From positions 1 to 60,518 of the IMG/VR virus record IMGVR_UViG_3300042539_002213: a stretch of 60,518 nt of DNA; one strand, written 5' to 3'. Below the pieces are notes generated by a model, which was not told where the DNA came from, ran no database searches, and saw only the letters and a program-made list of their open reading frames with translations. Source of the DNA: a virus. The position numbers and the translations under genes are program-made. Below, in pieces: positions 1-60,518 of this stretch; positions within the stretch are counted from its first letter, which is position 1; every line of letters begins with the position of its first letter.

Positions 1-393
1 GGCTTTACGCTTAATGTGAGCTAGGATCTTTTCAATGTTTACAAAGGTAGTAATCGGATTAGCATAACCTTTACGTCTTGCGACGTAACAGTAAGCACAA
101 GCCCCTGTGCAGCCATTGGCTAAGCTGGGGGCAATAAAGTCAGTCGATCTACCGTTTGGACGAGAAGCAATTGCGGCTTTGACCCCTAGCACCAAGTCGT
201 GAGCTTTTACTTGTGTCCAGTTTTTAAGCATTTCTGGATTTTTATTAAGCTCTTCGGTTTTCCAGTGGTCTTCAACTTCTGTTACTACAGCCGTTGGATA
301 CTTGGATAATATTTCCTGGGTTCTAGAGTAGTCTTTTGCTTCTTTTTGCAGGTAGATTTTGCGTACAGAAAATAGTTCACTAGTTATAAACAT
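1..393 (-). CDS. Radical SAM protein, spore photoproduct lyase family (3' end cut by window)
   Basis: Minus-strand frame open from the ATG at 393 to the window edge (131 codons), so the C-terminus is missing. The translation carries NGCTGACAYCYVARRKGYAN; its Cx3Cx2C triad is the radical-SAM [4Fe-4S] ligand set in the sequence setting typical of SplB-like proteins. Known family members repair UV-induced thymine dimers in spore DNA, while many homologs have unknown roles. The start overlaps the stop of the upstream gene by 14 nt, so the two are probably co-translated. A DNA-repair role in the phage is inference; the family call is fairly firm, the substrate is not. Confidence 0.75.
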   Translation of the reverse strand, partial: MFITSELFSVRKIYLQKEAKDYSRTQEILSKYPTAVVTEVEDHWKTEELNKNPEMLKNWTQVKAHDLVLGVKAAIASRPNGRSTDFIAPSLANGCTGACAYCYVARRKGYANPITTFVNIEKILAHIKRKA

Positions 394-799
394 CTGGTCC
401 ATCAAAAGAGTAATTACCTTCAAAAGAAAGCTCCAAGTCGGAATCTTTAAAAAGTTCCTGCAGTTTTGCTTCTTTTTCTTCTGGAATTAGTTCAAAGCTA
501 TCGTTAATACGTATAGCATCCCCTACTAAAGAAGTAGCCGCTACGAAACCCTTTGTGCACGTAGTTAAATCTTTAAATCCCGGCTTACCGCACTCATCGG
601 ATGTAATAACGTTCTGCGGTACGGCTATATTAAAAATAGCTTTATCTGCAAGACCTAAAGCCTTGCAGCAAAATCCAAGGCAGCACATAAAACCTTCTGT
701 GTTTAAAAGCACTGTCGCGCCCACTCCGGTAGCTACAGTAGAATGGCCGCCTGTTCTCCACTTACTTCGGTCAATTACAACCTTAATTTTTTCAAACAT
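380..799 (-). CDS. Cys-rich phage protein with MCCLGF motif, paralog A
   Basis: 139-residue protein. The ATG at 799 is preferred over an upstream start because a purine-rich AAGAAAGAAG site precedes it and it sits at the stop of the previous gene. It begins MFEKIKVVIDRSKWRTGG and contains EGFMCCLGFCC, a signature I recognise from small uncharacterised proteins scattered through tailed phages. It is closely related to the next gene upstream: near-identical first 17 residues and the same MCCLGFCC core, with a diverged C-terminal half. The paired Cys residues could bind metal, but nothing shows this. Function unknown. Confidence 0.75.
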   Translation of the reverse strand: MFEKIKVVIDRSKWRTGGHSTVATGVGATVLLNTEGFMCCLGFCCKALGLADKAIFNIAVPQNVITSDECGKPGFKDLTTCTKGFVAATSLVGDAIRINDSFELIPEEKEAKLQELFKDSDLELSFEGNYSFDGPDVYN

Positions 800-1190
800 T
801 TTCTTCTTTCTTTGGATAATCGCCAGTAAATTCAATCTCAAATTCAGAATCCTTAAAAAGCTCTAAAAGCTTTTGTTCTTTTTGATCGGGTGTGGTATCT
901 AGGTAGTCATTGATACACGTTGCACGTGAAGATAAAGAATCACCTGTTTCCCGAACAATCAAAGCCTTTAGACCAGGTAGTGCTTCCCTTAAGTCTACCT
1001 GTAAAAAGTGTGGTAAAGCTGTATCATATAAATCAGCAACAGAAACACCTGCTGCTTGACAACAAAATCCCAGGCAACACATAAACCCTTCTTGATTTAA
1101 AAGACGAGTATTACCTTCGCCCGTTGAATTAGAACCCTTCCCACCTGTTCTCCACTTACTTCGGTCAATTACAACCTTGATTTTTTCCAT
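792..1190 (-). CDS. Cys-rich phage protein with MCCLGF motif, paralog B
   Basis: 132 residues, ATG preceded by a strong GGAGGAAAAT ribosome binding site. It starts MEKIKVVIDRSKWRTGG, followed by LLNQEGFMCCLGFCC. It is the tandem paralog of the gene just downstream, and its stop overlaps that gene's start. The N-terminal halves match almost residue for residue, whereas the C-terminal parts (after about residue 50) have drifted. This suggests a duplication followed by divergence of one face of the protein. Function unknown; the family occurs in many phages with no assigned role. Confidence 0.75.
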   Translation of the reverse strand: MEKIKVVIDRSKWRTGGKGSNSTGEGNTRLLNQEGFMCCLGFCCQAAGVSVADLYDTALPHFLQVDLREALPGLKALIVRETGDSLSSRATCINDYLDTTPDQKEQKLLELFKDSEFEIEFTGDYPKKEENV

Positions 1191-1226
1191 ATTTTCCTCC
1201 AGTTAGATTAAGAAACTAAAGCACGA

Positions 1227-2288
1227 CTAAGAAAACTCTTGCTGTAGAAAACGCCCAAAATCAGCTGCTTTCTTTTTACGCACCTCGTAGGAATTTTTTT
1301 GCAAACCACGAAGGCTTAACTCAGACAGTTCCACTGCATTTTTTAAAGTATCGAAAATACTTAAGAATGAAACCTGTCCTATTGGATGCGAAGTAGACGA
1401 TACCGTTGTGGGTATAATTAGCCCCGAAATACCGTTAGATAGATACGACCTAGCAGGAGGTAAATCGTGGCAAATAAGCGGTGTTCCGCTTGCGCCTAAA
1501 TGCGAAATTAAAGAACCGTACCTGAAAGATGCCGAAGCTATGTAAATAAAATCACTTAGGTAGGAAATTGTTGAATATCGGCTGTAAGGAATGACTCCGA
1601 AATTAACTACTCGTGGTAAATGTTTGCTTGCTAGTCGTTTAATCTGGCTACGATATTGCCGAGGTAATGTTTTTTCACTTACAAACGATATCTTTAAACT
1701 GTCAACGGAACTAAGCAACTTATCTAAAGTAACAAGTAGATTAACTCCGATGTTTTCTACAAAATCGCTGCCTAGTATAACGGTTAAATGACAACTATCT
1801 TGTGAAAACCTTCCGCATTTCTCGTACATAACCTTATCACAAGAGGTAAGATCTGCCCACCTTTGATTTGTTTGCGAGGCATAAACGTTTGAGCTGAGCC
1901 AAAGCGCTATATCTCGATTAAGGCATATTGTCTTGTCGACATGTCCGAAGAAACCAGGGTTTAAACTGTTTACACCGCTAAACCCAGGGAAATACACATG
2001 CTGTGGTCTTTCTTTATCACTCATGTGAGCAAAGTAATTTATAACATTTGCCCCTAGTGTATGCGGGTAAAACCAACACACATAATTAATGCCAATCATC
2101 CAAGACAAGTTATTCTCAGTGTGGCGTATTACTCTTGAGTCCCAGAACTCATCTACGTTTTTGGCTACAGGTCCGTCAGAAACCATTTTAACCTTGTAGC
2201 CTAAACTCAAAAACCAATTAGCGACTTGTATTGCAGCTAATGTCCGGTCATTGTGTTTGTAGTCAACATAAACACCTACTTCAAGCAT
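1227..2288 (-). CDS. GT-B glycosyltransferase (GT4-like)
   Basis: 353 residues. The N-terminal half has a Rossmann-like start (MLEVGVYVDYKHNDRTLAAI) followed by a helix and SLGYKVKMVSDG. The C-terminal half has YSRYSTISYLSDFIYIASASFRYGSLISHLGASGTPLICHD, read here as the donor-binding half of a GT-B fold, with the usual position of the E-x7-E motif replaced by a degenerate version. It probably transfers a sugar to phage DNA, virion protein or a host glycan. It is the last of three consecutive glycosyltransferase genes that follow the portal gene and overlaps its neighbour by 8 nt. Donor and acceptor cannot be read from sequence. Confidence 0.6.
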   Translation of the reverse strand: MLEVGVYVDYKHNDRTLAAIQVANWFLSLGYKVKMVSDGPVAKNVDEFWDSRVIRHTENNLSWMIGINYVCWFYPHTLGANVINYFAHMSDKERPQHVYFPGFSGVNSLNPGFFGHVDKTICLNRDIALWLSSNVYASQTNQRWADLTSCDKVMYEKCGRFSQDSCHLTVILGSDFVENIGVNLLVTLDKLLSSVDSLKISFVSEKTLPRQYRSQIKRLASKHLPRVVNFGVIPYSRYSTISYLSDFIYIASASFRYGSLISHLGASGTPLICHDLPPARSYLSNGISGLIIPTTVSSTSHPIGQVSFLSIFDTLKNAVELSELSLRGLQKNSYEVRKKKAADFGRFLQQEFS

Positions 2289-2988
2289 GGTTTTTGTGCT
2301 TTACATATCTGAAAAATGGAGATTCGGTACCGGATCCAGGAAGGATACCGTACCTGAAATTTGATTTCCACGCCACGTAGTTAAAACTTAATTGATCCCT
2401 AAAACTGTATTTTTGTATTTCTGTCCACCACTCAGAATTAAACAAAGCTGTAGGCTGATTTACTTTTCTAAGTACACAGCCTGTTTCAACCATACCGTTT
2501 AGCTCGGGATAACCTTCTTGACGGTAAGAAGCTACCTGCGTGTGCATTAAATGTGGGTTATCCTTGTTGTACCTAATGCAAGCATCTAGCTCTTGATATA
2601 CACAGCGGCGAATAGGGTGCTTAAACGTAAACAGCGAAGCAGAAGTGTTTGAGCCTATTGAAGCTTCAACTAACTGCGAACTTACACTTATTTTCTTAAC
2701 GCAATGTGTGCCGTCTATCCAAACAGCTACTTCGTGATCACCGGGTATAAGGTGACTGTTTACCTTATGCCAACGAGCTGTCCTGCGGTTACAAGATGGA
2801 TGTTTCCAGAGCAGGGGTTTAACCCTCCACTGCACACCGCTTTTGGTGCCGACACAAAATTCTTTGTTTGTGTTAGTAAATAAAACAAACCTGACATTAT
2901 CCTCTGGAAAGCACTCAGAGGCATATAGACTTCTAGCCAAATCGTCGTAGTCGCCTGATACACAACTATAAACTAGAATTTTTCTCAT
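2281..2988 (-). CDS. DUF616/TOD1-like glycosyltransferase
   Basis: 235 residues from the ATG at 2988. A longer frame begins with TTG at 3033 but lies deep in the upstream gene, so I prefer the ATG. Visible blocks: MRKILVYSCVSGDYDDL at the start, NRRTARWHKVNSHL, then VAVWIDGTHCV (DxD-like acidic turn), FKHPIRRCVYQELDACI, and MVETGCVLRKVN with WWTEIQKYSFRDQLSFNYVAW near the end. This order matches DUF616 (MUCI70/TOD1) GT-A-like transferases known from plants and bacterial capsule clusters. It is sandwiched between a GT2 and a GT-B gene, supporting a glycan-modification cassette. The acceptor is unknown. Confidence 0.65.
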   Translation of the reverse strand: MRKILVYSCVSGDYDDLARSLYASECFPEDNVRFVLFTNTNKEFCVGTKSGVQWRVKPLLWKHPSCNRRTARWHKVNSHLIPGDHEVAVWIDGTHCVKKISVSSQLVEASIGSNTSASLFTFKHPIRRCVYQELDACIRYNKDNPHLMHTQVASYRQEGYPELNGMVETGCVLRKVNQPTALFNSEWWTEIQKYSFRDQLSFNYVAWKSNFRYGILPGSGTESPFFRYVKHKNHA

Positions 2989-3772
2989 TTTGTCTAAACC
3001 ATTGTCCTCTCTTATATTTGTCACCGCGTGCAACTGAGCGGTAATGAAATATGAAACTGCTTAAAGCAATTCCTGATTTCAAACCGATCTTGTGCCAGCG
3101 AGCCTGAAGCTCATCTTCGTTAAGCGTAGTGTAAGGAGTTGGATTCTTTTTGCCAGATGAAGTAAAAAAGTTTGCAGGCTTGTAGAAATGCTTATCGTCG
3201 TATTTTCCTTTAATCCAGGATTGCATAGCTGCAAATTGAAAAAAACCATTTACGTAACTTAAATGATACAAGCCTTTGTTTTTCTCAAGTATTTTAAGCG
3301 AATAATTGTTTAAAAGCTCTAAATCATCAGACAACTGATAATCTTTTATGTGCGCCGATATTTCCTGTGCGCCTTTGGCTGTGATTCCAGGTGCGTTAGA
3401 TAGTGGACCAACCATAGCTGTTCCACTTTGATTTAACTGTATGAGGCCTTCATACCACCGGACAGGAAAAAGAATATCGTTGTTACCTGCTATACCGAAA
3501 TCAAGCTGTAAATCCGCGCATATTTCCAGCCCACGGTTCCAGCTACGGGTTAGACCTAATTGCTTTGAGAAGTGCTCTACAACAATTTGTTTAGCTGTTG
3601 GAGCTAAGACTTTTAATTTCTGGATGTAGTTTTTATCAAAACCTATAGAACCATCATCGACAACAACTGCAACACCTTGAGGTGTAGTATCAAAAAAAGT
3701 TCTTACGGCTTTAACTGTATAGGAGTGTAGCTCCAGGGCCTTATACGTTGGGCATACAAATCCAATACGCAT
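2966..3772 (-). CDS. GT2-family glycosyltransferase
   Basis: 268 residues with a GT-A layout: MRIGFVCPTYKALE start, VAVVVDDGS nucleotide-binding strand around residues 33-41, LGLTRSWNRGLE, then GIAGNNDILFP at the metal-site position (NND in place of the usual DxD). Family GT2 enzymes transfer sugars from nucleotide-sugar donors by inversion. The start ATG overlaps the stop of the portal gene by one base, so it is read from the same transcript as the portal. A virion or receptor-glycan target is possible; the substrate is not shown. Confidence 0.75.
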   Translation of the reverse strand: MRIGFVCPTYKALELHSYTVKAVRTFFDTTPQGVAVVVDDGSIGFDKNYIQKLKVLAPTAKQIVVEHFSKQLGLTRSWNRGLEICADLQLDFGIAGNNDILFPVRWYEGLIQLNQSGTAMVGPLSNAPGITAKGAQEISAHIKDYQLSDDLELLNNYSLKILEKNKGLYHLSYVNGFFQFAAMQSWIKGKYDDKHFYKPANFFTSSGKKNPTPYTTLNEDELQARWHKIGLKSGIALSSFIFHYRSVARGDKYKRGQWFRQNEKNSSL

Positions 3773-5688
3773 TACATCTGCCCTGAAGCCATTTGTTGCT
3801 GAAGCATTGCTCCACCCTGAGAACGTAGCTGATTGCGCGTTTCATCCATCTTGGTTCGCACACGACCGTGAAGAATAGGATTAAACTGCTTAAGTTTACG
3901 TAGCTCTGAATCTTTAACGCTCTCAGGTAGACCAAGTAGTTCCTGTGCCAACTGCGAGGCTGCAGCTTCCAGGTCATTTGGAGTGACCGGAACATTTGGC
4001 CCCATGCTTTGAATATAACTGGAAACAGGCGTCTGTCCTGCACCCATAGCCGATTGGGCATCTGGGCCAGTCGGGTTACCACCACCAGCACCACCGGCAG
4101 GAGCAGCACCAGGCTGACCGCCTTGTTGCTGCTGCATAGCCGGGTTCATACCCTTAGCAATCTCAGCGGCAAATCCAGCTTGCTCGGCTTCTTCTTGCAT
4201 ACGAGCTTGCATTTCCTGCTGCTTTCTTGCTTCGTCAGCAATTCGGCGTTGCTCGGTTTCCCAATCGTAACCGATAGCTGCAAGACCCGAAGTACCAGAC
4301 AGCTGCTGACCCATCATGAGCTGCAGAGCAGCCATTTGTTTCTGCATATCGTCTGCGATAGTAACAGGCTTAAGCTTGCAATCAATTTGCTGCCAAGACA
4401 AAATCTTGCTGATAGCATCTACAGTCCACTGTGCAAATTTATTGGCATCATCCACTAAACCACGGTGCATACTTTCAAATAAGCGTATTCCCACAGGCCC
4501 AGTTTGCATAGTCAAAGAGCCCTGGTAGAACTCTACAGGGACTCCTGATTCATTAAGAAGAGTATCATAGGCCTGCGTAATCATTTCGGTAGGAGCTAAC
4601 TGACTTGCTTCTCCACCTAAAATTTGATACTTAACCGGAAAAGGCAAAGTATTCCAGCCTGCTGGATCCCGCCTACGTCGATTAATCATGTTTCTAATTT
4701 GCGATCTGAAATCTCCCATGTTGTACGAAGCCATTGGGTCATTCATTGCAAAACCACCGGCACCGCCACCCCCGGCTTTAACTTCAGGTGTAATAAGCCT
4801 AAAAGGTATTACATAGTCTAAGGCAATTGCTTCGTTGTAACGTCGCAATACCTGCAAGTACCAAAGCTGCCTGTAGTTAACAAGACTCCTAGGCAAACCC
4901 CAGCCCATAGCTCGGATACCTGCAAGAGTAGGTTCCCGCATGTGATAAATAGTATCCGGGTAGAACCTAAATAGCTTGTCCTGCTTAATAGCCTGCAAAA
5001 CCTGCTTACTAACGCGCTCAAGATGGAAAAGATTACCTTCCTTAACCATCCTCTTATAATACTCTGGAATACGCCAAAGGTAGCTTACTTCGTCGGTGTA
5101 AGGATCGTGCAGTATTTCAATTTCATGCGGGTTCCATCGCTTTAAAATAAGCCGGTCGGACTCTTCTTTAGGCTTATCAACTACATGCCAAGGGCCTCTC
5201 CAACCTGTCTTTGGACAAGTAGCAACAAAATTAAACTGCGCGTCAAACTGGAAATTAAAATTGTTGTACACCACTTTTAGTGGATACATGTCGCCAGTTT
5301 TTGGACATTGTAGATAACGTCTAAAAGGAACAATTACGCTACCAAAGAAGTTACCGTAGCAAAGTCTATCCTTAAGCGCGATAGACATGAAATTTAAAAG
5401 ACCTAACTTGTCGTTTAGGTATTCTTTGTATTTCTTTTTTTCATCGTCGCCTACTTCCTCGCCGCCTATTTCTAGTTCGGTAAGGAAGTGAGAAACAATT
5501 CTTTCCATGGCAGTGCGGTAAGTACCTACAATCTGCCAGATGTATTCTGACCACCAAAGTGCCGACTTCATAGTAGTCGGCATCTGCGTGGTTGCTATGT
5601 CATTAAAAGGATCGGCAAAACCATGCTCACCGTGGGTTACACCGGCACCACGACTAAAAAACGGGCTGCCAGAGCTTAAGTAAGTCAT
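3772..5688 (-). CDS. Portal protein
   Basis: 638 residues, ATG with GAGGATCGCACG upstream. The portal dodecamer forms the DNA entry channel of the capsid and docks the terminase. Sequence support: the long alpha/beta body, the segment GVPVEFYQGSLTMQTGPVG followed by IRLFESMHRGLVDDANKF (stem/wing-like helices), and a low-complexity C-terminal tail rich in Gln, Gly, Ala and Pro (about residues 500-560), common in portals of large phages. Its partner, the large terminase, lies about 40 kb away on the opposite strand, an unusual separation. The call is from overall pattern rather than a diagnostic motif, hence moderate confidence. Confidence 0.6.
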   Translation of the reverse strand: MTYLSSGSPFFSRGAGVTHGEHGFADPFNDIATTQMPTTMKSALWWSEYIWQIVGTYRTAMERIVSHFLTELEIGGEEVGDDEKKKYKEYLNDKLGLLNFMSIALKDRLCYGNFFGSVIVPFRRYLQCPKTGDMYPLKVVYNNFNFQFDAQFNFVATCPKTGWRGPWHVVDKPKEESDRLILKRWNPHEIEILHDPYTDEVSYLWRIPEYYKRMVKEGNLFHLERVSKQVLQAIKQDKLFRFYPDTIYHMREPTLAGIRAMGWGLPRSLVNYRQLWYLQVLRRYNEAIALDYVIPFRLITPEVKAGGGGAGGFAMNDPMASYNMGDFRSQIRNMINRRRRDPAGWNTLPFPVKYQILGGEASQLAPTEMITQAYDTLLNESGVPVEFYQGSLTMQTGPVGIRLFESMHRGLVDDANKFAQWTVDAISKILSWQQIDCKLKPVTIADDMQKQMAALQLMMGQQLSGTSGLAAIGYDWETEQRRIADEARKQQEMQARMQEEAEQAGFAAEIAKGMNPAMQQQQGGQPGAAPAGGAGGGNPTGPDAQSAMGAGQTPVSSYIQSMGPNVPVTPNDLEAAASQLAQELLGLPESVKDSELRKLKQFNPILHGRVRTKMDETRNQLRSQGGAMLQQQMASGQM

Positions 5689-5707
5689 CGTGCGATCCTC
5701 TTTATAA

Positions 5708-5890
5708 CTACTTCTTAGATGCGTTCTTTACCGCATCGGAAGCCTGCTTCATTAATCCATCTTCGGCTTTATCATAAGCAGCAGTGTTGTCAAAAGGTAG
5801 GTCAAGCTGCTTAGCTACCTTTTCATTTTTTCTACAGCAGTCCGGTCTTTGACACGGTGTATGACCGCCGATAGCTCCATTTTTTTCCAT
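5708..5890 (-). CDS. Small unknown protein beside the portal
   Basis: 60 residues, ATG preceded by AGAGG. The N-terminus has HTPCQRPDCCRKN with three Cys and one His, possibly a small metal site; the rest is charged and helical (ending SDAVKNASKK). It sits 19 bp upstream of the portal gene in the same direction, so may be a small structural or assembly factor. I do not recognise it. Confidence 0.55.
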   Translation of the reverse strand: MEKNGAIGGHTPCQRPDCCRKNEKVAKQLDLPFDNTAAYDKAEDGLMKQASDAVKNASKK

Positions 5891-5894
5891 GGCT

Positions 5895-6650
5895 TTAACC
5901 TCTAAGTAAGACTATAAAATCAAGGCAACCTAATGACCATTGCAGACCCACTGACGCAACAGAAAAGCTTTGTTTCGATTCGGCTACAGTCAAATTAAGC
6001 ACCTGCTCGGGAGCCAACGCTGGAGGTAAATACTGCTGCCCGTATTCAAATCGCGCATCGTAGACAAGCACAATACAGTCTTTTTCTTCGATTACAGCGT
6101 GATACCTAGCGGCCATAGTACCTAGCTGGCCAAATTCAAAATATACCGTAAAACCAGGTTTCTCTGGAACACCACTAAGAAGAAATGGTATTTTTAGCGA
6201 CTTTAGAGCGTTAAATGCGGCTTTAAGGCTGTCTGGAGCCGTGTTTGATTTTTCAACGGTCGCTTGAACTGCAAAATCAGGCCCACTAGCTGTATCGGAC
6301 ATATAGAACTTAGGTGGCCCGTCACCCCAAACCATATTAGACTCATACTGCATAGGTGGCGCTACACCTTGTACTACAGAAGTAACAACTGCAGCCTCCT
6401 TTACGGGCGAAGGTTGAAGTGCCTTAAAAACCTCGGCAGGTGGTTTTCCGCTGTTTTTAGCAAGTGTTTTAGTGTTTACATTTGATAAATCCAGTACAAA
6501 TGCATCGGGAGTATCGGGGTCAACGACCACATTAGAGTAAGGTTTATTATGGTCAAAAGCGGTAGACCTGCCGTCAAACTCCTGTCTATTAGAAGCAGGT
6601 ATTTCCGTAGCGTTAGGCAAATGAATGCTGGGTTTGTATTCGGTGCTCAT
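5895..6650 (-). CDS. Unknown protein upstream of the portal
   Basis: 251 residues. The first 110 residues are polar and probably disordered (Pro, Asn, Asp rich). The C-terminal half (from about residue 130) looks folded, with alternating strands such as KPGFTVYFEFGQLGTMAARYHAV and KDCIVLVYDARFEYGQQYLPP. No family recognised. Its position before the portal fits a virion or packaging-associated protein, which is inference only. Confidence 0.6.
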   Translation of the reverse strand: MSTEYKPSIHLPNATEIPASNRQEFDGRSTAFDHNKPYSNVVVDPDTPDAFVLDLSNVNTKTLAKNSGKPPAEVFKALQPSPVKEAAVVTSVVQGVAPPMQYESNMVWGDGPPKFYMSDTASGPDFAVQATVEKSNTAPDSLKAAFNALKSLKIPFLLSGVPEKPGFTVYFEFGQLGTMAARYHAVIEEKDCIVLVYDARFEYGQQYLPPALAPEQVLNLTVAESKQSFSVASVGLQWSLGCLDFIVLLRG

Positions 6651-6655
6651 TTTTC

Positions 6656-7255
6656 TTAGTTGTTGTTAAAATCCTGGTCGTTGTTGTCACTTTTATCGTC
6701 AATTTTTTTGATTTCTTCTTTTTCGGTGATACCTTGGTTAAAGTACTGCGAGGTCATAACCGAGTCGTCGCCAAGCCAGCCGTGGTTAAGATTCTCAAGT
6801 GATTCGGCGTCTAAATCATCAGAGTTGACCGCAGTAGTATCACCACTTGAAGTAATTTTTACTGCTGCCTTGTTTGGAAGTAGTAAATAATACTCATCGG
6901 CTGTTTCTGGTTTTTTGATCTTAGCTACCGGTAGAGGTAATCCGTAGAAAATCCAAACTGACGTTTCTTTACCTATCCTTGATGACAACGCCTTCAACAA
7001 GTCCTTAAACTTGTTATAGGCGTAGACATTTGGATAGTCGCCCTCTGGTGATTCACATAAACACCATTTATGCGACGGCAAATCCAGCTTGTACTCCTGA
7101 TTGTCTGCGGGTAGTAGTGCTTCCTTCACTTGTAACGGTAAATGCGCTATAGACGCTAGATAGTTCAAAGTCTCTTCGTCTACGCTAGATTCCTGCTTAG
7201 CAAATGACTCTAGGACTATTTCTACGGGTGATCTATCTGGTTTTTGGTTAGGCAT
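6656..7255 (-). CDS. Unknown acidic-tailed protein
   Basis: 199 residues. The core is mixed alpha/beta (SVWIFYGLPLPVAKIKKPE region) and the last 25 residues are highly acidic and Asn-rich (EEIKKIDDKSDNNDQDFNNN). It overlaps the next gene upstream by 8 nt and lies 5 nt before the following gene, so it is part of the pre-portal cluster. No domain recognised. Confidence 0.55.
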   Translation of the reverse strand: MPNQKPDRSPVEIVLESFAKQESSVDEETLNYLASIAHLPLQVKEALLPADNQEYKLDLPSHKWCLCESPEGDYPNVYAYNKFKDLLKALSSRIGKETSVWIFYGLPLPVAKIKKPETADEYYLLLPNKAAVKITSSGDTTAVNSDDLDAESLENLNHGWLGDDSVMTSQYFNQGITEKEEIKKIDDKSDNNDQDFNNN

Positions 7256-7505
7256 TATTTATTCCACTAGTTGCTGGGACATAGGTCAAAGTCAAATAAT
7301 AAACACCAGCTGAAACCGACACACATCCTGGAACAGCTATTACGCTTTTACTCGAATCTACCCAAGAATTTACCTTATCAATTAAATCCTGTACAGTTTC
7401 CGCTTGAAAAACTTGCACAGAAACTAACTGATCGGGTAGCAAAAAATGGCGAAGGCTTGCTATAGGGAATTGTTGATCTGAAGGCAAAGAAAAACTATCT
7501 GCCAT
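7248..7505 (-). CDS. Small unknown protein
   Basis: 85 residues with short beta-strand stretches (QLVSVQVFQAE, SAGVYYLTLTYVPA) and no charged clusters, consistent with a small beta-sandwich or virion decoration-like fold, though this is only a guess. It overlaps both neighbours by 8-11 nt, so translation is probably coupled. Not recognised. Confidence 0.55.
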   Translation of the reverse strand: MADSFSLPSDQQFPIASLRHFLLPDQLVSVQVFQAETVQDLIDKVNSWVDSSKSVIAVPGCVSVSAGVYYLTLTYVPATSGINNA

Positions 7506-8187
7506 TTTTATTTCTCCTTAGTTCCTCTACGCGGTTGTAATAGTTTTCGTCCTGCTCCTGTAGCATAATCTTCTTATACTCTTGAAAAGCCGCGTCTGAG
7601 TTTTTGTGGGACATTGCAAAAAGCCGGTCTGCTGCTCTAACATGAACATTATCGGGTGGATAAGACACCATACCGGGAAGCATTGCAACATTGCTTCTGG
7701 GTGCAAAAGCACACTGTCTTTCGTTTGAAAGAACGGCAAAAGCGTTTATCTCAATTACAGGTGTCTTAGGCCCGACTATTCGCTCTAAATCCGAATTTAA
7801 CGGATCGTATATTTGCAGCTTTTGAAGTGCGTACTGATAGAGTTTATCCTGCTCTAAGTCAAACTGAACGGTTTGAAGAATCCCATCTACAATCTTTTCA
7901 AAATCCTTTTTCTCAGCTGCCCACAGAAGATGGTTCCACGATTTGTCGTCTTTAAACTGAAATCCGGTAAATATAGGTTTGTCAAACTGATACCAGAAAA
8001 TCTTGAAATTGTATTTCTCGATTAAATCAGAAAGATTCTTTTCGGTAAATCTACCCCAGAGATAAAGAGCAGCTGGTGAATACCACTCGTAACCTTGGAT
8101 ATCTGCCAGCGACCTAGCGTTGCTAAATTGAATCCGGTACTTAGGTACTCTAAACGGTTTAAACGTGTAAAAGCTGTCCTTCTCCAT
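7495..8187 (-). CDS. Unknown protein
   Basis: 230 residues, mostly alpha-helical with many aromatics (TFKPFRVPKYRIQFSN start; KIFWYQFDKPIFTGFQF). The C-terminal 45 residues are charged and helical (DAAFQEYKKIMLQEQDENYY). No motif recognised. It belongs to the run of genes between the resolvase and the portal. Confidence 0.55.
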   Translation of the reverse strand: MEKDSFYTFKPFRVPKYRIQFSNARSLADIQGYEWYSPAALYLWGRFTEKNLSDLIEKYNFKIFWYQFDKPIFTGFQFKDDKSWNHLLWAAEKKDFEKIVDGILQTVQFDLEQDKLYQYALQKLQIYDPLNSDLERIVGPKTPVIEINAFAVLSNERQCAFAPRSNVAMLPGMVSYPPDNVHVRAADRLFAMSHKNSDAAFQEYKKIMLQEQDENYYNRVEELRRNKNGR

Positions 8188-8196
8188 GAATTTACC

Positions 8197-8940
8197 TTAG
8201 ACTACCGCCTCGCGTTTATCACTTTCCTTAAGTCCATCTATAGTAGATGCTGTAATTAACAGATCCACAAGGCTGTCTACACTGCCTGAACTGTAATTAG
8301 CCACAATGTTTTGAAAAGCAGTTAAGCTGCCTTCTTGCGTAAGTTTTTCAGTGTTAGCCTGAATATAACTTTTAACCAGAGCTATGTCTTCAAAAGGATC
8401 CCGTACTATATGTCGGTGAAGCGTGCTGTTTACTCCTGAATAGGAGAAAGGAGAGTTTAGCACACCGCAAGACTTTAGCAGGTTTTGTAGCAAAAACTGA
8501 CTATCTGCGGCTGAGTATGCTTCTTTCTTGTAGCTAACAAACGTCAAACGTTGTTCAGGATCAATGTCATAATTTGATGGGAAAGCTTTAGGAAAATTGG
8601 CATTAAAGAAAGCTTTACAGCCTAGACAAACAGGCGGTTTGTTTCCACCGGGAAGCCTGCTGCTTAGATTGTACTTAACACCTTTGTTTAAGTCGGGAAC
8701 AGTTATCCTGACAGATAGAAGATCGTTTCTAAAGAAATTCTGCTCTAGCATTGACCTTACTTGCGAAACGTCATCTTCAAAGTGTTTAAGTAGCAAAACT
8801 AAATCGTAATGACATTTAACAAGGTTAGCTTTGAATTGAGCTATTTCTTCCTTTGGGCTGTCGGCATTTATCTTTAAAAAAGATTGCTCATATTCGTTTA
8901 ATTCTACGTGCGTGCTTAAAGCGCCCACAAAAACTAACAT
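8197..8940 (-). CDS. Unknown protein
   Basis: 247 residues. It has helical N- and C-terminal parts and a central segment PGGNKPPVCLGCKAFFNANFPKAFP with a CxxC pair. Its start overlaps the stop of the endonuclease VII gene by 7 nt. A baseplate, tail or packaging role is possible from position but not supported by any motif. Confidence 0.55.
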   Translation of the reverse strand: MLVFVGALSTHVELNEYEQSFLKINADSPKEEIAQFKANLVKCHYDLVLLLKHFEDDVSQVRSMLEQNFFRNDLLSVRITVPDLNKGVKYNLSSRLPGGNKPPVCLGCKAFFNANFPKAFPSNYDIDPEQRLTFVSYKKEAYSAADSQFLLQNLLKSCGVLNSPFSYSGVNSTLHRHIVRDPFEDIALVKSYIQANTEKLTQEGSLTAFQNIVANYSSGSVDSLVDLLITASTIDGLKESDKREAVV

Positions 8941-9410
8941 TGCGTAGGATCCTTTCTGCCTTCAATTAAAAGTTTGCGGTAAAGAGCCGAACGTTTAGCT
9001 GCACTTTTACAACCTGCAATCTGCTCAACCCCCGCTCCCATAAGATTAAGAGCTTCAATTTGAGTTTGTTTAGGTAGCCTGCTAAAGCGACGAGTGACTT
9101 GTTTAAGTCCAACCGGATGGTAAGGGCCTTGTTCAGACTCTAGATAATCCGCTATTTCCCTAAGTACAGTAGGTAAATCCTTTTTAGTGTTTACACAGCG
9201 TGATTTAAAGAAATTCTCTATCTTGCCAATCAAAGCGTTTACCTCTAGTGAAATAATCCCGCGTACCCGACCTGATTTATGATCGTGGTCGACTACAGGG
9301 GAAAACTTCTCAGAAGGTAATTCTAATAAAGGACAGGTACTTGGCTTACGTTTTTCACGGTAATCTGCAAGCTTATCGTACGGAACATACGTCGAATATT
9401 CGTTTGACAT
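8934..9410 (-). CDS. Recombination endonuclease VII-like (Holliday junction resolvase)
   Basis: 158 residues. The segment VVDHDHKSGRVRGIISLEVN (about residues 40-60) followed by NALIGKIENFF matches the catalytic DHDH/treble-clef region of T4 gp49-type endonuclease VII, which cleaves branched DNA before packaging. The usual zinc-binding Cys pairs are reduced here: one Cys before (CPLLELP) and none in the LEVNALIG stretch, where T4 has CNLCN. Metal binding may therefore be lost or altered. Its start shares TAATG with the stop of the exonuclease gene, suggesting coupled expression. Confidence 0.7.
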   Translation of the reverse strand: MSNEYSTYVPYDKLADYREKRKPSTCPLLELPSEKFSPVVDHDHKSGRVRGIISLEVNALIGKIENFFKSRCVNTKKDLPTVLREIADYLESEQGPYHPVGLKQVTRRFSRLPKQTQIEALNLMGAGVEQIAGCKSAAKRSALYRKLLIEGRKDPTQC

Positions 9411-10375
9411 TAAACAGGCCTTTGCTTTCGTCTATGTGCTGGCGATACAGCTGGTTTTGAACGTTGCGGCCTTTCTATTTTGGGCGGTGCTGAAAAATTT
9501 TCAACTCGTTTTGGCTTAATTTCGGCATTTATGTTCTTTATTTCTTCCTCAATATAAGATCCAAGCTCTTTAGCGGAAAAACCGTTAGATGGTTTAATTA
9601 CTGAAGGCTGCGGTTCAATTTCCTCTGCCTTTATAATCGACCTGTAGTGTTGCATAATGTAATGCAAACACATTGCATCATACCCAGCGCTGTGCATACT
9701 GTCAGGGTCTATATTATGCAACTTGTCTAATCCATAATAGGATAGAATTGAGCTTAAATTCCACTTTAGACCTGCAATTCGTACACCAGCTACTCTTAAA
9801 AAGTAATCTCGCAGGGTCTCGCCGGAAACCGGAAGCATGATTGATTTGTAGTTTGCAAAACTGCTACCTGGATCCCATACCCGGGTAGCCTTAAAAATTA
9901 GACCTGTATCAAAATAGCCGGATGCAGGTATATCGAAGCTTCGATTTAAATAACGATTAAAATTGCTTCTAATCATTTTCTCGTCAGCCCATATGCCGTT
10001 TTGAGCTACAAAAGGCAATTCTTTTTGTCTGCAAACAGTGAATAGCTCATGATAGAAATTTAGAACAGAAATAGGATCGTGGCCTTCTACCTTAACCGTG
10101 GTAGGTAAAAGCCTCCAGCCAGCTCCCACTATACCCCTTAGATTTTGAAGCTTGTAGTCAAGCCAACTTGACTGAATATCTGTCTTGTACCAGTTTAGGA
10201 TAAAACTCTTATTGTCGACCACTTTGTTATCTTCTACCATAACGTGGCCGATTTCTAAGACTAAATCTGTATCCTGACTGTTACCGGTAAATTCAGTGTC
10301 GAAACAAATATAGGAGGTAGGGAAGCTACCTCCGTATTGCTTTTTAAATCTAGGACTCCATTCGTTTACTATCAT
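9410..10375 (-). CDS. DEDDh 3'-5' exonuclease (DnaQ-like)
   Basis: 321 residues. All four acidic positions and the His are visible: FDTEFTG (Asp/Glu, about residues 26-32), NGIWADEKMI (Asp), and HSAGYDAMCLHYIM (His and final Asp, about residue 235). The fold is that of DnaQ-family 3'-5' exonucleases, which proofread or trim DNA or RNA. After residue 260 there is a Lys/Pro-rich tail ending in basic residues, likely disordered and nucleic-acid binding. It sits immediately upstream of the resolvase gene, fitting DNA processing. Confidence 0.75.
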   Translation of the reverse strand: MIVNEWSPRFKKQYGGSFPTSYICFDTEFTGNSQDTDLVLEIGHVMVEDNKVVDNKSFILNWYKTDIQSSWLDYKLQNLRGIVGAGWRLLPTTVKVEGHDPISVLNFYHELFTVCRQKELPFVAQNGIWADEKMIRSNFNRYLNRSFDIPASGYFDTGLIFKATRVWDPGSSFANYKSIMLPVSGETLRDYFLRVAGVRIAGLKWNLSSILSYYGLDKLHNIDPDSMHSAGYDAMCLHYIMQHYRSIIKAEEIEPQPSVIKPSNGFSAKELGSYIEEEIKNINAEIKPKRVENFSAPPKIERPQRSKPAVSPAHRRKQRPV

Positions 10376-10385
10376 GAATATCTGT

Positions 10386-10898
10386 TTAGCCTTTTATAGC
10401 TCTAAACGCTGCTTTAATGCGTTGAGTTAGCCGATAAATCTTTCTTAACCAACGCGGGTACCGCATGTATTTAAGCAAATCACTTGCTTGACGGACAAGC
10501 TCTTGTTCTGAAAGCAATGGCCCTACGTTGCCCATCGTGGCTTCACGAACACCTACATGGTGCATACCAGCATACACAGTACCTATCATTGCCATAACTG
10601 CAACTTGCGCAGCAGGTTTGGTTTTGAAAAATCCAGCGTCCTCAATTGCGTTGGCCATAGGCTTTTTTGGGTTATCTACTGCCTGTATTAAATACCTGCA
10701 GTAAGCAGCACAAGCCTCACCCAAATCATTTTCAGACACTTTTTCTCGCTTTAAAATAGCTGCAAGTTCAGTCCAGGTAGAAGTATGTTCTAGCCTGTCT
10801 GCAACCATTTCCATAACCGATTTAAAGTTGTGAGCTACATCCCTGCTCGGGTTGTAAAGTCTCGGCTCACCTTCAGTCATTCTAGCTTGTAGGCTCAT
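10386..10898 (-). CDS. Unknown helical protein
   Basis: 170 residues. I choose the ATG at 10898 because AAAGGAGACAAAA stands just before it; an upstream in-frame ATG lacks such a site. It is predicted mainly helical, with a hydrophobic AQVAVMAMIGTVYAGMHHVG stretch and a strongly basic C-terminus (RWLRKIYRLTQRIKAAFRAI) that looks amphipathic, possibly membrane- or nucleic-acid-binding. Not recognised. Confidence 0.55.
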   Translation of the reverse strand: MSLQARMTEGEPRLYNPSRDVAHNFKSVMEMVADRLEHTSTWTELAAILKREKVSENDLGEACAAYCRYLIQAVDNPKKPMANAIEDAGFFKTKPAAQVAVMAMIGTVYAGMHHVGVREATMGNVGPLLSEQELVRQASDLLKYMRYPRWLRKIYRLTQRIKAAFRAIKG

Positions 10899-11244
10899 TT
10901 TTGTCTCCTTTGCTGCGTTGGTAGATGTCAATTATAGATCTAAGGTCTTTGTCGTTCAGATTGTCCAAATTAATTTTTCTAGCTGCAGCCGTGGCGTTAC
11001 GAATTAAAGCTCTTCTTAAAAAAAGTGCTTTTAATTCTGCGGTAGGTTTTCCTTTACATAAAATCCAGCAGCCTTGATGGGGCCTACCGCCTCTAACCTT
11101 TAAATCGGGCTCAACTTCGTAACTAGCTGTTTTAAGTCTGCCGGAAGGTGTGATTTTAACAATTGTTTCAATTACAGGTGTGCTGCTTCCGTAGTTATGC
11201 TCTAAAAAGTAGAGTTCATCCCCTACTTTAAATTCTTCCTCCAT
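10882..11244 (-). CDS. Small beta-rich protein, paralog of the gene at 12004
   Basis: 120 residues with AAAGGATAAAAGA before the ATG. It starts with a VGDELYFLEHNYG barrel-like strand set, then IVKITPSGRLKTASYEV and LKVRG, then a helical tail ending LNDKDLRSIIDIYQRSKGD. The gene at 12004-12357 has the same order (VGDDIWFK, ILKITPSGIIKTRSYTM, LKIRG, LSDEDLKSIVDMYQKQLG), so they are clear paralogs. The first half resembles a small SH3-like barrel. Between the two copies lies an ABC-type ATPase gene. Function unknown. Confidence 0.65.
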   Translation of the reverse strand: MEEEFKVGDELYFLEHNYGSSTPVIETIVKITPSGRLKTASYEVEPDLKVRGGRPHQGCWILCKGKPTAELKALFLRRALIRNATAAARKINLDNLNDKDLRSIIDIYQRSKGDKNEPTS

Positions 11245-11365
11245 TCTTTTATCCTTTACTGCGTAGATGGTTAATTATTGTTAGTATAAACTTTTTTTAG
11301 ATAAAATACTCCGTAAACTATTACGCACAGTTTAATGTTATGTATTTAATTGTGCTTCAGTCATA
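11245..11365. other. Intergenic gap with possible minus-strand promoter
   Basis: About 120 bp without a gene. It is AT-rich with a T7 run on the plus strand near 11290. On the minus strand a TATACT hexamer lies upstream of the gene starting at 11244, but no good -35 is seen, so the promoter reading is weak. A short CGTAA-ACTA-TTACG hairpin is also present. This is one of the few gaps in the minus-strand gene run. Confidence 0.3.
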
Positions 11366-11959
11366 TTATGCTGTTTGAGTCTGTACAAACTCTTTTGAAT
11401 CCATCCATTTTAGATGTTCCATAGAGTAAACTTGTTCTACAGCTTGAATCAAAGGCAAGCAATGAGTAGCAATGAAAAATTGAGTTTTGTTTTCCATTGC
11501 GGTTTTAATTGCACTGACTAGTTTGTATTGATTTCTTATTGAGAGTCCTGATTCTGGTTCGTCAATAGTAACAATGCAGTTCTCAGCCTTTGCTATAGGA
11601 TTGACAGTAAATTCTTTTATTACTTCACCGTGAGACTTAAATCGACTTTTAAGTGCAGCCGAAAAACCGATTCCGCTATCCTTACCATCTGCTGTACTAA
11701 AAAGATGTGGGTCTTTTATACGAGGATTGTGCTTTTCAGAATCAAAATAATAGGATTCAACACCTTTTTCGCCTTCTGGGGTTAACTCTACACTTAAAAA
11801 TGATTCTTTAGCTTGACCTAGCTGAGCCAAGCCTTGCAAGACTGTAGACTTACCTGCACCTTGATCACCGACAAGCAGTGTTAGCTGCCTAGCTTCTATG
11901 TTTAATCCCTGTTTTAAGCATCTGTTGTCTTGGTTTATTTTGATTGTTTTAATGTACAT
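11366..11959 (-). CDS. ABC-type AAA ATPase (OLD/AAA_21-like)
   Basis: 197 residues, ATG with CGAGGAAAAA before it. Walker A is GDQGAGKST (about residues 32-40) and Walker B with the catalytic Glu is IVTIDEPESGLS (about 129-140), followed by an H-loop-like FFIATHC. This is the compact ATPase of the SMC/RecF/OLD type, without a coiled-coil arm or a nuclease domain. Similar small ATPases occur in defence and DNA-repair contexts. It is bracketed by two paralogous barrel proteins (10882 and 12004), suggesting a three-gene unit. Function inferred only at the level of ATP hydrolysis. Confidence 0.7.
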   Translation of the reverse strand: MYIKTIKINQDNRCLKQGLNIEARQLTLLVGDQGAGKSTVLQGLAQLGQAKESFLSVELTPEGEKGVESYYFDSEKHNPRIKDPHLFSTADGKDSGIGFSAALKSRFKSHGEVIKEFTVNPIAKAENCIVTIDEPESGLSIRNQYKLVSAIKTAMENKTQFFIATHCLPLIQAVEQVYSMEHLKWMDSKEFVQTQTA

Positions 11960-12003
11960 TTTTTCCTCGTTGAGTTCTGTTTTGTTTCGATTTTACTTTA
12001 AAT

Positions 12004-12357
12004 TCAGCTACCATTCTCTTCTCCTAGTTGTTTTTGATACATATCCACTATTGATTTAAGGTCTTCGTCGCTAAGAATATCAAGCTTAATTTTTCTACAA
12101 GCTAATGTAGCTAAATCAATCAACTGATTTCTTTTAGTACGCTTATACACTTCTTTTGGATATTTACCTAAACACGTTACACTCCGTCCCGGATTCTGGG
12201 CACCTCTAATTTTTAAATCCGAAGTCATTGTGTAGCTACGTGTTTTAATAATACCAGATGGTGTAATTTTAAGTATTGACTGGGCTCTGTATATTTTTCC
12301 TGCTCGATATTCTACCTTAAACCAAATATCGTCACCTACTTTAAGTTTAGATTTCAT
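12004..12357 (-). CDS. Small beta-rich protein, paralog of the gene at 10882
   Basis: 117 residues, ATG after GGAGAAGAGA. It contains VGDDIWFKVEYRAG, ILKITPSGIIKTRSYTM, LKIRGAQNPG and a helical LSDEDLKSIVDMYQ end, the same blocks in the same order as the protein encoded at 10882-11244. It overlaps the stop of the upstream gene by 4 nt. Possibly a partner of the ATPase encoded between the two copies. Function unknown. Confidence 0.65.
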   Translation of the reverse strand: MKSKLKVGDDIWFKVEYRAGKIYRAQSILKITPSGIIKTRSYTMTSDLKIRGAQNPGRSVTCLGKYPKEVYKRTKRNQLIDLATLACRKIKLDILSDEDLKSIVDMYQKQLGEENGS

Positions 12358-13265
12358 TCTCTTCTCCTAACTGCTGCACATGAAATACAGATTGTGCCGT
12401 AAAGATTATCGCCCGAATCGCAATAGTAAGGCTTGTTACAATCCTTACATTTAATCATTGAATAAGTCCTAGGGTGTGTGGCTATTTCACATTTGTCGGA
12501 TCCGTAAGGACAGTGAAAACACTCAATATCGTGACCGTAACCCTTTAAACAAGGGTTAATTATCCTATTGCGTCTGACTATTAAATTGGTGTTATACGAA
12601 GTTGTAGCCCCGTTGTGCCCTACTTCTATAGCTACCGGTGCATTTTGAATTTTAGACTTATAAGGATCTATCAACAAAAAACAACGTAAGCCGCCGTATT
12701 GTCGATAATCCAAAAACAAATTTCGTCCGGTCTGATCACCGCGTTTATTTAAACGACTTCGGCTAAAACCAAAACCATTGTTTTTATCGTCTCGAAACGT
12801 GGCTAAGTACGATGTCTTCTCAAACGACCAATACTGAATCAAAGTTTTAGGTGCAATAGAACCAGTTAAACTTTGAAATATCAGCTGGTTCTTAATCTTT
12901 CCGTTGAATTTTACAACGTAGATTTCAGCTATCTCAACTGGAACCCATTCAAAATCTTTCTGGTAAACCCACTCTAAAACCGGCTGACTATTCCAAAGAG
13001 AATCCATGTTAGCGGCTATTCGCCAACAGAAATTAAGCAAATCCTTGTCGGAAAGTGTTTTGCCTGCCAGATTTTTAATGCTGTTTTCTACAGATGAAAC
13101 CGGAATGCCCTGTGGTAGCGCTGCAATTAAAGTGTGCTTAAACGCTTCATACTGTCCTTCCGTAAGCTTGTGACCTAGGTAGCCGGTTAAAGCACCCGTG
13201 AGCTTATCTCTTCGATCAAGCACCTTTTTAATGGATAGATTAGGTACAGGGGGTAGCTCATTCAT
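12354..13265 (-). CDS. Unknown protein with C-terminal Cys clusters
   Basis: 303 residues from the ATG at 13265 (GAAGAAG before it); a longer frame would read deep into the upstream gene. The body has no recognised domain. The last 70 residues hold many Cys: HDIECFHCPYGSDKCEIATH, then MIKCKDCNKPYYCDSGDNL and CISCAA, probably one or two zinc ribbons or an Fe-S site (the CxxC-x5-C block before His is suggestive). The strong Cys density suggests nucleic-acid binding, which is not proven. Confidence 0.55.
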   Translation of the reverse strand: MNELPPVPNLSIKKVLDRRDKLTGALTGYLGHKLTEGQYEAFKHTLIAALPQGIPVSSVENSIKNLAGKTLSDKDLLNFCWRIAANMDSLWNSQPVLEWVYQKDFEWVPVEIAEIYVVKFNGKIKNQLIFQSLTGSIAPKTLIQYWSFEKTSYLATFRDDKNNGFGFSRSRLNKRGDQTGRNLFLDYRQYGGLRCFLLIDPYKSKIQNAPVAIEVGHNGATTSYNTNLIVRRNRIINPCLKGYGHDIECFHCPYGSDKCEIATHPRTYSMIKCKDCNKPYYCDSGDNLYGTICISCAAVRRRE

Positions 13266-13746
13266 CTTCTTCGTAATCAGCGGCTTGAAGATCAATGTAA
13301 ACCCCGTGCTCCCAACGAACACCGTCAGGATGCTCAGACTCAGAGTTTATAAAATCAAGGACGTAATTACCATCTGAAGAATGACCGTAGTCAAACAGTA
13401 CATAAGGCCCGTAGTCAAACACAGGTTCAGACGTTGATACACCGTTTCTTCGCATATGTGCTTTAATACGTTTTGTAATGTCAATTATATCATCTAAAGT
13501 ACCGCCTGCGTTTAAGTAAGCAGTGAAAGCTGATAATAATAACTTGTTACGTATAACTACTGCATCACTACTTAAATCATTCAGACTGTCCAAACTATAA
13601 CTACCAAAAAAAGACGCCTTTGTATCGCTAGTAGTTAAATTTAATTTTACACCTACAATTTCAGGATCAGATTCGTGCTGTGATATCACAGCACTCCAAC
13701 CGTAATGCGCATCAATATTTGCGAATGGATGATTATCTCTATTCAT
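13258..13746 (-). CDS. Unknown acidic protein
   Basis: 162 residues starting MNRDNHPFANIDAHYG, with ACGGAAGAAAAA before the ATG. It overlaps the upstream glycosyltransferase stop by 8 nt, which supports this start. Blocks GVSTSEPVFDYGPYVLFDYG and SDGNYVLDFIN suggest a beta-rich fold, and the C-terminus is acidic (AADYEEDE). Not recognised. Confidence 0.55.
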   Translation of the reverse strand: MNRDNHPFANIDAHYGWSAVISQHESDPEIVGVKLNLTTSDTKASFFGSYSLDSLNDLSSDAVVIRNKLLLSAFTAYLNAGGTLDDIIDITKRIKAHMRRNGVSTSEPVFDYGPYVLFDYGHSSDGNYVLDFINSESEHPDGVRWEHGVYIDLQAADYEEDE

Positions 13747-14569
13747 TTTTTCTTCCGTATTTTGTAATGGATGTTGAAAAATTTTGGTGTAACAAGTCAG
13801 GATTCGCTTTACCATCTGCGAAAACATATTTTTCATTTTGTATACCTAGTCCTCTTCGTCCGGCCCTTCCGCCTACATTAATGTGTACCAGTGACTGAAT
13901 ACCGAAATCTCTCTGCTTAGATTTAACGCGACTGCAAGCTTCACAATGGCATTTAGCCAAATCCGGCGTCACCTGGCCTATAGATAAATCCTGCTGTCGG
14001 GTAAGTTCGCCTAAGATAGAATCACCACCGTTATGGTGTAAAGCCGAAAAAGGGTAATCCCAGTTTCTAGCTACAGCACTATTTAAAACCCACCAACCCC
14101 CTGTAGCAAAACGATAAACATGCTCTGGCTTCACAGGCTTTTTAGAGTACCAGGGCTGATGCTCAATAGCCATGTATTGCTTATTCCGCTGCTTAATACG
14201 ATGTACGCTACCTACAACGGCATGCAATTCGGCATACTTATGTACTGCGTACCACCAAATCTCAGAGGAATTTTCTAGCCAACTATCATCATCAAACCAC
14301 ATAATGTATGGCGATTTAATGTTGTGGAACATCCTTTTCATCAAAGGATATTTACCTACGTTTTTATTAGACGACTCTTGATAAACAGACACAGGGGTTT
14401 TTACTGATATTTTTTCAGCCCACATGTGTGCAAATCTATAAGTCTCGTCACTAACGGCATTTAGACCTAGCCGTATGTCTTTTACTCTCCAGTGATTTTC
14501 AAGAGAGTTTAAAACACGTTTGGCTAGGTCTAAATAATCACCGTAAAAAAGAACACAGATTGTAAACAT
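13739..14569 (-). CDS. GT-A glycosyltransferase
   Basis: 276 residues. It begins MFTICVLFYGDYLDLAKRVL, as GT2-type enzymes do, and has YIMWFDDDSWLE (about residues 88-99) in the place of the metal-binding DxD motif. Further on, RFATGGWWVLNSAVA resembles the acceptor-side loop of related transferases. Five Cys/His near CHCEACSRVK could form a metal site. It is the fourth glycosyltransferase in the window, separate from the cluster beside the portal. Substrate unknown. Confidence 0.65.
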   Translation of the reverse strand: MFTICVLFYGDYLDLAKRVLNSLENHWRVKDIRLGLNAVSDETYRFAHMWAEKISVKTPVSVYQESSNKNVGKYPLMKRMFHNIKSPYIMWFDDDSWLENSSEIWWYAVHKYAELHAVVGSVHRIKQRNKQYMAIEHQPWYSKKPVKPEHVYRFATGGWWVLNSAVARNWDYPFSALHHNGGDSILGELTRQQDLSIGQVTPDLAKCHCEACSRVKSKQRDFGIQSLVHINVGGRAGRRGLGIQNEKYVFADGKANPDLLHQNFSTSITKYGRKNE

Positions 14570-14601
14570 TAAGCTTTCTGCTTAGCTATGATTTTCTTTT
14601 G

Positions 14602-15333
14602 TCATTTAAGCAATTGTGCCTTGGTTTCCGACAGTCGTTGAGTAGTCTCTTCTACCTGCTGTAAAGCAGCGTCAAGATTACCAACGAAAGACGGGTCGGC
14701 TTCAGCTAGATCCATCTCACTCAAAGCTGCAGCTAGTGGGTCAGTGATAATGTCCACGTAATTAGCTGTGCTTTGAGTGCTATTAATTAGCTTCTGTAGC
14801 ATAGCATTTGGAGACTTCGGCACACTTGGCTTTCTTCCCCCACTACGCTTAATATCCGACTCCTGATTACTAGTTAGCTCTAACGCCAGATCTTTAGCGC
14901 TCCAACTATTCTTAAGTGCGCTTTGAATCAGTTTTTCTCGACGGCCTTCATTTGAAATTTTTTGCAGCTCGTAAAAATGACTCCAGGTCAAATACTTGCC
15001 ATTTTCCATTGGTGACTCAAGATAGCCAACGATTTTCTCCCGCGTAAAAACTGTCGCTACGTTTTTCAGATTAGCCAGCATCGTCAGTGAAAAGTCTTTG
15101 CCGAGATAAGCTGAAAGCTTTTTAAGCTCTTTTTGCTTATCGGCTGCAGAGATAGAGGCACTGTCGTAAATTTCTTTAATGGCTGCTCCCATGTCATAAT
15201 AAACTACCGCACCTATTTTGCTTGCTGCGGCTAGCTTTTCAGTACAAGTAGTTGCCACTTTTCTAGTAGTTTCGTGCATCTTTGCGATCAAATCTGCACG
15301 CTTCTTTATAGTAAGCTCCACGTTAAACCTCAT
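14602..15333 (-). CDS. Protein with DUF1016 N-terminal-like domain
   Basis: 243 residues. The block YLTWSHFYELQKISNEGRRE followed by KLIQSALKNSWSAKDLALEL (about residues 115-155) resembles the N-terminal helical domain of DUF1016/YhcG proteins, where it accompanies a PDDEXK nuclease; no nuclease core is seen here. Around it are helical regions and a Gln/Glu-rich C-terminus suited to coiled-coil formation. Possibly DNA-binding. Its start overlaps the stop of the upstream gene and it lies just downstream of the UvsX operon genes. Confidence 0.5.
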   Translation of the reverse strand: MRFNVELTIKKRADLIAKMHETTRKVATTCTEKLAAASKIGAVVYYDMGAAIKEIYDSASISAADKQKELKKLSAYLGKDFSLTMLANLKNVATVFTREKIVGYLESPMENGKYLTWSHFYELQKISNEGRREKLIQSALKNSWSAKDLALELTSNQESDIKRSGGRKPSVPKSPNAMLQKLINSTQSTANYVDIITDPLAAALSEMDLAEADPSFVGNLDAALQQVEETTQRLSETKAQLLK

Positions 15334-15874
15334 CTCGTTGTTTTAAATTACTCAAAAAACCAGTAAATGACTGGACTATCAAGGTACTTCCGCCTTCTTG
15401 TTTGTAAATATGACACCCGGAGCTTTCCGGCACATATTTTTCAAAAGAACCATTATGCACGATTAATCCTTGCTGAAAACCTTTTCGCGGAAATACCAAA
15501 CCTACAGGGCAACAATCAAAATCCCAGGAACACTGCTTTAGCTTTTCTGTGTACCTTTTTATTACAGGCAAAGCAGTGAACGATTTAAACCACATCGGAT
15601 GTACGGATTTGTTATCTCTATGAATGGGTATCTGATCGCTTAAAGTATCAAAGAAAAGATGCATTGGAAATGCACTGCAGACTTGAAGAAAAGCGTCAAA
15701 AGTAAACAAATCGGTAACCGTAATGTTTTTTATCTGCGGCTTTAAATGCGTTAACTGCATAACTTGCAGTAAGTGTAAGATTCTTGAATGCTCCCAAGAC
15801 GATTTCACCGCCTCTGCTGACGCGTAAGGATTTATTTTCGCCAGCAGAGGGTGATTAGGATTACCTTGTGTCAT
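15323..15874 (-). CDS. Unknown protein translationally coupled to UvsX
   Basis: 183 residues. Its ATG overlaps the TGA of the recombinase gene (ATGA), so translation is coupled. Contents: a helical N-terminal half and a segment CSWDFDCCPVGLVFPRKGFQQG with three Cys, then a beta-rich end. No motif recognised. The coupling suggests a recombination- or replication-related factor, by position only. Confidence 0.5.
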   Translation of the reverse strand: MTQGNPNHPLLAKINPYASAEAVKSSWEHSRILHLLQVMQLTHLKPQIKNITVTDLFTFDAFLQVCSAFPMHLFFDTLSDQIPIHRDNKSVHPMWFKSFTALPVIKRYTEKLKQCSWDFDCCPVGLVFPRKGFQQGLIVHNGSFEKYVPESSGCHIYKQEGGSTLIVQSFTGFLSNLKQRDEV

Positions 15875-17721
15875 TCAGCTGCCTCTCGTTGTTGCTGCAC
15901 AATCTTATCTAGCGCGATACCATTAATTAACTTAGGTCGCACTTTAATGCTTAACGCTTCACGGATATCCGCACATATTTTTGGGTTCTCGTGAATCATT
16001 CGTCCTACTTCCTGGTAATTTAGGTATTCTTCCTTACCCATACCTAAAGCAGTTAGATTAGCCATACATTCAACATCGGCGGTAGGGGATTTTGTCTTGA
16101 TATTTATCCCGCGATCCTGCAAACGCTTCTTGTAAATACCTTCAGCGCTATTTAGTAGATCGCAAATAGACCAATCCCAATCCCAGGTCACTTGTTGAAT
16201 AAGCTCACCGGTGTTCGGATCTTCTTCATACCACCAGATAAACCGAGTTTTAATTGACCTGTGTGTAGGCCCAAACGAATTCTTAGCGCAAGCAATCTTA
16301 ACCCCAATTCCTTCAAATTGGTTGTTCTTGAATTTGCTCTTCCACACAGAATTGTGTAGCTCAATTGACTCTCGGAAATTAACATTACCGCCGCCAAGTG
16401 TGTACTTATGCTCAATACCCTGATCGTCAGTCTTGGTTTTCAAGTGATTAACGATCAGAAGCATAAACGGCCAATCTGCCATTTGCGGTACAAACGCATT
16501 AATAAAATTCTTGTTCTTCAATGCGTCAACAGGGTGCGCTCGGCCTGCGTGACCGGCTGCAAACACCTTATCTTGAATTTCTTCAGATAAGCCTGCTGCA
16601 AGCGAGTCTAGGCCCATAGCTACAGGGACAGTAAGCCCTGGACCAGGTTCTTCCTTTGTGCCGGTTAAAGCTTTCTTAGCCTCGTTGGCATAGTGTGTGA
16701 GCATATTTTGCCACTCTTCAGTAGAGTGTGCCCGGTTAGAGATATAGGGCTGCAGCCCAGGTGGCGCTCGCATAATATTGCACGCAAAGTCACCGTCAAA
16801 TTTATGCTCAACGTCAACGTGAAACTCAATACCGTTGCTCTCGTGAACCCATCTGAAAAACTCGAACAACAACGATGTTTTGCATGAGCCCCAACTACCA
16901 GCCAGCATGATTAACGCAAACGGTAGAATATCGTTAGCAATAACGTACTCCATTGGCAACGAAGGTGTTGGAATACCTACGCAAAGCTGCTCTAACTCTT
17001 TCCTGGATCCGAATACACGCGTAGCCCCGAATTTCTCTTTAGCTGCTGCCACGAAATTATCCATCATGGCATTACGGATGTTTTGCTTACCATGCCATTT
17101 TTCTTGTGCGTCTTGAAGCTTAGATTTAGCTACTCGACCTGCACGTGGATCATGAAACACCGCTAGCTTAGACTCTTCCGGTTTAGCTGTAACCTTTTCG
17201 GGTTTAATTTCGGATTTAGGTGCAGCTTCTTCTTGAGGATCTGATTCATTAAATTCGGTGTAGTCTGCGCTAACACTACTGGCTGTTTCAGGTTTAGCTG
17301 GCCTGCCTCGTTTCTTAGGTGCTGTGTCAGCAAGTTTCTCGCCGCTCTTAGGGGGTCTTCCCCTGTGTTTAATTTCCACAGGTGGAGCTGCGTCTACTAC
17401 AGCCGAATCGGCTAAACCCAAAAGTAGGTTTTCATCGCTGTTGTCATTATTTTCCTGGTTGGCAGCTAACGCAAGCAAAGCAGATTCTTCTTCAAGCTTA
17501 GGGTCGTTTTCTACCACTGATTTATTCTTTGGCGGTCTACCTCGCCTTTTAATTAGCTTTGTAGTGGTTTCCTCGGGATTGACTTTACGCGGCCTGCCTC
17601 TGCCCCGAGTAGGTGTAACCTCAGGTAATTCGTCGTCTATTAAATCCATAGGAATGTCAACCGTATCCTCGGTTTCAAGCTCGTTAAATTCAAACGGATT
17701 TTCATCATCATATTCAGACAT
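15871..17721 (-). CDS. uvsX: UvsX/RecA-like recombinase with four N-terminal AT-hooks
   Basis: 616 residues, far longer than RecA (about 350) or T4 UvsX (about 390). Residues 1-200 are acidic and disordered with four AT-hooks: RGRGRPRK (39-46), KRRGRPPK (58-65), KHRGRPPK (118-125) and KKRGRPAK (136-143). From about 250 there is a RecA core: Walker A GSWGSCKT (275-282), VDVEHKFD at the RecA catalytic-Glu position, GLDSLAAG as Walker B, LLIVNHLKTK and GGGNVNFRESIELH as the DNA-loop region. The residue before the Walker Lys is Cys, comparable to Phe in T4 UvsX (GPSKSFKS). It forms strand-exchange filaments in recombination-driven replication. AT-hooks bind the minor groove of AT-rich DNA and may tether it to the AT-rich phage genome; this fusion is unusual. 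Confidence 0.85.
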   Translation of the reverse strand: MSEYDDENPFEFNELETEDTVDIPMDLIDDELPEVTPTRGRGRPRKVNPEETTTKLIKRRGRPPKNKSVVENDPKLEEESALLALAANQENNDNSDENLLLGLADSAVVDAAPPVEIKHRGRPPKSGEKLADTAPKKRGRPAKPETASSVSADYTEFNESDPQEEAAPKSEIKPEKVTAKPEESKLAVFHDPRAGRVAKSKLQDAQEKWHGKQNIRNAMMDNFVAAAKEKFGATRVFGSRKELEQLCVGIPTPSLPMEYVIANDILPFALIMLAGSWGSCKTSLLFEFFRWVHESNGIEFHVDVEHKFDGDFACNIMRAPPGLQPYISNRAHSTEEWQNMLTHYANEAKKALTGTKEEPGPGLTVPVAMGLDSLAAGLSEEIQDKVFAAGHAGRAHPVDALKNKNFINAFVPQMADWPFMLLIVNHLKTKTDDQGIEHKYTLGGGNVNFRESIELHNSVWKSKFKNNQFEGIGVKIACAKNSFGPTHRSIKTRFIWWYEEDPNTGELIQQVTWDWDWSICDLLNSAEGIYKKRLQDRGINIKTKSPTADVECMANLTALGMGKEEYLNYQEVGRMIHENPKICADIREALSIKVRPKLINGIALDKIVQQQREAAE

Positions 17722-17735
17722 AGCAACTCCACAGA

Positions 17736-17764
17736 AGTGTAGCCGGTATTACACCGGCTACACT
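17736..17764. promoter_or_regulatory. 12-bp hairpin in the UvsX leader
   Basis: Perfect 12-bp inverted repeat (AGTGTAGCCGGT with 5-nt loop) between the acidic-tailed protein gene and UvsX, ending about 15 nt before the UvsX start. On the minus strand it is followed by TCTGTGG, not a U-run, so it is not a classic terminator. It could be an RNA-processing site, a stability element or a protein-binding operator. Confidence 0.5.
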
Positions 17765-17793
17765 GTAAAAAGAAGGGTTAATTAAAAGGTTAA

Positions 17794-19593
17794 TTATTGT
17801 TTGGGCTTAGAAGAACGTGCTTTAGCCCTAGAAATAGCTTTTGCGGTTGAAAGACTTTTCTCGACTTGGTCTTCAAATGTATCAGAGGTGTTATTTTCTT
17901 CAACCGGATCAAAATCAGCAGATACTTCATCCGAATCATCAAAACCATCATCCGATGCTTCAAACTGATCTTCAGTATCACCTTGCTCTAGTTCGATTTC
18001 GTCTCCAAATTCGTCATCAAAACTATCTACTAGTTCATCTGCCTTACTTGCAGGTGCCGATTTAATTTTTTCGGCTTTATTTTTAGCAGGCGATGTGTCT
18101 TCAGCAGAAAACTGGTCGTCAAACGAATCAAAACTTTCAATGTCATCTGGCACGGAATCTACTTCTGGTAATTTTTGTGCCGAAGCTTTTGACGTATTCT
18201 TTTTGACAACTGGTTCTGGTTGAAAAGCTTCTTCCTCTTCGGCTGGATCATTAATATCATCAGCAGCGTCAGGAATTGTTACTTGAGTTCGATTACGCAG
18301 CACAGCTTTTACCGAATCAAATTCCAAGTATTCAGGATTACTCATCCAGCATAGTTCTACAAGCTGCGGTACAAACCTAAAAGCTTTAGCAATCCACAAG
18401 CAACGTTCTTCGATAGATGGCTCGTAAAGCAAGAAAGAATCAGCTGGATCTGATTGGCCTTCCCGCCAGAAGAACAAATGCTTTGAAGTAATATTCTCAA
18501 CTTGCTCTGTAGTCAACGAAGGCCTGAGTTCGCCATTAGGGCCAGGAATCATCGTGGACAAGCTAACTTCATACTCAGTGATTTCCTTAGCGCTTTGACC
18601 TGATACATAAGTGCTATATGCGGAAAGCTGTCGGTTAAAGACATTGTAAGGGTCTTTTTCGCCCTTCTTTGTATCTTGCTTAGGCAAGAATTTATCTGGA
18701 TTAAAAAGGTGTACAAACACACCGGCTTTAACTGTCCTAGTCTGATGGCTGTAAATGCCGCATGGATCCCCGTATTTATACATCAACGAAGGATTCAAAT
18801 CTAAATTACCCTCAACGGCAGTTTCCTTCGGCTTACAAAACATTTGAAGTATTTTTCGACCAGTTGAGACACTAATTGGTGTAACTACCAGTGGGTCATC
18901 GGCGCGGTCACCTAGCGGCACTCCATCGCGGGCAATTTCTTTGTCTACAGACTTATTGCCGGACTCATAATGAATGTGTTCACGAACAAGGTCTAAGTCT
19001 GGACCATTATTGTAGACAGAGCCGATAATAAAATACTGCTGCTTCCACTTTGAAATAGCAGGCGTTTTACCTGCAAGCAAACAATTCCAATCAGAATCCC
19101 ATTTACGATTCTGTGCAAACCTGCCGCTTTTAGCTGCATCCTTGGCAACCTTACTAAATTTAATGTAAGGCTCCTCCCAAAACGAAATGCCATCTGCTAC
19201 AGACTCTTTATCTCTGGCAATGATATACGACACAGGGTTACAGTCCTTAGCGTCGTAATTGATGTTTTGCGCCGGAGTATTGTTTGGATGAATACCCGCA
19301 TAGGAACAAATGTAAACAGGTTCAGAGATAGAGACACCGCCAAGACCTGCTACATCGTTTGTATCCAATCTACCGTTTAGCAGTTTGGTTGGATCTTCTG
19401 GATCTAGCATATTCCAGATTCGAACAGAATAAGTACCGCCTTTACGGTAGCAATCTGGATTCAGTAGCCTAATGTTTTTGGCATTCGGATTAATAAAGTG
19501 ATTGTTCTTTGGTAGCAAATTTCCGCTGTCAGAATCCTTCGGCAACAAATTTCGCTTAACGGTTGACTTACTTCGTGGCTTTAGCCTGCTCAT
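17794..19593 (-). CDS. Acidic-tailed protein, single-stranded DNA-binding candidate
   Basis: 599 residues. The first 420 residues are a folded, mixed alpha/beta region with many aromatics. From about 450 the chain becomes highly acidic (repeated ESFDSFDDQF, DSFDDEFGDE, DDGFDDSDE) and ends in a basic tip (SRAKARSSKPKQ). Acidic tails are typical of phage and bacterial single-stranded DNA-binding proteins, where they contact polymerase, helicase and recombinase. It sits between UvsX and dTMP kinase/DNA polymerase, where such a protein is needed; no other SSB was recognised in the window. No OB-fold motif is evident by eye, so this is inference from tail and position. Confidence 0.45.
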   Translation of the reverse strand: MSRLKPRSKSTVKRNLLPKDSDSGNLLPKNNHFINPNAKNIRLLNPDCYRKGGTYSVRIWNMLDPEDPTKLLNGRLDTNDVAGLGGVSISEPVYICSYAGIHPNNTPAQNINYDAKDCNPVSYIIARDKESVADGISFWEEPYIKFSKVAKDAAKSGRFAQNRKWDSDWNCLLAGKTPAISKWKQQYFIIGSVYNNGPDLDLVREHIHYESGNKSVDKEIARDGVPLGDRADDPLVVTPISVSTGRKILQMFCKPKETAVEGNLDLNPSLMYKYGDPCGIYSHQTRTVKAGVFVHLFNPDKFLPKQDTKKGEKDPYNVFNRQLSAYSTYVSGQSAKEITEYEVSLSTMIPGPNGELRPSLTTEQVENITSKHLFFWREGQSDPADSFLLYEPSIEERCLWIAKAFRFVPQLVELCWMSNPEYLEFDSVKAVLRNRTQVTIPDAADDINDPAEEEEAFQPEPVVKKNTSKASAQKLPEVDSVPDDIESFDSFDDQFSAEDTSPAKNKAEKIKSAPASKADELVDSFDDEFGDEIELEQGDTEDQFEASDDGFDDSDEVSADFDPVEENNTSDTFEDQVEKSLSTAKAISRAKARSSKPKQ

Positions 19594-19623
19594 TTAAAAA
19601 TTCCTTAAAAAGTTAAACAAAAA

Positions 19624-20274
19624 CTAACCAATGTACTTGCAAATTTCGTCTGCTATTTCAGCAAAATCTTTTAAAACACCTGGATTTTCTTCTTTTGTGC
19701 AATTTATCGTTACAAGTGTAGTTGGCGGGTGCCAATTCATTAGTTGCGAATAAAAGCTCGAAGCATTATGTAATAAATCTCGCTTCGATTCAAGTATGTC
19801 CATTGTGTTTTCAGTGTAAATTCTTTTTTCTTTTTTAGCGATATTTTGTATGGCTAAATCAAGCGGCATTTTCAGATAGAAAATAAAATCCGGTACAGGA
19901 AGCCCCATTTGGTTGTATTCCAGGTCTACCAGAAATTTGATTATATCTTCCTCTTCTCCCTGCTTTGCAGCAGCGGCAGAATATACCAAGTTGCTCGGTA
20001 CATATCTGTCCGCAAAAACAAAGTCATTTGTGGAAATCGCTTGCTCTAGCCTAGGTTTAGACTCCAACCTTTCTAACGCAAAAATACTTGCGTGAACTCT
20101 TAACGGGAAAATACCGCCGTAATCTCCGTTAAGATACTCTCCAATTGTTTTACCCCAGGAAGAATTAGCATAATCCGGGTAAGAAAAGATTTTGCTATTA
20201 CCTTTCATCTGAGCCAGTTTTTTAGTTATTGTACCTTTACCTGACCCATCAATTCCTTCAATACAAATAAACAC
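19624..20274 (-). CDS. tmk: Thymidylate kinase
   Basis: 216 residues starting at GTG right after the polymerase stop. It has the P-loop IEGIDGSGKGT (residues 5-15), DRYVPSNLVYSAAAA (the DRY/H motif, about 92-106) and PDFIFYLKMPLDLAI (base-binding region). The enzyme phosphorylates dTMP to dTDP, feeding dTTP to phage replication. The lid region KKEKRIYTEN is Lys/Arg-rich. Downstream of DNA polymerase in the same operon, it supplies nucleotides alongside the dCTP deaminase/dUTPase gene at 40965. Call firm. Confidence 0.9.
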   Translation of the reverse strand: MFICIEGIDGSGKGTITKKLAQMKGNSKIFSYPDYANSSWGKTIGEYLNGDYGGIFPLRVHASIFALERLESKPRLEQAISTNDFVFADRYVPSNLVYSAAAAKQGEEEDIIKFLVDLEYNQMGLPVPDFIFYLKMPLDLAIQNIAKKEKRIYTENTMDILESKRDLLHNASSFYSQLMNWHPPTTLVTINCTKEENPGVLKDFAEIADEICKYIG

Positions 20275-20276
20275 GA

Positions 20277-23200
20277 TTACTTTTTCCAGCCTTTCTTTTG
20301 CTTGGTGTTAGGATTAAACGCAGGCGGTGGTTCAATTTTACGTGCAACCGTTCGGTTTTTTACGTCCGATACTGACCGTAGGTCTTTTGGACCCGAAGGT
20401 TTACTGTAATGGAAAACACAACCGTCAACAATACCCGTACCCGTAGGCAACTTGTACTGCTTTGCTTCCGCGTCGGATAGCTTCTCACCCCAGTGAAGCA
20501 TAACTTCACCCTCAATACCTAGGTAGTAAGGGCCGACACCCGTAGGCTCTCCCTCAAACTGACCGTCTAAATGCGTCGGATATATAGGTACTGATTTTCG
20601 CATGTACGTAGGTAAAACGTACGTGCAAACGTGCTTTACGTACTTATAGGGTACTTCCAGCAAAATAGCGTCGTGTACCTGAAGCAGTAGCCTGAACATA
20701 TCGTGTCCTTTGACTCTTTGTTTTTTCCGGTAGTCCATTAAGTAACCAAGCGCCCGGCTTACAACCGAAGCAATCATAGACTGAATCGGAAAATTCATAG
20801 CCTGCCGTTCAAACTCAGCTCGTATTTCAGGGTTAGATGAACTGTCTGGAAATCGCCTAAATCGTCCAAAGCAATTAGCAAGATAGCGGGGTACTTCTTT
20901 AAACTCATTGCCTTCAAAAACTACTCCGCTTCCACGCTGCTTACAAGTTTCAAAGAAAGGCTTAAGTCTTGGATAAGTCTGGAAAATAGCGTTAATTACA
21001 GCCTGTGCTTCATCAACTGTAATATCAATACCTTCTTCTTTAGCTGCAATTGCAATAGCCCGGGCTCCGCGACCATAGGCTATACCGAAAATAACAGACT
21101 TAGCTACGATACGCAGGTGTTTTTTACCTGCATTTTCAAGTCCGCTTTTAGTCGGAGCGCAATTTAACTTAAAAGCACGAACTGCCACATTGCTATGGAT
21201 ATCGTAAAAATTAGGATCGTCTTCAGGTAGCTGATTTCGTGTAGCATGGTCAATCATAACCGAATCACCAGCCATAACTGCCATTCCAAAAAGCTCAGCG
21301 CCTACATAATCTGCCTCAATTAAAACGTGACCAGGCGATGCTTTAAGCACACTTCTAAGGCTGTACTTATATTTTGAGCCCAGCAATCGTTTGTAATCAG
21401 GATCCCGCCTTTTACTGATATTCTGCAGGTTAGGTCTAGCACTAGACCACCGACCTGTTTCCTTAGTTTGATATATGTGCGTTCGGATTTTACCGTCGTC
21501 GCAGCAAGCAGAAGCTAATCCTTTATCGTACTCTAGGTTTCCATCATCGTCGTAGATAGGGTCTTCTGTTTTTTCATCTACGCAGGGTGGTCTGAGAACG
21601 TTCTTTAACGCCTGGTCCAAAAACCTAAAATCGCGAAACAGCCCTACAATTTCGGCTTTCTTTTTGTCAGTAACCGTTTGAGCCAGGATCGACAAAACTT
21701 GTTTGTTAGTACAAGGACTATGCAAACTTTCGGCTTTGCTCTGTTTTATCTCGTCCCAAGGTTTTGGCGGTTTACTGGTGTCAAAAATAGGAGTTAAACT
21801 AAGGCTAATTGCGTCTGCCGGTCTAATTCTTACGTGCTCACCTGTTTCAGGGTCCCGCTTTCCATTTAGCTGGTGCCCGAACAAAGCTTCTTTAGTTTGA
21901 ATCAAAGACCGAATATTAAAATCAGGCCAATTTAATCTTTTCCTAATATCGGCTTCTAATTCTGTTCTTGCCTCCATGAACCTAGCTGTCAGAAAATCTA
22001 TTCGACCCCTGTCTAGCTTTATACCGTTTTGATGTATATCTAAAACTGCAGGCGTAGCTATTTGAGATTCCCAGAATGCTTCCCTACAGCAGTTACCATC
22101 GTAGTCGCTATCCAGCAAAGGGCTTAGCTTGTGGTATAACCGCAAAGTAACGTCTGCATCGTACATACCGTACGGCAACAGAATATTATCCGGACACTCG
22201 CCGTAACCCTCTAATTCCGCATCAGATAATCCATTTTGTTTGCAGTAATTAGTTTTCCACTCTTGAAGTTCTTTATCGTACCTTGGGCAGTTTAAATACC
22301 TTGCTGCAAGAAGCTCTAATTTGTAATTAGCTGTTTCCTCAATCGCATGGCACATCAAACCAGTATCCGCACCCCCTTCATATTTTGTACGATACCAAGC
22401 GGGAACAGTATCTTCAGGAGTAAAACCGTCAGCAAAGTATGTCTTAAATAATGCGAGCGATCCTTTAGGTGCCTCATCTAAGGAAGTCAGCTGTAAGTCG
22501 TAAAGCTTACACGAAAAGCAGTCTTGTAGATTTAATCCTGCAGCTTCTAGCCACTCTAAGTCAGCATTAAAGAAATGCCCTACTACTCTTTTTCGCTTAA
22601 AATTAAACTCAACATCAGATCCATCATGCCGTTTAGTTTCAAGCTTACCGCCTTTAAAGAAGGTATTGATCGCAGCTAAAACAGATTCGTTTGTTAGAGC
22701 TAACTCCTCGTTAACTGCACCTCCGGCGTGATGTAATATAACACCTATAGCGTGCTTGGGTTTCCACGCTATTTGAATAGTACGCATGTAAGATCCTTTA
22801 TTTACAGGATGCTTACCGTGCCACTCGGCGTCGACTGCAATTACGGATTCAAGCGGATCGTAGTCGCTGTCTATTTCCCCTAGCCAGTACAGCAAATCAT
22901 CAAAAGTAGAAACAACCGTGTGCTTTATATCGGAGTCAAAACCTACGTCTTGGCCTCGGGCTAGATTAACAAAAGCAGCAACACCTGCCTCAAGTGAGCG
23001 TATAGACGATTGATCCCTCAACGTTTGTCTCGGGTGTACCACCGTCATCACAGAAGCTTCTTTCCAGGAATTTTCAACCTGAGCTTCATTTAAAGCGTAG
23101 TTGTATTTGTATTTTACAACCTTGCCCATCATATCATTTACACTATGACCATCTCCAAGCAAAGCTTTGCTTGCATCTGTACCTAGGCAAAGTATGTAAT

Positions 23201-23798
23201 CAGGCCGAACAATCTTTATTTCGTGTTGAAGTAAATAAGCTCCGTCTTTAACCCACTGTGCTCTGAAATTGGTCTTAAAGTTCGGAGGCATAAACTTCAC
23301 CACGTTGGTGACGTATATCTGACTAATCTTAGGCATTTTAAACTGAGTCAGCAGCTCTAAAAGCAATTTGCCATCAGCATCAATAAGACAACGTTTATTC
23401 TTTAATTCAGTCTGCCAAGGGTTTTTACCTATAATCATGACCTTTGCTGGTCGTGGCCCTGTGCCAGACTCGCCACCCCATATATGTCCCGGTAAAAACG
23501 CGGCGTCCTTTGTCTGGTAAGCGGCTATTTCTACAGGTAAAACAAATTCACTGGATCTAAGTGCATCTTTGACCAGGGAGTGCAAAAAGTCCAAATCATT
23601 GCTGCGACCTACAGCTTCCGCGTGAGCCGTAAAAGCACTACCGGCATAAAGCGTTGGCATGTGCGGAGCATCTAAAGGAAATATGTCATTGCCGGTTCTA
23701 ATTGCCTGCTCTTTAGACAAGGCAAGTTGCTGTGCTTTTATATTCTTAACGCCACCTGCAACGACATTGGCCCCTAATTTCTGTATTTTCCTAGCCAT
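20277..23798 (-). CDS. polA: Family A DNA polymerase with N-terminal uracil-DNA-glycosylase domain
   Basis: 1173 residues. Residues about 100-290 form a UDG-superfamily domain: VMIIGKNPWQTEL at the family-4 GExPG position, QIYVTNVVKFMPPN, and TVVHPRQTLR at the HPS motif. The first motif has lost the catalytic Glu (GKNPW), so it may bind without cleaving. Then a proofreading domain: AVDAEWHG (Exo I), GHFFNADLEWL (Exo II), YGMYDADVTLRLY (Exo III). The polymerase follows: motif A LIEADYVGAELFGM, motif B RIVAKSVIFGIAYGRG, motif C LLQVHDAILLEVP. It is the replicative polymerase of this phage. UDG-polymerase fusions are known from some large phages such as SPO1, so the fusion is rare but not new. 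The start overlaps the primase stop. Confidence 0.9.
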   Translation of the reverse strand: MARKIQKLGANVVAGGVKNIKAQQLALSKEQAIRTGNDIFPLDAPHMPTLYAGSAFTAHAEAVGRSNDLDFLHSLVKDALRSSEFVLPVEIAAYQTKDAAFLPGHIWGGESGTGPRPAKVMIIGKNPWQTELKNKRCLIDADGKLLLELLTQFKMPKISQIYVTNVVKFMPPNFKTNFRAQWVKDGAYLLQHEIKIVRPDYILCLGTDASKALLGDGHSVNDMMGKVVKYKYNYALNEAQVENSWKEASVMTVVHPRQTLRDQSSIRSLEAGVAAFVNLARGQDVGFDSDIKHTVVSTFDDLLYWLGEIDSDYDPLESVIAVDAEWHGKHPVNKGSYMRTIQIAWKPKHAIGVILHHAGGAVNEELALTNESVLAAINTFFKGGKLETKRHDGSDVEFNFKRKRVVGHFFNADLEWLEAAGLNLQDCFSCKLYDLQLTSLDEAPKGSLALFKTYFADGFTPEDTVPAWYRTKYEGGADTGLMCHAIEETANYKLELLAARYLNCPRYDKELQEWKTNYCKQNGLSDAELEGYGECPDNILLPYGMYDADVTLRLYHKLSPLLDSDYDGNCCREAFWESQIATPAVLDIHQNGIKLDRGRIDFLTARFMEARTELEADIRKRLNWPDFNIRSLIQTKEALFGHQLNGKRDPETGEHVRIRPADAISLSLTPIFDTSKPPKPWDEIKQSKAESLHSPCTNKQVLSILAQTVTDKKKAEIVGLFRDFRFLDQALKNVLRPPCVDEKTEDPIYDDDGNLEYDKGLASACCDDGKIRTHIYQTKETGRWSSARPNLQNISKRRDPDYKRLLGSKYKYSLRSVLKASPGHVLIEADYVGAELFGMAVMAGDSVMIDHATRNQLPEDDPNFYDIHSNVAVRAFKLNCAPTKSGLENAGKKHLRIVAKSVIFGIAYGRGARAIAIAAKEEGIDITVDEAQAVINAIFQTYPRLKPFFETCKQRGSGVVFEGNEFKEVPRYLANCFGRFRRFPDSSSNPEIRAEFERQAMNFPIQSMIASVVSRALGYLMDYRKKQRVKGHDMFRLLLQVHDAILLEVPYKYVKHVCTYVLPTYMRKSVPIYPTHLDGQFEGEPTGVGPYYLGIEGEVMLHWGEKLSDAEAKQYKLPTGTGIVDGCVFHYSKPSGPKDLRSVSDVKNRTVARKIEPPPAFNPNTKQKKGWKK

Positions 23799-24888
23799 CT
23801 TTTTTACCCCAGTCAGTAATTACGTCTTTTTTCTTCGCTTCTTCAGTTATGTAGTCCTTTAAAAATTGAACGTCGGTAAATATAGCCGGATCCGTACCAG
23901 TTGGAAGCCACACACTGCAACAACCTCCAGCAAGTAAACCGTCTAACTCGGCCTCTGCTTCAAATACGCTTTTAAGCTTCTTCTCGTTTTCAGCCTTTTC
24001 CTTTACGTCCGGATCAAACAAAAGTACGCATGAGTGAAAATTCTTTGCAATCATTGCAATCTGTGCGCTAGAAAGAGAAGACCCTAGTACCGCACCAAAG
24101 TGGTTCCCGCCACGCCAAACGCTGGTTACACCTTCTACAATAACGGCCATATTACACTTAAGCATGTTACCGAAGTTGTAAATTATGTTCCGCTTAGGTG
24201 TACCAGGTGCCGTGAAATACTTAGGTATGTTTGAAAGCTTCCAGTTTGTCTCGTATGCTGCACGAGCTTGCCAGCCTACCATCTTTTTGTTGCGGTAAAT
24301 TGGAACTATTAGCTTTTCATTGCACAGTACTTTAGTGCTTTTAGTGCACCAGTGTACATTGTAAAACTTACCTAAATGCTCAGGCTCAAAATGCCTGCTT
24401 TTTAAGTAAACTACTGCAGGATGGTTTTCAGGTAAATTGTCTACTCGAACTACATCCCCAGGCCAATTCATACGAACAGAGTCTACGTCAACTTCTTTGC
24501 CTTCTTTGACACTTACCTTGGTTAAATCATAAAGCTTATGTCCTGTAAGCATTTGTTCTAACTTCTCGTAAACTTCTGTCTGCTTTAAAGCCAAAGGACA
24601 ACCGGCGTTAAAACAAACTACTAGACGAGTTTGTTTTTTACCAAATTCGTCTAGTGTTCCATAGCGATGACTTATCAAACACCTAAATCTTGTATCATTA
24701 CAAAATGGACAACAGACAGCGTAATGCTCACCCCAGTTATCTATCTTTACTACGTCTCTACCGGTGATTATGTCTCTTGTTTTCTTCCTTAGTTGTTTTT
24801 GACCTGTATTTCCTATCCTAACATTTTTAAACGTGTTTTTTATTCGGTTAAAAAGTATCAAATTCAAAACATTTTTTGTCGTGTTCAT
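23791..24888 (-). CDS. DNA primase (zinc finger plus TOPRIM)
   Basis: 365 residues. It has an N-terminal zinc-binding part with CCPFCNDTRFRCLISH and VVCFNAGCPL (about residues 58-95), then a TOPRIM-like catalytic region: VIVEGVTSVWRGG with the conserved Glu and VLLFDPDVKEKAE with DPD. It makes RNA primers at the replication fork. It is located between polymerase and DnaB-like helicase, so primase and helicase are separate polypeptides, unlike T7 gp4. Confidence 0.8.
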   Translation of the reverse strand: MNTTKNVLNLILFNRIKNTFKNVRIGNTGQKQLRKKTRDIITGRDVVKIDNWGEHYAVCCPFCNDTRFRCLISHRYGTLDEFGKKQTRLVVCFNAGCPLALKQTEVYEKLEQMLTGHKLYDLTKVSVKEGKEVDVDSVRMNWPGDVVRVDNLPENHPAVVYLKSRHFEPEHLGKFYNVHWCTKSTKVLCNEKLIVPIYRNKKMVGWQARAAYETNWKLSNIPKYFTAPGTPKRNIIYNFGNMLKCNMAVIVEGVTSVWRGGNHFGAVLGSSLSSAQIAMIAKNFHSCVLLFDPDVKEKAENEKKLKSVFEAEAELDGLLAGGCCSVWLPTGTDPAIFTDVQFLKDYITEEAKKKDVITDWGKKDG

Positions 24889-24902
24889 GTGAAATCATTT
24901 CG

Positions 24903-26582
24903 TTAGTCGGCATAAGTAGTTTCAGGTAAAGCAGCTCCTTCGTCGTCAATTACATCTTCGTCTTCATTTGGATCAAACATAAAATCACTTGCATGCAGTA
25001 AAGCCGAATTAGCCGCAGGCATGCCCATGTTGTTATCCCCGGTTAAACTCTTGTGTACTATCTTACCGGTTCTATCGATTTTATAGTCGTTCAAGACAGA
25101 AACAGTATTAAACATACCGTCAACCTGTATAAGCACCGGTGGGCTACTTCCTGCCCTGCGATGTTTTGTACAGGCGATTTGTCCTTTTCCATCTGGTGTC
25201 AAACAGCCACCTGCCATGCAGAAGGCTAAATTCTCACCAAACATTTTTGCTCCCTTTGCGTCCGTATGCCGTACAATCTTAGCTGGGTTGCTTATAGCAT
25301 TAGCTTCACCATTTAACTGATGCAAAGCCCAAAGTGGACAATTAAAACGCTTAGCTACCTCAAACGTTAAGTCCTTACCTGCTTGCTGATAGGTAAAGTT
25401 TGTACGCTCCTTTTGCTTTGGAGGTATAGTTGCATCCTTATCAACCATTAGACCAACGTAGTCTACAATAATTACATCTACAAAGTACTCGGGGCCTCGC
25501 CTTTTAAGCTCAGCGTTTATTCCACTAACAATAGCCGAGACACCCTCAGTACTTGCTTTGGCATTTTCTTGTACTGCACCTGAATAATCCAAACAAAACG
25601 CATGCTCATTTAAAATCGGTATAAGCTTTTGAATCCTAGTTCTCTCTGGCTCAAAAATACCTGCGTCTATTTTGTCTTTAAACAAAATCTTCTCGTAATC
25701 CAAAGGGTGATTAGGATCATTACTTAGAGCATTTAATCCGTCAAAACCCATGTTTTCAAGACGGTCACGCCGTACCTGTGCTGAATACATAAGTAGCCGG
25801 TGCTGTAACTCAGGAGCTAAAGACGCTTCATAAGAAACAAATACCGATAAACCTTTACGCTTGTTATTTTTAGTTAACGCATCGGTATAACAACGCGTAG
25901 CTGCAAGCGACCAAAGCATAACGCCTAATGTAGTCTTGTAAGCACCCATAGGTGCCATGATGCCGTAAGCCTCACCTTTTTGTGTACCGCCGCCAAGAAA
26001 AGTATCTAGAAAACCAATTCCACTGGTTGTTTTATATGCTAGCTCTGTTTTATCCCAACTATTCGGTAAAGTCAAAGTGGCTGCTCCGGAAAAAGATAAC
26101 GACTGTAGAGATTCAATCTGCGATTGAGCTTCTTTAAAAATTGAAAGCATGTCCGTTACACCGGACGTTTTCAAAGTTGCAATCGTAGACTTTTGAAGCT
26201 TACCTATAAGAATTTTCTGTGCGACTTTTTGCGCAAAAACTTCTAGTTTAGGTGTATTTACACCTGAGGATCCAAACAACAAAGGATCAAAGGCATACTC
26301 CAAGAATTCCTCTAGAATCGATATGTCATCGTCATCTAAAGGAGCATCGCCAGTCTCAACGTACGTGGCGATTTCAGCTGTGATTTCAGCAAAGCTGGGT
26401 AGGTTTTTGTTTTCATTGTAATAGTCCAAGACTACACGGAAAACAAGCTGATAACCTACAAAATCAAAATGTTCAACTGTCAGCTTCGATTTAAGGCCGC
26501 TAAAAATAGATTCATTCTGAATCAAAATTGCAAAAAACAACCTTAAATGAGCTTCTGACAGTTCACCTGCCTGTTTGCTCAT
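24903..26582 (-). CDS. dnaB: DnaB-like replicative helicase
   Basis: 559 residues. The N-terminal helical part is about 170 residues, then a RecA-like motor. Walker A reads APMGAYKTT (near residue 205), with Tyr replacing the usual Gly before Lys. FVSYEASL and DVIIVDYVGLM are Walker B-like strands; WALHQLNGEAN follows the DnaB H4 position, and TDAKGAKMFGENLAF corresponds to the H4/Arg-finger end. The ring hexamer unwinds the fork. Its stop lies just before the primase start. Pairing with primase and polymerase supports the assignment. Confidence 0.85.
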   Translation of the reverse strand: MSKQAGELSEAHLRLFFAILIQNESIFSGLKSKLTVEHFDFVGYQLVFRVVLDYYNENKNLPSFAEITAEIATYVETGDAPLDDDDISILEEFLEYAFDPLLFGSSGVNTPKLEVFAQKVAQKILIGKLQKSTIATLKTSGVTDMLSIFKEAQSQIESLQSLSFSGAATLTLPNSWDKTELAYKTTSGIGFLDTFLGGGTQKGEAYGIMAPMGAYKTTLGVMLWSLAATRCYTDALTKNNKRKGLSVFVSYEASLAPELQHRLLMYSAQVRRDRLENMGFDGLNALSNDPNHPLDYEKILFKDKIDAGIFEPERTRIQKLIPILNEHAFCLDYSGAVQENAKASTEGVSAIVSGINAELKRRGPEYFVDVIIVDYVGLMVDKDATIPPKQKERTNFTYQQAGKDLTFEVAKRFNCPLWALHQLNGEANAISNPAKIVRHTDAKGAKMFGENLAFCMAGGCLTPDGKGQIACTKHRRAGSSPPVLIQVDGMFNTVSVLNDYKIDRTGKIVHKSLTGDNNMGMPAANSALLHASDFMFDPNEDEDVIDDEGAALPETTYAD

Positions 26583-26594
26583 GACGATTTTTCC

Positions 26595-27392
26595 TTACGT
26601 GTCCATAGCTTTTTGAACTATAGACGAAGCCAATTCTTTTAATCTGCTAGGCATTGTTTTTCCGTACAAGTAATCGTACGCGTCCGGAAAAACGGTGTAG
26701 TCCAAAGCTGCCAAGAATTCTATCTGCTCTACGTATTCTTTTAACTTGGAGTAGATAGAACTCTGGTTCACAATAGCTTTGTTCAACTGTGCCTGGCTTA
26801 ATGCATCCGACACTAAACAATATCTGAATAGCGGAGATAGCTCAAGCCTTGCATCCAACACTGTGGAGTATACGATGGTAAGTAGATCCTGAACAGTGGT
26901 TCCTTTATTTACGGAATTAAAAACAATAGCCGATTTGGCTCTGTTTGACTCCGAAATAAAAGCTGCCTGCAATTTATTTACCTTAAATTTCATAAACTCA
27001 TTTACTAAATCCAAGTAACGCTCGCTAGCTAGCTGCAAAACTGTAGGAGTATCTAAAGCGCTCCTACGCAAAAGAAAAAAAAGAATACGCAAATGCTGTA
27101 TAGGCGATTGCGGTTTAGCTAGCTGCAGTAGTTTTTTATATGCCTCGACCCACTGATTAGGTTTTTCTTTTTCCTCAGGTGTGTTGTAACGCTTACCACC
27201 TTCAAGGCTTTTAGCAGGGTAATATACCGTCGCGCCAGAGCCTAACCTAATAGAATCAAGCGTACGCCTTTCCATTACGTATGTTTTTTTAAACAAGTCT
27301 AGACTTTTGTCACTGCCGCTAATTTGCCTTGGCTCAACTACACGTTGTGGCTTAGCTTTAGCTGAAGGCCTAGGTTGCTTTGAGAATGTCAT
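26595..27392 (-). CDS. Unknown replication protein, helicase-loader candidate
   Basis: 265 residues, largely helical, with a basic N-terminal region (SKQPRPSAKAKPQRVVEPRQ) and several Leu-rich helices. No ATPase motif. The ATG overlaps the stop of the SF2 helicase gene (ATGA) and the next gene downstream encodes the DnaB-like helicase. T4 gp59-type loaders are small helical proteins in similar locations, so a loader role is plausible. Sequence alone does not show it. Confidence 0.45.
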   Translation of the reverse strand: MTFSKQPRPSAKAKPQRVVEPRQISGSDKSLDLFKKTYVMERRTLDSIRLGSGATVYYPAKSLEGGKRYNTPEEKEKPNQWVEAYKKLLQLAKPQSPIQHLRILFFLLRRSALDTPTVLQLASERYLDLVNEFMKFKVNKLQAAFISESNRAKSAIVFNSVNKGTTVQDLLTIVYSTVLDARLELSPLFRYCLVSDALSQAQLNKAIVNQSSIYSKLKEYVEQIEFLAALDYTVFPDAYDYLYGKTMPSRLKELASSIVQKAMDT

Positions 27393-28879
27393 AAATATTC
27401 CTTTTCAATTGCTTCAGATGGAAAGTGCTGCTTCCATCCGTGCGAATTATACACCTTTGCTCTTTGCTTTGCTTGTCGGTTAAAGCCTAAGTCAAAATTA
27501 TCAAGGTAATCGTGAATAATGCCATGCGTTTTGTCTTCAGCTATACGGCTAACACGACCAGGTATCTGTGTGTCATTAATTGCACTACCGCCACCGCCAC
27601 CACGAACAAGTACAGTCAATTTGTTAAAAGAAACACCGACATTCCATACTGTGGTAGCAATGACCTTTTTCAAAATACCTTTCTCAAATTGAGACGTTAG
27701 CAGTTTTTTGCGCTCAGCCGTCATTACCTGTTCGTCTTTGCCGCAAAATCCTTTTGCCTTGTATTTAGCTAGTTCGGAAGGCTGCAAACCTTCATCGGCA
27801 TAAACCAGCGTAAATTCAGGTAAAAGCTTTTTTAAGTGGAAAGCATGAATCATAGTATCGACCGTAATTAGAACCTGGGTATCGCTGCTGTAGGATTGTG
27901 CGTCTTCTGCGATAAGCATATTACGGTAATCGTTACACCAGATGCCAATTCGTTTACGTTCTACAGTGTCGTCAACACCTGCGCATGGCTTGTAATCCAT
28001 TTTGACTTCACGCCATTTAATGTGAATCGGCACAACGAGTCCAGCACCTTGTGCAGATTGGTAAGGTACTCGGTAAATAATAGGTCCGAATATTCCTTCA
28101 AGCCGTTTATCCTTGTTGTCAAATCGAGCGTCGTGACTTGCAGATAAACCGTAGTTTCGACTGCTTTGCCAGCGTACAAGCTCTGCCGCTGCGTTGTCTG
28201 CTGCTAGTTCGTGGCACTCATCGCCTATTAGAATATCGCAATCGGCTGGGCTGTGCTTTAAAGATCCGGCAGTGTAGCACATAACCCTGCGGTTTTTAAT
28301 AGTTTTACCGCCACCTACAATACCTACATCACCTACCATAGACACAAGCTCAGGGTAAATGCGATCCCTAAGAACAGCAACTCGTCTTGAAACTACGTCT
28401 ATTTTAGCTTTTGGAAAAACAGAAGCTACGATTCCGATCATAAATGATTTACCGAAACCGGGTGCGCAGTCTATGCGTCCACAACTATGTTTGATAACTG
28501 CGTTTAAAAATTCAGGTTGGTATTCTCTAAGCTGATAATCCTTTATGTTTTGCATACGAAGCTCAAACTTTTTTGGGTCTGCGGGCGACATGTTTTTGCA
28601 TTTAACAATGTAACCTGATTGTTTAAGTTTTTTGCTTATAGAGGCCCAAAATCCATAAGGAGTAGCCAGTCTACCTTTGTGATCAAGTCTAAACAGCTCG
28701 TGCTTATCGATAACAAATGGCCTCTGTCCTTGTTTTTTAGCCCAGTAAAGCTCCTGGCCCACTAGATTTCGGTACGAAGTAAAAGTTAAAAGTGGAGTCA
28801 GAAGATTCTTCACTTTTGGGTCTTCAGAATCCACCAGCAGAATGTTTCCGGTTTTTATTAAAAGTATTTCTTTAGCCAT
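27389..28879 (-). CDS. uvsW: SF2 helicase, UvsW-like
   Basis: 496 residues. Motif I IDCAPGFGKSFM (near residue 138), motif II DILIGDECHELA (about 212), motif III GLSASHD, and motif VI QIPGRVSRIAEDKTHGI near the C-terminus, giving two RecA-like lobes of an SF2 helicase. T4 UvsW unwinds branched DNA and R-loops and shifts replication to recombination-dependent mode. It heads the replication operon that runs on through the loader candidate, helicase, primase and polymerase. Confidence 0.8.
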   Translation of the reverse strand: MAKEILLIKTGNILLVDSEDPKVKNLLTPLLTFTSYRNLVGQELYWAKKQGQRPFVIDKHELFRLDHKGRLATPYGFWASISKKLKQSGYIVKCKNMSPADPKKFELRMQNIKDYQLREYQPEFLNAVIKHSCGRIDCAPGFGKSFMIGIVASVFPKAKIDVVSRRVAVLRDRIYPELVSMVGDVGIVGGGKTIKNRRVMCYTAGSLKHSPADCDILIGDECHELAADNAAAELVRWQSSRNYGLSASHDARFDNKDKRLEGIFGPIIYRVPYQSAQGAGLVVPIHIKWREVKMDYKPCAGVDDTVERKRIGIWCNDYRNMLIAEDAQSYSSDTQVLITVDTMIHAFHLKKLLPEFTLVYADEGLQPSELAKYKAKGFCGKDEQVMTAERKKLLTSQFEKGILKKVIATTVWNVGVSFNKLTVLVRGGGGGSAINDTQIPGRVSRIAEDKTHGIIHDYLDNFDLGFNRQAKQRAKVYNSHGWKQHFPSEAIEKEYL

Positions 28880-28889
28880 AATAGACCTG

Positions 28890-28917
28890 TTGTCTTCGCT
28901 AGAAAATGCAATAGAAT
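28890..28917 (+). promoter_or_regulatory. Possible plus-strand promoter
   Basis: TTGTCT at 28890-28895 and TAGAAT at 28912-28917, spaced 16 bp. This resembles sigma70 -35/-10 hexamers, pointing away from the UvsW gene and toward the terminator hairpin 35 bp further on. Such a pair could make a short RNA of about 60 nt. Promoter match is moderate and unproven. Confidence 0.25.
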
Positions 28918-28950
28918 GCTATAAGCTGCTTGACGACAGCTAAGCCAATT

Positions 28951-28984
28951 ACCACTTGAGGGTCACAACTCAAGTGGTTTTTTT
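28951..28984 (+). terminator. Plus-strand intrinsic terminator
   Basis: A 10-bp perfect stem (ACCACTTGAG / CTCAAGTGGT, 8-nt loop) followed by seven T on the plus strand. For the minus-strand genes around it the stem has no U-tail. It therefore terminates plus-strand transcription, perhaps of a short RNA or of antisense read-through. Confidence 0.6.
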
Positions 28985-29462
28985 ATGTCTGGTTGCAGAC
29001 AAATTTCCGTGGAAATAAATCTACAACCTCGTAATGCCCGTAATCACCAGGCTTCCATGGTGATAAACCTTTGTAGCGACCTGCAGTTGACATTAAATCA
29101 GAAAAAACATTGTCGTCTAGGTCTAAAGGTAAAACACAGTTAATGCCTATTGTTTGACCTGGCATAATCGCTTCGTGCATAGAATACCTTTCTCGACCGG
29201 TACTGTTTCGATAATAAACTCGTTGCCAGCGCTTTTCAGTTAATTTAGCGTCAATTTCAATGTCCCAGCTAATACCTCTAACTAGTTCAGGTCGAATAGA
29301 AAGTAAAGTTGCAGCCATTAGCATATTTGATTTATGCCAGGCTGGAAGGAAAATAATACAACCCAAAGAGCTTCGCATAAACAAAAACCTACCTGTGGTT
29401 TTTTCTTTAGCGTTGCCCAAACTAGGCTGGGTAAATCGTATTCTAACTGTGTAATCCTTCAT
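28983..29462 (-). CDS. Unknown protein
   Basis: 159 residues starting MKDYTVRIRFTQPSLGNAKE; I chose the ATG at 29462 because the longer frame would read well back into the upstream gene. There is a beta-rich region and a C-terminal block GRYKGLSPWKPGDYGHYEVVDL typical of a compact fold I cannot name. It ends just before the plus-strand terminator. It lies between SbcC-region genes and the UvsW helicase. Confidence 0.5.
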   Translation of the reverse strand: MKDYTVRIRFTQPSLGNAKEKTTGRFLFMRSSLGCIIFLPAWHKSNMLMAATLLSIRPELVRGISWDIEIDAKLTEKRWQRVYYRNSTGRERYSMHEAIMPGQTIGINCVLPLDLDDNVFSDLMSTAGRYKGLSPWKPGDYGHYEVVDLFPRKFVCNQT

Positions 29463-30252
29463 AGCAATTAATGTAGTGCTCTTTAGCTTTCTTTGTTTTA
29501 AAAAACATGTCTGGCTCAAACTCAAAACATTTTGTATCGTTTGCAAGCCAATGCCTAAACACAAAATGCAACATCAAGTAACACGCAGTTAAATCTTCGT
29601 TGCGACTGTTTCTTTTGATTGCTTCTTTGTGTAAAAAACTATCTGCAGGTAATTGCTCAAAAATGTGTAACAGTAAATCAAACCTGTGCACTACTTGAGC
29701 CAACGACGCGTTCTTAAAGCCAAAAAACCGGTCAAGCCCCACTATCTTTCCGTCTGCGGATTGAAACCACTTTGGATTTATAATTTCGGAAATAAATGAA
29801 CATACCGCAACTTCATTCTTAATTCCTAAAAAATAAAAGGCTTTCCGGGCATGATGTACCTGCGCCAAAGTGCTTGCAAGTTCAATTTCATTTTCTCGAA
29901 ATGCCTTTGCTACTGTAAGGCTTAACCCTAGATCAGGATTAAGTTTGTGCCAGTGCGGAGACTGCCTTTTATATACAGGCATTGAAACTAGATTGTAAAG
30001 AAAAAACTCAGATTCCAAAAAAGACTTGTTCCATAAAAACGGAGAACCTACATATACGTTTAAATCTTGGTTTGAGCTTTTTTTAAAATGCAAATCAGTG
30101 ATTAAACCGTAGTTAGATGCAGACCCTACAACAAATACGTCACCTGAAACCAAGTCGGATAACCTTTGCTTTTGTGCTTTATTTCCTGCGCGTAGACCCC
30201 AAATTTGGCCTTTAGGGTCTACGTGTAAGCAAATGCTATTGTTTGTTGTCAT
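29443..30252 (-). CDS. Unknown protein coupled to SbcC
   Basis: 269 residues. Its ATG overlaps the SbcC stop (ATGA), so it is translated along with the nuclease complex. A beta-rich N-terminus (SICLHVDPKGQIWGLRAG) is followed by helices with many His and Phe. No motif recognised. A partner role for the SbcCD complex is possible by coupling only. Confidence 0.5.
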   Translation of the reverse strand: MTTNNSICLHVDPKGQIWGLRAGNKAQKQRLSDLVSGDVFVVGSASNYGLITDLHFKKSSNQDLNVYVGSPFLWNKSFLESEFFLYNLVSMPVYKRQSPHWHKLNPDLGLSLTVAKAFRENEIELASTLAQVHHARKAFYFLGIKNEVAVCSFISEIINPKWFQSADGKIVGLDRFFGFKNASLAQVVHRFDLLLHIFEQLPADSFLHKEAIKRNSRNEDLTACYLMLHFVFRHWLANDTKCFEFEPDMFFKTKKAKEHYINCYEGLHS

Positions 30253-32414
30253 TTTGAAATCTGTACTATGTGGTCAAAAGCATTGGTCAAACCTTTTTCG
30301 TGGGTAATGACTACAATTTGCTTGTTTTTTCCCATGCTGCTTGACCACTCCTGTAGTGCGTCATGGAAATAAGCAACGTTGTCTTCATCTAGTCCATCTG
30401 CCGGTTCATCAAGAAACATTATACCAATGTTATGTCCAAAAAGCCTATCTAACGCAGACCTAAAAGCAATCGCGAGAATAACCTTTTGTCCGCCGCTAAG
30501 CTGCCGGGCTGAAACACTGTGCTTATCTGAGAAAAATACATCAAACGATAGGTCTTCGGTAGCCTTCACTAAAAAAGGATTATTAAATCTACTTAGTTCT
30601 TCGTTAATGTGCGATTCTAGCCTTTTTAAGTTGTTGTGAGCTACACGTTTAGGTAAGCATGTCCAGTGAAAAATTTCCGATGCTCGGCTAATAATTGACA
30701 TAAGATGCTTAGCTTTAGCGTCTTTTGCCAAGTTTGCTTTTAAACTAGAAAGAGTAGCTTTCAACCCATTTAAAGTGTTTTGATGTGATTTCAGCATACG
30801 TTCAAGCATTTCAATCTTTGTTTTAGACGACTTATGCTTTTCAATTTGCTGTTGATATTCGTCACACTGCTCGTTAGAGCAAACCTTACCTAGCCCATTA
30901 AGTTCTTCCTGCAATTCTGTGAATCTACTTTGACGCGACTGAACGTTTCCAGTATGTATACCAACAGCACTTACGGCATGATTGTACGGATACTCAGTCT
31001 CGCCAAGTAACTTATCTGCCTTAACCTTACTAGCTAAAATAGATTTGGCCTTATCTAGCGATTCCTGTGAAACAGTCTTACCTTCAACCGTAGACTCAAG
31101 TGCCTTTAACTTAGCTTCTATGTTGCTCAGTCTAACTTCAGCCTGAACTACATCGGTATTAGCATACTCTAGTTTTTTAACTGAAGCGCGGCTAGATAAA
31201 ACAAGTGTTTTTAGCTCAGTATAACCTTCAACCTTAGAATTATACTGTGAAATCAACTCCTTAATATGACTAGGTTCTACTTTTTGCTTACAGTGATCAC
31301 ACTCAGCCTTCTTACCTTCCTTTAGGTTTTTAATTACAACTTCTAACTCAGATAAACTAGCTTGAAGCTGTCTAAATTCAGCTTCTTTTTCTTCTAACTC
31401 AGATCCCTGCAACAAACCATTATCACAAGCTTCTTTAGTTAAATTCTCAAGTTTAGTTTTAAAACTGTTTAGATCAGTTTCAGCATCTTCTTTTGCCTTT
31501 TTGTGTGCAATAATAGACGCAAAAGTTTTAGCTAGCGTATCGGTTGAAGCGACAAGCGATCTTGCTGATTGAATGTTTTCGCTGTTACGCGAAAGCCAAT
31601 CTTTAGCTTTTTGTCTCCTGGCTTCAATGTCAGCTGCATTTCCTTTGGCTGTATCTAGTTCAGCCAAGTAGGAAACAAGCTCTTTTTTAAGTGTAGCTAG
31701 TTGCAATTTAAGGTACGAATACCGCTGAAAATCACCTACTGCTTTTTCAAGCTGTACTAATTTTTCTGCCGAAAGAACTTCGACCTTAGCTGCAGCGATA
31801 TCTTCTTCAGTAGACTTAATCTGCGTTGCAATTGAGTCAATTTGAGCTTCTATGTCTAAACTGTTGTCAACCGTCGTTTTAAGCTTGTAATAATCAAGCA
31901 TGGTTGAACAAGCTGAAGAAATATTAGCTGAAAAATCAACACCGCAAAGGTGCTGGAAGGTCTTTGCTCTTACACTAGCTGACTCATCCAGGAATGTAAA
32001 CATTGCCCCTTGGTTAACAAAAACGTACTGATCTACTACGTTTCGAGTTAAACCTAAGCTGCCAAGTACTGTTTCATTAACAGCAGTCGCTGATTCTGCA
32101 ATCGTGTCGCCTAGCTTAAAAAAGTTTTCGTTAGGTCTAAGACTACGTTTTAGCTCAAACAGCTTACCGTCGTGGGTACCGGTAATTCGGACAAAACTAG
32201 GTTCGTGTTTCTTGCTTGTGTTAGTAATAACACCCGCTTTAGTACCAGCGTTAAATCGACCAAAGTCACCTGTGATTCCTGCGTAAATTGCATTCACAAG
32301 CGTGCTTTTACCTGCACCATTGGATCCGATAATTCCGGTAACACCCGCCTCAAATGAAACTTTAAGTTCTCTGTGCGGTCCAATATTTTTAAGTTCAACA
32401 GTATCAATCTGCAT
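30249..32414 (-). CDS. sbcC: SbcC/Rad50-like ATPase (T4 gp46 type)
   Basis: 721 residues with an ABC head split by a coiled coil. Walker A GSNGAGKST is at 30-38; the two coiled-coil arms run through about 180-600 and meet at a zinc hook CDHCKQK (C372, C375); the signature ARQLSGGQKVILAIA and Walker B IMFLDEPADGLDEDN lie in the last 100 residues, with the D-loop and H-loop ITHEKG. With SbcD it processes DNA ends for recombination-dependent replication. ATG follows GGAGGAAAAATTAA. Call firm. Confidence 0.9.
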   Translation of the reverse strand: MQIDTVELKNIGPHRELKVSFEAGVTGIIGSNGAGKSTLVNAIYAGITGDFGRFNAGTKAGVITNTSKKHEPSFVRITGTHDGKLFELKRSLRPNENFFKLGDTIAESATAVNETVLGSLGLTRNVVDQYVFVNQGAMFTFLDESASVRAKTFQHLCGVDFSANISSACSTMLDYYKLKTTVDNSLDIEAQIDSIATQIKSTEEDIAAAKVEVLSAEKLVQLEKAVGDFQRYSYLKLQLATLKKELVSYLAELDTAKGNAADIEARRQKAKDWLSRNSENIQSARSLVASTDTLAKTFASIIAHKKAKEDAETDLNSFKTKLENLTKEACDNGLLQGSELEEKEAEFRQLQASLSELEVVIKNLKEGKKAECDHCKQKVEPSHIKELISQYNSKVEGYTELKTLVLSSRASVKKLEYANTDVVQAEVRLSNIEAKLKALESTVEGKTVSQESLDKAKSILASKVKADKLLGETEYPYNHAVSAVGIHTGNVQSRQSRFTELQEELNGLGKVCSNEQCDEYQQQIEKHKSSKTKIEMLERMLKSHQNTLNGLKATLSSLKANLAKDAKAKHLMSIISRASEIFHWTCLPKRVAHNNLKRLESHINEELSRFNNPFLVKATEDLSFDVFFSDKHSVSARQLSGGQKVILAIAFRSALDRLFGHNIGIMFLDEPADGLDEDNVAYFHDALQEWSSSMGKNKQIVVITHEKGLTNAFDHIVQISK

Positions 32415-33561
32415 TTAATTTTTCCTCCAACCAAGTAGCTAGTATAATCGACGGATCGCCGCCAGAAAGTAATCGGCTAGCAAGTTCGTAAGCAGCTGGT
32501 TCTTTAATCTTGTCTACCTCATCATCTAGACACTCCATAAGCGTAAGCTTAGCTGTGTCAGCGGTTTTATCGTCAGCTAAGTTTGTAACCGCTAAACCTT
32601 CAAGCTTAAAAAACAAATGAGCGTCGTTTGAGTATTTCTCTTTAATCCTGTTTACAAGCTCGTTATCTTCCGGCTTGTGTACAATTTTGATTAAAGGTTT
32701 TTTAAGCTCTTCAGCTAAAAAAATAGGTTGAGCTAAAACCTTAGCGATAGCTTTTTCTAATTTAAGCGGTGTTAAAGTAGAAGGATGCTTAGTATTAAAA
32801 TCGTAGTAACTGCGCGTAGGTATAGGAATGCTTGTAATTTTTAGCTTTCGCAAACCCGCTGCGCTTGCATCTGACTCAGCTACAAAGAAATACTTGTTCG
32901 GTGGCTCACTGAGGCTACGCATATGCGTACTACCTGGACTTAGGACGGTAAGTTTGTTTTCACCGTGGTATTTGCAAATGTGATCATGATAATCACCGGT
33001 CAACAAATATCTTACATTTGCTGGCACATCGTCAAAACAACCTTGTGGGTTACCTAGGTCACCCATAAAGTCTTTCCAGACCTGGTGACATACTAGCAAA
33101 AACTCACCTGGTGATTTTGCGACAAACTCTAACTTTTCAGCCAGTGTCTTTGCGTTGCAATAGTCAAAGCCTGCAATTTGAAGGCCATTTGAAAATTTAC
33201 AGTCAAATACAGGAGCTTCTAGATTCAGGTGAAAAACATTCCCGTTTACATTTCCTAACTGAGCCCAATGAGTTTCTAGTTGAAACTCATGCTGACCTTG
33301 GTTGTAAAGTACGGTAATGTTATTGTTAGTCAGTGCAGCAATTCCTTTTGCCAAGTTATAAACAGGACCGGCTAAGTTTAGTTGCTTATCCAGTAAGTCG
33401 CCCGCTAAAATAACAGCGTCTACCTTGTTAGATAGCGCGTACTCTACAATGTAGTTCCAGCTTGCATAACTGTCACCGTATATCGGTCTGTGCTTCCAGA
33501 TTGTGTCCGAAAGATGCAGATCGCTTGTAAACAAAACTTTGTTAAAAACGTAATTAAACAT
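32404..33561 (-). CDS. sbcD: SbcD/Mre11-like nuclease (T4 gp47 type)
   Basis: 385 residues. Metallophosphoesterase motifs in order: FTSDLHLSD (residues 11-19), VILAGDLLDKQ, YNQGQHE (motif III, with the GNHE Asn replaced by Gln), VCHQVW and LTGDYHDHICKY. It forms the endo/exonuclease partner of SbcC and starts immediately upstream of it, overlapping by 11 nt. Its ATG overlaps head-to-head with the frame of the plus-strand gene at 33578 (CATG). Confidence 0.9.
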   Translation of the reverse strand: MFNYVFNKVLFTSDLHLSDTIWKHRPIYGDSYASWNYIVEYALSNKVDAVILAGDLLDKQLNLAGPVYNLAKGIAALTNNNITVLYNQGQHEFQLETHWAQLGNVNGNVFHLNLEAPVFDCKFSNGLQIAGFDYCNAKTLAEKLEFVAKSPGEFLLVCHQVWKDFMGDLGNPQGCFDDVPANVRYLLTGDYHDHICKYHGENKLTVLSPGSTHMRSLSEPPNKYFFVAESDASAAGLRKLKITSIPIPTRSYYDFNTKHPSTLTPLKLEKAIAKVLAQPIFLAEELKKPLIKIVHKPEDNELVNRIKEKYSNDAHLFFKLEGLAVTNLADDKTADTAKLTLMECLDDEVDKIKEPAAYELASRLLSGGDPSIILATWLEEKLNAD

Positions 33562-33577
33562 GGTAAAACCTATTGCA

Positions 33578-33946
33578 ATGCCAATAAACGAGCTGTGCGA
33601 CAGATTGACTATCGCACAACTTAAACTTGAACGACTGTCTGCTATGGAGCTGGATAAAAACCTGCTTCAAAAACAGATAGATTACTTGCTAGAAGGTGTT
33701 GATAGCTCAAATTCAAGCTTGCTAGAGCTTATCGGTGAGCTAAAAACAATCAACGGCAAAATGTGGGATCTGGAGTACGAGATTCGCAAAGGACTAGATG
33801 CAAAACTTGGTTACGAAGAAATCGGCAAACGAGCGCTAGCGATTAGGGATTGTAATAGAGAGCGTGTGGCTATCAAAAACAAAATCGCCTCGCTAGTCGC
33901 TCAACCGGAGTTTTTAGATTGTAAGATGAACCACGCTTCTAGTTAG
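33578..33946 (+). CDS. DUF6165-like protein
   Basis: 122 residues from MPINELCDRLTIAQLKLERL; an in-frame ATG at 33560 would add six residues and overlap the SbcD start (CATG), and neither start has a clear ribosome binding site. The blocks INELCDRLTI, ELKTINGKMWDLEYEIRKG and AIRDCNRERVAIKNKI match DUF6165, helical proteins seen with bacterial polysaccharide genes. It is one of only three plus-strand genes recognised here and lies isolated among minus genes. Role unknown; a link to the phage glycosyltransferases is possible. Confidence 0.6.
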   Translation: MPINELCDRLTIAQLKLERLSAMELDKNLLQKQIDYLLEGVDSSNSSLLELIGELKTINGKMWDLEYEIRKGLDAKLGYEEIGKRALAIRDCNRERVAIKNKIASLVAQPEFLDCKMNHASS

Positions 33947-34237
33947 TTAATCTTTAAAATTAGCCTGATATTCTTCTAACTCGGAGTCTGAAAGAGATTT
34001 CCAATATACAGCTTCACTTAACCCCGGTAAGTCCTTTAAATTTGAAGGAAAGTCACCTTCAAAAGAAGCGACAAATAACATTTTAACGGTTAAAAAACAG
34101 TCGTGGCATAATCCGGCTATTTGAGATGCGTCAATTTCAGTGTCTACCATTACCAATCTTCCATCGCAATACAAAGCTTGATAGTCGTCATTAGCGCTAT
34201 CTATTTCAACAATCACCACGTCTCTGACTTTAGTCAT
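33947..34237 (-). CDS. Small unknown protein
   Basis: 96 residues from the ATG at 34237, preceded by AAAGGAGAAACTT (better than the in-frame start upstream). It begins MTKVRDVVIVEIDSANDDYQ and has ALYCDGRLVMVDTEI, a pattern resembling the small protein encoded next upstream (ILYVNGKLHSTES). Probably a divergent paralog pair. Function unknown. Confidence 0.55.
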   Translation of the reverse strand: MTKVRDVVIVEIDSANDDYQALYCDGRLVMVDTEIDASQIAGLCHDCFLTVKMLFVASFEGDFPSNLKDLPGLSEAVYWKSLSDSELEEYQANFKD

Positions 34238-34248
34238 AAGTTTCTCCT

Positions 34249-34503
34249 TTAAAGTTTTGAAGGTATCCAATCGCCGGTATCGACTTCGGTAAAGTTCTTT
34301 AACAGCTTAGGTGGTTTTTTTTTTTCAAAATTATCTACGTTTACTTGCCGGAGTGTAAAAGCCCAACCGTCCGCAATTTTAGCCAAATCGCAAGGATAAA
34401 ATGTACTCTCAGTACTATGTAATTTACCGTTAACGTAAAGAATTTGGCTTTCATATAACTCATCTACAGTTAAATTCACAACCACAAAATCAAGAGGAGC
34501 CAT
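34249..34503 (-). CDS. Small unknown protein, possible paralog of its downstream neighbour
   Basis: 84 residues beginning MAPLDFVVVNLTVDELYESQ with ILYVNGKLHSTEST and DLAKIADGWAF. The strand-turn-strand pattern around the (D/N)G(R/K)L motif resembles the protein encoded at 33947-34237. ATG follows AAGGTGC. Unknown. Confidence 0.5.
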   Translation of the reverse strand: MAPLDFVVVNLTVDELYESQILYVNGKLHSTESTFYPCDLAKIADGWAFTLRQVNVDNFEKKKPPKLLKNFTEVDTGDWIPSKL

Positions 34504-35158
34504 TTTGCACCTTTGCTTTAAGGTGATTGTCAGCTAGATATTTGTTCATATGCTCTTTCTTAAACTCACAAGCCTGATCGTAGTTAGAAAAAACATCAAA
34601 CGAGTAATCGTTTAACGTAGATAGCCGGTAGTGAAAATTTTCAAAGTTAGGCAATGTTCCCTGCAAATACTGTTTTTGTTTGTTTTTTGCGTTTGTAAAA
34701 GTCACTACTTTAAAGATTTGCCTAGGCATGCTTGCGTTTAAATGCAAAGGCGTAGTTGTATAAACATACTGGCCATTTTGCAGCTGGTTTATTTTTTTGT
34801 GCTGCGAAAACCTTTCAAAACAAGCTTTTCGCCAAGATTCAGCGTTCTCTCTAAACGACTCAGGTAAAGAATCAAGCGGTGTAAGCTTAAGTAAAAACTT
34901 CATAGGGCAATCAAAGTAATACGGCCCCATAAACTCTGAAATGTCTTTATATGAGTAGTACCCGCCTTTTTTGCTTATCAATACTACCGTGACAGTATTA
35001 ATGTTTTGGTCAGAGCCTTTTAAAGCCCTTGTCTCTAACACATACGCAACGTTTCCTTTAACACTAATACCATGGACAATAGTGTTAGTATCTTCAAATT
35101 GTCGGCGTATAAATGTTTTTACGTCTTTGTAATGCGTGTTAACAGTTGTCCATCCCAT
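34490..35158 (-). CDS. DUF6927-like protein
   Basis: 222 residues from the ATG at 35158 (AAAGGAAC before it). It begins MGWTTVNTHYKDVKTFIRRQ, the typical opening of DUF6927 proteins, found in many phages and mobile elements. The body has beta strands (NVAYVLETRALKG, VTVVLISKKGGYYSYKD) and a helix-rich end. A longer frame exists upstream, but its extra 63 residues overlap the neighbouring gene and are not needed. Function unknown. Confidence 0.65.
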   Translation of the reverse strand: MGWTTVNTHYKDVKTFIRRQFEDTNTIVHGISVKGNVAYVLETRALKGSDQNINTVTVVLISKKGGYYSYKDISEFMGPYYFDCPMKFLLKLTPLDSLPESFRENAESWRKACFERFSQHKKINQLQNGQYVYTTTPLHLNASMPRQIFKVVTFTNAKNKQKQYLQGTLPNFENFHYRLSTLNDYSFDVFSNYDQACEFKKEHMNKYLADNHLKAKVQNGSS

Positions 35159-35168
35159 GTAAGTTCCT

Positions 35169-35723
35169 TTAACTGTCTGAAGGATTATCGCTACTATCAC
35201 CATGAAACAAACGGTCGATATCGGCGTCTGAAATACCGCCTGTTTGATTGGCGTTTCCGATAATATTCTTAAACAAATCTGTGACATCTTGAATAAGAAC
35301 TTGAGTTTTGCTGCTCTTTTTAATCTTAGCTTCGCGCTTTTCATCATCCAAAAATGCGTACTCTAGAAGCAAAGCTGCACGGCTAAAAAGTTGAAGCCGT
35401 AGAAAAATGCACGCATCACTATCCCAAAGGTCAACTTCTTCGTAGTTACGAAGAATGTCGTCGTACATTTCTCGGATAACTCGAACTGCCGCAAGATTTC
35501 TACCTAGCGTCATTACCGGCAGTTCTTTAAACGGTTCTAGTTTGCAGCTGGGTACAAACGCAAGATCAGGCAAAAACGGTTTTGTTGGAGCGTCTAACCG
35601 CTCTGCATTAGTTTCTGACCATTCTCGATTTTCTTCAACCCAATTGTAAAGTTCAATCAAGAGCGAATGCAATTTCTCGGAATTGCAATTCTTGCGTGGA
35701 TACGGTGGACTTGTAATTTCCAT
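35169..35723 (-). CDS. Unknown helical protein
   Basis: 184 residues, helical and charged with a Leu-rich centre (LHSLLIELYNWVEENREWSE; CIFLRLQLFSRAALLLEYAF). It ends in Asp/Ser-rich sequence (FHGDSSDNPSDS). ATG after AGAAAGAAATAAC. Not recognised. Confidence 0.5.
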   Translation of the reverse strand: MEITSPPYPRKNCNSEKLHSLLIELYNWVEENREWSETNAERLDAPTKPFLPDLAFVPSCKLEPFKELPVMTLGRNLAAVRVIREMYDDILRNYEEVDLWDSDACIFLRLQLFSRAALLLEYAFLDDEKREAKIKKSSKTQVLIQDVTDLFKNIIGNANQTGGISDADIDRLFHGDSSDNPSDS

Positions 35724-35738
35724 GTTATTTCTTTCTGT

Positions 35739-36242
35739 TTAAGTGTTTGATTCGTAATGGTTAATGATGTAATCAAGGCGACGAAGTCCTTCTTTTAGCC
35801 CTTCTTCATGTGAAATTTCCTGCTCGTCTAAAGCAAATTCGCTAAAATCAAATTCTAGCAAATACTGCGAGGTTTCATCCAAATTAAACCTGGTGTCCTC
35901 AAAATCGCTAGCGTAAAATAAAAAGTAGCTTTCGCTATCGGTAAGCTCTAGCCACGCACCCGCAGAAAGGCAGCCGGTAAATTCATCTTTAACCTTTTTG
36001 CCTTCAGTTAGCATTATTGCGTTAGAAAAACCTATAAAGCAGCCACAAGCTCCACAATTGTGTAAAGAGTCAGAGCCGGAAAGTAATTCCCTATACGCTT
36101 TATTTACATTTTTTTTTAAAGAACGATTCGGTTTTTCTTCGACATAAGCATTGCGGTAACCGATTATCGTGTTGTAGTTAAAATTCTGATTAAAGCTAAG
36201 AACAGTTTGCTTTAGTAGTTTAAGCCTTTCTAAATTAGCCAT
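35739..36242 (-). CDS. Unknown protein with a short Cys motif
   Basis: 167 residues, ATG after AAGGAGCTTTGTT. The centre has NCGACGCFIGFSNAIML, a CxxCxC run reminiscent of CGTxxCIAG-type small phage proteins, and the end is acidic (EFDFSEFALDEQEISHEE). Probably a compact alpha/beta protein. Function unknown. Confidence 0.5.
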   Translation of the reverse strand: MANLERLKLLKQTVLSFNQNFNYNTIIGYRNAYVEEKPNRSLKKNVNKAYRELLSGSDSLHNCGACGCFIGFSNAIMLTEGKKVKDEFTGCLSAGAWLELTDSESYFLFYASDFEDTRFNLDETSQYLLEFDFSEFALDEQEISHEEGLKEGLRRLDYIINHYESNT

Positions 36243-36253
36243 AACAAAGCTCC

Positions 36254-37168
36254 TTACTTAAGTTGTTGAAAACGGATCAAATTTTGATCTGGAAAAAGAG
36301 ACATAAGCTGGCTAAAAACGTAAGTCGAATGTGGACTAAAAAGCTCTTTCCAGTCTAACGCCAGCACACAAGAAAGACCACGGGCTACAGTTTTTTTCTG
36401 TTGAATCTGTGATTTACCTGTCAGCGAAAAACTACCTTTAACGGTAAACCCAGGTCGACGCTTAACCAACACGGCAACCGGATCAATTTCAGCCGGTATG
36501 ACTTGAATACCTACGTGGTACAAAACAGGTACACCTTTTTTGTCAATCACCCTGCCGCGTTTTGTAACGTAAGGTGAAGCCAGCGTTACAGTTCGTGTAA
36601 AAGGAACAACTACTTGTGCAGTAAAGTGCGACTTAAACCAAAAGTGCGGACCAGTTTGCCGATTAAAAAAAGGCAAACTAGGCGCGTTAAGGTCTAAATC
36701 CAGTCGTTGACTCCAAAAAGCAATGCGCGAGCGGTCTAAAACAGTCTGGTCTAAAGCTAGTATTCGACTGTAAATAGGTAAAACCCGATACCGCACAAAA
36801 CAAAACGGACAGATGCGGTGGTTACGACAAATAAAAAGCTTAGGCTCTACATCAAAACCACATGGAGGGCAATTAGCGCTGTGTGTGTAGTCAAGTAGCA
36901 AAGCACGCGTTTCTACCTGCAACCGGTTTAATTCAACAGCAGACAGCTCTTCGTTTTTAGCTTGCTGGTTTGCAAACTGAATAACTCGTTTACGACTGCG
37001 ACTAATCTGGCGTCGGTAGCAGTAGTGCAACTCACGCATAGCTTTAGCTAATTTAGGTGCAGACCTGTGTCCTAAAAGAACCCGCTTAGTCAGGTAACCT
37101 TCATCAGAATCAAATAAATTGTGAACCTGAATAGGCTTAAAAGACGACGGAAAAGTAGATTTGTTCAT
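36254..37168 (-). CDS. Zinc-finger protein, possible Rep-like DNA-binding protein
   Basis: 304 residues from the ATG at 37168 (AAGG nine bases before it). Zinc ligands: SANCPPCGFDVEPKLFIC and CRNHRICPFC (C100, C103, C114, C120, C123). The CxxR/HxCPxC block resembles the one in rolling-circle plasmid Rep proteins and relatives. I do not see a clear HUH motif or catalytic Tyr context, so a replication initiator is only suggested. It lies directly downstream of the 240-bp nested inverted repeat, the only long non-coding stretch in the area, a classic place for an initiator and its origin. Confidence 0.5.
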   Translation of the reverse strand: MNKSTFPSSFKPIQVHNLFDSDEGYLTKRVLLGHRSAPKLAKAMRELHYCYRRQISRSRKRVIQFANQQAKNEELSAVELNRLQVETRALLLDYTHSANCPPCGFDVEPKLFICRNHRICPFCFVRYRVLPIYSRILALDQTVLDRSRIAFWSQRLDLDLNAPSLPFFNRQTGPHFWFKSHFTAQVVVPFTRTVTLASPYVTKRGRVIDKKGVPVLYHVGIQVIPAEIDPVAVLVKRRPGFTVKGSFSLTGKSQIQQKKTVARGLSCVLALDWKELFSPHSTYVFSQLMSLFPDQNLIRFQQLK

Positions 37169-37206
37169 AAAGGTTAACCTTAAACAATTAAAACCGATAC
37201 AAAAGG

Positions 37207-37446
37207 TATACACTTATGTATCTTTATTTACTTCTACAAAGTAAATAAAGTCATTGTAAAACCAAAATTCCGTGGATTAGTATTTTTAATATTAATTATA
37301 CTTGAATCAGAACTGTTGATTTGTAATGAGTAAAGACGGCAGACCTTTAATTTTGATTTAGATTTAGTCTAGTTTCTTATAACACTTTTTATTGTATTTT
37401 AGCTTTATTTACTTCGTAGAAGTAAATAAAGATACATAAGTGTATA
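37207..37446. repeat. Nested long inverted repeat, origin candidate
   Basis: Arms 37207-37250 and 37403-37446 are 44 bp each and inverted, with 43 of 44 matching, separated by 152 bp of AT-rich sequence. Each arm itself contains a 12-bp palindrome: CTTTATTTACTT with a 5-nt loop (37222-37250 and 37403-37431; the right one extends to 13 bp). Both ends carry the outward sequence ATACATAAGTGTATA. No ORF is present. It lies between the Zn-finger gene and a small gene, both on the minus strand. Options are a replication origin, a MITE-like element with terminal inverted repeats, or paired regulatory sites. No target-site duplication is obvious outside the arms. Confidence 0.75.
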
Positions 37447-37449
37447 GGT

Positions 37450-37791
37450 TTAGGTAACTAGCTGTTTGATCTGGTTTATTTTGGTTGCAAAGTAAAGTAG
37501 CGAACTCCATTCGCTTGTAAGGTTAAACTCTGACCCTTGGCTGTTGGCTGTGTTTACCAGCACTTTGTAAAACTGGTTTGCAATAGCTGTGTCGATTCCA
37601 TCGTGCGTTACTGTTGCACCTAGGTAGTTTTCAAACGCAGGTCTAAACCTTTTTTTGTACAACCACAGCTCAAAAAACCTTTCTTTGTCGTTGACGTAAA
37701 AGTCCTGAATAAAAATAGACGGATGACAGCCTACTTTTCTTTGCTTAACCGCTACCGCAATATGTCCAGCATCTAATTTTATTTTACTCAT
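37450..37791 (-). CDS. Unknown protein
   Basis: 113 residues, ATG after AGGGGCCTTTAA. It starts MSKIKLDAGHIAVAVKQRKV and has a region RFFELWLYKKRFRPAFENYL. No motif recognised. Its stop lies just beyond the right arm of the long inverted repeat. Confidence 0.5.
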   Translation of the reverse strand: MSKIKLDAGHIAVAVKQRKVGCHPSIFIQDFYVNDKERFFELWLYKKRFRPAFENYLGATVTHDGIDTAIANQFYKVLVNTANSQGSEFNLTSEWSSLLYFATKINQIKQLVT

Positions 37792-37837
37792 TTAAAGGCC
37801 CCTGGAATCGCGTAGAACGCGTTTAGATTGTTTTTGG

Positions 37838-38182
37838 CTACTTAGACTCGTTTTTACGGTTGCGTGCGTCTAATCGCTTTTTATCGCTTTGTAGCTTTAC
37901 TTCATCAACTTCGTTTAATCTGTGTTCGACTTCTAGTTTGTCTAAGAACAACCGTAGTGTTCTGATGGTAATAGCCCCTAGGTTTGGGATAGCCATTAGC
38001 TCAGGTACTGTTTTTTGAGCAAGCTGCGCCACAGTTAATACGCCGTGTTTTTCTAGCGTATTTTGAGTACGAAGCGCCAAATTAGTATTTGCAATACAGA
38101 TTGACATCACATCTACTGCAACGCTTCTTTTGTTTGCTGTTTGTAGTTTTTTACGTGAATCTGGTCCTCCTACTATTTTCAT
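37838..38182 (-). CDS. Stand-alone RNA polymerase alpha-CTD-like protein
   Basis: 114 residues. Residues 33-82 read NLALRTQNTLEKHGVLTVAQ then LAQKTVPELMAIPNLGAITIRTLRLFLDKL, aligning with the alpha C-terminal domain of bacterial RpoA. The DNA-contact residues R265 and N268 of E. coli alpha are conserved here as R38 and N41; the NLG turn (G296) is kept, K298 is replaced by Ile and S299 by Thr. Alpha-CTD binds UP elements and activators on RNA polymerase. A free copy without the N-terminal assembly domain could compete at host promoters or redirect RNA polymerase to phage promoters. ATG follows GGAACAAAAA. A basic N-terminus and charged C-terminal tail flank the domain. Confidence 0.8.
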   Translation of the reverse strand: MKIVGGPDSRKKLQTANKRSVAVDVMSICIANTNLALRTQNTLEKHGVLTVAQLAQKTVPELMAIPNLGAITIRTLRLFLDKLEVEHRLNEVDEVKLQSDKKRLDARNRKNESK

Positions 38183-38197
38183 TTTTTGTTCCTTGTT

Positions 38198-38476
38198 TTA
38201 GTAGAATTTAGATTTTTTTGTGACGGTATCGTACCCCTTGCCGCTGCCACCAGTCCAGCCGTAATAACCGTTTCCCCAGCCAACATCGTTGTCGTCTGTA
38301 TTATCGGTACCACGGCTGCATCCGTCAGAAGTATCTAGACTGCTTCCATGTCCGTTGCCGATACTATCACCGCAGAGCCAACCATCACCACCTCCGTCGA
38401 TACCACACCCGTAGGGTTTTCCGTCGCCGTTGCCGCGACTATCACCTACCGGCATAAAAAGTTTAGTTTTGCTCAT
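38198..38476 (-). CDS. Gly-rich low-complexity protein A (GYDTV family)
   Basis: 92 residues, ATG coupled to the upstream stop (ATGA). It starts MSKTKLFMPVGDSRGNGDG and consists mainly of Gly, Asp, Asn and Ser with a few Cys and Trp; it ends GGSGKGYDTVTKKSKFY. The start (FMPVG) is shared with the gene at 38473-38739 and the end GYDTV with the gene cut by the window end. The DNA is built of 6-bp-like GNG repeats. Function unknown; such sequences are flexible and can phase-separate or bind metal through Cys. Confidence 0.6.
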   Translation of the reverse strand: MSKTKLFMPVGDSRGNGDGKPYGCGIDGGGDGWLCGDSIGNGHGSSLDTSDGCSRGTDNTDDNDVGWGNGYYGWTGGSGKGYDTVTKKSKFY

Positions 38477-38739
38477 TTGTATTTAGCCTTTTTTTTATTT
38501 ATGACTGCTGTAACAGTTTTTAACCCTGAGCTTTCTACATCGGTATTGTCTAGTACGTAGCCTTGACCGTCGTTATCGTAACCACTCCCGTAGCCATTTC
38601 CACAGCCACTGCCGTTATCGTAACCGCAGTGAAATCCACATCCTTTACCACTGCCATCGTCGTAGATATAGCCGTAACCTGTGCCTGCGCCGTGCCCGTA
38701 TCCGTTGCCTACCGGCATAAAGCGTTTAATTGTAGTCAT
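38473..38739 (-). CDS. Gly/Tyr-rich low-complexity protein B
   Basis: 88 residues starting MTTIKRFMPVGNGYGHGAG; Gly-, Tyr-, Asp-rich central part and a non-repetitive C-terminal 25 residues (NTDVESSGLKTVTAVINKKK). It shares FMPVGxxxGxG with the downstream gene. ATG after AGGTAAAGAT. Codons vary within the repeat, so the protein repeat is under selection or old. Function unknown. Confidence 0.6.
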   Translation of the reverse strand: MTTIKRFMPVGNGYGHGAGTGYGYIYDDGSGKGCGFHCGYDNGSGCGNGYGSGYDNDGQGYVLDNTDVESSGLKTVTAVINKKKAKYK

Positions 38740-38763
38740 ATCTTTACCTGTTTTTGCCTATAA

Positions 38764-38801
38764 ACTAAAACGCCAGCAGCGTTCACCACTGGCGTTTTAG
38801 T
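38764..38801. terminator. Bidirectional terminator-like hairpin
   Basis: A 13-bp perfect inverted repeat (ACTAAAACGCCAG / CTGGCGTTTTAGT) with T-runs in both directions, between the gene ending at 38818 and protein B. It fits a terminator for the minus-strand gene upstream. Confidence 0.65.
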
Positions 38802-38817
38802 CTTGTTTAAGTTACTT

Positions 38818-39114
38818 TTACTCGACTACTTCGCGAATAGATACCCACTCTAGGTAGTCTCTAATTTCTTGTAAAATTGCTTCTGTTGCTGCTCGTTGTT
38901 TACCTTTTGTGCAGCTTAAAGTAGATTCTGTATTTATTTTACTTGAAATGTAGACATCTTCAGTGCAGACAAATCGGCTGTATTTATGTTCGCCCTCGGT
39001 TACTACTTTAGTATCTGCGTGGTAAAGTATTTCGTTTAAAAGCACAGCAAGCTGACCGGGTTTAGTTCTACTTGCTCTTTCTATTGCTTTAGGGCCTATT
39101 GGGTAATTAGACAT
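38818..39114 (-). CDS. Small unknown protein
   Basis: 98 residues, ATG after GAGGAGTAAAA. It has NYPIGPKAIERASRTKPGQL, a short basic helix, and a central EDVYISSKINTE segment, ending in a Glu-rich helix. No motif recognised. The 13-bp terminator hairpin follows its stop. Confidence 0.5.
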   Translation of the reverse strand: MSNYPIGPKAIERASRTKPGQLAVLLNEILYHADTKVVTEGEHKYSRFVCTEDVYISSKINTESTLSCTKGKQRAATEAILQEIRDYLEWVSIREVVE

Positions 39115-39213
39115 TTTTACTCCTCATTTTTTACTGCAAACTGCACCGTTAGACACTAAATATTAGTTAGTACACTCCAGACGGCTTGTTTACATATGTA
39201 GTTTTATTTGTCA

Positions 39214-39468
39214 CTAAATAGCAGTGGTGATATAAACTGATTTAATCCCGTTTTCATCTAATATGCGATAGATGCTAGCGCGAAGCCAGCTATTTTCTGC
39301 ATCATCTTTTCCGAACTGGGTTGTTACAAAAGTTTTTTTACTCGTTGGATATAGGTATTCGTCAGACATGGCTGTTTCAACTTCATCGTAAGTTTTACCT
39401 GTATCCTGCATGATGCAACCAATTATTTCATTAACTTCACATGAAAGTTGTGTTTTAAGCTTATTCAT
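39214..39468 (-). CDS. Small unknown protein
   Basis: 84 residues from the ATG at 39468 (AGGAAAAAG before it). It starts MNKLKTQLSCEVNEIIGCIM and ends in mixed strands (YRILDENGIKSVYITTAI). Compact alpha/beta guess. Unrecognised. Confidence 0.5.
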   Translation of the reverse strand: MNKLKTQLSCEVNEIIGCIMQDTGKTYDEVETAMSDEYLYPTSKKTFVTTQFGKDDAENSWLRASIYRILDENGIKSVYITTAI

Positions 39469-39475
39469 CTTTTTC

Positions 39476-39949
39476 CTAGTTGTCAGAGTCAATAGCATCA
39501 ATTATTTGTTTAGCCAGCTGATTTGCCGCGATGGCTTTATGGTTAGGTAAAAGCATATTAGAACCCAGTAATACCTCTTTAACCTTTAAAATTCGCTTAT
39601 CTGTAAAGCAGTCTTTCATTATTTTTTCTGCTTCAGTTGCGCATTTTTGGATTTTATTTACTAGTTGTTCGCCTAGTAAACTAAAAGTTCCTACACCGAA
39701 GCTAAAATTGTGTTTAAAACCCATGTAACCGTTCCACCCATGGCACAGTGAACGTGCACCTATGGCCCATCGACACTCAAAACCTTCAGCTTTTAGCAGA
39801 TTAAAAATAGAATATTGATAAGTAGTTGCTGCGTTATTCATATCTTCCTCAGGTATTCCTTCAAAACAAATACCGCTATAGACACGTAACCACTCTGTGT
39901 TTGAACATATTTCTAGGGTTAGTTTAGGTATCAAGTGTGCATCCCCCAC
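39476..39949 (-). CDS. Unknown protein
   Basis: 157 residues with a GTG start overlapping the previous gene by 19 nt; the only ATG option lies far downstream. Contains FECRWAIGARSLCHGWNGYM and a helical C-terminus (LPNHKAIAANQLAKQIIDAI). Not recognised. Confidence 0.5.
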   Translation of the reverse strand: MGDAHLIPKLTLEICSNTEWLRVYSGICFEGIPEEDMNNAATTYQYSIFNLLKAEGFECRWAIGARSLCHGWNGYMGFKHNFSFGVGTFSLLGEQLVNKIQKCATEAEKIMKDCFTDKRILKVKEVLLGSNMLLPNHKAIAANQLAKQIIDAIDSDN

Positions 39950-40566
39950 CAGCTAGAGTTATCTCCGACTCGGACTGTAAACGTTTGACCTGCACCTGGG
40001 CCGTGGTAGATAATTCCACCGTTGTATCCACGCGCGTAACGAATTTTGACGTACTGATGCTTGTCAGCTGACCATCTGCGTTCAGTGATGTCTTGACGAT
40101 TTGGCATTTCTTCTATAATCTGAAGCTGCCGATTAACATTTTTAGTTACGTTTTCTCTAGCGGTGTAATGCTGGCGATCTTCTTCGCTTAGTTCTTGTAA
40201 CTTTTTATCGTATAGCTCCTGCCAGGCTTCAGCACTTACTGGCCTGTACGTTACAAAGCCAAAGCTGTTAAACGACCCGTCGTCATGTAGAAGGTATTTA
40301 AGCCGTGGAACTTTTATCCCGGAAACTTCAACGTCGTCCACCTTTAACCTGTTTAACATATTACAAAACTGCTGCGCAGCTTGATTTGCCATTTCAACTG
40401 AACCGGCATGGTGTAGACCTGTAATCCAGCCCAGGATGCTGCCCATGCGGGCTTCTGCTTTTTCCGACAAGTAGACGTTAGACGGAAAACCCTTAATATT
40501 TAAGTATCCGTAAATTGTGTCTAACGTTTGGTTTAGTTCTTTTTCTAGTTCAATTGTGCTCATCAT
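39931..40566 (-). CDS. Unknown protein
   Basis: 211 residues, ATG overlapping the stop of the small membrane protein gene at 40563 (ATGA). Mostly helical with a Trp/Tyr-rich end (HGPGAGQTFTVRVGDNSSWW). No motif recognised. Confidence 0.5.
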   Translation of the reverse strand: MMSTIELEKELNQTLDTIYGYLNIKGFPSNVYLSEKAEARMGSILGWITGLHHAGSVEMANQAAQQFCNMLNRLKVDDVEVSGIKVPRLKYLLHDDGSFNSFGFVTYRPVSAEAWQELYDKKLQELSEEDRQHYTARENVTKNVNRQLQIIEEMPNRQDITERRWSADKHQYVKIRYARGYNGGIIYHGPGAGQTFTVRVGDNSSWWGMHT

Positions 40567-40685
40567 TTAACCCTTTGTGTGGACTGTATTCGTTTGATTC
40601 TTGCGTTCGTGTCGTTGCATGATTCAATTAACATAACAATAAACGCAAATACAATTAAAAAAACTATTACACCTGCTTTTTCCAT
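40563..40685 (-). CDS. Single-pass membrane microprotein
   Basis: 40 residues: MEKAGVIVFLIVFAFIVMLI is a clear transmembrane helix, followed by ESCNDTNARIKRIQSTQRVK. It is coupled on both sides: its ATG overlaps the upstream stop (TAATG) and its TGA overlaps the next ATG (ATGA). This ordered coupling supports a real gene. Lysis (holin or spanin-like) or anti-superinfection roles are possible; nothing is shown. Confidence 0.6.
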   Translation of the reverse strand: MEKAGVIVFLIVFAFIVMLIESCNDTNARIKRIQSTQRVK

Positions 40686-40897
40686 TAGCTTTCTTCTTTA
40701 TCGGATCTAGGAGGTAACAAGGTGACAAGCATTACTGCGTCTACAAACAGATCGTTTAACGCTACTTGGATATCCGAGCGGTCAGTATTTTTTTCTTCTA
40801 GCTTGTAAATCCATTGTTTAATTGACTCAAAAATGTTATCCGGATAGTTAGGTTGACTAACAGGCTCGCCGTCTTCTGTGTAAATTCTAAGTGTCAT
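40685..40897 (-). CDS. Small unknown acidic protein
   Basis: 70 residues from ATG at 40897 with GGAGAAATTA before it. It begins MTLRIYTEDGEPVSQPNYPD and has amphipathic helices (IKQWIYKLEEKNTDRSDIQV; DLFVDAVMLVTLLPP). The terminator upstream leaves no space for its own promoter. Unknown. Confidence 0.5.
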   Translation of the reverse strand: MTLRIYTEDGEPVSQPNYPDNIFESIKQWIYKLEEKNTDRSDIQVALNDLFVDAVMLVTLLPPRSDKEES

Positions 40898-40910
40898 TAA
40901 TTTCTCCAAT

Positions 40911-40936
40911 AAAAAACCCACCGTTTAAGGTGGGTT
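40911..40936 (-). terminator. Intrinsic terminator after the dCTP deaminase gene
   Basis: On the minus strand AACCCACC, a six-base loop and GGTGGGTT form an 8-bp stem followed by TTTT. It lies downstream of the dcd-like gene and about 14 bp before the next ATG, so it may act as an attenuator with read-through. Confidence 0.75.
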
Positions 40937-40964
40937 GTGTTTGTTTAAGTTTTGAAGCTAGCTG

Positions 40965-41528
40965 TTATCTATTCCACTCTTGGTGTTCAAGATAAATCTT
41001 GCTAGCGACCGGTTCATTTTGCTGTTGGTACTTACCTGAATACAGTTTCAACGGCACCTCGGATTCTGAAACTGGATTTAGAACACTGTGGAAAAACACC
41101 TGACAAATGCGCATACCTGCGTAGATGCGTATTGGGTAAATGGTTGAAACTTCTAGCGTCCATTTTCCATTAAACCCTAGATCACCAAAACCTGCTGTTG
41201 CATGTACGTTAATTCCAAGTCTACCAATAGACGAGCGACCTTCAATGCAAGGCACATATTTATCTGAAAATGTACGCTCAACTGTTGACATTAGATAGAG
41301 TTTATTTGGCTGCAAAATAATACCACTGCTATCAAACTCGTATTCGTCCATAGGTATGACTTTAGCGGTATCAAAAAAAGATAAGCTTGAAATCCAAGGT
41401 AGCTCTGCAACTTTATTTGAAAGTCGCATGTCGTACGAGTTTGGGCCAATTTGGTCTTCGTTAAAAGGTTCAACTTCAATCGAACCGTTTTGGACACAAT
41501 GTTTAATAGCTTTTCCAGTTAGTATCAC
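40965..41528 (-). CDS. dcd: dCTP deaminase/dUTPase-type protein
   Basis: 187 residues, GTG start after AGAGGTG, overlapping the previous stop (TAGTG). Signature EGRSSIGRLGINVHATAGFGDLGFNGKWTLEV (about residues 106-137) matches the trimeric dUTPase/Dcd fold; GPNSYDMRLSNKV near the N-terminus and TFSDKYVPCIEG also match Dcd. It supplies dUMP (via dUTP) for dTTP, complementing the thymidylate kinase at 19624. Deaminase, bifunctional or dUTPase activity is not resolved by eye. Confidence 0.8.
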   Translation of the reverse strand: MILTGKAIKHCVQNGSIEVEPFNEDQIGPNSYDMRLSNKVAELPWISSLSFFDTAKVIPMDEYEFDSSGIILQPNKLYLMSTVERTFSDKYVPCIEGRSSIGRLGINVHATAGFGDLGFNGKWTLEVSTIYPIRIYAGMRICQVFFHSVLNPVSESEVPLKLYSGKYQQQNEPVASKIYLEHQEWNR

Positions 41529-41605
41529 TATTCACCTCTTGAAGAACAAAATATGTAAAACATAACAGCAGCTACGACTAGTGCTATTACAGGTACAGGT
41601 ATCAT
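41528..41605 (-). CDS. Membrane microprotein
   Basis: 25 residues: MIPVPVIALVVAAVMFYIFC then SSRGE, a single hydrophobic helix. The ATG overlaps the upstream stop (ATGA) and its TAG overlaps the GTG of the dCTP deaminase gene (TAGTG), so it is translationally coupled on both sides. Function unknown. Confidence 0.55.
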   Translation of the reverse strand: MIPVPVIALVVAAVMFYIFCSSRGE

Positions 41606-41817
41606 TTTCGTTTTGACTCTTTCTTACTTTCTTTCCAATCAGTAGCAAGTAATCCCGCAGAAACAGCCTGAGCTACTTGTTCGATTGTATCGTAATGAAT
41701 AGGTTTGCCTCCTGTACGCAAGATAAAACCATTTTGAATTTGCGTAATACGCACACTAGTAGTCGTGTCGTTGCCTTCGGATGTTACAATAAAGTTTGGC
41801 ACGATTGAAGAATTCAT
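41602..41817 (-). CDS. Small unknown protein
   Basis: 71 residues, ATG after GGAGAAAA. It has a beta-rich core (VRITQIQNGFILRTGGKPIH) and a basic Lys/Ser tail (KESKKESKRK). Unrecognised. Confidence 0.5.
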   Translation of the reverse strand: MNSSIVPNFIVTSEGNDTTTSVRITQIQNGFILRTGGKPIHYDTIEQVAQAVSAGLLATDWKESKKESKRK

Positions 41818-41829
41818 TTTTCTCCTAAA

Positions 41830-42081
41830 TTAGGTTAAGCATTTAGTACACCACCAGTAACAGGCAGTCTCGGCTGTCTGGCACCAGTATTTCTCTCCCG
41901 GAGTAAGCTTTTTGCGGCAAATACCGCAAACTATGTTTCTACTTCTAGCCGGTAAAGTTTTAAGAATAGGACCGAACGATTCGTCCTGAACAATTTGCGG
42001 TTTTTCTTCCTGCAATTTTTCCTGTTTTTCTTCCTGTTTGGGCGTTCCGACTAACTCATTCAGGTAGTCATCAATGTTCAT
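41830..42081 (-). CDS. Small zinc-finger protein
   Basis: 83 residues. A Gln/Glu/Lys-rich N-terminal half (KQEEKQEKLQEEKPQ) is followed by zinc ligands: IVCGICRKKLTPGEKYW then CQTAETACYWWCTKC. The CxxC...CxxC set resembles a treble-clef or RING-like finger. Its ATG overlaps the RNase H stop (ATGA). Probably binds DNA, RNA or protein. Confidence 0.6.
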   Translation of the reverse strand: MNIDDYLNELVGTPKQEEKQEKLQEEKPQIVQDESFGPILKTLPARSRNIVCGICRKKLTPGEKYWCQTAETACYWWCTKCLT

Positions 42082-42593
42082 GCTTTAGGTTCAACATCGT
42101 AGATGTTATCCTTTCCAAGTATAAGAAGTGCGTTTTTTTCGTGATTGTCTTTTTTGATGTTGGCGTAAGCTTGTTTGCTAACAATATCCGCAAACTCGTT
42201 TAGCTTAATTGTTTGCCTTTCAAGCCAGTGCGTGTGAATTAAAAGACCGTAAGACAAAAACTGATCTAGAAATTTACGGCAGATATGTCCGTTACCTTTG
42301 TTAGAAGCTACAACTTGGCTATCAGTAACAATATGAACGGTTCGGAACTTACCTTTTTCACCTTGCGTGGCATACCACATTAGAGGTTGAACATAAGCCA
42401 TAAACTCTGCTACGTTTACTGTTCCTCTGTTTAAGCTACCGGCCCATACTTCTCGTTTAAAGGTCGCTCTTTCAATAGATACACAACCCCAGCCGCAGCC
42501 GTATTCCCAATTGCTGCCGGATCCGTCACCAATTAGCAACAGATCCCATTTGTCAATTTTTAAGTGAGCAAGTAGCTCATCTACTGTTTTCAT
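42078..42593 (-). CDS. rnhA: RNase HI-like nuclease
   Basis: 171 residues. The four acidic residues of the RNase H active site are visible: LLLIGDGSGSN (first Asp), GTVNVAEFMAYV (Glu), HIVTDSQVVAS (Asp) and LNEFADIVSKQA (last Asp). It cleaves RNA in RNA-DNA hybrids, removing primers and R-loops. Complements UvsW and the polymerase block. Confidence 0.8.
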   Translation of the reverse strand: MKTVDELLAHLKIDKWDLLLIGDGSGSNWEYGCGWGCVSIERATFKREVWAGSLNRGTVNVAEFMAYVQPLMWYATQGEKGKFRTVHIVTDSQVVASNKGNGHICRKFLDQFLSYGLLIHTHWLERQTIKLNEFADIVSKQAYANIKKDNHEKNALLILGKDNIYDVEPKA

Positions 42594-42640
42594 AGTGAAT
42601 TAATGTTGTAAAAACAAATAATTTTGCTTTATAAGTTTTA

Positions 42641-42820
42641 TTAATCAAAATCTATTTCCGTAATTAAAAACGGATGATTTACGTCTAGAGCATCTAGTTC
42701 TTCGGTAAAATCTAGTTTACAGGCAGGGTAAAATTCACCGTTTATTTGAACTGTAATATCCATTTGCAGTTGTTCCTGTGTAAACTTGTTAAGTTTATTC
42801 AACAATTCCTTATAGGTCAT
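42641..42820 (-). CDS. Small phage protein, MTYKELL family
   Basis: 59 residues: MTYKELLNKLNKFTQEQLQM, then ITVQINGEFYPACKLDF and HPFLITEIDFD. I recognise the start MTYKELL..L..TQEQL and the later HPFLI as common in small hypothetical phage proteins. No obvious site before the ATG. Role unknown. Confidence 0.6.
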   Translation of the reverse strand: MTYKELLNKLNKFTQEQLQMDITVQINGEFYPACKLDFTEELDALDVNHPFLITEIDFD

Positions 42821-42886
42821 AGGTTTTTTTACTCGTTTTAAATTGACATCGCTATTGCCTGTAGATTTTAGGTTTTTTATGTGCTA

Positions 42887-43210
42887 TTAACATGCTGTAA
42901 GTGTGTGATATTCTTGCCAGGTAGTAGACCAGTCCATAACTGGAATGGCTTTAAATCCAAATTTATCTGACCAGCGACTATCAGAACTAGCGGCGTACGT
43001 GCCGCCAAATGCGAAAGGTGTTTTACCTTCAGGTGCATTAGATTCCGGAAAAAGTCTATCGCTATCCGGGTCGATAACAAAAACCGGCGTTACCCCGTCT
43101 GGCTGAAAAGGTCCCGGTAGATTTTTTATCAGGATGTAGTCGTGATTTTTTAGCAGGCTTCTATTATCTGAAGCCGTCGATGGGTGTTTGTACAAATTCA
43201 CTCTTAACAT
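42887..43210 (-). CDS. Unknown phage protein
   Basis: 107 residues from ATG at 43210 (AAAGGAAGAAA before it); it overlaps the end of the membrane protein gene upstream. Block NLPGPFQPDGVTPVFVIDPD followed by PFAFGGTYAASSDSRW resembles small conserved phage proteins. Likely beta-rich. Function unknown. Confidence 0.6.
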   Translation of the reverse strand: MLRVNLYKHPSTASDNRSLLKNHDYILIKNLPGPFQPDGVTPVFVIDPDSDRLFPESNAPEGKTPFAFGGTYAASSDSRWSDKFGFKAIPVMDWSTTWQEYHTLTAC

Positions 43211-43565
43211 TTTCTTCCTTTGTATCTTCAAAAAATTCTTCAAGCGTAAAACGAGGCGTTCGGCAACTAGCGTGAAAATAATCATTGCCAAGGTTAGCAA
43301 GCCTAGCTGCAGCAAAAGCGTAAATACCCATTTTGAATACTGCACCAATGCTATCGAGCCAGACTGCTAACCCAGACATAGGCAAATAAAGAATGCCGCA
43401 ACAAAACGCTGCAACATAAGGTGAGAGGCAAAAAGGACAACTAAGTAGCTCTCCTATTTTACTTTCCCAATTCTCGACAATAGCTCGCCACCCTGCAAAA
43501 AGGGACGAGTGATGCCATATTTCTACTATTTGCCATGTAGCTAAAGCTGCAACGATTAATTCCAT
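43164..43565 (-). CDS. DUF1360-like membrane protein
   Basis: 133 residues from ATG at 43565. It contains CPFCLSPYVAAFCCGILYLP then LAVWLDSIGAVFKMGIYAFA, two or three hydrophobic stretches around a CPxC motif, as in DUF1360 membrane proteins. A cell-envelope role during infection is possible. It partly overlaps the small gene downstream. Confidence 0.6.
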   Translation of the reverse strand: MELIVAALATWQIVEIWHHSSLFAGWRAIVENWESKIGELLSCPFCLSPYVAAFCCGILYLPMSGLAVWLDSIGAVFKMGIYAFAAARLANLGNDYFHASCRTPRFTLEEFFEDTKEENVKSEFVQTPIDGFR

Positions 43566-43570
43566 TTGGA

Positions 43571-43708
43571 TTACGATCCTATAATTCGCAATGTCACGTA
43601 AAACAACAAAAACGAAAAAATACACAGTCCAAAATTACCTGTAAACATCAGGTAAAGACTAGTGCATAGTAATCCAAGACACCAAATTGCCAAAGGCTTA
43701 TCCATCAT
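43571..43708 (-). CDS. Membrane microprotein
   Basis: 45 residues: MMDKPLAIWCLGLLCTSLYL is one hydrophobic segment and FGLCIFSFLLFYVTLRIIG the second. It has a very strong GGAGGAAA site which lies inside a perfect hairpin (43711-43731). It is in the same order as the DUF1360-like gene downstream, so may act with it. Holin-like two-helix topology, unproven. Confidence 0.6.
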   Translation of the reverse strand: MMDKPLAIWCLGLLCTSLYLMFTGNFGLCIFSFLLFYVTLRIIGS

Positions 43709-43922
43709 TTTCCTCCGGGTTTTCCGGAGGAGACCAGCTATTTAAGACAACTCTATCTGAGGGAGGTGCACCTTCACCTGCGGCTAGTTCCTCCAACGGT
43801 TTTTCCGTTGGAGTAGTGTATTGATGGACTAGCAGCTGCTTTGGAGCAAGTCTAGACGTAGGCCAATTCAGCGGACGCCATTGTTTTCTCCGGCTAAAAG
43901 CGAAAGCACTTCTGGTTGGCAT
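43698..43922 (-). CDS. Small unknown basic/Pro-rich protein
   Basis: 74 residues, ATG after GGGGAGGCCGCA. N-terminal half is basic (SAFAFSRRKQWRPLNWP), the end is Pro- and Glu-rich (WSPPENPEENDG). Its 3' end contains the hairpin that covers the next gene's ribosome binding site. Disordered; function unknown. Confidence 0.5.
   Translation of the reverse strand: MPTRSAFAFSRRKQWRPLNWPTSRLAPKQLLVHQYTTPTEKPLEELAAGEGAPPSDRVVLNSWSPPENPEENDG
43711..43731 (-). promoter_or_regulatory. Hairpin that would sequester a ribosome binding site
   Basis: An 8-bp stem (TCCTCCGG / CCGGAGGA, loop GTTTT on the plus strand) whose 3' arm on the minus-strand RNA is the GGAGGA of the microprotein gene starting at 43708. 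It could block translation until unfolded. A second 9-bp hairpin (CTCCAACGG / CCGTTGGAG) lies 60 bp upstream at 43791-43813, inside the coding sequence of the next gene. Confidence 0.5.
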
Positions 43923-43944
43923 TGCGGCCTCCCCCTCTTAAAAG

Positions 43945-44118
43945 TTAGTCTTGATCTTGGTCAACTGGTGGGCCTAGTATTGCATTTTGCAAACTACTAG
44001 TAGCTGTTAAAATTCCACTGCAAGCTAGAATAACTAGCTTAACTGAAAAGCTTGTTAGCCCAATTATAGCTTTTACAAGCCCGACTAGTAATTCAAAAAC
44101 TACATCGCTCATTTTCAT
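43945..44118 (-). CDS. Small hydrophobic protein divergent from TerL
   Basis: 57 residues starting MKMSDVVFELLVGLVKAIIG, then VKLVILACSGILTATSS: two amphipathic or membrane-prone helices. Start at 44118 chosen for the GAGG site nine bases before. It is divergent from the terminase gene, with only 4 bp between the two starts. Function unknown; membrane association likely. Confidence 0.5.
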   Translation of the reverse strand: MKMSDVVFELLVGLVKAIIGLTSFSVKLVILACSGILTATSSLQNAILGPPVDQDQD

Positions 44119-44122
44119 AAAA

Positions 44123-47100
44123 ATGACCTCATCTTACGAAGAAATTAAAAACGCCAGAATGACGGCAAGTCAAGTTCTGGCTGCCGAACAGGCCCATGAT
44201 CCCTATGCAATTAGCGAAAATAAGCTGCTAGAGACAGCTATTTCCCAGGGTTACAGGCCGATATCTACTAGTAACGTTACAGACAGACGGCTGCACTTGG
44301 CAAAGTTTATGCTGGCAGATTCAGGGTATCTGACTTTGCAACCGCTTTTGCCTTTGCTTTTGTCTATCCGTGGTAAACCTTATCACTTACACGATCACTT
44401 TCCTTTTGCTCCTTTCTTTAGAACGAGAATGGCGCGAAAAACATTGTTAAAAACGGGCCGCCAAGTGTCGAAAACACTTAAAAAAGATTCTGAATTTAAT
44501 CGGGTTTACGATACATTTGGAAGGCGATACGCTCTACCGGATATTCAACCGGGGCTTAAAGTCCAATCATTAGACACTTCTAATTTTCAAACATGCGAAC
44601 AAGAAGTAGTCTGCCAGCACGCTAACCCAAGAAAAACCTGCTACTACGTGCGAACAAGGCGTGGTGTGGAAATGGAGTTAGCTGAAACGCATCCAATTTA
44701 TACCTACGAAGGATGGACTGCTATTTCAGAGCTAGAAGTAGGCGCACGAATCGCACACGTACGACAAGGAGGTAGATTTGGTCAGCTAAAAATAGAACAA
44801 GACAGAGTCTGTATTACGGCATACATGCTTGGAGACGGTTCATTTCGAGGTAATTATAGTTTTACAGCTGATAGAAACTCACAAGCTATTGTAGAGATGC
44901 GAAACTATTTAAAAGATTTTCGAGAGTACCCTAAAGAAGGAAGTACAGCTAACTCTCTAGTTCTTAATAAAGACCACAAAATTTATACTTGGGCAAAACA
45001 AGATAACTTAAACGGAAAGCTTGCACATGAAAAACACATGCCAGATTGGGTTTTTTTACTGTCTAGACAAGATACGCGTGTGTTTATTGAAAAACTTTGG
45101 GCTACAGACGGTATGGTTAAACCAACCAAAAATAAAGCCACAATAAGTTATACTTCTACGTCTAGATCTTTAGTCTATGACCTTAAATCTTTGCTTTCAA
45201 AGTTTGGTATACCTGTATCTATAAAAGAACGGCAGGGTGCTTATCGAAAGCTAACCGGTGAAATTGTTAGGTGTCGACGTTATTGGGTGCTTAGGGTAGA
45301 GACTCAAGAAGGGTGGCAGAAATTTTTTAAAGAGTTTTCAGTTCCGGACAAACCTAAATTTGAATTACCTAAATTAAAGTCAAACAACAATCGCTATACG
45401 ACACCTATTCAAATCAGCAGTCTTATAGCTGAAATAGCCGGAGAATGTCGTGGAATTAATAGTCACGGTGAAAACGCAACTTCACTTTTTAAACACAAAC
45501 TTAGAGTTAAACCTAAATATGCAGTTTCAAAAGAAAAGCTAAAGAAATACTTAAAGTTTTTTAAAACTCAGCGGGCAGATCATCATAAATTAAATGAATT
45601 TGAAAAGTATGTAAGTAACGATATTGACTGGGATGAAATTGTTGAAATTCAAAATATAGGAGAACACGAGTGTATAGACATTGAAGTAACTAACACTCAC
45701 AACTATCTGCTAGATGGAATAGCTTCTCATAATTCAACGTCACTTGCAGCTCAGGGAGTTTTGTTCTCAAACTGCATCCCGTACTTTAGCACGTTGTTTT
45801 TGACCCCGCTTTTTGAAATGATACGACGGTTCTCCCAGAACTACGTAGCACCGTTTATTGAAACCAGTCCTGTAGGCAAGTTGTTTACAGATGAAAAAAC
45901 TATTAACAACGTGCTACAGCGGTCATTTAAGAATCGGTCTCAAATGATCTTTTCTTTTGCTTACTTAGATGCTGAAAGAACACGGGGTATCTCTGCAGAC
46001 AAAAATTGTATTGACGAAATTCAAGATATGGATATTTCGTTTCTACCAATTATCCATGAGACAATTTCTGCATCCAGAAGCTGGGGTATTATCCAGTACG
46101 CAGGCACACCTAAGACACTTGATAACACGATTGAAAGGCTTTGGATTGACAGTTCCATGGCCGAATGGCTTATCAAATGCCCGCACGGAGGGTGCGGACA
46201 CTGGAACATACCGGCACTTGAGCATGATCTACTAAAGATGATTGGCCCAGTGCATAAAGAAATTAGTGAAACTTGCCCGGGTGTGATTTGTTCTAAGTGT
46301 GCAAAACCTATTAATCCCAGACCGCCTTACCAGGGTGGAACAGGCCGATGGGTACACCGTCATCCGTCTAAACGCTGGAAGTACGCTGGTTATCACGTGC
46401 CGCAGCTAATCATGCCTATGCATTATGCTAGCGTAGAAAAATGGCAGATACTTGTTGATAAGATGAACGGTAAAGGCAATACGCCTATTCACGTTTTTTA
46501 CAACGAAGTTTGTGGTGAATCTTGGGACAGCGGCAGTAAACTTGTTACAGTTACCGATCTTAAACGAGCTGCATGCTTGCCCTGGGAAAACAAACTAGAC
46601 GAAGCTCAAAATAATATCGAAGGCTATCTTTATAGGTTTGTTTCGGTCGACTGGGGTGGTGGCGGTGTAAGTAACGGTAAAAGCGATTTAGCTTTGCAGT
46701 CTTACACTTCTATTGCAGTGTGCGGCCTTTGTCCTGATGGTCGCGTAGATATTATTTACGGCTTTAGAAGCATGCACCCGCATGATCACATCCGAGAAGC
46801 TAAGCTGATTCTTGGAATAATGGCAGCGTTTAAATGCTCGCACGTAGTTCACGACTACACAGGAGCAGGTACAGTTAGAGAAACTGTTTTAGTGCAAGCT
46901 GGATTACCTATACGCAACATTTTGCCTGTAGCTTACACGGGACCAGCTAAAGGTGGCTTGATTTTGTTCAAGCCAGCAATACCTAAGCACCCCCGGGCAC
47001 ATTATGCAATGGATAGAAACCGTGCGCTTAATTACTGTTGCCAGTTTATTAAAAGCGGCGTGATACGGTTTTTCAGATACGATTACAAAGGATCAGATGA

Positions 47101-47350
47101 CGTTGGCCTCTTGCACGATTTTCTAAATCTTATTGAAGATAAATCTGAATCTGGATCTGGAAGAGACACCTACAAAATTCTACGCGATCCATCTGGACCC
47201 GATGACTTTGCGCAGGCTGTAACGATGGGAACGCTGATGCTATTTCAAATGCGCGGTCAGTTTCCTGACTTATCTGCCTACGAAGATATTGAGCTATCCG
47301 ATGACGTTATAGTATCATCTCAAGGCATTAAAGATCTTGATTGGTACTAG
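44123..47350 (+). CDS. terL: Large terminase subunit interrupted by an intein
   Basis: 1075 residues. N-terminal extein 1-117 ends GRQVSK, the first half of a Walker A motif; residues 118-537 are an intein; residue 538 onward restores STSLAAQG, so splicing gives GRQVSKSTSL, the TerL P-loop. Further motifs: CIDEIQDMDIS (Walker B with catalytic Glu), VSVDWGGGGVSNG, VHDYTGAG and DPSGPDDFAQAV for the RNase H-fold nuclease. Mature length about 655 residues. It packages phage DNA with the portal. No strong ribosome binding site is seen before the ATG. It is on the plus strand, unlike the portal 40 kb away. The last 23 nt overlap the next minus-strand gene. Confidence 0.9.
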   Translation: MTSSYEEIKNARMTASQVLAAEQAHDPYAISENKLLETAISQGYRPISTSNVTDRRLHLAKFMLADSGYLTLQPLLPLLLSIRGKPYHLHDHFPFAPFFRTRMARKTLLKTGRQVSKTLKKDSEFNRVYDTFGRRYALPDIQPGLKVQSLDTSNFQTCEQEVVCQHANPRKTCYYVRTRRGVEMELAETHPIYTYEGWTAISELEVGARIAHVRQGGRFGQLKIEQDRVCITAYMLGDGSFRGNYSFTADRNSQAIVEMRNYLKDFREYPKEGSTANSLVLNKDHKIYTWAKQDNLNGKLAHEKHMPDWVFLLSRQDTRVFIEKLWATDGMVKPTKNKATISYTSTSRSLVYDLKSLLSKFGIPVSIKERQGAYRKLTGEIVRCRRYWVLRVETQEGWQKFFKEFSVPDKPKFELPKLKSNNNRYTTPIQISSLIAEIAGECRGINSHGENATSLFKHKLRVKPKYAVSKEKLKKYLKFFKTQRADHHKLNEFEKYVSNDIDWDEIVEIQNIGEHECIDIEVTNTHNYLLDGIASHNSTSLAAQGVLFSNCIPYFSTLFLTPLFEMIRRFSQNYVAPFIETSPVGKLFTDEKTINNVLQRSFKNRSQMIFSFAYLDAERTRGISADKNCIDEIQDMDISFLPIIHETISASRSWGIIQYAGTPKTLDNTIERLWIDSSMAEWLIKCPHGGCGHWNIPALEHDLLKMIGPVHKEISETCPGVICSKCAKPINPRPPYQGGTGRWVHRHPSKRWKYAGYHVPQLIMPMHYASVEKWQILVDKMNGKGNTPIHVFYNEVCGESWDSGSKLVTVTDLKRAACLPWENKLDEAQNNIEGYLYRFVSVDWGGGGVSNGKSDLALQSYTSIAVCGLCPDGRVDIIYGFRSMHPHDHIREAKLILGIMAAFKCSHVVHDYTGAGTVRETVLVQAGLPIRNILPVAYTGPAKGGLILFKPAIPKHPRAHYAMDRNRALNYCCQFIKSGVIRFFRYDYKGSDDVGLLHDFLNLIEDKSESGSGRDTYKILRDPSGPDDFAQAVTMGTLMLFQMRGQFPDLSAYEDIELSDDVIVSSQGIKDLDWY
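44474..45733 (+). mobile_element. Intein in the TerL Walker A loop, with LAGLIDADG endonuclease
   Basis: 420 residues, in frame. N-terminal splice block begins TLKKDSEFNRVYDT, so the first residue is Thr instead of the usual Cys/Ser. Block B is ETHPIYTYEGW (TxxH-like), the endonuclease has AYMLGDGSFRG and KLWATDGMVKP (two LAGLIDADG-type motifs), block F is ECIDIEVTNTHNYLLDG and the end is IASHN followed by Ser +1 of the extein. The penultimate His and final Asn support splicing. Class-3 WCT pattern is not evident because F retains Asp. A homing element inserted in an essential site of terminase. Confidence 0.85.
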
Positions 47351-49568
47351 CGGTTAACCGCAGGTAACCCTTTTGAATTACCTCAGGTGGCGTAGTCTTA
47401 AATACCTTTAGAAATTCTTCGCAGGTAAACTCTAGCCATTTTTGGTAATGCTTTCGGTAAGGTATTTTTTCCATTGCTGTAAAGTGTTGCAGATACAGTG
47501 GAACAATACTACCTACGCCAGCAGAAATAAGTCTTGGGCTTAAATCCTCGTCATCGGCCTGCACTTTAACCAGTTCGTCTGCTTTAGAAGTGTTGCCTAC
47601 AGTCACGAAATAATTATCGGTAGCGTTACGCCGAGCTTTATTTAGACAGTCAAATACCCTGGGCCAACTGTGTTCCCATTTACCCTCCGGGCTTTTACTT
47701 ATGTGCATTTTTTCTGTAAGTTGATACAGAAACGCATCGTATTCTTTCCTATCTATAAGTATTCCGTACGGTATTCTACTAGCTGCTGCGGCTGTTAGTT
47801 GTGCGCAAAGAGCAATACTAAATCCCCAGACTATTTCCATCTCAGGACCACTCTTGCTTAAATCTTCTTCAACCGAGTTTAAATCGTATGTGGTTTTGTC
47901 TGGCCCGGGTGTCTCAGGTAAGAACGTAAACTCAAGTGTTTCGTTAAATTTACCTTTAAGTATTTTTGTTCTTGCAAATTGAAATCCTTCTTTGTCCCAA
48001 CCTATACGCTCTAGTCCGACTACCATTTTAGGTTCATTAAACCTACAAGCAGCGTCGATAGGATTAAAGTTATCGGTGGTCTTATGTTTAAAAATACTGT
48101 GCTCGCTGGGAACCAGCATAGATACACCGTTTTTCTCGCCAAGATCTTTAAACCACAGTAAAGATGCTTCTTTAGTTGTAGTTCTAAACGGTATTTCTTT
48201 TTTAGTTGTTATTAGCTTTCCAATGTACTCTCTTTTGTTGTTTGGCCTAACTACAACGTAATCTACTCGAACAATACCAGGCAATTTAAGTTGACCACTA
48301 AAGTTGTACCACTTACCTTCTTTTTCTACGACGACTACGTAACCGTGAGTTCCAAGTTTTCCGCCTTTAGCTAGTGTAGGTACATTAACACGCCTAGGTG
48401 CGCTGCCTTTAAAATCAGGGCCTATGCTTCTGCGAACTAGCTTAGATACTTCGGCACTAAACTTATCCGCTTCAGTAATTAATTGAATCTTTTCTGCAAC
48501 TGATGCGCGACGTAACCAGTTTACAAGTGCCTGCTCATACGGCAGCGAATTGGATTCTATCTTACGCACATTATCTATAGCTGACTCGTACTTTATCCAT
48601 TTGTCCCAGTCTTCTTTGGGTGTAGATTTAACGTCAGCCGTTAGCCTAGAAGGGCCGACAAAAGATATTCTTGCGTCAGCCATCATTGCCTGGTGTAGCA
48701 TTAGTGGCGTTGGGTAGCGTTCCCAAAACACAGGCATAAACCCGTCTAGAATAGTCCACTGTATTTTTGGAACAGAAATCAAAGCAGGTTTCCAGGCTAA
48801 TATCGGTAAAGGAACATTGCTGGTTTGAAAATTACCGTGTTGCAGCTTTAAAGAATTGCGCACCATTGACGTAACAATAACGTACTGCGTTTGAAATTTA
48901 GGCATAAATTGCAAACCAGAAAAAGCTATGTCTGAAATAGAATTTTGCCTGCCCGGAGAGATTTCATTGTCTTCAGTTAGGTACAAAAAATACGAAATTT
49001 GTTTTGTATTTTTGTAGCACGGAACCATTACAAAGGCGTTATTTTTTACCCGTGCATTTGTCTTCACGTGCGTTCTTAATTCTTTGCAATTCATAACACC
49101 GTACAGTGCAGCCGGGCCTTCAAGCAGCCGTTCGTTACTCATTGCATCAGGCATAATGCCTATTTTTGTTAGTATTTTTTGCTCATTTAAATCCGGCTTT
49201 AACATCTTTCTGCGGGTGGCAATGTGCAATTTGTCTAGCCGACGTTGATTATTTTGATTTTTCACAAACAACGTCAAAGTGTCTTCGTTTAGCTGGAAAT
49301 TTAGCTTTTCGTGTAGATATTTAATCGTAGAGACAGGGTTTAAGCGTAACCGCTGGGAAGCTAATTCCAGCACAGTTCCTGATTTTTTACAGTTATAGCA
49401 GTAGTGCGTTTCCTCAAGATTTATGCTATCTTGTTGTATTGTCCAGGTGAACTCACCGCAAAACGGACACTTACCTGAAGAGTTTTGGCCCTCAAACGCT
49501 TCTAAACCAATGTATTTAGCGATAGCCGAATAGGGCAAACTGGCATGAATGTCTAGGAGATTTGACAT
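47328..49568 (-). CDS. Zinc-finger primase-like protein
   Basis: 746 residues from ATG at 49568; a longer frame would begin inside the opposite-strand gene. The N-terminus has a CHC2-type zinc finger (KCPFCGEFTWT and THYCYNCKKSG) followed by a helix SQRLRLNP, as in DNA primases. A possible TOPRIM-like part follows, but the catalytic Glu and DxD are not clear. The long C-terminal half, with WGFSIALCAQLTAAAASRIPYG, recalls helicase or primase-helicase ends without a standard Walker A. A second primase-type protein besides the one at 23791, perhaps priming or loading at another stage. It starts head to head with the plus-strand gene (CATG) and ends overlapping TerL. Confidence 0.5.
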   Translation of the reverse strand: MSNLLDIHASLPYSAIAKYIGLEAFEGQNSSGKCPFCGEFTWTIQQDSINLEETHYCYNCKKSGTVLELASQRLRLNPVSTIKYLHEKLNFQLNEDTLTLFVKNQNNQRRLDKLHIATRRKMLKPDLNEQKILTKIGIMPDAMSNERLLEGPAALYGVMNCKELRTHVKTNARVKNNAFVMVPCYKNTKQISYFLYLTEDNEISPGRQNSISDIAFSGLQFMPKFQTQYVIVTSMVRNSLKLQHGNFQTSNVPLPILAWKPALISVPKIQWTILDGFMPVFWERYPTPLMLHQAMMADARISFVGPSRLTADVKSTPKEDWDKWIKYESAIDNVRKIESNSLPYEQALVNWLRRASVAEKIQLITEADKFSAEVSKLVRRSIGPDFKGSAPRRVNVPTLAKGGKLGTHGYVVVVEKEGKWYNFSGQLKLPGIVRVDYVVVRPNNKREYIGKLITTKKEIPFRTTTKEASLLWFKDLGEKNGVSMLVPSEHSIFKHKTTDNFNPIDAACRFNEPKMVVGLERIGWDKEGFQFARTKILKGKFNETLEFTFLPETPGPDKTTYDLNSVEEDLSKSGPEMEIVWGFSIALCAQLTAAAASRIPYGILIDRKEYDAFLYQLTEKMHISKSPEGKWEHSWPRVFDCLNKARRNATDNYFVTVGNTSKADELVKVQADDEDLSPRLISAGVGSIVPLYLQHFTAMEKIPYRKHYQKWLEFTCEEFLKVFKTTPPEVIQKGYLRLTASTNQDL

Positions 49569-50721
49569 GACTATTTTTGCAGTTGATCCAACAACAGATA
49601 AAACAAAATCGGAACTGGTTAAAATTGCCGATGCATTCAATTTACCGGATTTTGTGAAAGCTGCGGATCTAGATGCAACAATGCACCCTGAAAACATCGC
49701 CGTTACAGCGTATGCCGATCCCTATTCGCAGCGCTATCCGTGTCATACGGCTGCTGCAACTTGGCTTTCTACTGCTTATTTTGCGACAAAAAAGGGATCT
49801 TTCAATCTCAAACACCAGAAAAAGATTCAGGAAAGGTTAGAAAAAGCTGCAGCTTATTTTGCTATTTCTAGCTTATGTAGTGATTTGTATAGTAAGGCTG
49901 AACTTCAAAAACAAAGCAATTTAACCGACTCGGATTTTGCCTACGTCTACCAAGTGGGTGATCAGAAAGAAAGACACTACCCTATTACTACGGCTGAAGA
50001 AGTAAAAACTGCAGCACAGTGGTTGCACGATAATCAAGACAACTTTATTTTTGCAGACAGAAATACAGTTGCAGATAAGATCTACACGAAAGCCGTTTCT
50101 AAAAATGTAGACCTCGGTGAAAAGCTAGCTGAGTTTATTGAAAAACAAGCGGGCTACGGTGTACCAGATATTAGCAACGTACATCAGGCATTGACCAATA
50201 GAGCTTTGCTTGCAGTAAATAAAGAACACCGAGCTTCAATTGAAAAGCTGGCTGAAGAAGTAACCGAGAAACCAGAATTGTTTCTAGACCGACAGTCTGC
50301 AATCAAGCTTGCCGCAACTATCGACCAGCTTGATTATTCATTGGGTATTAAAGGTAAGTACGGTAGTCTTTTATCTAGACCCGAAGATATCGTATTTACA
50401 GTGGCGCTTCGAAAAGCTGCATCAGCTTGCAGTGATGCCTGCGAGCTTCAAACTGGAAACGTGTACACCAAGGATCAACTTGCTAAACTTGCACGCCAAG
50501 ACTTAATTGAACTCTTTGGTGATGATTTTGCCAAAGAAGCCTGCGTTGGGTTGCAAGTTGATCCAGAGAAATTAGCTTCTATTGCACATACGCTGCCCAA
50601 ACCGGACGCAGAGCTACTGGAGAAATTACTAAAAGAGGCGGGACAAACACCTTCTATTAGCAAATCTGCAAGTAGCTCTGCGTGTTCTGTGTTGACAGCT
50701 GAAATGGCCGGTGACTACTAG
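49567..50721 (+). CDS. Unknown plus-strand protein
   Basis: 384 residues from the ATG at 49567, preceded by AGGAGATTTGAC. It starts MTIFAVDPTTDKTKSELVKI and is helical and acidic, with AADLDATMHPENIAVTAYAD and a Ser-rich end (PSISKSASSSACSVL). No motif recognised. With TerL it is one of three plus-strand genes; the terminase neighbourhood suggests a packaging or structural role, by position only. It converges on the minus gene downstream with no terminator between. Confidence 0.5.
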   Translation: MTIFAVDPTTDKTKSELVKIADAFNLPDFVKAADLDATMHPENIAVTAYADPYSQRYPCHTAAATWLSTAYFATKKGSFNLKHQKKIQERLEKAAAYFAISSLCSDLYSKAELQKQSNLTDSDFAYVYQVGDQKERHYPITTAEEVKTAAQWLHDNQDNFIFADRNTVADKIYTKAVSKNVDLGEKLAEFIEKQAGYGVPDISNVHQALTNRALLAVNKEHRASIEKLAEEVTEKPELFLDRQSAIKLAATIDQLDYSLGIKGKYGSLLSRPEDIVFTVALRKAASACSDACELQTGNVYTKDQLAKLARQDLIELFGDDFAKEACVGLQVDPEKLASIAHTLPKPDAELLEKLLKEAGQTPSISKSASSSACSVLTAEMAGDY

Positions 50722-51155
50722 CGTTTAATTAGAGGCTTAACGAAGTCTCTTCTGATGCCTAACCGCTCTATGCCGTAGCCTGAAGCGGTTTCCATAATCA
50801 GCGTCTTGTCTTCATGTGAAACAAAAGCTCTACGCAATTCAGCTAGCGTATTGATACCCCACAGTAGGCTAAATACGTAGGGAATCTCGGATTCAGCTTT
50901 ATTACGCATCGGAAAATCGATCAATTCAGACCGAAGATTCCAGGTATCAACGGTATCCTGATTGACGATCCCAGTATAACCGGTATCGTCATAAAACTTA
51001 AACCACAGGCTGCCGTCTAGGATTTTTCGGGTAGTACCGTAAACGGCAATTAGCCGATCACCGACTTGATAAATACGCACTTGACTGCGATTGTTGTTTT
51101 CCTTCTTGAAATAGTTCTTCTTGACTTTCTTTTGACCTTGTACGGATGCGTTCAT
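50718..51155 (-). CDS. Unknown protein
   Basis: 145 residues with a beta-rich core (VRIYQVGDRLIAVYGTTRKI, GSLWFKFYDDTGYTGIV) and a helical end. Its start overlaps the Gp88-like gene by 98 nt, more than elsewhere, so a later in-frame start is possible. Not recognised. Confidence 0.5.
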   Translation of the reverse strand: MNASVQGQKKVKKNYFKKENNNRSQVRIYQVGDRLIAVYGTTRKILDGSLWFKFYDDTGYTGIVNQDTVDTWNLRSELIDFPMRNKAESEIPYVFSLLWGINTLAELRRAFVSHEDKTLIMETASGYGIERLGIRRDFVKPLIKR

Positions 51156-51927
51156 AATTCTTCTTGGTTTTCTTCATGTAAAATTTGCGGCGAGTACGGA
51201 CAGGCTTAGCTCCGCCGCAAGAAGCTAAGTCTGGTTTTTGTGTGACAACTTTATTGTTTATCCGGTGTAACATATCCGGCTTAAAACAAAGCTTACAGGC
51301 ACTACAAGTTGTCGTAGTAGTACCGTTTTCAACTGGACAAACTAGAGTTCCGTTTACCTTTTTTACAACAGTAGTTCGTTTATTACGAAAAAACAAATCT
51401 ACCTTGTAATTAGGTACATCTAGATTATCTTCCTGCAGATAACACCTATTGGTATTAGGTATTTCTACAGCTGGGCCTGTGTCACGGTCACAAGAAAGCC
51501 ATAATCGCATATTTGGTAGAGCCGCTAGTTCAGCTAGCGCAGCGATCATAGCAGAATTGTCCTTACCGTCTTCTCTACGCCAACTTCTTGTATATGCGTA
51601 GAAAACAACATCAGGTCTGCTTTTAGCAATGCGTATCCATTTGCGCACGTAACCAGGTGAGTAGAAATCTCCGGCTGCGTGTATGCGAACGATAGCGACT
51701 GCAAAAAGCACCAAGTAGCTTAGAACAAAAGATACAAACCTATTTGTCAAAGAAAGTTTATAGTTTCTGTCTAAGCATCGTTGAACATTTTTTCGCCGGT
51801 AGTGACTGCGAAGTGCGTAGCATAGCATTAAGCATTTTTTTGTAGCACCTATGCAAATATTACCTATACCGGCTGGTATACTCCATTGATGTATTTTTTT
51901 ACCGAGTTTGGAATTACCTAATCTCAC
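51058..51927 (-). CDS. Gp88-family protein
   Basis: 289 residues, GTG start overlapping the upstream stop (GTGA). Motifs NSKLGKKIHQWSIPAGIG, CLMLCYALRSHYRR, then IVRIHAAGDFYSPGYVRKWI and FYAYTRSWRRED match the gene product 88 family of phages; further Cys (VENGTTTTTCSACKLCFKPD) could hold a cluster or zinc. The role of Gp88 proteins is not known; the radical-SAM or nuclease resemblance of the family is unproven. The C-terminus is basic (RRKFYMKKTKKNYERIRTRS). Confidence 0.7.
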   Translation of the reverse strand: MRLGNSKLGKKIHQWSIPAGIGNICIGATKKCLMLCYALRSHYRRKNVQRCLDRNYKLSLTNRFVSFVLSYLVLFAVAIVRIHAAGDFYSPGYVRKWIRIAKSRPDVVFYAYTRSWRREDGKDNSAMIAALAELAALPNMRLWLSCDRDTGPAVEIPNTNRCYLQEDNLDVPNYKVDLFFRNKRTTVVKKVNGTLVCPVENGTTTTTCSACKLCFKPDMLHRINNKVVTQKPDLASCGGAKPVRTRRKFYMKKTKKNYERIRTRSKESQEELFQEGKQQSQSSAYLSSR

Positions 51928-52136
51928 GTTTCGTCCTCAACCAAATTGTTTTTCTCTGCGATCCAGTGAGACAATACAAAGTAACCGGTATCGTTTTCAG
52001 CAATACAGTCGGTGTTTTTTAATTGACTAGCTGGAATCCAGATACTCATTTTCTTAGGCTTAACTATGTCAATAAGCCAAGCTTTGCGCGTTATTCGTTT
52101 AACTGTACCTTCTACAGTCACATCGGCTTTAGACAT
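51924..52136 (-). CDS. Small beta-rich unknown protein
   Basis: 70 residues: KADVTVEGTVKRITRKAWLI then MSIWIPASQLKNTD, a set of strands that may form a small barrel. It starts within the previous stop region and is coupled to the Gp88-like gene. Unrecognised. Confidence 0.5.
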   Translation of the reverse strand: MSKADVTVEGTVKRITRKAWLIDIVKPKKMSIWIPASQLKNTDCIAENDTGYFVLSHWIAEKNNLVEDET

Positions 52137-52434
52137 CAGCGTTCTCCCTACAGTCTTCGGATAAAAGATATGCCTTAACTACAAAAGTAGCTGAGCCGTA
52201 CGGATTAATTAAACCGTTAGCTGGCAGTTCTTTGTAGTTATTATTTGGGCCGTAAGGTAATATCACCTGATGACCTAGGCGGCTGCTACACATATCTTCA
52301 CACTGAGCTAAAAGCCAACCTGTAGGCTTAAACTCCTTAATTTGCAGCTTCAAACGCGATAGAAGAGTCTCATGAGTACAAACTTGAGTTTCGCAATACT
52401 TGCTTGCGAAAGAATTAAAATCAGATTTTTGCAT
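52129..52434 (-). CDS. Small unknown protein
   Basis: 101 residues with scattered Cys (KYCETQVCTHE; CEDMCSS) and a SATFVVKAYLL strand. Overlaps the next gene by 8 nt. Not recognised. Confidence 0.5.
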   Translation of the reverse strand: MQKSDFNSFASKYCETQVCTHETLLSRLKLQIKEFKPTGWLLAQCEDMCSSRLGHQVILPYGPNNNYKELPANGLINPYGSATFVVKAYLLSEDCRENADV

Positions 52435-52636
52435 TTTCTGTGCTTAACAAAGGCTGCTCACCAGCACCGGGTGAGCAGCTACCATAACTTGTCCTTGGCA
52501 CAAAGTTAAGGCAACTATCAGGTAATGACTTGGGAGGTTTAAGCTTCGTATTCTTTGCACCTTTTTCATAACGAATACAATGCTCACGTAACGCGCAATT
52601 AACACCGCTACACAAATCAAAACATTTAGTTGCCAT
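52421..52636 (-). CDS. Small Cys-rich protein
   Basis: 71 residues: MATKCFDLCSGVNCALREHC then six or more Cys overall, likely metal or disulfide. The pattern C-x3-C-x4-C-x5-C resembles a short zinc- or Fe-binding motif. Unknown. Confidence 0.5.
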   Translation of the reverse strand: MATKCFDLCSGVNCALREHCIRYEKGAKNTKLKPPKSLPDSCLNFVPRTSYGSCSPGAGEQPLLSTENAKI

Positions 52637-52638
52637 AA

Positions 52639-53136
52639 TTAAACCTTAGTTGATTTTGCTTTCTTAGCCGGTGTGTCCACCTTGGACACTACGCCACTGA
52701 CGCTGGTGTTACCTTGCTTGGTTTCTTTTCCAGCTAAGCTTTGAAAAGTAATTTTACACTGATCCAAGTGACTTTTCATAGCTTTCTCGATTAAATCGGG
52801 AATAACCATTTGAGGTTTCTTGGACAATGCATCTCGAATAACAAGACCCATAACACCTTTGTCACCAAAGATCTGAGAAAGCCACTCTAGACTTTCCTTG
52901 GGATTTTTCTTGTTAGAGTCCAACTTTGAAGCGTACAGTAGTATTGCTTGGATAATGTAATCGCCAGATTTAAACTGCGGTGATGTTTCTCCTGCAGCCG
53001 CTTTAACAAGACTGTAATCCACATTTAAGGTTATATTTCCATCATAAGCTCCGGGTTGGACTTTTTCAGACATGCGCTCTTGCATTTTGTCCAGTAGGCG
53101 CTTTGTAGCGTCTATTTCAACTATACTCAGTTCCAT
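52639..53136 (-). CDS. Unknown protein
   Basis: 165 residues from ATG at 53136, GGAG seven bases before. Helical, with a basic Lys-rich tail (VDTPAKKAKSTKV). No motif recognised. It follows the small gene at 53117 and overlaps it. Confidence 0.5.
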   Translation of the reverse strand: MELSIVEIDATKRLLDKMQERMSEKVQPGAYDGNITLNVDYSLVKAAAGETSPQFKSGDYIIQAILLYASKLDSNKKNPKESLEWLSQIFGDKGVMGLVIRDALSKKPQMVIPDLIEKAMKSHLDQCKITFQSLAGKETKQGNTSVSGVVSKVDTPAKKAKSTKV

Positions 53137-53443
53137 AATAAAACTCCAGTTTTTCTTCAATGAAATTAATTTCGGCAGCTAGTGCCGCTTGTCTATTTTT
53201 AAAAGGCCCAAGTACAGGCCCGTCAAATATCCTTGCTTGCCATTGGCAAGGCCAACACCTAGTCCAGCTTGCCAAAAGCGAATCGTCCCTGACTCGCTTT
53301 CGGATTAAATGAAATAGCTGCCTAAGCACAGGGTTTACAGGCTCGATGTGGCTGACTCGGGTTTTACTGTGTAACCCAAGCTCTCGCGTTATATCACTTT
53401 CTAAAGCCTCAACCCTACCGTCTGTGTGAATAATTAGGCGCAT
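53117..53443 (-). CDS. Conserved phage/bacterial hypothetical
   Basis: 108 residues. VSHIEPVNPVLRQLFHLIRK then ASWTRCWPCQWQARIFDGPV and LGPFKNRQAALAAEINFIEE are blocks I recognise from short uncharacterised proteins of phages and bacteria. Compact and basic; function unknown. Confidence 0.6.
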   Translation of the reverse strand: MRLIIHTDGRVEALESDITRELGLHSKTRVSHIEPVNPVLRQLFHLIRKRVRDDSLLASWTRCWPCQWQARIFDGPVLGPFKNRQAALAAEINFIEEKLEFYYGTEYS

Positions 53444-54657
53444 GCTTTTTGTATTTTACGCCCTACACGATTGACTTTACGTAACTCTAATTCCTGCGCT
53501 GTAATTTTAGTTAGAAGCTCACCGAATGTCTTTTGAGCTGTCGACCGCGCGTAGTTGCTGTCGCGGATATTTTTAGTAATACCTTCAGGAGAATTACCAA
53601 TGTCGGTTAGTGTCTTTTGCACTTCTTCTGCTAAGTCTACGATTGGCTTGCCGTTTTCACCTAACATATTTTGAACGGCTGTAATCTTTTGAGCCAACCA
53701 AAGTAGATTGCTAAAACCGCTTTGAGTAAGCGATTTGTATTCATCGGTTTCGTACGGCTTAAGCTCCATGTATTCAGCTTCAGTCAGTACCAGCATCCTT
53801 TCTTTACCCACCTGCTTAAATCCGTTTTTAACCGGTACGCACTCTTGTAGAGTGATTTGAACATAACCGGCAGGTACATTTTCGTCATCCTTGTGTCGTT
53901 TAATTTCTCGAACTTCGGCGTTACGCAAGTTGTAATGTGGGTTATCTGAATTAGGTAAAAGCCTAATACGCTTGCCGCAGTTTTTAGCCACGGTATAAAC
54001 CATCTCTTTTAGCTCGTAGACAAGCTCACCGACTGCACCATCTACAGAGGCAGTTAGACGTTGTTCAGCTTGCTTGGCTAATTTCTCTGCAGTAGCAGGA
54101 GCCACATTTGCCAATGTAAACGTAGCGTCGTAAGGCTCGATTCTAGGTACGTCACACGAAATAGAATCTGCCAACTCTTTTGCGCTAGGATATTTCTTTT
54201 CGACAATTGCCCAGTCTTTACCTAACTTAATACGGTCGCTTTCTTTGATTTTTTCGTAATTGGAATCCTCAGCGACTCTAGCACCCCAGGCTAAATATTG
54301 ATCCCTAACAGCATTAAATCGCGTTAGAAATTCATCTACGCGAGCTGCTTCAATCAAATATGAGCCCGGTACTTTTTCTGGCTTTAGATTTTCTGCATCG
54401 GCTGCAGTTCCCACAAGCGTGTACTCAGGAATTGTAAACTCATCTCGAATCGTGCTTAGCATACGCTTAAGCTGGGTGCCTTCTTGAATCAAAGGTTCAC
54501 TTGAAGCACCTAAGATTGCATAAGAACCACGGATTACTTTGGAATCCAAGTCTTGGGTTTGAGCCAGGATATTTTTGGTTTGCTCGGTAAAGCCTACCGA
54601 AGAAGGTAGCCAGCCGATGGTGTACTTAACAGTACAGTATGTGATTGTTTCACTCAT
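53434..54657 (-). CDS. Unknown protein in the Ycf46 operon
   Basis: 407 residues, helical. Long coiled-coil-like stretches around 100-210 (ATAEKLAKQAEQRLTASVDG) and again near the end (ITAQELELRKVNRVGRKIQK). It follows the AAA ATPase in the operon. It may be the protein partner or substrate of the ATPase. I could not name the family. Confidence 0.5.
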   Translation of the reverse strand: MSETITYCTVKYTIGWLPSSVGFTEQTKNILAQTQDLDSKVIRGSYAILGASSEPLIQEGTQLKRMLSTIRDEFTIPEYTLVGTAADAENLKPEKVPGSYLIEAARVDEFLTRFNAVRDQYLAWGARVAEDSNYEKIKESDRIKLGKDWAIVEKKYPSAKELADSISCDVPRIEPYDATFTLANVAPATAEKLAKQAEQRLTASVDGAVGELVYELKEMVYTVAKNCGKRIRLLPNSDNPHYNLRNAEVREIKRHKDDENVPAGYVQITLQECVPVKNGFKQVGKERMLVLTEAEYMELKPYETDEYKSLTQSGFSNLLWLAQKITAVQNMLGENGKPIVDLAEEVQKTLTDIGNSPEGITKNIRDSNYARSTAQKTFGELLTKITAQELELRKVNRVGRKIQKACA

Positions 54658-54959
54658 TGATTTTTCTCCGTTTGAGGTAGAAGGTAACTAACCGCTATTT
54701 TCTGCGCTAAGTGGTACTTCCAGTTGTCCGTACATTTGCGCGTCTCGAATCTAGACATGATAAGTAACGCACGACTTTTTCTATGTAACTGAATCGTACC
54801 TTCGTATTTCCAGTAATCTTTTCCCACCCATTTATCTTTATGGTGGAATTTAATTTTTGTAGGAGCGTATAGCTCGTTGCTTTCATCCCACGGCGCTCCG
54901 TAGAGGACTTTATACTCGTCATAAGTATTTCGTCCTCTACGGATTAAAATGTTTGCCAT
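54654..54959 (-). CDS. Small unknown protein in the Ycf46 operon
   Basis: 101 residues: MANILIRRGRNTYDEYKVLY and KWVGKDYWKYEGTIQLHRKS, aromatic, basic. It lies between the ATPase and the 407-residue protein and overlaps the latter by 4 nt. Not recognised. Confidence 0.5.
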   Translation of the reverse strand: MANILIRRGRNTYDEYKVLYGAPWDESNELYAPTKIKFHHKDKWVGKDYWKYEGTIQLHRKSRALLIMSRFETRKCTDNWKYHLAQKIAVSYLLPQTEKNQ

Positions 54960-54967
54960 AAATTACC

Positions 54968-56773
54968 TTATGCTGCAGATTCGTCAGCCTTTTTAACCTT
55001 ACGTGTTACACGCTTAGCTTCGGTTGCCAGAGCAGTTACGCCTTGTCGTTTATCGTGCTTAAACCGTTGACCGGTCTCAGCGCAAATACAACCTGCACTT
55101 TCAGCCCACTTAAGCAAATTATCCATCTGTTCTTTGTTCTTTTCGTAAGACGGTGTAATCCACTTAGAGGCTTCTACGAGATTGACGCGCTGCATTTCGG
55201 CAAGTCGACAACAAGCAGAAATATCGGCTGGAGTCCAGTAATCATCCTTAGGAAGCGATTGGTTTGGCAGATTATGCCGTTCCATATACATTTCCCAGGC
55301 ATGGTTCTTAGCCTCTGAGCTTGGAAACCCAACAAAGAACAAAGCGTCAACGCGACCAGAACGAGTAACCTCGTCAGGAAGATTAGCGATGTTATTTGCA
55401 GCCGACAAAATAACGCAGCTATTTTGATCGTTAAACCAGGTAAGCAGCGTACCGAGCATACGGTTTTCCAGTCCACCGGCTTCACCACTAGAGCCGCTAG
55501 GCAAAAAGCGTTGAAACTCGTCGATAGCCAAAATACCACCAATTTCTTCTACGGTGCGTAGCATGCCTGCTAGAAGCTTGTCAGTTTCACCCACCCACTT
55601 TGAATACAGATTTGCAGCCTGCATCGTAGAAAGCGGAAGATTAAACTGCCCCGCGCAGCATTTCATTGTCATGCTTTTACCGGTACCAGGAACACCTAGC
55701 ATAAGCACATGCTTAAGCTTCGATCTAGAAGGTACGTTATCTCTAAAGCCATTTGTAAGAAATGACTTTAGCCCGTTAAGGCCGATAACCGAATCAAACG
55801 TGTAGAAGTTACGCTCAGGTCGATATAGCTTATCAAACTCCGTACGCAGCATCGGATCTAGCCACTTTTCGACTTTTTTATCGTCTTGAACGTAGCTGAT
55901 TTTTGCTCGAATTTCTTCGTGCGAGACATGCTCCTCGGCAATCAAAGTCATGTCAATCGCGTCACGAAATTCTTCAACCTTATCTGGATCAGCCCAGAGC
56001 TTAATATTAGTCTGGAAATCTGGAGACCAAACATCAAGCTTGGACGCTCTAGCCAAATGCTTTGCTTTTTTACCAAACAGAAACTGTGGATCAAAAGCAC
56101 CCTTTTCGGCTAAAGCTTCAGCACCGTACTGCTTAAGCTTAGTTCGGCTAAGACCAGCAGTTGCAGAAATAGCGCTAGGTGTAACCGAAGTTTCTGCATC
56201 CAGGTCACTAAGTAGACTTTGACGCTCATCGTTATCTGGCAAATTGTGAGCCAGTACTTCGAAGTGCTCTACCAGTTCAGGTGGAAGCTCAACGTCTGGT
56301 GCAGACTGTGCTAGTAAATATACGCGAGCATTTTGACCCTCACCGATAAGCTTTTGCACTTGTGAAAGCAAAAACGAATCGACCTGTCCTGAGCTTTGAC
56401 CGTTTGGAAAAAGCCAGCGGTCAAAGTTCTTAATGAAGATAACAAGCTTCTTTTCGTCCTCGCTTGTTAGCTGGTTTTCCTGCTCAAGGTTAATTCGCAC
56501 TCGTGCGGCATTAATTGCAAAGTCCATCGCAGCATAGAGCGTAGCTTTTTGCGGCCCGAATTCATCTTCGGACAGTTTTACCGTTTGACCTTGAATATCA
56601 ATAAGGCCGTCAACAGCATCCCAACACAAAAGGGTAATTCCGTTTACCCCGTCTACTTCTCGGTTTTCAACCGCATGCGAAAGCAGCTCTACATATACGT
56701 CGTCGGGCTCAGCCGATGTAATCCACAAACCAGCTTGACCGGATGCCAAATACTTGGAAATTGTTGAAATCAT
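54968..56773 (-). CDS. Ycf46-like AAA+ ATPase
   Basis: 601 residues. N-terminal domain 1-330 with SGQAGLWITSAEPDD and LLCWDAVDGLIDIQGQ, as in Ycf46. AAA+ core from about 330: Walker A GVPGTGKS (360-367), SKWVGETDK (pore-loop region, 391-399), Walker B ILAIDEF (413-419), sensor I VILSAANN, and the Arg finger region TRSGRVDALFF. Ycf46 proteins are found in cyanobacteria and algal plastids, often next to Ycf35 (DUF1257) and DUF2997 genes. Those two partners lie immediately upstream here. The ATPase may remodel a protein target. Start overlaps the DUF2997 stop. Confidence 0.8.
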   Translation of the reverse strand: MISTISKYLASGQAGLWITSAEPDDVYVELLSHAVENREVDGVNGITLLCWDAVDGLIDIQGQTVKLSEDEFGPQKATLYAAMDFAINAARVRINLEQENQLTSEDEKKLVIFIKNFDRWLFPNGQSSGQVDSFLLSQVQKLIGEGQNARVYLLAQSAPDVELPPELVEHFEVLAHNLPDNDERQSLLSDLDAETSVTPSAISATAGLSRTKLKQYGAEALAEKGAFDPQFLFGKKAKHLARASKLDVWSPDFQTNIKLWADPDKVEEFRDAIDMTLIAEEHVSHEEIRAKISYVQDDKKVEKWLDPMLRTEFDKLYRPERNFYTFDSVIGLNGLKSFLTNGFRDNVPSRSKLKHVLMLGVPGTGKSMTMKCCAGQFNLPLSTMQAANLYSKWVGETDKLLAGMLRTVEEIGGILAIDEFQRFLPSGSSGEAGGLENRMLGTLLTWFNDQNSCVILSAANNIANLPDEVTRSGRVDALFFVGFPSSEAKNHAWEMYMERHNLPNQSLPKDDYWTPADISACCRLAEMQRVNLVEASKWITPSYEKNKEQMDNLLKWAESAGCICAETGQRFKHDKRQGVTALATEAKRVTRKVKKADESAA

Positions 56774-56970
56774 TATTGCTTGATCCTTTCTGCGATCTTT
56801 TGTTCAGGTAGACGAAATTCAGGCTTAAATTCTTGGCTTTCAGGCTTTTCACCAATTAGTGTGTCTTTAAGTGGCTGCGTTGCTTTTACGCAACTTCCAC
56901 CTGTGTAGCCCGTAGCCTCGATGCCCACAGCACCATCTTCTTCGATAATGATACGAATAGTTTTATCCAC
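56773..56970 (-). CDS. DUF2997 protein
   Basis: 65 residues with GTG start, AGGAAG six bases before. KTIRIIIEEDGAVGIEATGY then TGGSCVKATQPLKDTLIGE match DUF2997 (strand-turn-strand with GxSC and PL motifs). In bacteria this small protein accompanies Ycf46-type ATPases and DUF1257. It lies between the two here, each within a few bases. Function unknown. Confidence 0.75.
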   Translation of the reverse strand: MDKTIRIIIEEDGAVGIEATGYTGGSCVKATQPLKDTLIGEKPESQEFKPEFRLPEQKIAERIKQ

Positions 56971-56972
56971 AA

Positions 56973-57671
56973 TTATCTTCCTTTCACTTCGATAACGATT
57001 CTTCCGTCTGGTAGCGTACGCTTTTGCATTTGCTGATAAGCCGGATTGCGATTAGCCATTTCACGTTGGATAACTCTTTCGGCGGCTCTTACGCTGTAGC
57101 TCTGCTTAAGCTCATTTGCCCAACTGTCTACTCCGGCTTTGGATTTGTGTGCACCTAAGCCCTTGGCTGACAAAAGACCATTACCTTGAGCGTAAAAGTC
57201 CGTGAGCATTACGTACTCACCTTTCCTAAATGGATGCGGCACAAGGCCAATCTCATAGGCACTCTTTTTGTTCAGCTCTGGTCTGTAACGAATACAGTAT
57301 TTAGCATCCTTGCTCATTTCTTCTGTTGTAAGCTTGGTATACGCAGCCTTAACAGCTTCGTTCTGAAGCAGCTTTCGCTGTTGCTCTAGATTCCACGGAT
57401 TAGTTTCAAGATCCAGGATATTTTCTGGAATCTCAAAACCCATAGATTTTGCAAGCGCTCTTACATCAACGCCTTTTTCTTTTAGCCTGTGGGCTAAAAC
57501 TGCTTGGTAAATACCTGGAAGTGGGTGATCGCCAACAAGCCTACCGTTATCGGTAATCCAAGTGCGGTAAGTTTTACTTTCAATTAGCTCAAGCTCAGGG
57601 CATTGAGCTTGAACAACTGCTTTAAGCGCCGTGATATCTTTAACGCAAAAACCATTTACTAAGTGTGACAT
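56973..57671 (-). CDS. Ycf35 (DUF1257)-like protein
   Basis: 232 residues, ATG after TTAGGAGACAAAA. C-terminal region: GLVPHPFRKGEYVMLTDFYA, LKQSYSVRAAERVIQREMAN and LPDGRIVIEVKGR, matching DUF1257/Ycf35 (GF..., L.D..., Q.Y..., DGxI). The N-terminal 100 residues are helical with LLQNEAVKAAYTKL. First gene of the operon that continues with DUF2997 and the Ycf46-like ATPase; a terminator hairpin lies just upstream. Confidence 0.7.
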   Translation of the reverse strand: MSHLVNGFCVKDITALKAVVQAQCPELELIESKTYRTWITDNGRLVGDHPLPGIYQAVLAHRLKEKGVDVRALAKSMGFEIPENILDLETNPWNLEQQRKLLQNEAVKAAYTKLTTEEMSKDAKYCIRYRPELNKKSAYEIGLVPHPFRKGEYVMLTDFYAQGNGLLSAKGLGAHKSKAGVDSWANELKQSYSVRAAERVIQREMANRNPAYQQMQKRTLPDGRIVIEVKGR

Positions 57672-57693
57672 TTTTGTCTCCTAAAAGAATCAA

Positions 57694-57719
57694 TAAAAAA
57701 AGCCGACTTTTGTCGGCTT
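57694..57719 (-). terminator. Intrinsic terminator before the Ycf35 operon
   Basis: On the minus strand AAGCCGAC AAAA GTCGGCTT makes an 8-bp stem followed by TTTTT. It ends the secreted-protein gene at 57739. Only 22 bp remain before the next ATG, so operon expression needs read-through or an unseen promoter. Confidence 0.85.
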
Positions 57720-57738
57720 AACGTTGCTTTACTGGAGC

Positions 57739-58029
57739 TTATCTGCAGCACCGTCGCGACCGAAGCAGCGGTCGCTTGACGGTAGTTACTGCGCTGCTAA
57801 CTGTACGATTAGCAACGCAGCCTGCAGTTTGCACAACGTTTCGCGTTGTGCAGGCCACTTCTTGCGTAACGCCTGCTGCAAACCCTACGGCAGCTTCTGC
57901 CACTTGTACTACCGGCGAGGCTACAGCTTGCACGGTACTTCGAACAGGCCTATTGCATGTTCCGCTACTGCAATCTTGCGCGTAAGCGGTAGAACTCAAA
58001 ACCAAAACAGCCAAAATTGCCTTCTTCAT
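57739..58029 (-). CDS. Small secreted Cys-containing protein
   Basis: 96 residues. MKKAILAVLVLSSTAYA is a clear signal peptide with cleavage after AYA, leaving about 79 residues (starts QDCSSGTCNRPVRSTVQAV). Low-complexity Val/Ala-rich, four early Cys/two final Cys. It would be exported to the periplasm or outside. No known domain. Confidence 0.7.
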   Translation of the reverse strand: MKKAILAVLVLSSTAYAQDCSSGTCNRPVRSTVQAVASPVVQVAEAAVGFAAGVTQEVACTTRNVVQTAGCVANRTVSSAVTTVKRPLLRSRRCCR

Positions 58030-58796
58030 TATTCTTCCTCGTTTCCTGCCCTAGATACAATTTGCTGTAGCTGACTTACTACAGCGGACGTTGAACCGTT
58101 GCTCAATGGTAGCACCTTTAGCTGATCCATCAAGCCCTGCATGTTCTCCAGGTAAACCGTACGTAGCTCACCTGTCTTTTCTTGTTGCATACTGTAAATA
58201 GCTGAATACATCTCTGGATCGTCTGCATATTCTAAATCGACTTTCCCGGAAGCATCCTGTGTAAATGCAAAACGCAACACATCAAAGGGTTTAAGTATAC
58301 CCTCCTCTTTTAGCACTTGGCTAATATATTCCCTAATCTCAGCAGAAAATTCTGTATCTTCTGGATCCTCGTTAGGGGGGTATAGCAGCAAAGCTTCTGT
58401 GATTCCAACAAGCATTTCACTAGCGTCTGCAGGCTCAAACTCATCGGGTTGAAACTCGTCGCCAGCTAAAATGTTACAAATCTCTACAAAACGGGTTACG
58501 TCTTTATAGAAGTAATTTGTCGTTAGAATCGTAATTGCCGCCATTATTTTATCAAGTGTGATTTTTGGCAGCTTTAATTGAAAATCCTGTTCTATTTCTA
58601 ACCTTATTGTTTCTGGAGCCCAGTTAAGTAGAGCTGTACCGTAGTGATCCAGTAGCATCAAAATCAAAGGAGTCGCGTAAGATTCTTCAGCAAGCAGAAG
58701 CGACCTTTGTACAGCTTTAGCTGCCAGAGGTTGGCTTAAAGTACTGTTTGCCTTTTTAATTGCTGTCTGCAGAATCAAGCTTGCGGCTTTGTCCAT
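58029..58796 (-). CDS. Unknown protein
   Basis: 255 residues, helical, acidic. LQTAIKKANSTLSQPLAAKA, ITLDKIMAAITILTTNYFYK and YSAIYSMQQEKTGELRTVYL; ATG after GAGAGAAAATTAA. Probably a helical structural or assembly protein. Not recognised. Confidence 0.5.
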   Translation of the reverse strand: MDKAASLILQTAIKKANSTLSQPLAAKAVQRSLLLAEESYATPLILMLLDHYGTALLNWAPETIRLEIEQDFQLKLPKITLDKIMAAITILTTNYFYKDVTRFVEICNILAGDEFQPDEFEPADASEMLVGITEALLLYPPNEDPEDTEFSAEIREYISQVLKEEGILKPFDVLRFAFTQDASGKVDLEYADDPEMYSAIYSMQQEKTGELRTVYLENMQGLMDQLKVLPLSNGSTSAVVSQLQQIVSRAGNEEE

Positions 58797-59127
58797 TTAA
58801 TTTTCTCTCTATGAGTGCAAGGCAGTCGCATGTAATTATTGTAATTGAGGCTCTAGGCAACTGATTTATTTCTTCAGCTATTGAAGTATCCCAGAAATTC
58901 TCCTTACCTACCACAGCAACCCAGCGGCTATCGCAAACAGCAAGCGTTAATAGGTTTAACTGTTTGTGTTGCAAAAGCCTAGGTTTAGCAAATCTAATTA
59001 TATCGTAGATTTGCGCCTCAGAAAACATGTTCAAATGCTCAAGCCACTCGGCTACCCAAACAAGAACAGGACTATCATCTGCTACTGCTTTTTTAAAACG
59101 GACTATTTGATTTTGATCCACAGCCAA
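58756..59127 (-). CDS. Unknown protein
   Basis: 123 residues with an apparent TTG start at 59127 and no clear ribosome site; an internal ATG at 59028 is an alternative. VLVWVAEWLEHLNMFSEAQI is an amphipathic helix; LNLLTLAVCDSRWVAVV follows. No family recognised. Confidence 0.45.
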   Translation of the reverse strand: MAVDQNQIVRFKKAVADDSPVLVWVAEWLEHLNMFSEAQIYDIIRFAKPRLLQHKQLNLLTLAVCDSRWVAVVGKENFWDTSIAEEINQLPRASITIITCDCLALIERKLNGQSRKLDSADSN

Positions 59128-59132
59128 TATCT

Positions 59133-59160
59133 AAAAAAAAGCCCTGAAATCTAAATCAGG
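59133..59160 (-). terminator. Short intrinsic terminator
   Basis: On the minus strand CCTGA...TCAGG (5-bp stem) followed by TTTTTTTT. It lies downstream of the larger hairpin, so the two act in tandem between the gene at 59245 and the gene starting at 59127. Confidence 0.6.
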
Positions 59161-59168
59161 TAGAAAGT

Positions 59169-59223
59169 AAAAATCGCAGGAGCAAGCTTGTTACTTTTTA
59201 GGGTAAACAAGCCGCTCCTGCGA
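59169..59223 (-). terminator. Long hairpin with U-run, terminator
   Basis: TCGCAGGAGC (59174-59183) pairs with GCTCCTGCGA (59214-59223), extended inwards with GCTTGTT / AACAAGC. On the minus strand it ends in TTTTTACTTT. A strong terminator after the gene at 59245. Confidence 0.8.
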
Positions 59224-59244
59224 CAAGGTTTATTCAGCTAAGCT

Positions 59245-59568
59245 TTAAAACTTAGCTGTAATTTCAAACGCCGCTTGATAATAAGCGGGTTGCATATCCG
59301 GGTGATTAAACGGCAACGGTTTGCCATCTTCACCTTTGATTTCTTCCAAGGCTTTACCCTTAGAATTTCTGGGGTTAGGCGATTCAGCCCAACCAGAAAT
59401 ACCAGGGCTGCCCTTGATACCTGCCGTAGCTGCTGCTTTAAGCGCAAGCTCTCTTGCACTTGCTGACTGCAGCTCTTCAATTTGCTCTGGAAAAGTTGCC
59501 TTTTCCGAGATTACGGTAACAACGGCACGCGAGCCATCTTTACCTAATGTCACTTGGGTTGCTTGCAT
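59245..59568 (-). CDS. Unknown protein
   Basis: 107 residues, ATG after AAGGGGC. MQATQVTLGKDGSRAVVTVI, AARELALKAAATAG-like Ala-rich centre and GSPGISGWAESPNPRNSKGK. Beta at the N-terminus, disordered centre. Unknown. Confidence 0.55.
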   Translation of the reverse strand: MQATQVTLGKDGSRAVVTVISEKATFPEQIEELQSASARELALKAAATAGIKGSPGISGWAESPNPRNSKGKALEEIKGEDGKPLPFNHPDMQPAYYQAAFEITAKF

Positions 59569-59825
59569 TTTGCCCCTTCACGGATTACAGGTATTTCACG
59601 TGGCCCGTGAAATCCAATAGTTGCGGCTGTATCACCTGCCCGAATGCAGGTGATTTCTAGTCCTGCGAATTCTAACACATCTTCAACCGTAATAACATGG
59701 TTAAAGGTTTTTTCTTCACCTTCTATTTTTAGCTTAATTCTATTCTTTGTTGAACTGGATAGGGTGATGGAGTTAACTTCCGCTATCCAAACCTTTTCTC
59801 CGACTTTCAAAGTTGTTTTTAACAC
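59550..59825 (-). CDS. CsrA-like protein with an insertion
   Basis: 91 residues, GTG start coupled to the upstream stop (TAGTG). Start MLKTTLKVGEKVWI resembles CsrA MLILTRRVGETLMI; residues 55-85 (GLEITCIRAGDTAATIGFHG then PREIPVIREG) match the CsrA core, including the RNA-contact Arg of E. coli CsrA (R44, here R82). Leu4 is replaced by Thr, and there is an insertion of about 35-40 residues between the two CsrA segments. CsrA binds GGA in RNA and controls translation. The phage version may target host or phage mRNA. Moderate confidence. Confidence 0.6.
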   Translation of the reverse strand: MLKTTLKVGEKVWIAEVNSITLSSSTKNRIKLKIEGEEKTFNHVITVEDVLEFAGLEITCIRAGDTAATIGFHGPREIPVIREGAKCKQPK

Positions 59826-60109
59826 TATTCCTCCATGAATACCAAAGGTTGTTCTTTAACTGCCAGTTCGGCCACATCGGCCAAACTGATTCCGTAGTTT
59901 CTACGAAAAGCGGTAAGCTGCTTCCCCGGAATGCGGTTTAGCTTTTCATATAGGCTTGGGTTTTTCACCACCTTTTCAGGTGGAAGAAAATCAGCTGGGC
60001 TATTAAAGCCCACAGACTCAGGATCACTAATGTCTTCAGTGAAAACCCTGTTAATTGACCTTCTCTTGTTAACTCTCCGACCTGAAATTAAACGGCGTAC
60101 GGATGCCAT
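59825..60109 (-). CDS. Small basic unknown protein
   Basis: 94 residues from ATG at 60109 (AAAGG nine bases before). MASVRRLISGRRVNKRRSIN is strongly basic; IPGKQLTAFRRNYGISLADV is helical. Could bind nucleic acid or a virion. Its TAG overlaps the CsrA-like start. Unknown. Confidence 0.5.
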   Translation of the reverse strand: MASVRRLISGRRVNKRRSINRVFTEDISDPESVGFNSPADFLPPEKVVKNPSLYEKLNRIPGKQLTAFRRNYGISLADVAELAVKEQPLVFMEE

Positions 60110-60146
60110 TATTTCAAACCTTTCTAAAATTGGCAGTAGTTTCCCG

Positions 60147-60305
60147 CTACCAGACACCGAAATAAGCGACACCTACGGTGGCGTCACCAGTGGCTTCTTT
60201 GAGTTCAGACATGTGCATCTGAACATCTACTTTGATTGTTTGTCTTAGTGAAGGTGTAGAAGCACATCCGCTAAAAACCAGAATAACAAAAGCGATCCAT
60301 CGCAT
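60147..60305 (-). CDS. Small lipoprotein
   Basis: 52 residues. MRWIAFVILVFSGC carries a signal with lipobox FSGC (Cys14 as the lipidated residue); then ASTPSLRQTIKVDVQMHMSE. ATG after AAGGAAAAAATT. Could be a spanin-like or superinfection-exclusion lipoprotein. Family unknown. Confidence 0.65.
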   Translation of the reverse strand: MRWIAFVILVFSGCASTPSLRQTIKVDVQMHMSELKEATGDATVGVAYFGVW

Positions 60306-60317
60306 AATTTTTTCCTT

Positions 60318-60388
60318 AAAAAAAGCGGGGCCGGACTTTCACCGGACGTAAGATTTAACTTACGTGAGCATACATGCCCTACCCGCCG
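60318..60388 (-). ncRNA. Structured RNA, cloverleaf-like with terminal U-run
   Basis: On the minus strand a closing stem GCGGG/CCCGC surrounds three hairpins: GGGC/GCTC (D-arm-like), ACGTAAG/CTTACGT (7 bp), and CCGG/CCGG with a 7-nt loop, then seven T. The layout is tRNA-like, but the T-loop (TGAAAGT) and 6- or 8-nt anticodon loop do not fit a functional tRNA. It lies between a Gly/Tyr-rich gene and the lipoprotein gene. Candidate: complex terminator, riboswitch-like leader or tRNA remnant. Confidence 0.5.
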
Positions 60389-60405
60389 AATATCAAAATG
60401 TAAGT

Positions 60406-60518
60406 TCAGCGCCCGTTGCGCTTTACTTTTTCTACAGTGTCGTAGCCGTTGCCGTAGCCGTTGCCGTAGCCGTTGCCGTAGCCGTTGCCGTTGCCGTAGC
60501 TGTAGCCGTAGCCGTAGC
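60406..60518 (-). CDS. Gly/Tyr/Asn-rich protein C (5' end cut by window)
   Basis: The frame enters from the window end and stops at TGA (60406-60408): 36 residues visible, (GYGNGY)n repeats followed by GYDTVEKVKRNGR. The GYDTV end matches the protein encoded at 38198. The third member of this family in the window. Function unknown; the start lies beyond the window. Confidence 0.65.
   Translation of the reverse strand, partial: YGYGYSYGNGNGYGNGYGNGYGNGYDTVEKVKRNGR
60441..60518. repeat. Hexamer/12-mer tandem repeat
   Basis: CGTAGC and CGTTGC units; four perfect 12-bp copies of CGTAGCCGTTGC at 60441-60488, then mixed units to the window end. They encode the Gly/Tyr/Asn repeats of protein C on the minus strand. 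Repeat number could vary. Confidence 0.9.

Follow-up and report, generated by a model that had tools for sequence, protein, structure and literature searches.

The window, by which we mean the whole stretch of DNA that was analysed, is an IMG/VR virus record of 60,518 bases. Positions 57671-53117 on the minus strand are occupied by six genes with spacings of +8 to -10 nt, and an intrinsic terminator stands upstream of them. A primase-like gene lies near the module, and the genes adjoining the cassette in the window include none recognised as a head or tail gene. The features of the locus are listed below in the direction of transcription.

57719-57700, minus strand: intrinsic terminator (hairpin and T-tract) upstream of the DUF1257-like start codon
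57671-56973, minus strand: DUF1257/Ycf35-like protein, 232 aa
57521-57321, minus strand: helical insert within the DUF1257-like protein, residues ~51-117
56970-56773, minus strand: DUF2997 protein, 65 aa, GTG start, G[YF]xGxxC motif
56773-54968, minus strand: Ycf46-type AAA+ ATPase, 601 aa
54959-54654, minus strand: optional 101-aa gene without a known family
54657-53434, minus strand: DUF3150-type protein, 407 aa
53443-53117, minus strand: SHEPVN family protein, 108 aa

The DUF1257-like and DUF2997 genes are separated by 2 nt, the DUF2997 and AAA genes overlap by 1 nt, and the AAA and 101-aa genes are separated by 8 nt. The 101-aa gene overlaps the 407-aa gene by 4 nt, and the latter overlaps the 108-aa SHEPVN gene by 10 nt. 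The first-pass annotation of this DNA had named the first five genes, all of which are present on the minus strand at the coordinates listed. Its module edge was slightly misplaced, however, as the true fifth partner at 53117-53443 fell outside it and was missed.

Seven contigs including the window contain all five families (AAA, DUF1257, DUF2997, DUF3150 and SHEPVN) and constitute the window clade. Five IMG/VR contigs (L001-L005, up to 204,794 bases) carry the block at 60-80% identity, and a sixth relative, L119, carries it at about 50-58%. The AAA gene directly follows DUF2997 in the window and L119, while L001-L005 have at least one extra small ORF between the two. The 101-aa gene, which had been proposed as an added partner or substrate, turned out to be optional: a homologue was found in L119 (38%) but not in L001-L005, and it has no Pfam or PHROG match. 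Module genes are 60-72% identical within the clade compared with 44% for the neighbouring primase. An upstream gene of 255 aa is about 80% identical, above the module genes.

The terminator, AAGCCGACAAAAGTCGGCTT followed by a T-tract (57719-57700, minus strand), ends 28 nt before the DUF1257-like start codon. Terminators of different sequence were found at the equivalent place in L001, L003 and L004. The hairpin leaves little beyond the T-tract and a ribosome-binding site in L003 and L004, and in L001 it stands ahead of an inserted gene instead. A constant position with a changed sequence suggests that the terminator is functional. A promoter would not fit behind it, which means that transcription must either read through into the operon or start at a promoter that overlaps the hairpin. 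The terminator noted earlier before the operon is thus real, and the lack of promoter room fits the controlled read-through then proposed.

Family assignment of the cassette proteins

Pfam recognised two of the six block genes, DUF2997 and AAA, and found no match for the other four. PHROG, NCBIfam and PADLOC yielded nothing useful for the DUF1257-like, DUF3150-like or SHEPVN proteins. These were approached with profiles, whose specificity was checked on reversed-sequence decoys and 8,184 ORFs. The decoys gave zero matches with every profile, and matches to the DUF3150 and SHEPVN profiles among the 8,184 ORFs were confined to the cassette or to DUF3150 loci.

The AAA protein matches PF00004 with an E value of 2.5e-22 (80.2 bits against a cut-off of 21.2) and phrog_8638 with an E value of 5e-37. 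It has an intact Walker A (GVPGTGKS, 360-367) and Walker B (ILAIDEF), a pore loop (LYSKWVGETD), the second region of homology and an arginine-finger segment (RSGRVD). KWVGE pore loops are typical of threading motors such as katanin, Vps4 and p97. The protein consists of a degenerate N-terminal domain and an intact AAA core, and its full length, degenerate domain included, aligns with Ycf46-type relatives (hhalign E 3e-39, 480 columns) in a comparison set that included Nostoc and Manganitrophus AAA proteins. The AAA homologues examined have Walker A and B, two of them with the order permuted, and Walker A is degenerate only in phage Tunturi_3. The DUF2997 protein scored 41.5 bits against PF11211 (E 1.2e-10), above the gathering cut-off of 24.1 bits. 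Both names had been given in the first-pass annotation, and both are solid.

The AAA core also resembles IetA (PDLC02196, E 1.7e-12; NF042959, E 3.9e-10), and SGI1 has an AAA antitoxin of the SpoVK/Ycf46/Vps4 kind (PMC10954446). Both points would suit a defence or toxin-antitoxin system like IetAS or SgiAT, with which the phage or plasmid would turn its AAA+ protein on competitors. The similarity is confined to the AAA core, which scored 39.4 bits against an NCBI cut-off of 510, the partner families are entirely different, and no gene for a subtilisin-like IetS/SgiT protein adjoins the module. We consider such a system improbable.

The DUF1257-like protein had no match to Pfam PF06868 at the gathering cut-off. 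Fifteen DUF1257 proteins from plasmids, from cyanobacteria and from phages outside the window clade were made into a profile, and this profile matched the window protein (hmmsearch E 2.6e-6, Z = 8184; hhalign 95%, E 3.4e-8). Another comparison gave an E value of 5e-5. IMG/VR contig L120 supplies a bridge: its DUF1257 protein shares 42% identity with the annotated Manganitrophus DUF1257, and a 65-residue alignment (E 8e-5) connects it to the window protein. The original DUF1257 call is right but remote, and we label the protein DUF1257-like. The call fails in Pfam and needs intermediate-sequence profiles because the clade protein carries an insert of ~65 residues in mid-protein, which is specific to the window clade and missing from other DUF1257 proteins. 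A profile search of genome contigs with the phage DUF1257 alignment found zero relatives.

An AlphaFold model of the DUF1257-like protein (pLDDT 82, pTM 0.78) had zero significant matches in a fold search of the PDB. The insert is helical in the model and its helices may resemble a small helix-turn-helix, which we mention only as a lead; Foldseek gave weak, non-significant matches of the insert to HipB and ClgR only.

The 407-aa protein matched no sequence family (Pfam including PF11348, PHROG, NCBIfam), and its alignment with a single DUF3150 sequence was not significant. Its identity was settled solely by fold search and a seven-member profile. The AlphaFold model is modest (pLDDT 65). A Foldseek search of viral structures, with no family name supplied, placed a DUF3150 protein at the top (E 3.6e-6, probability 1.00, 384 columns), followed by four further proteins of similar length (probability 0.99-1.00). 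A fold search of the PDB with the same model returned zero significant matches. The seven-member DUF3150 alignment matched the 407-aa protein by hhalign (93%, E 2.9e-7), and hmmsearch gave E values of 3.3e-5 in the window and 2.1e-7 in L001, with nothing unexpected among the 8,184 ORFs. L120 contains a DUF3150 protein of 411 aa with an insert at the position matching that of the window protein. The 407-aa protein is DUF3150-type, a label chosen because it did not score above the PF11348 cut-off, and it is a real partner, as had been supposed.

In other genomes DUF3150 usually lies between a MoxR AAA gene and a VWA-metallopeptidase gene, which gives it an AAA link independent of this module. 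By analogy, the cassette could encode a virion-assembly chaperone, as a MoxR-VWA pair of jumbo phages was proposed to aid virion assembly (PMC7824862). Both module types are, however, carried by plasmids, which have no virions, and no recognised head or tail gene stands beside the window cassette, which leaves the analogy distinctly improbable.

The 108-aa protein shares the motifs RVSHxxPxN, WTRxWxCxW and GPFxxRxxAxxxE with its relatives and matches no family in Pfam, PHROGs or NCBIfam. Judged by its sequence it is a new family, named SHEPVN here from its motif. Relatives were found by tblastn in phage Tunturi_3 (E 2e-11) and in 582 plasmid records (down to E 5e-13), which are mainly enterobacterial (IncC where checked) and Vibrio plasmids. 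At annotated loci the gene is located within the cassette. A profile of eight members, from which the Manganitrophus and Pseudomonas psychrotolerans sequences were absent, found the Manganitrophus copy directly behind DUF3150 (1.6e-8) and the P. psychrotolerans plasmid copy (1.3e-33).

Distribution among phages, plasmids and cyanobacteria

All five families are clustered in four separate settings: the window clade, phage Tunturi_3, IMG/VR contig L120 and Manganitrophus plasmids. L119 and L120 were retrieved via SHEPVN and Tunturi_3 via DUF3150, and the other members were then found there. IncC plasmids, a Vibrio penaeicida plasmid and the P. psychrotolerans plasmid have AAA, DUF1257, DUF2997 and SHEPVN without DUF3150; in the last of these the DUF1257 (6e-4) and DUF2997 (5e-3) scores are weak. 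The IncC form was found in 59/5,426 complete E. coli genomes, essentially always on plasmids. The triad of AAA, DUF1257 and DUF2997 occurs by itself in phages Rhodobacter RcDurkin, Pseudomonas SM1, Rhizobium L338C and Agrobacterium JP1, in a Nostoc plasmid and in a Thermovibrio plasmid, where the genes are on two strands. In Stenotrophomonas phage DLP_3 and Vibrio phage SIO-2 the AAA gene is present and DUF1257 or DUF2997 was not recognisable.

Two kinds of protein were checked as possible equivalents of DUF3150 and dismissed: the 201-243-aa neighbours of the AAA gene in Rhodobacter, Pseudomonas, Rhizobium, Agrobacterium and Stenotrophomonas phages, and the 377-aa protein of IncC plasmids.

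The triad holds up as a unit, being together in seven clade contigs, in unrelated phages and in plasmids. The expectation that its members are neighbours in cyanobacteria was borne out in Nostocales accessory loci, where DUF2997 is present in 58/60 and all three including AAA in 50/60, but not in seven picocyanobacterial loci, where DUF2997 and DUF1257 are paired and AAA is absent from the locus.

The names Ycf35, DUF2997 and Ycf46 are of plastid and cyanobacterial origin, and a DUF2997-ycf35-fed7 cluster has been described in cyanobacteria (PMC4284462), which would suit acquisition from a cyanobacterial host of auxiliary metabolic genes that serve photosynthesis or redox metabolism. A photosynthetic role is highly improbable because most carriers infect or inhabit non-photosynthetic hosts (Pseudomonas, Rhizobium, Agrobacterium, Vibrio, enterobacteria, Tunturiibacter). 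Furthermore, no ferredoxin gene was recognised adjoining the module.

A role in phage infection, as first proposed, is too narrow: phages do carry the module, but so do large plasmids. Counter-defence or host takeover, in which the AAA machine disassembles an anti-phage or anti-plasmid complex, would explain a module common to phages and conjugative plasmids, since restriction and other defences face both. The carriers are phages and conjugative IncC and Vibrio plasmids, and the module is optional among related genomes. On the other hand, it contains no known anti-defence gene, PADLOC families were unmatched except for the generic AAA similarity to IetA, and it is not obvious why chromosomal copies in cyanobacteria would need such a function. 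We regard counter-defence as possible but unlikely.

A DnaB helicase or polymerase gene lies downstream of the module in SM1, RcDurkin, L338C and JP1, and parA/parB adjoin the cassette in IncC and Vibrio plasmids. That most carriers have the module next to replication or partition genes, and that phages and plasmids alike possess it, speaks against a role limited to the virion and favours a target in host takeover or DNA maintenance.

A predicted AAA+ machine of mobile DNA

What was observed is that the proteins belong to these families and that their genes are arranged as an operon and cluster repeatedly; a physical complex, cofactor roles and a target are what we infer in addition. The products of these genes probably form a single AAA+ machine of mobile DNA that remodels proteins and has dedicated cofactors. 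The Ycf46-type AAA protein would be the motor, as its core is intact and its KWVGE pore loop is of the type that threads substrates. DUF1257 and DUF2997, which constantly accompany it, are best read as its small dedicated cofactors and would likely dock on its degenerate N-terminal domain. DUF3150 and SHEPVN may be further subunits or substrate adaptors in a subset of machines. With this machine, phages and large plasmids would remodel a protein complex of the host or replicon that both need, and a complex with a part in DNA replication or maintenance is the most plausible candidate. In the window, the block would be expressed as a single operon by read-through of the conserved terminator.

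Several observations count against this proposal. A single fixed five-part complex is not universal, as four phage lineages and Nostocales have the triad without adjacent DUF3150 and SHEPVN, and in picocyanobacteria the DUF2997-DUF1257 pair is away from any AAA gene. Blocks of phage or plasmid genes can also persist through shared expression timing rather than shared function.

DUF1257 (Ycf35) and DUF2997 are long-standing unknowns of plastid and cyanobacterial genomes. They now turn up with an AAA+ motor in a compact, transferable module, both in phages available in culture (Pseudomonas SM1, Rhodobacter RcDurkin, Rhizobium L338C) and in plasmids whose hosts are easy to handle in the laboratory, which makes this puzzle testable outside cyanobacteria. 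Without DUF3150, the module belongs to the backbone of IncC plasmids, drug-resistance plasmids found in gut bacteria, and most of its genes are listed there as hypothetical. DUF3150 gains a second context, and the SHEPVN family gains a name.

Comparison with known systems

DUF1257, DUF2997, DUF3150 and Ycf46 are known families. No description of the five-gene module was found in the open-access papers searched, among which there was none on DUF3150 and those mentioning DUF1257 or DUF2997 did not concern phages. We lean towards AAA-DUF1257-DUF2997-DUF3150-SHEPVN being a hitherto undescribed AAA+ machine of mobile DNA with several components, common to phages and large plasmids including IncC (without DUF3150), linked to MoxR-VWA systems through DUF3150, and with a motor that is internally permuted in some phages.

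The AAA+ cores of IetAS and SgiAT fall into one broad class with that of the module. Their partner is a subtilisin-like protease, and no protease match was obtained among the neighbours of the module's AAA gene. The MoxR-DUF3150-VWA(DUF2201) systems of plasmids and phages have in common with the module a DUF3150 partner beside an AAA+ gene. Their motor is of the MoxR type and a VWA-metallopeptidase replaces DUF1257, DUF2997 and SHEPVN, whereas the cassette AAA is of the Ycf46 type and no VWA family was found among the cassette proteins scanned.

The cyanobacterial and plastid Ycf46, Ycf35 and DUF2997 share three families with the module. The cyanobacterial system is without DUF3150 or SHEPVN, and its DUF1257 is without the phage insert. 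The Nostocales accessory loci have the order DUF1257-DUF2997-AAA, as in the window, while the picocyanobacterial pair, unlike the window, has no AAA gene nearby. The IncC backbone cassette near parB has the order AAA-109aa-DUF1257-DUF2997-377aa-SHEPVN. It differs from the window in the absence of DUF3150; the 377-aa slot is filled by an unrelated protein with a TraA-like segment that scores slightly below NCBI's cut-off.

Tunturiibacter phage Tunturi_3 has all five families inside about 5 kb (gp103-gp96), with three extra small genes interspersed and an internally permuted AAA core compared with the window; gp96 carries an HNH endonuclease annotation. Finally, Manganitrophus plasmid CP114559 has all five families consecutively on a single strand in the order AAA-DUF1257-DUF2997-DUF3150-SHEPVN. 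In this plasmid, compared with the window, AAA comes first and DUF3150 and DUF1257 are shorter, without the inserts of the window clade.

Permuted AAA+ cores in two phages

Profile alignment of the Ycf46-type AAA+ proteins of phage Tunturi_3 and L120, an IMG/VR contig with all five module families, placed the Walker B segment before Walker A, and the two cores are thus internally permuted.

L108:2237-3832 (Tunturiibacter phage Tunturi_3 locus), permuted AAA+ gene, gp103
Within L122 (positions 13000-20000 of L120's contig), permuted AAA+ gene of L120
L120:6552-7688, sliding-clamp-like gene, between DUF2997 and SHEPVN

The profile segments of the L120 protein run in the order 5-268, 346-386, 285-343, 387-516, and those of Tunturi_3 follow the identical order. 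Because the permutation was seen in two different phages, it is unlikely to be the product of an assembly error. The Walker B segments of the two cores are DEIEK..LTWMQER and DEIEK..LLTYMQDR; Walker A is degenerate in gp103 (GVPGVSKS) and intact in L120 (GPAGSGKS). Judged only by eye, the L120 gene between DUF2997 and SHEPVN, inside the five-gene neighbourhood, resembles the sliding clamp of a DNA polymerase.

Genes of the window's module and beyond it

Window 57321-57521, helical insert within the DUF1257-like protein
Window 58029-58796, 255-aa protein, upstream of the module
Window 38473-38739, L001:245-517 and L001:4835-5086, recurring small family
Window 44123-47350, intein-bearing terminase large subunit
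Window 20277-23798, family A DNA polymerase, 1173 aa

The insert (VLAHRLKEKGVDVRALAKSMGF) reads like an XRE-type helix-turn-helix; its fold matches to HipB and ClgR were only weak. The 255-aa protein, assigned to no known family in Pfam, PHROGs or NCBIfam, is among the best conserved of the region (identity ∼80% to L001 and 69% to L119, contigs of the same phage clade). One small gene family recurs at several sites in the window and L001 phages, and in L001 a member also sits between DUF2997 and AAA. Elsewhere, an intein with a LAGLIDADG domain splits the terminase, and a uracil-DNA-glycosylase domain lies N-terminal to the polymerase in one protein.

The IncC plasmid cassette

L104:4350-8475 and L106:4350-8355 (IncC plasmid loci), cassette near parB

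In existing annotation, most of the cassette genes are labelled hypothetical. A TraA-like segment of the 377-aa protein scores 46.9 bits, slightly under NCBI's cut-off of 50 bits. Near parB the gene order is AAA-109aa-DUF1257-DUF2997-377aa-SHEPVN.
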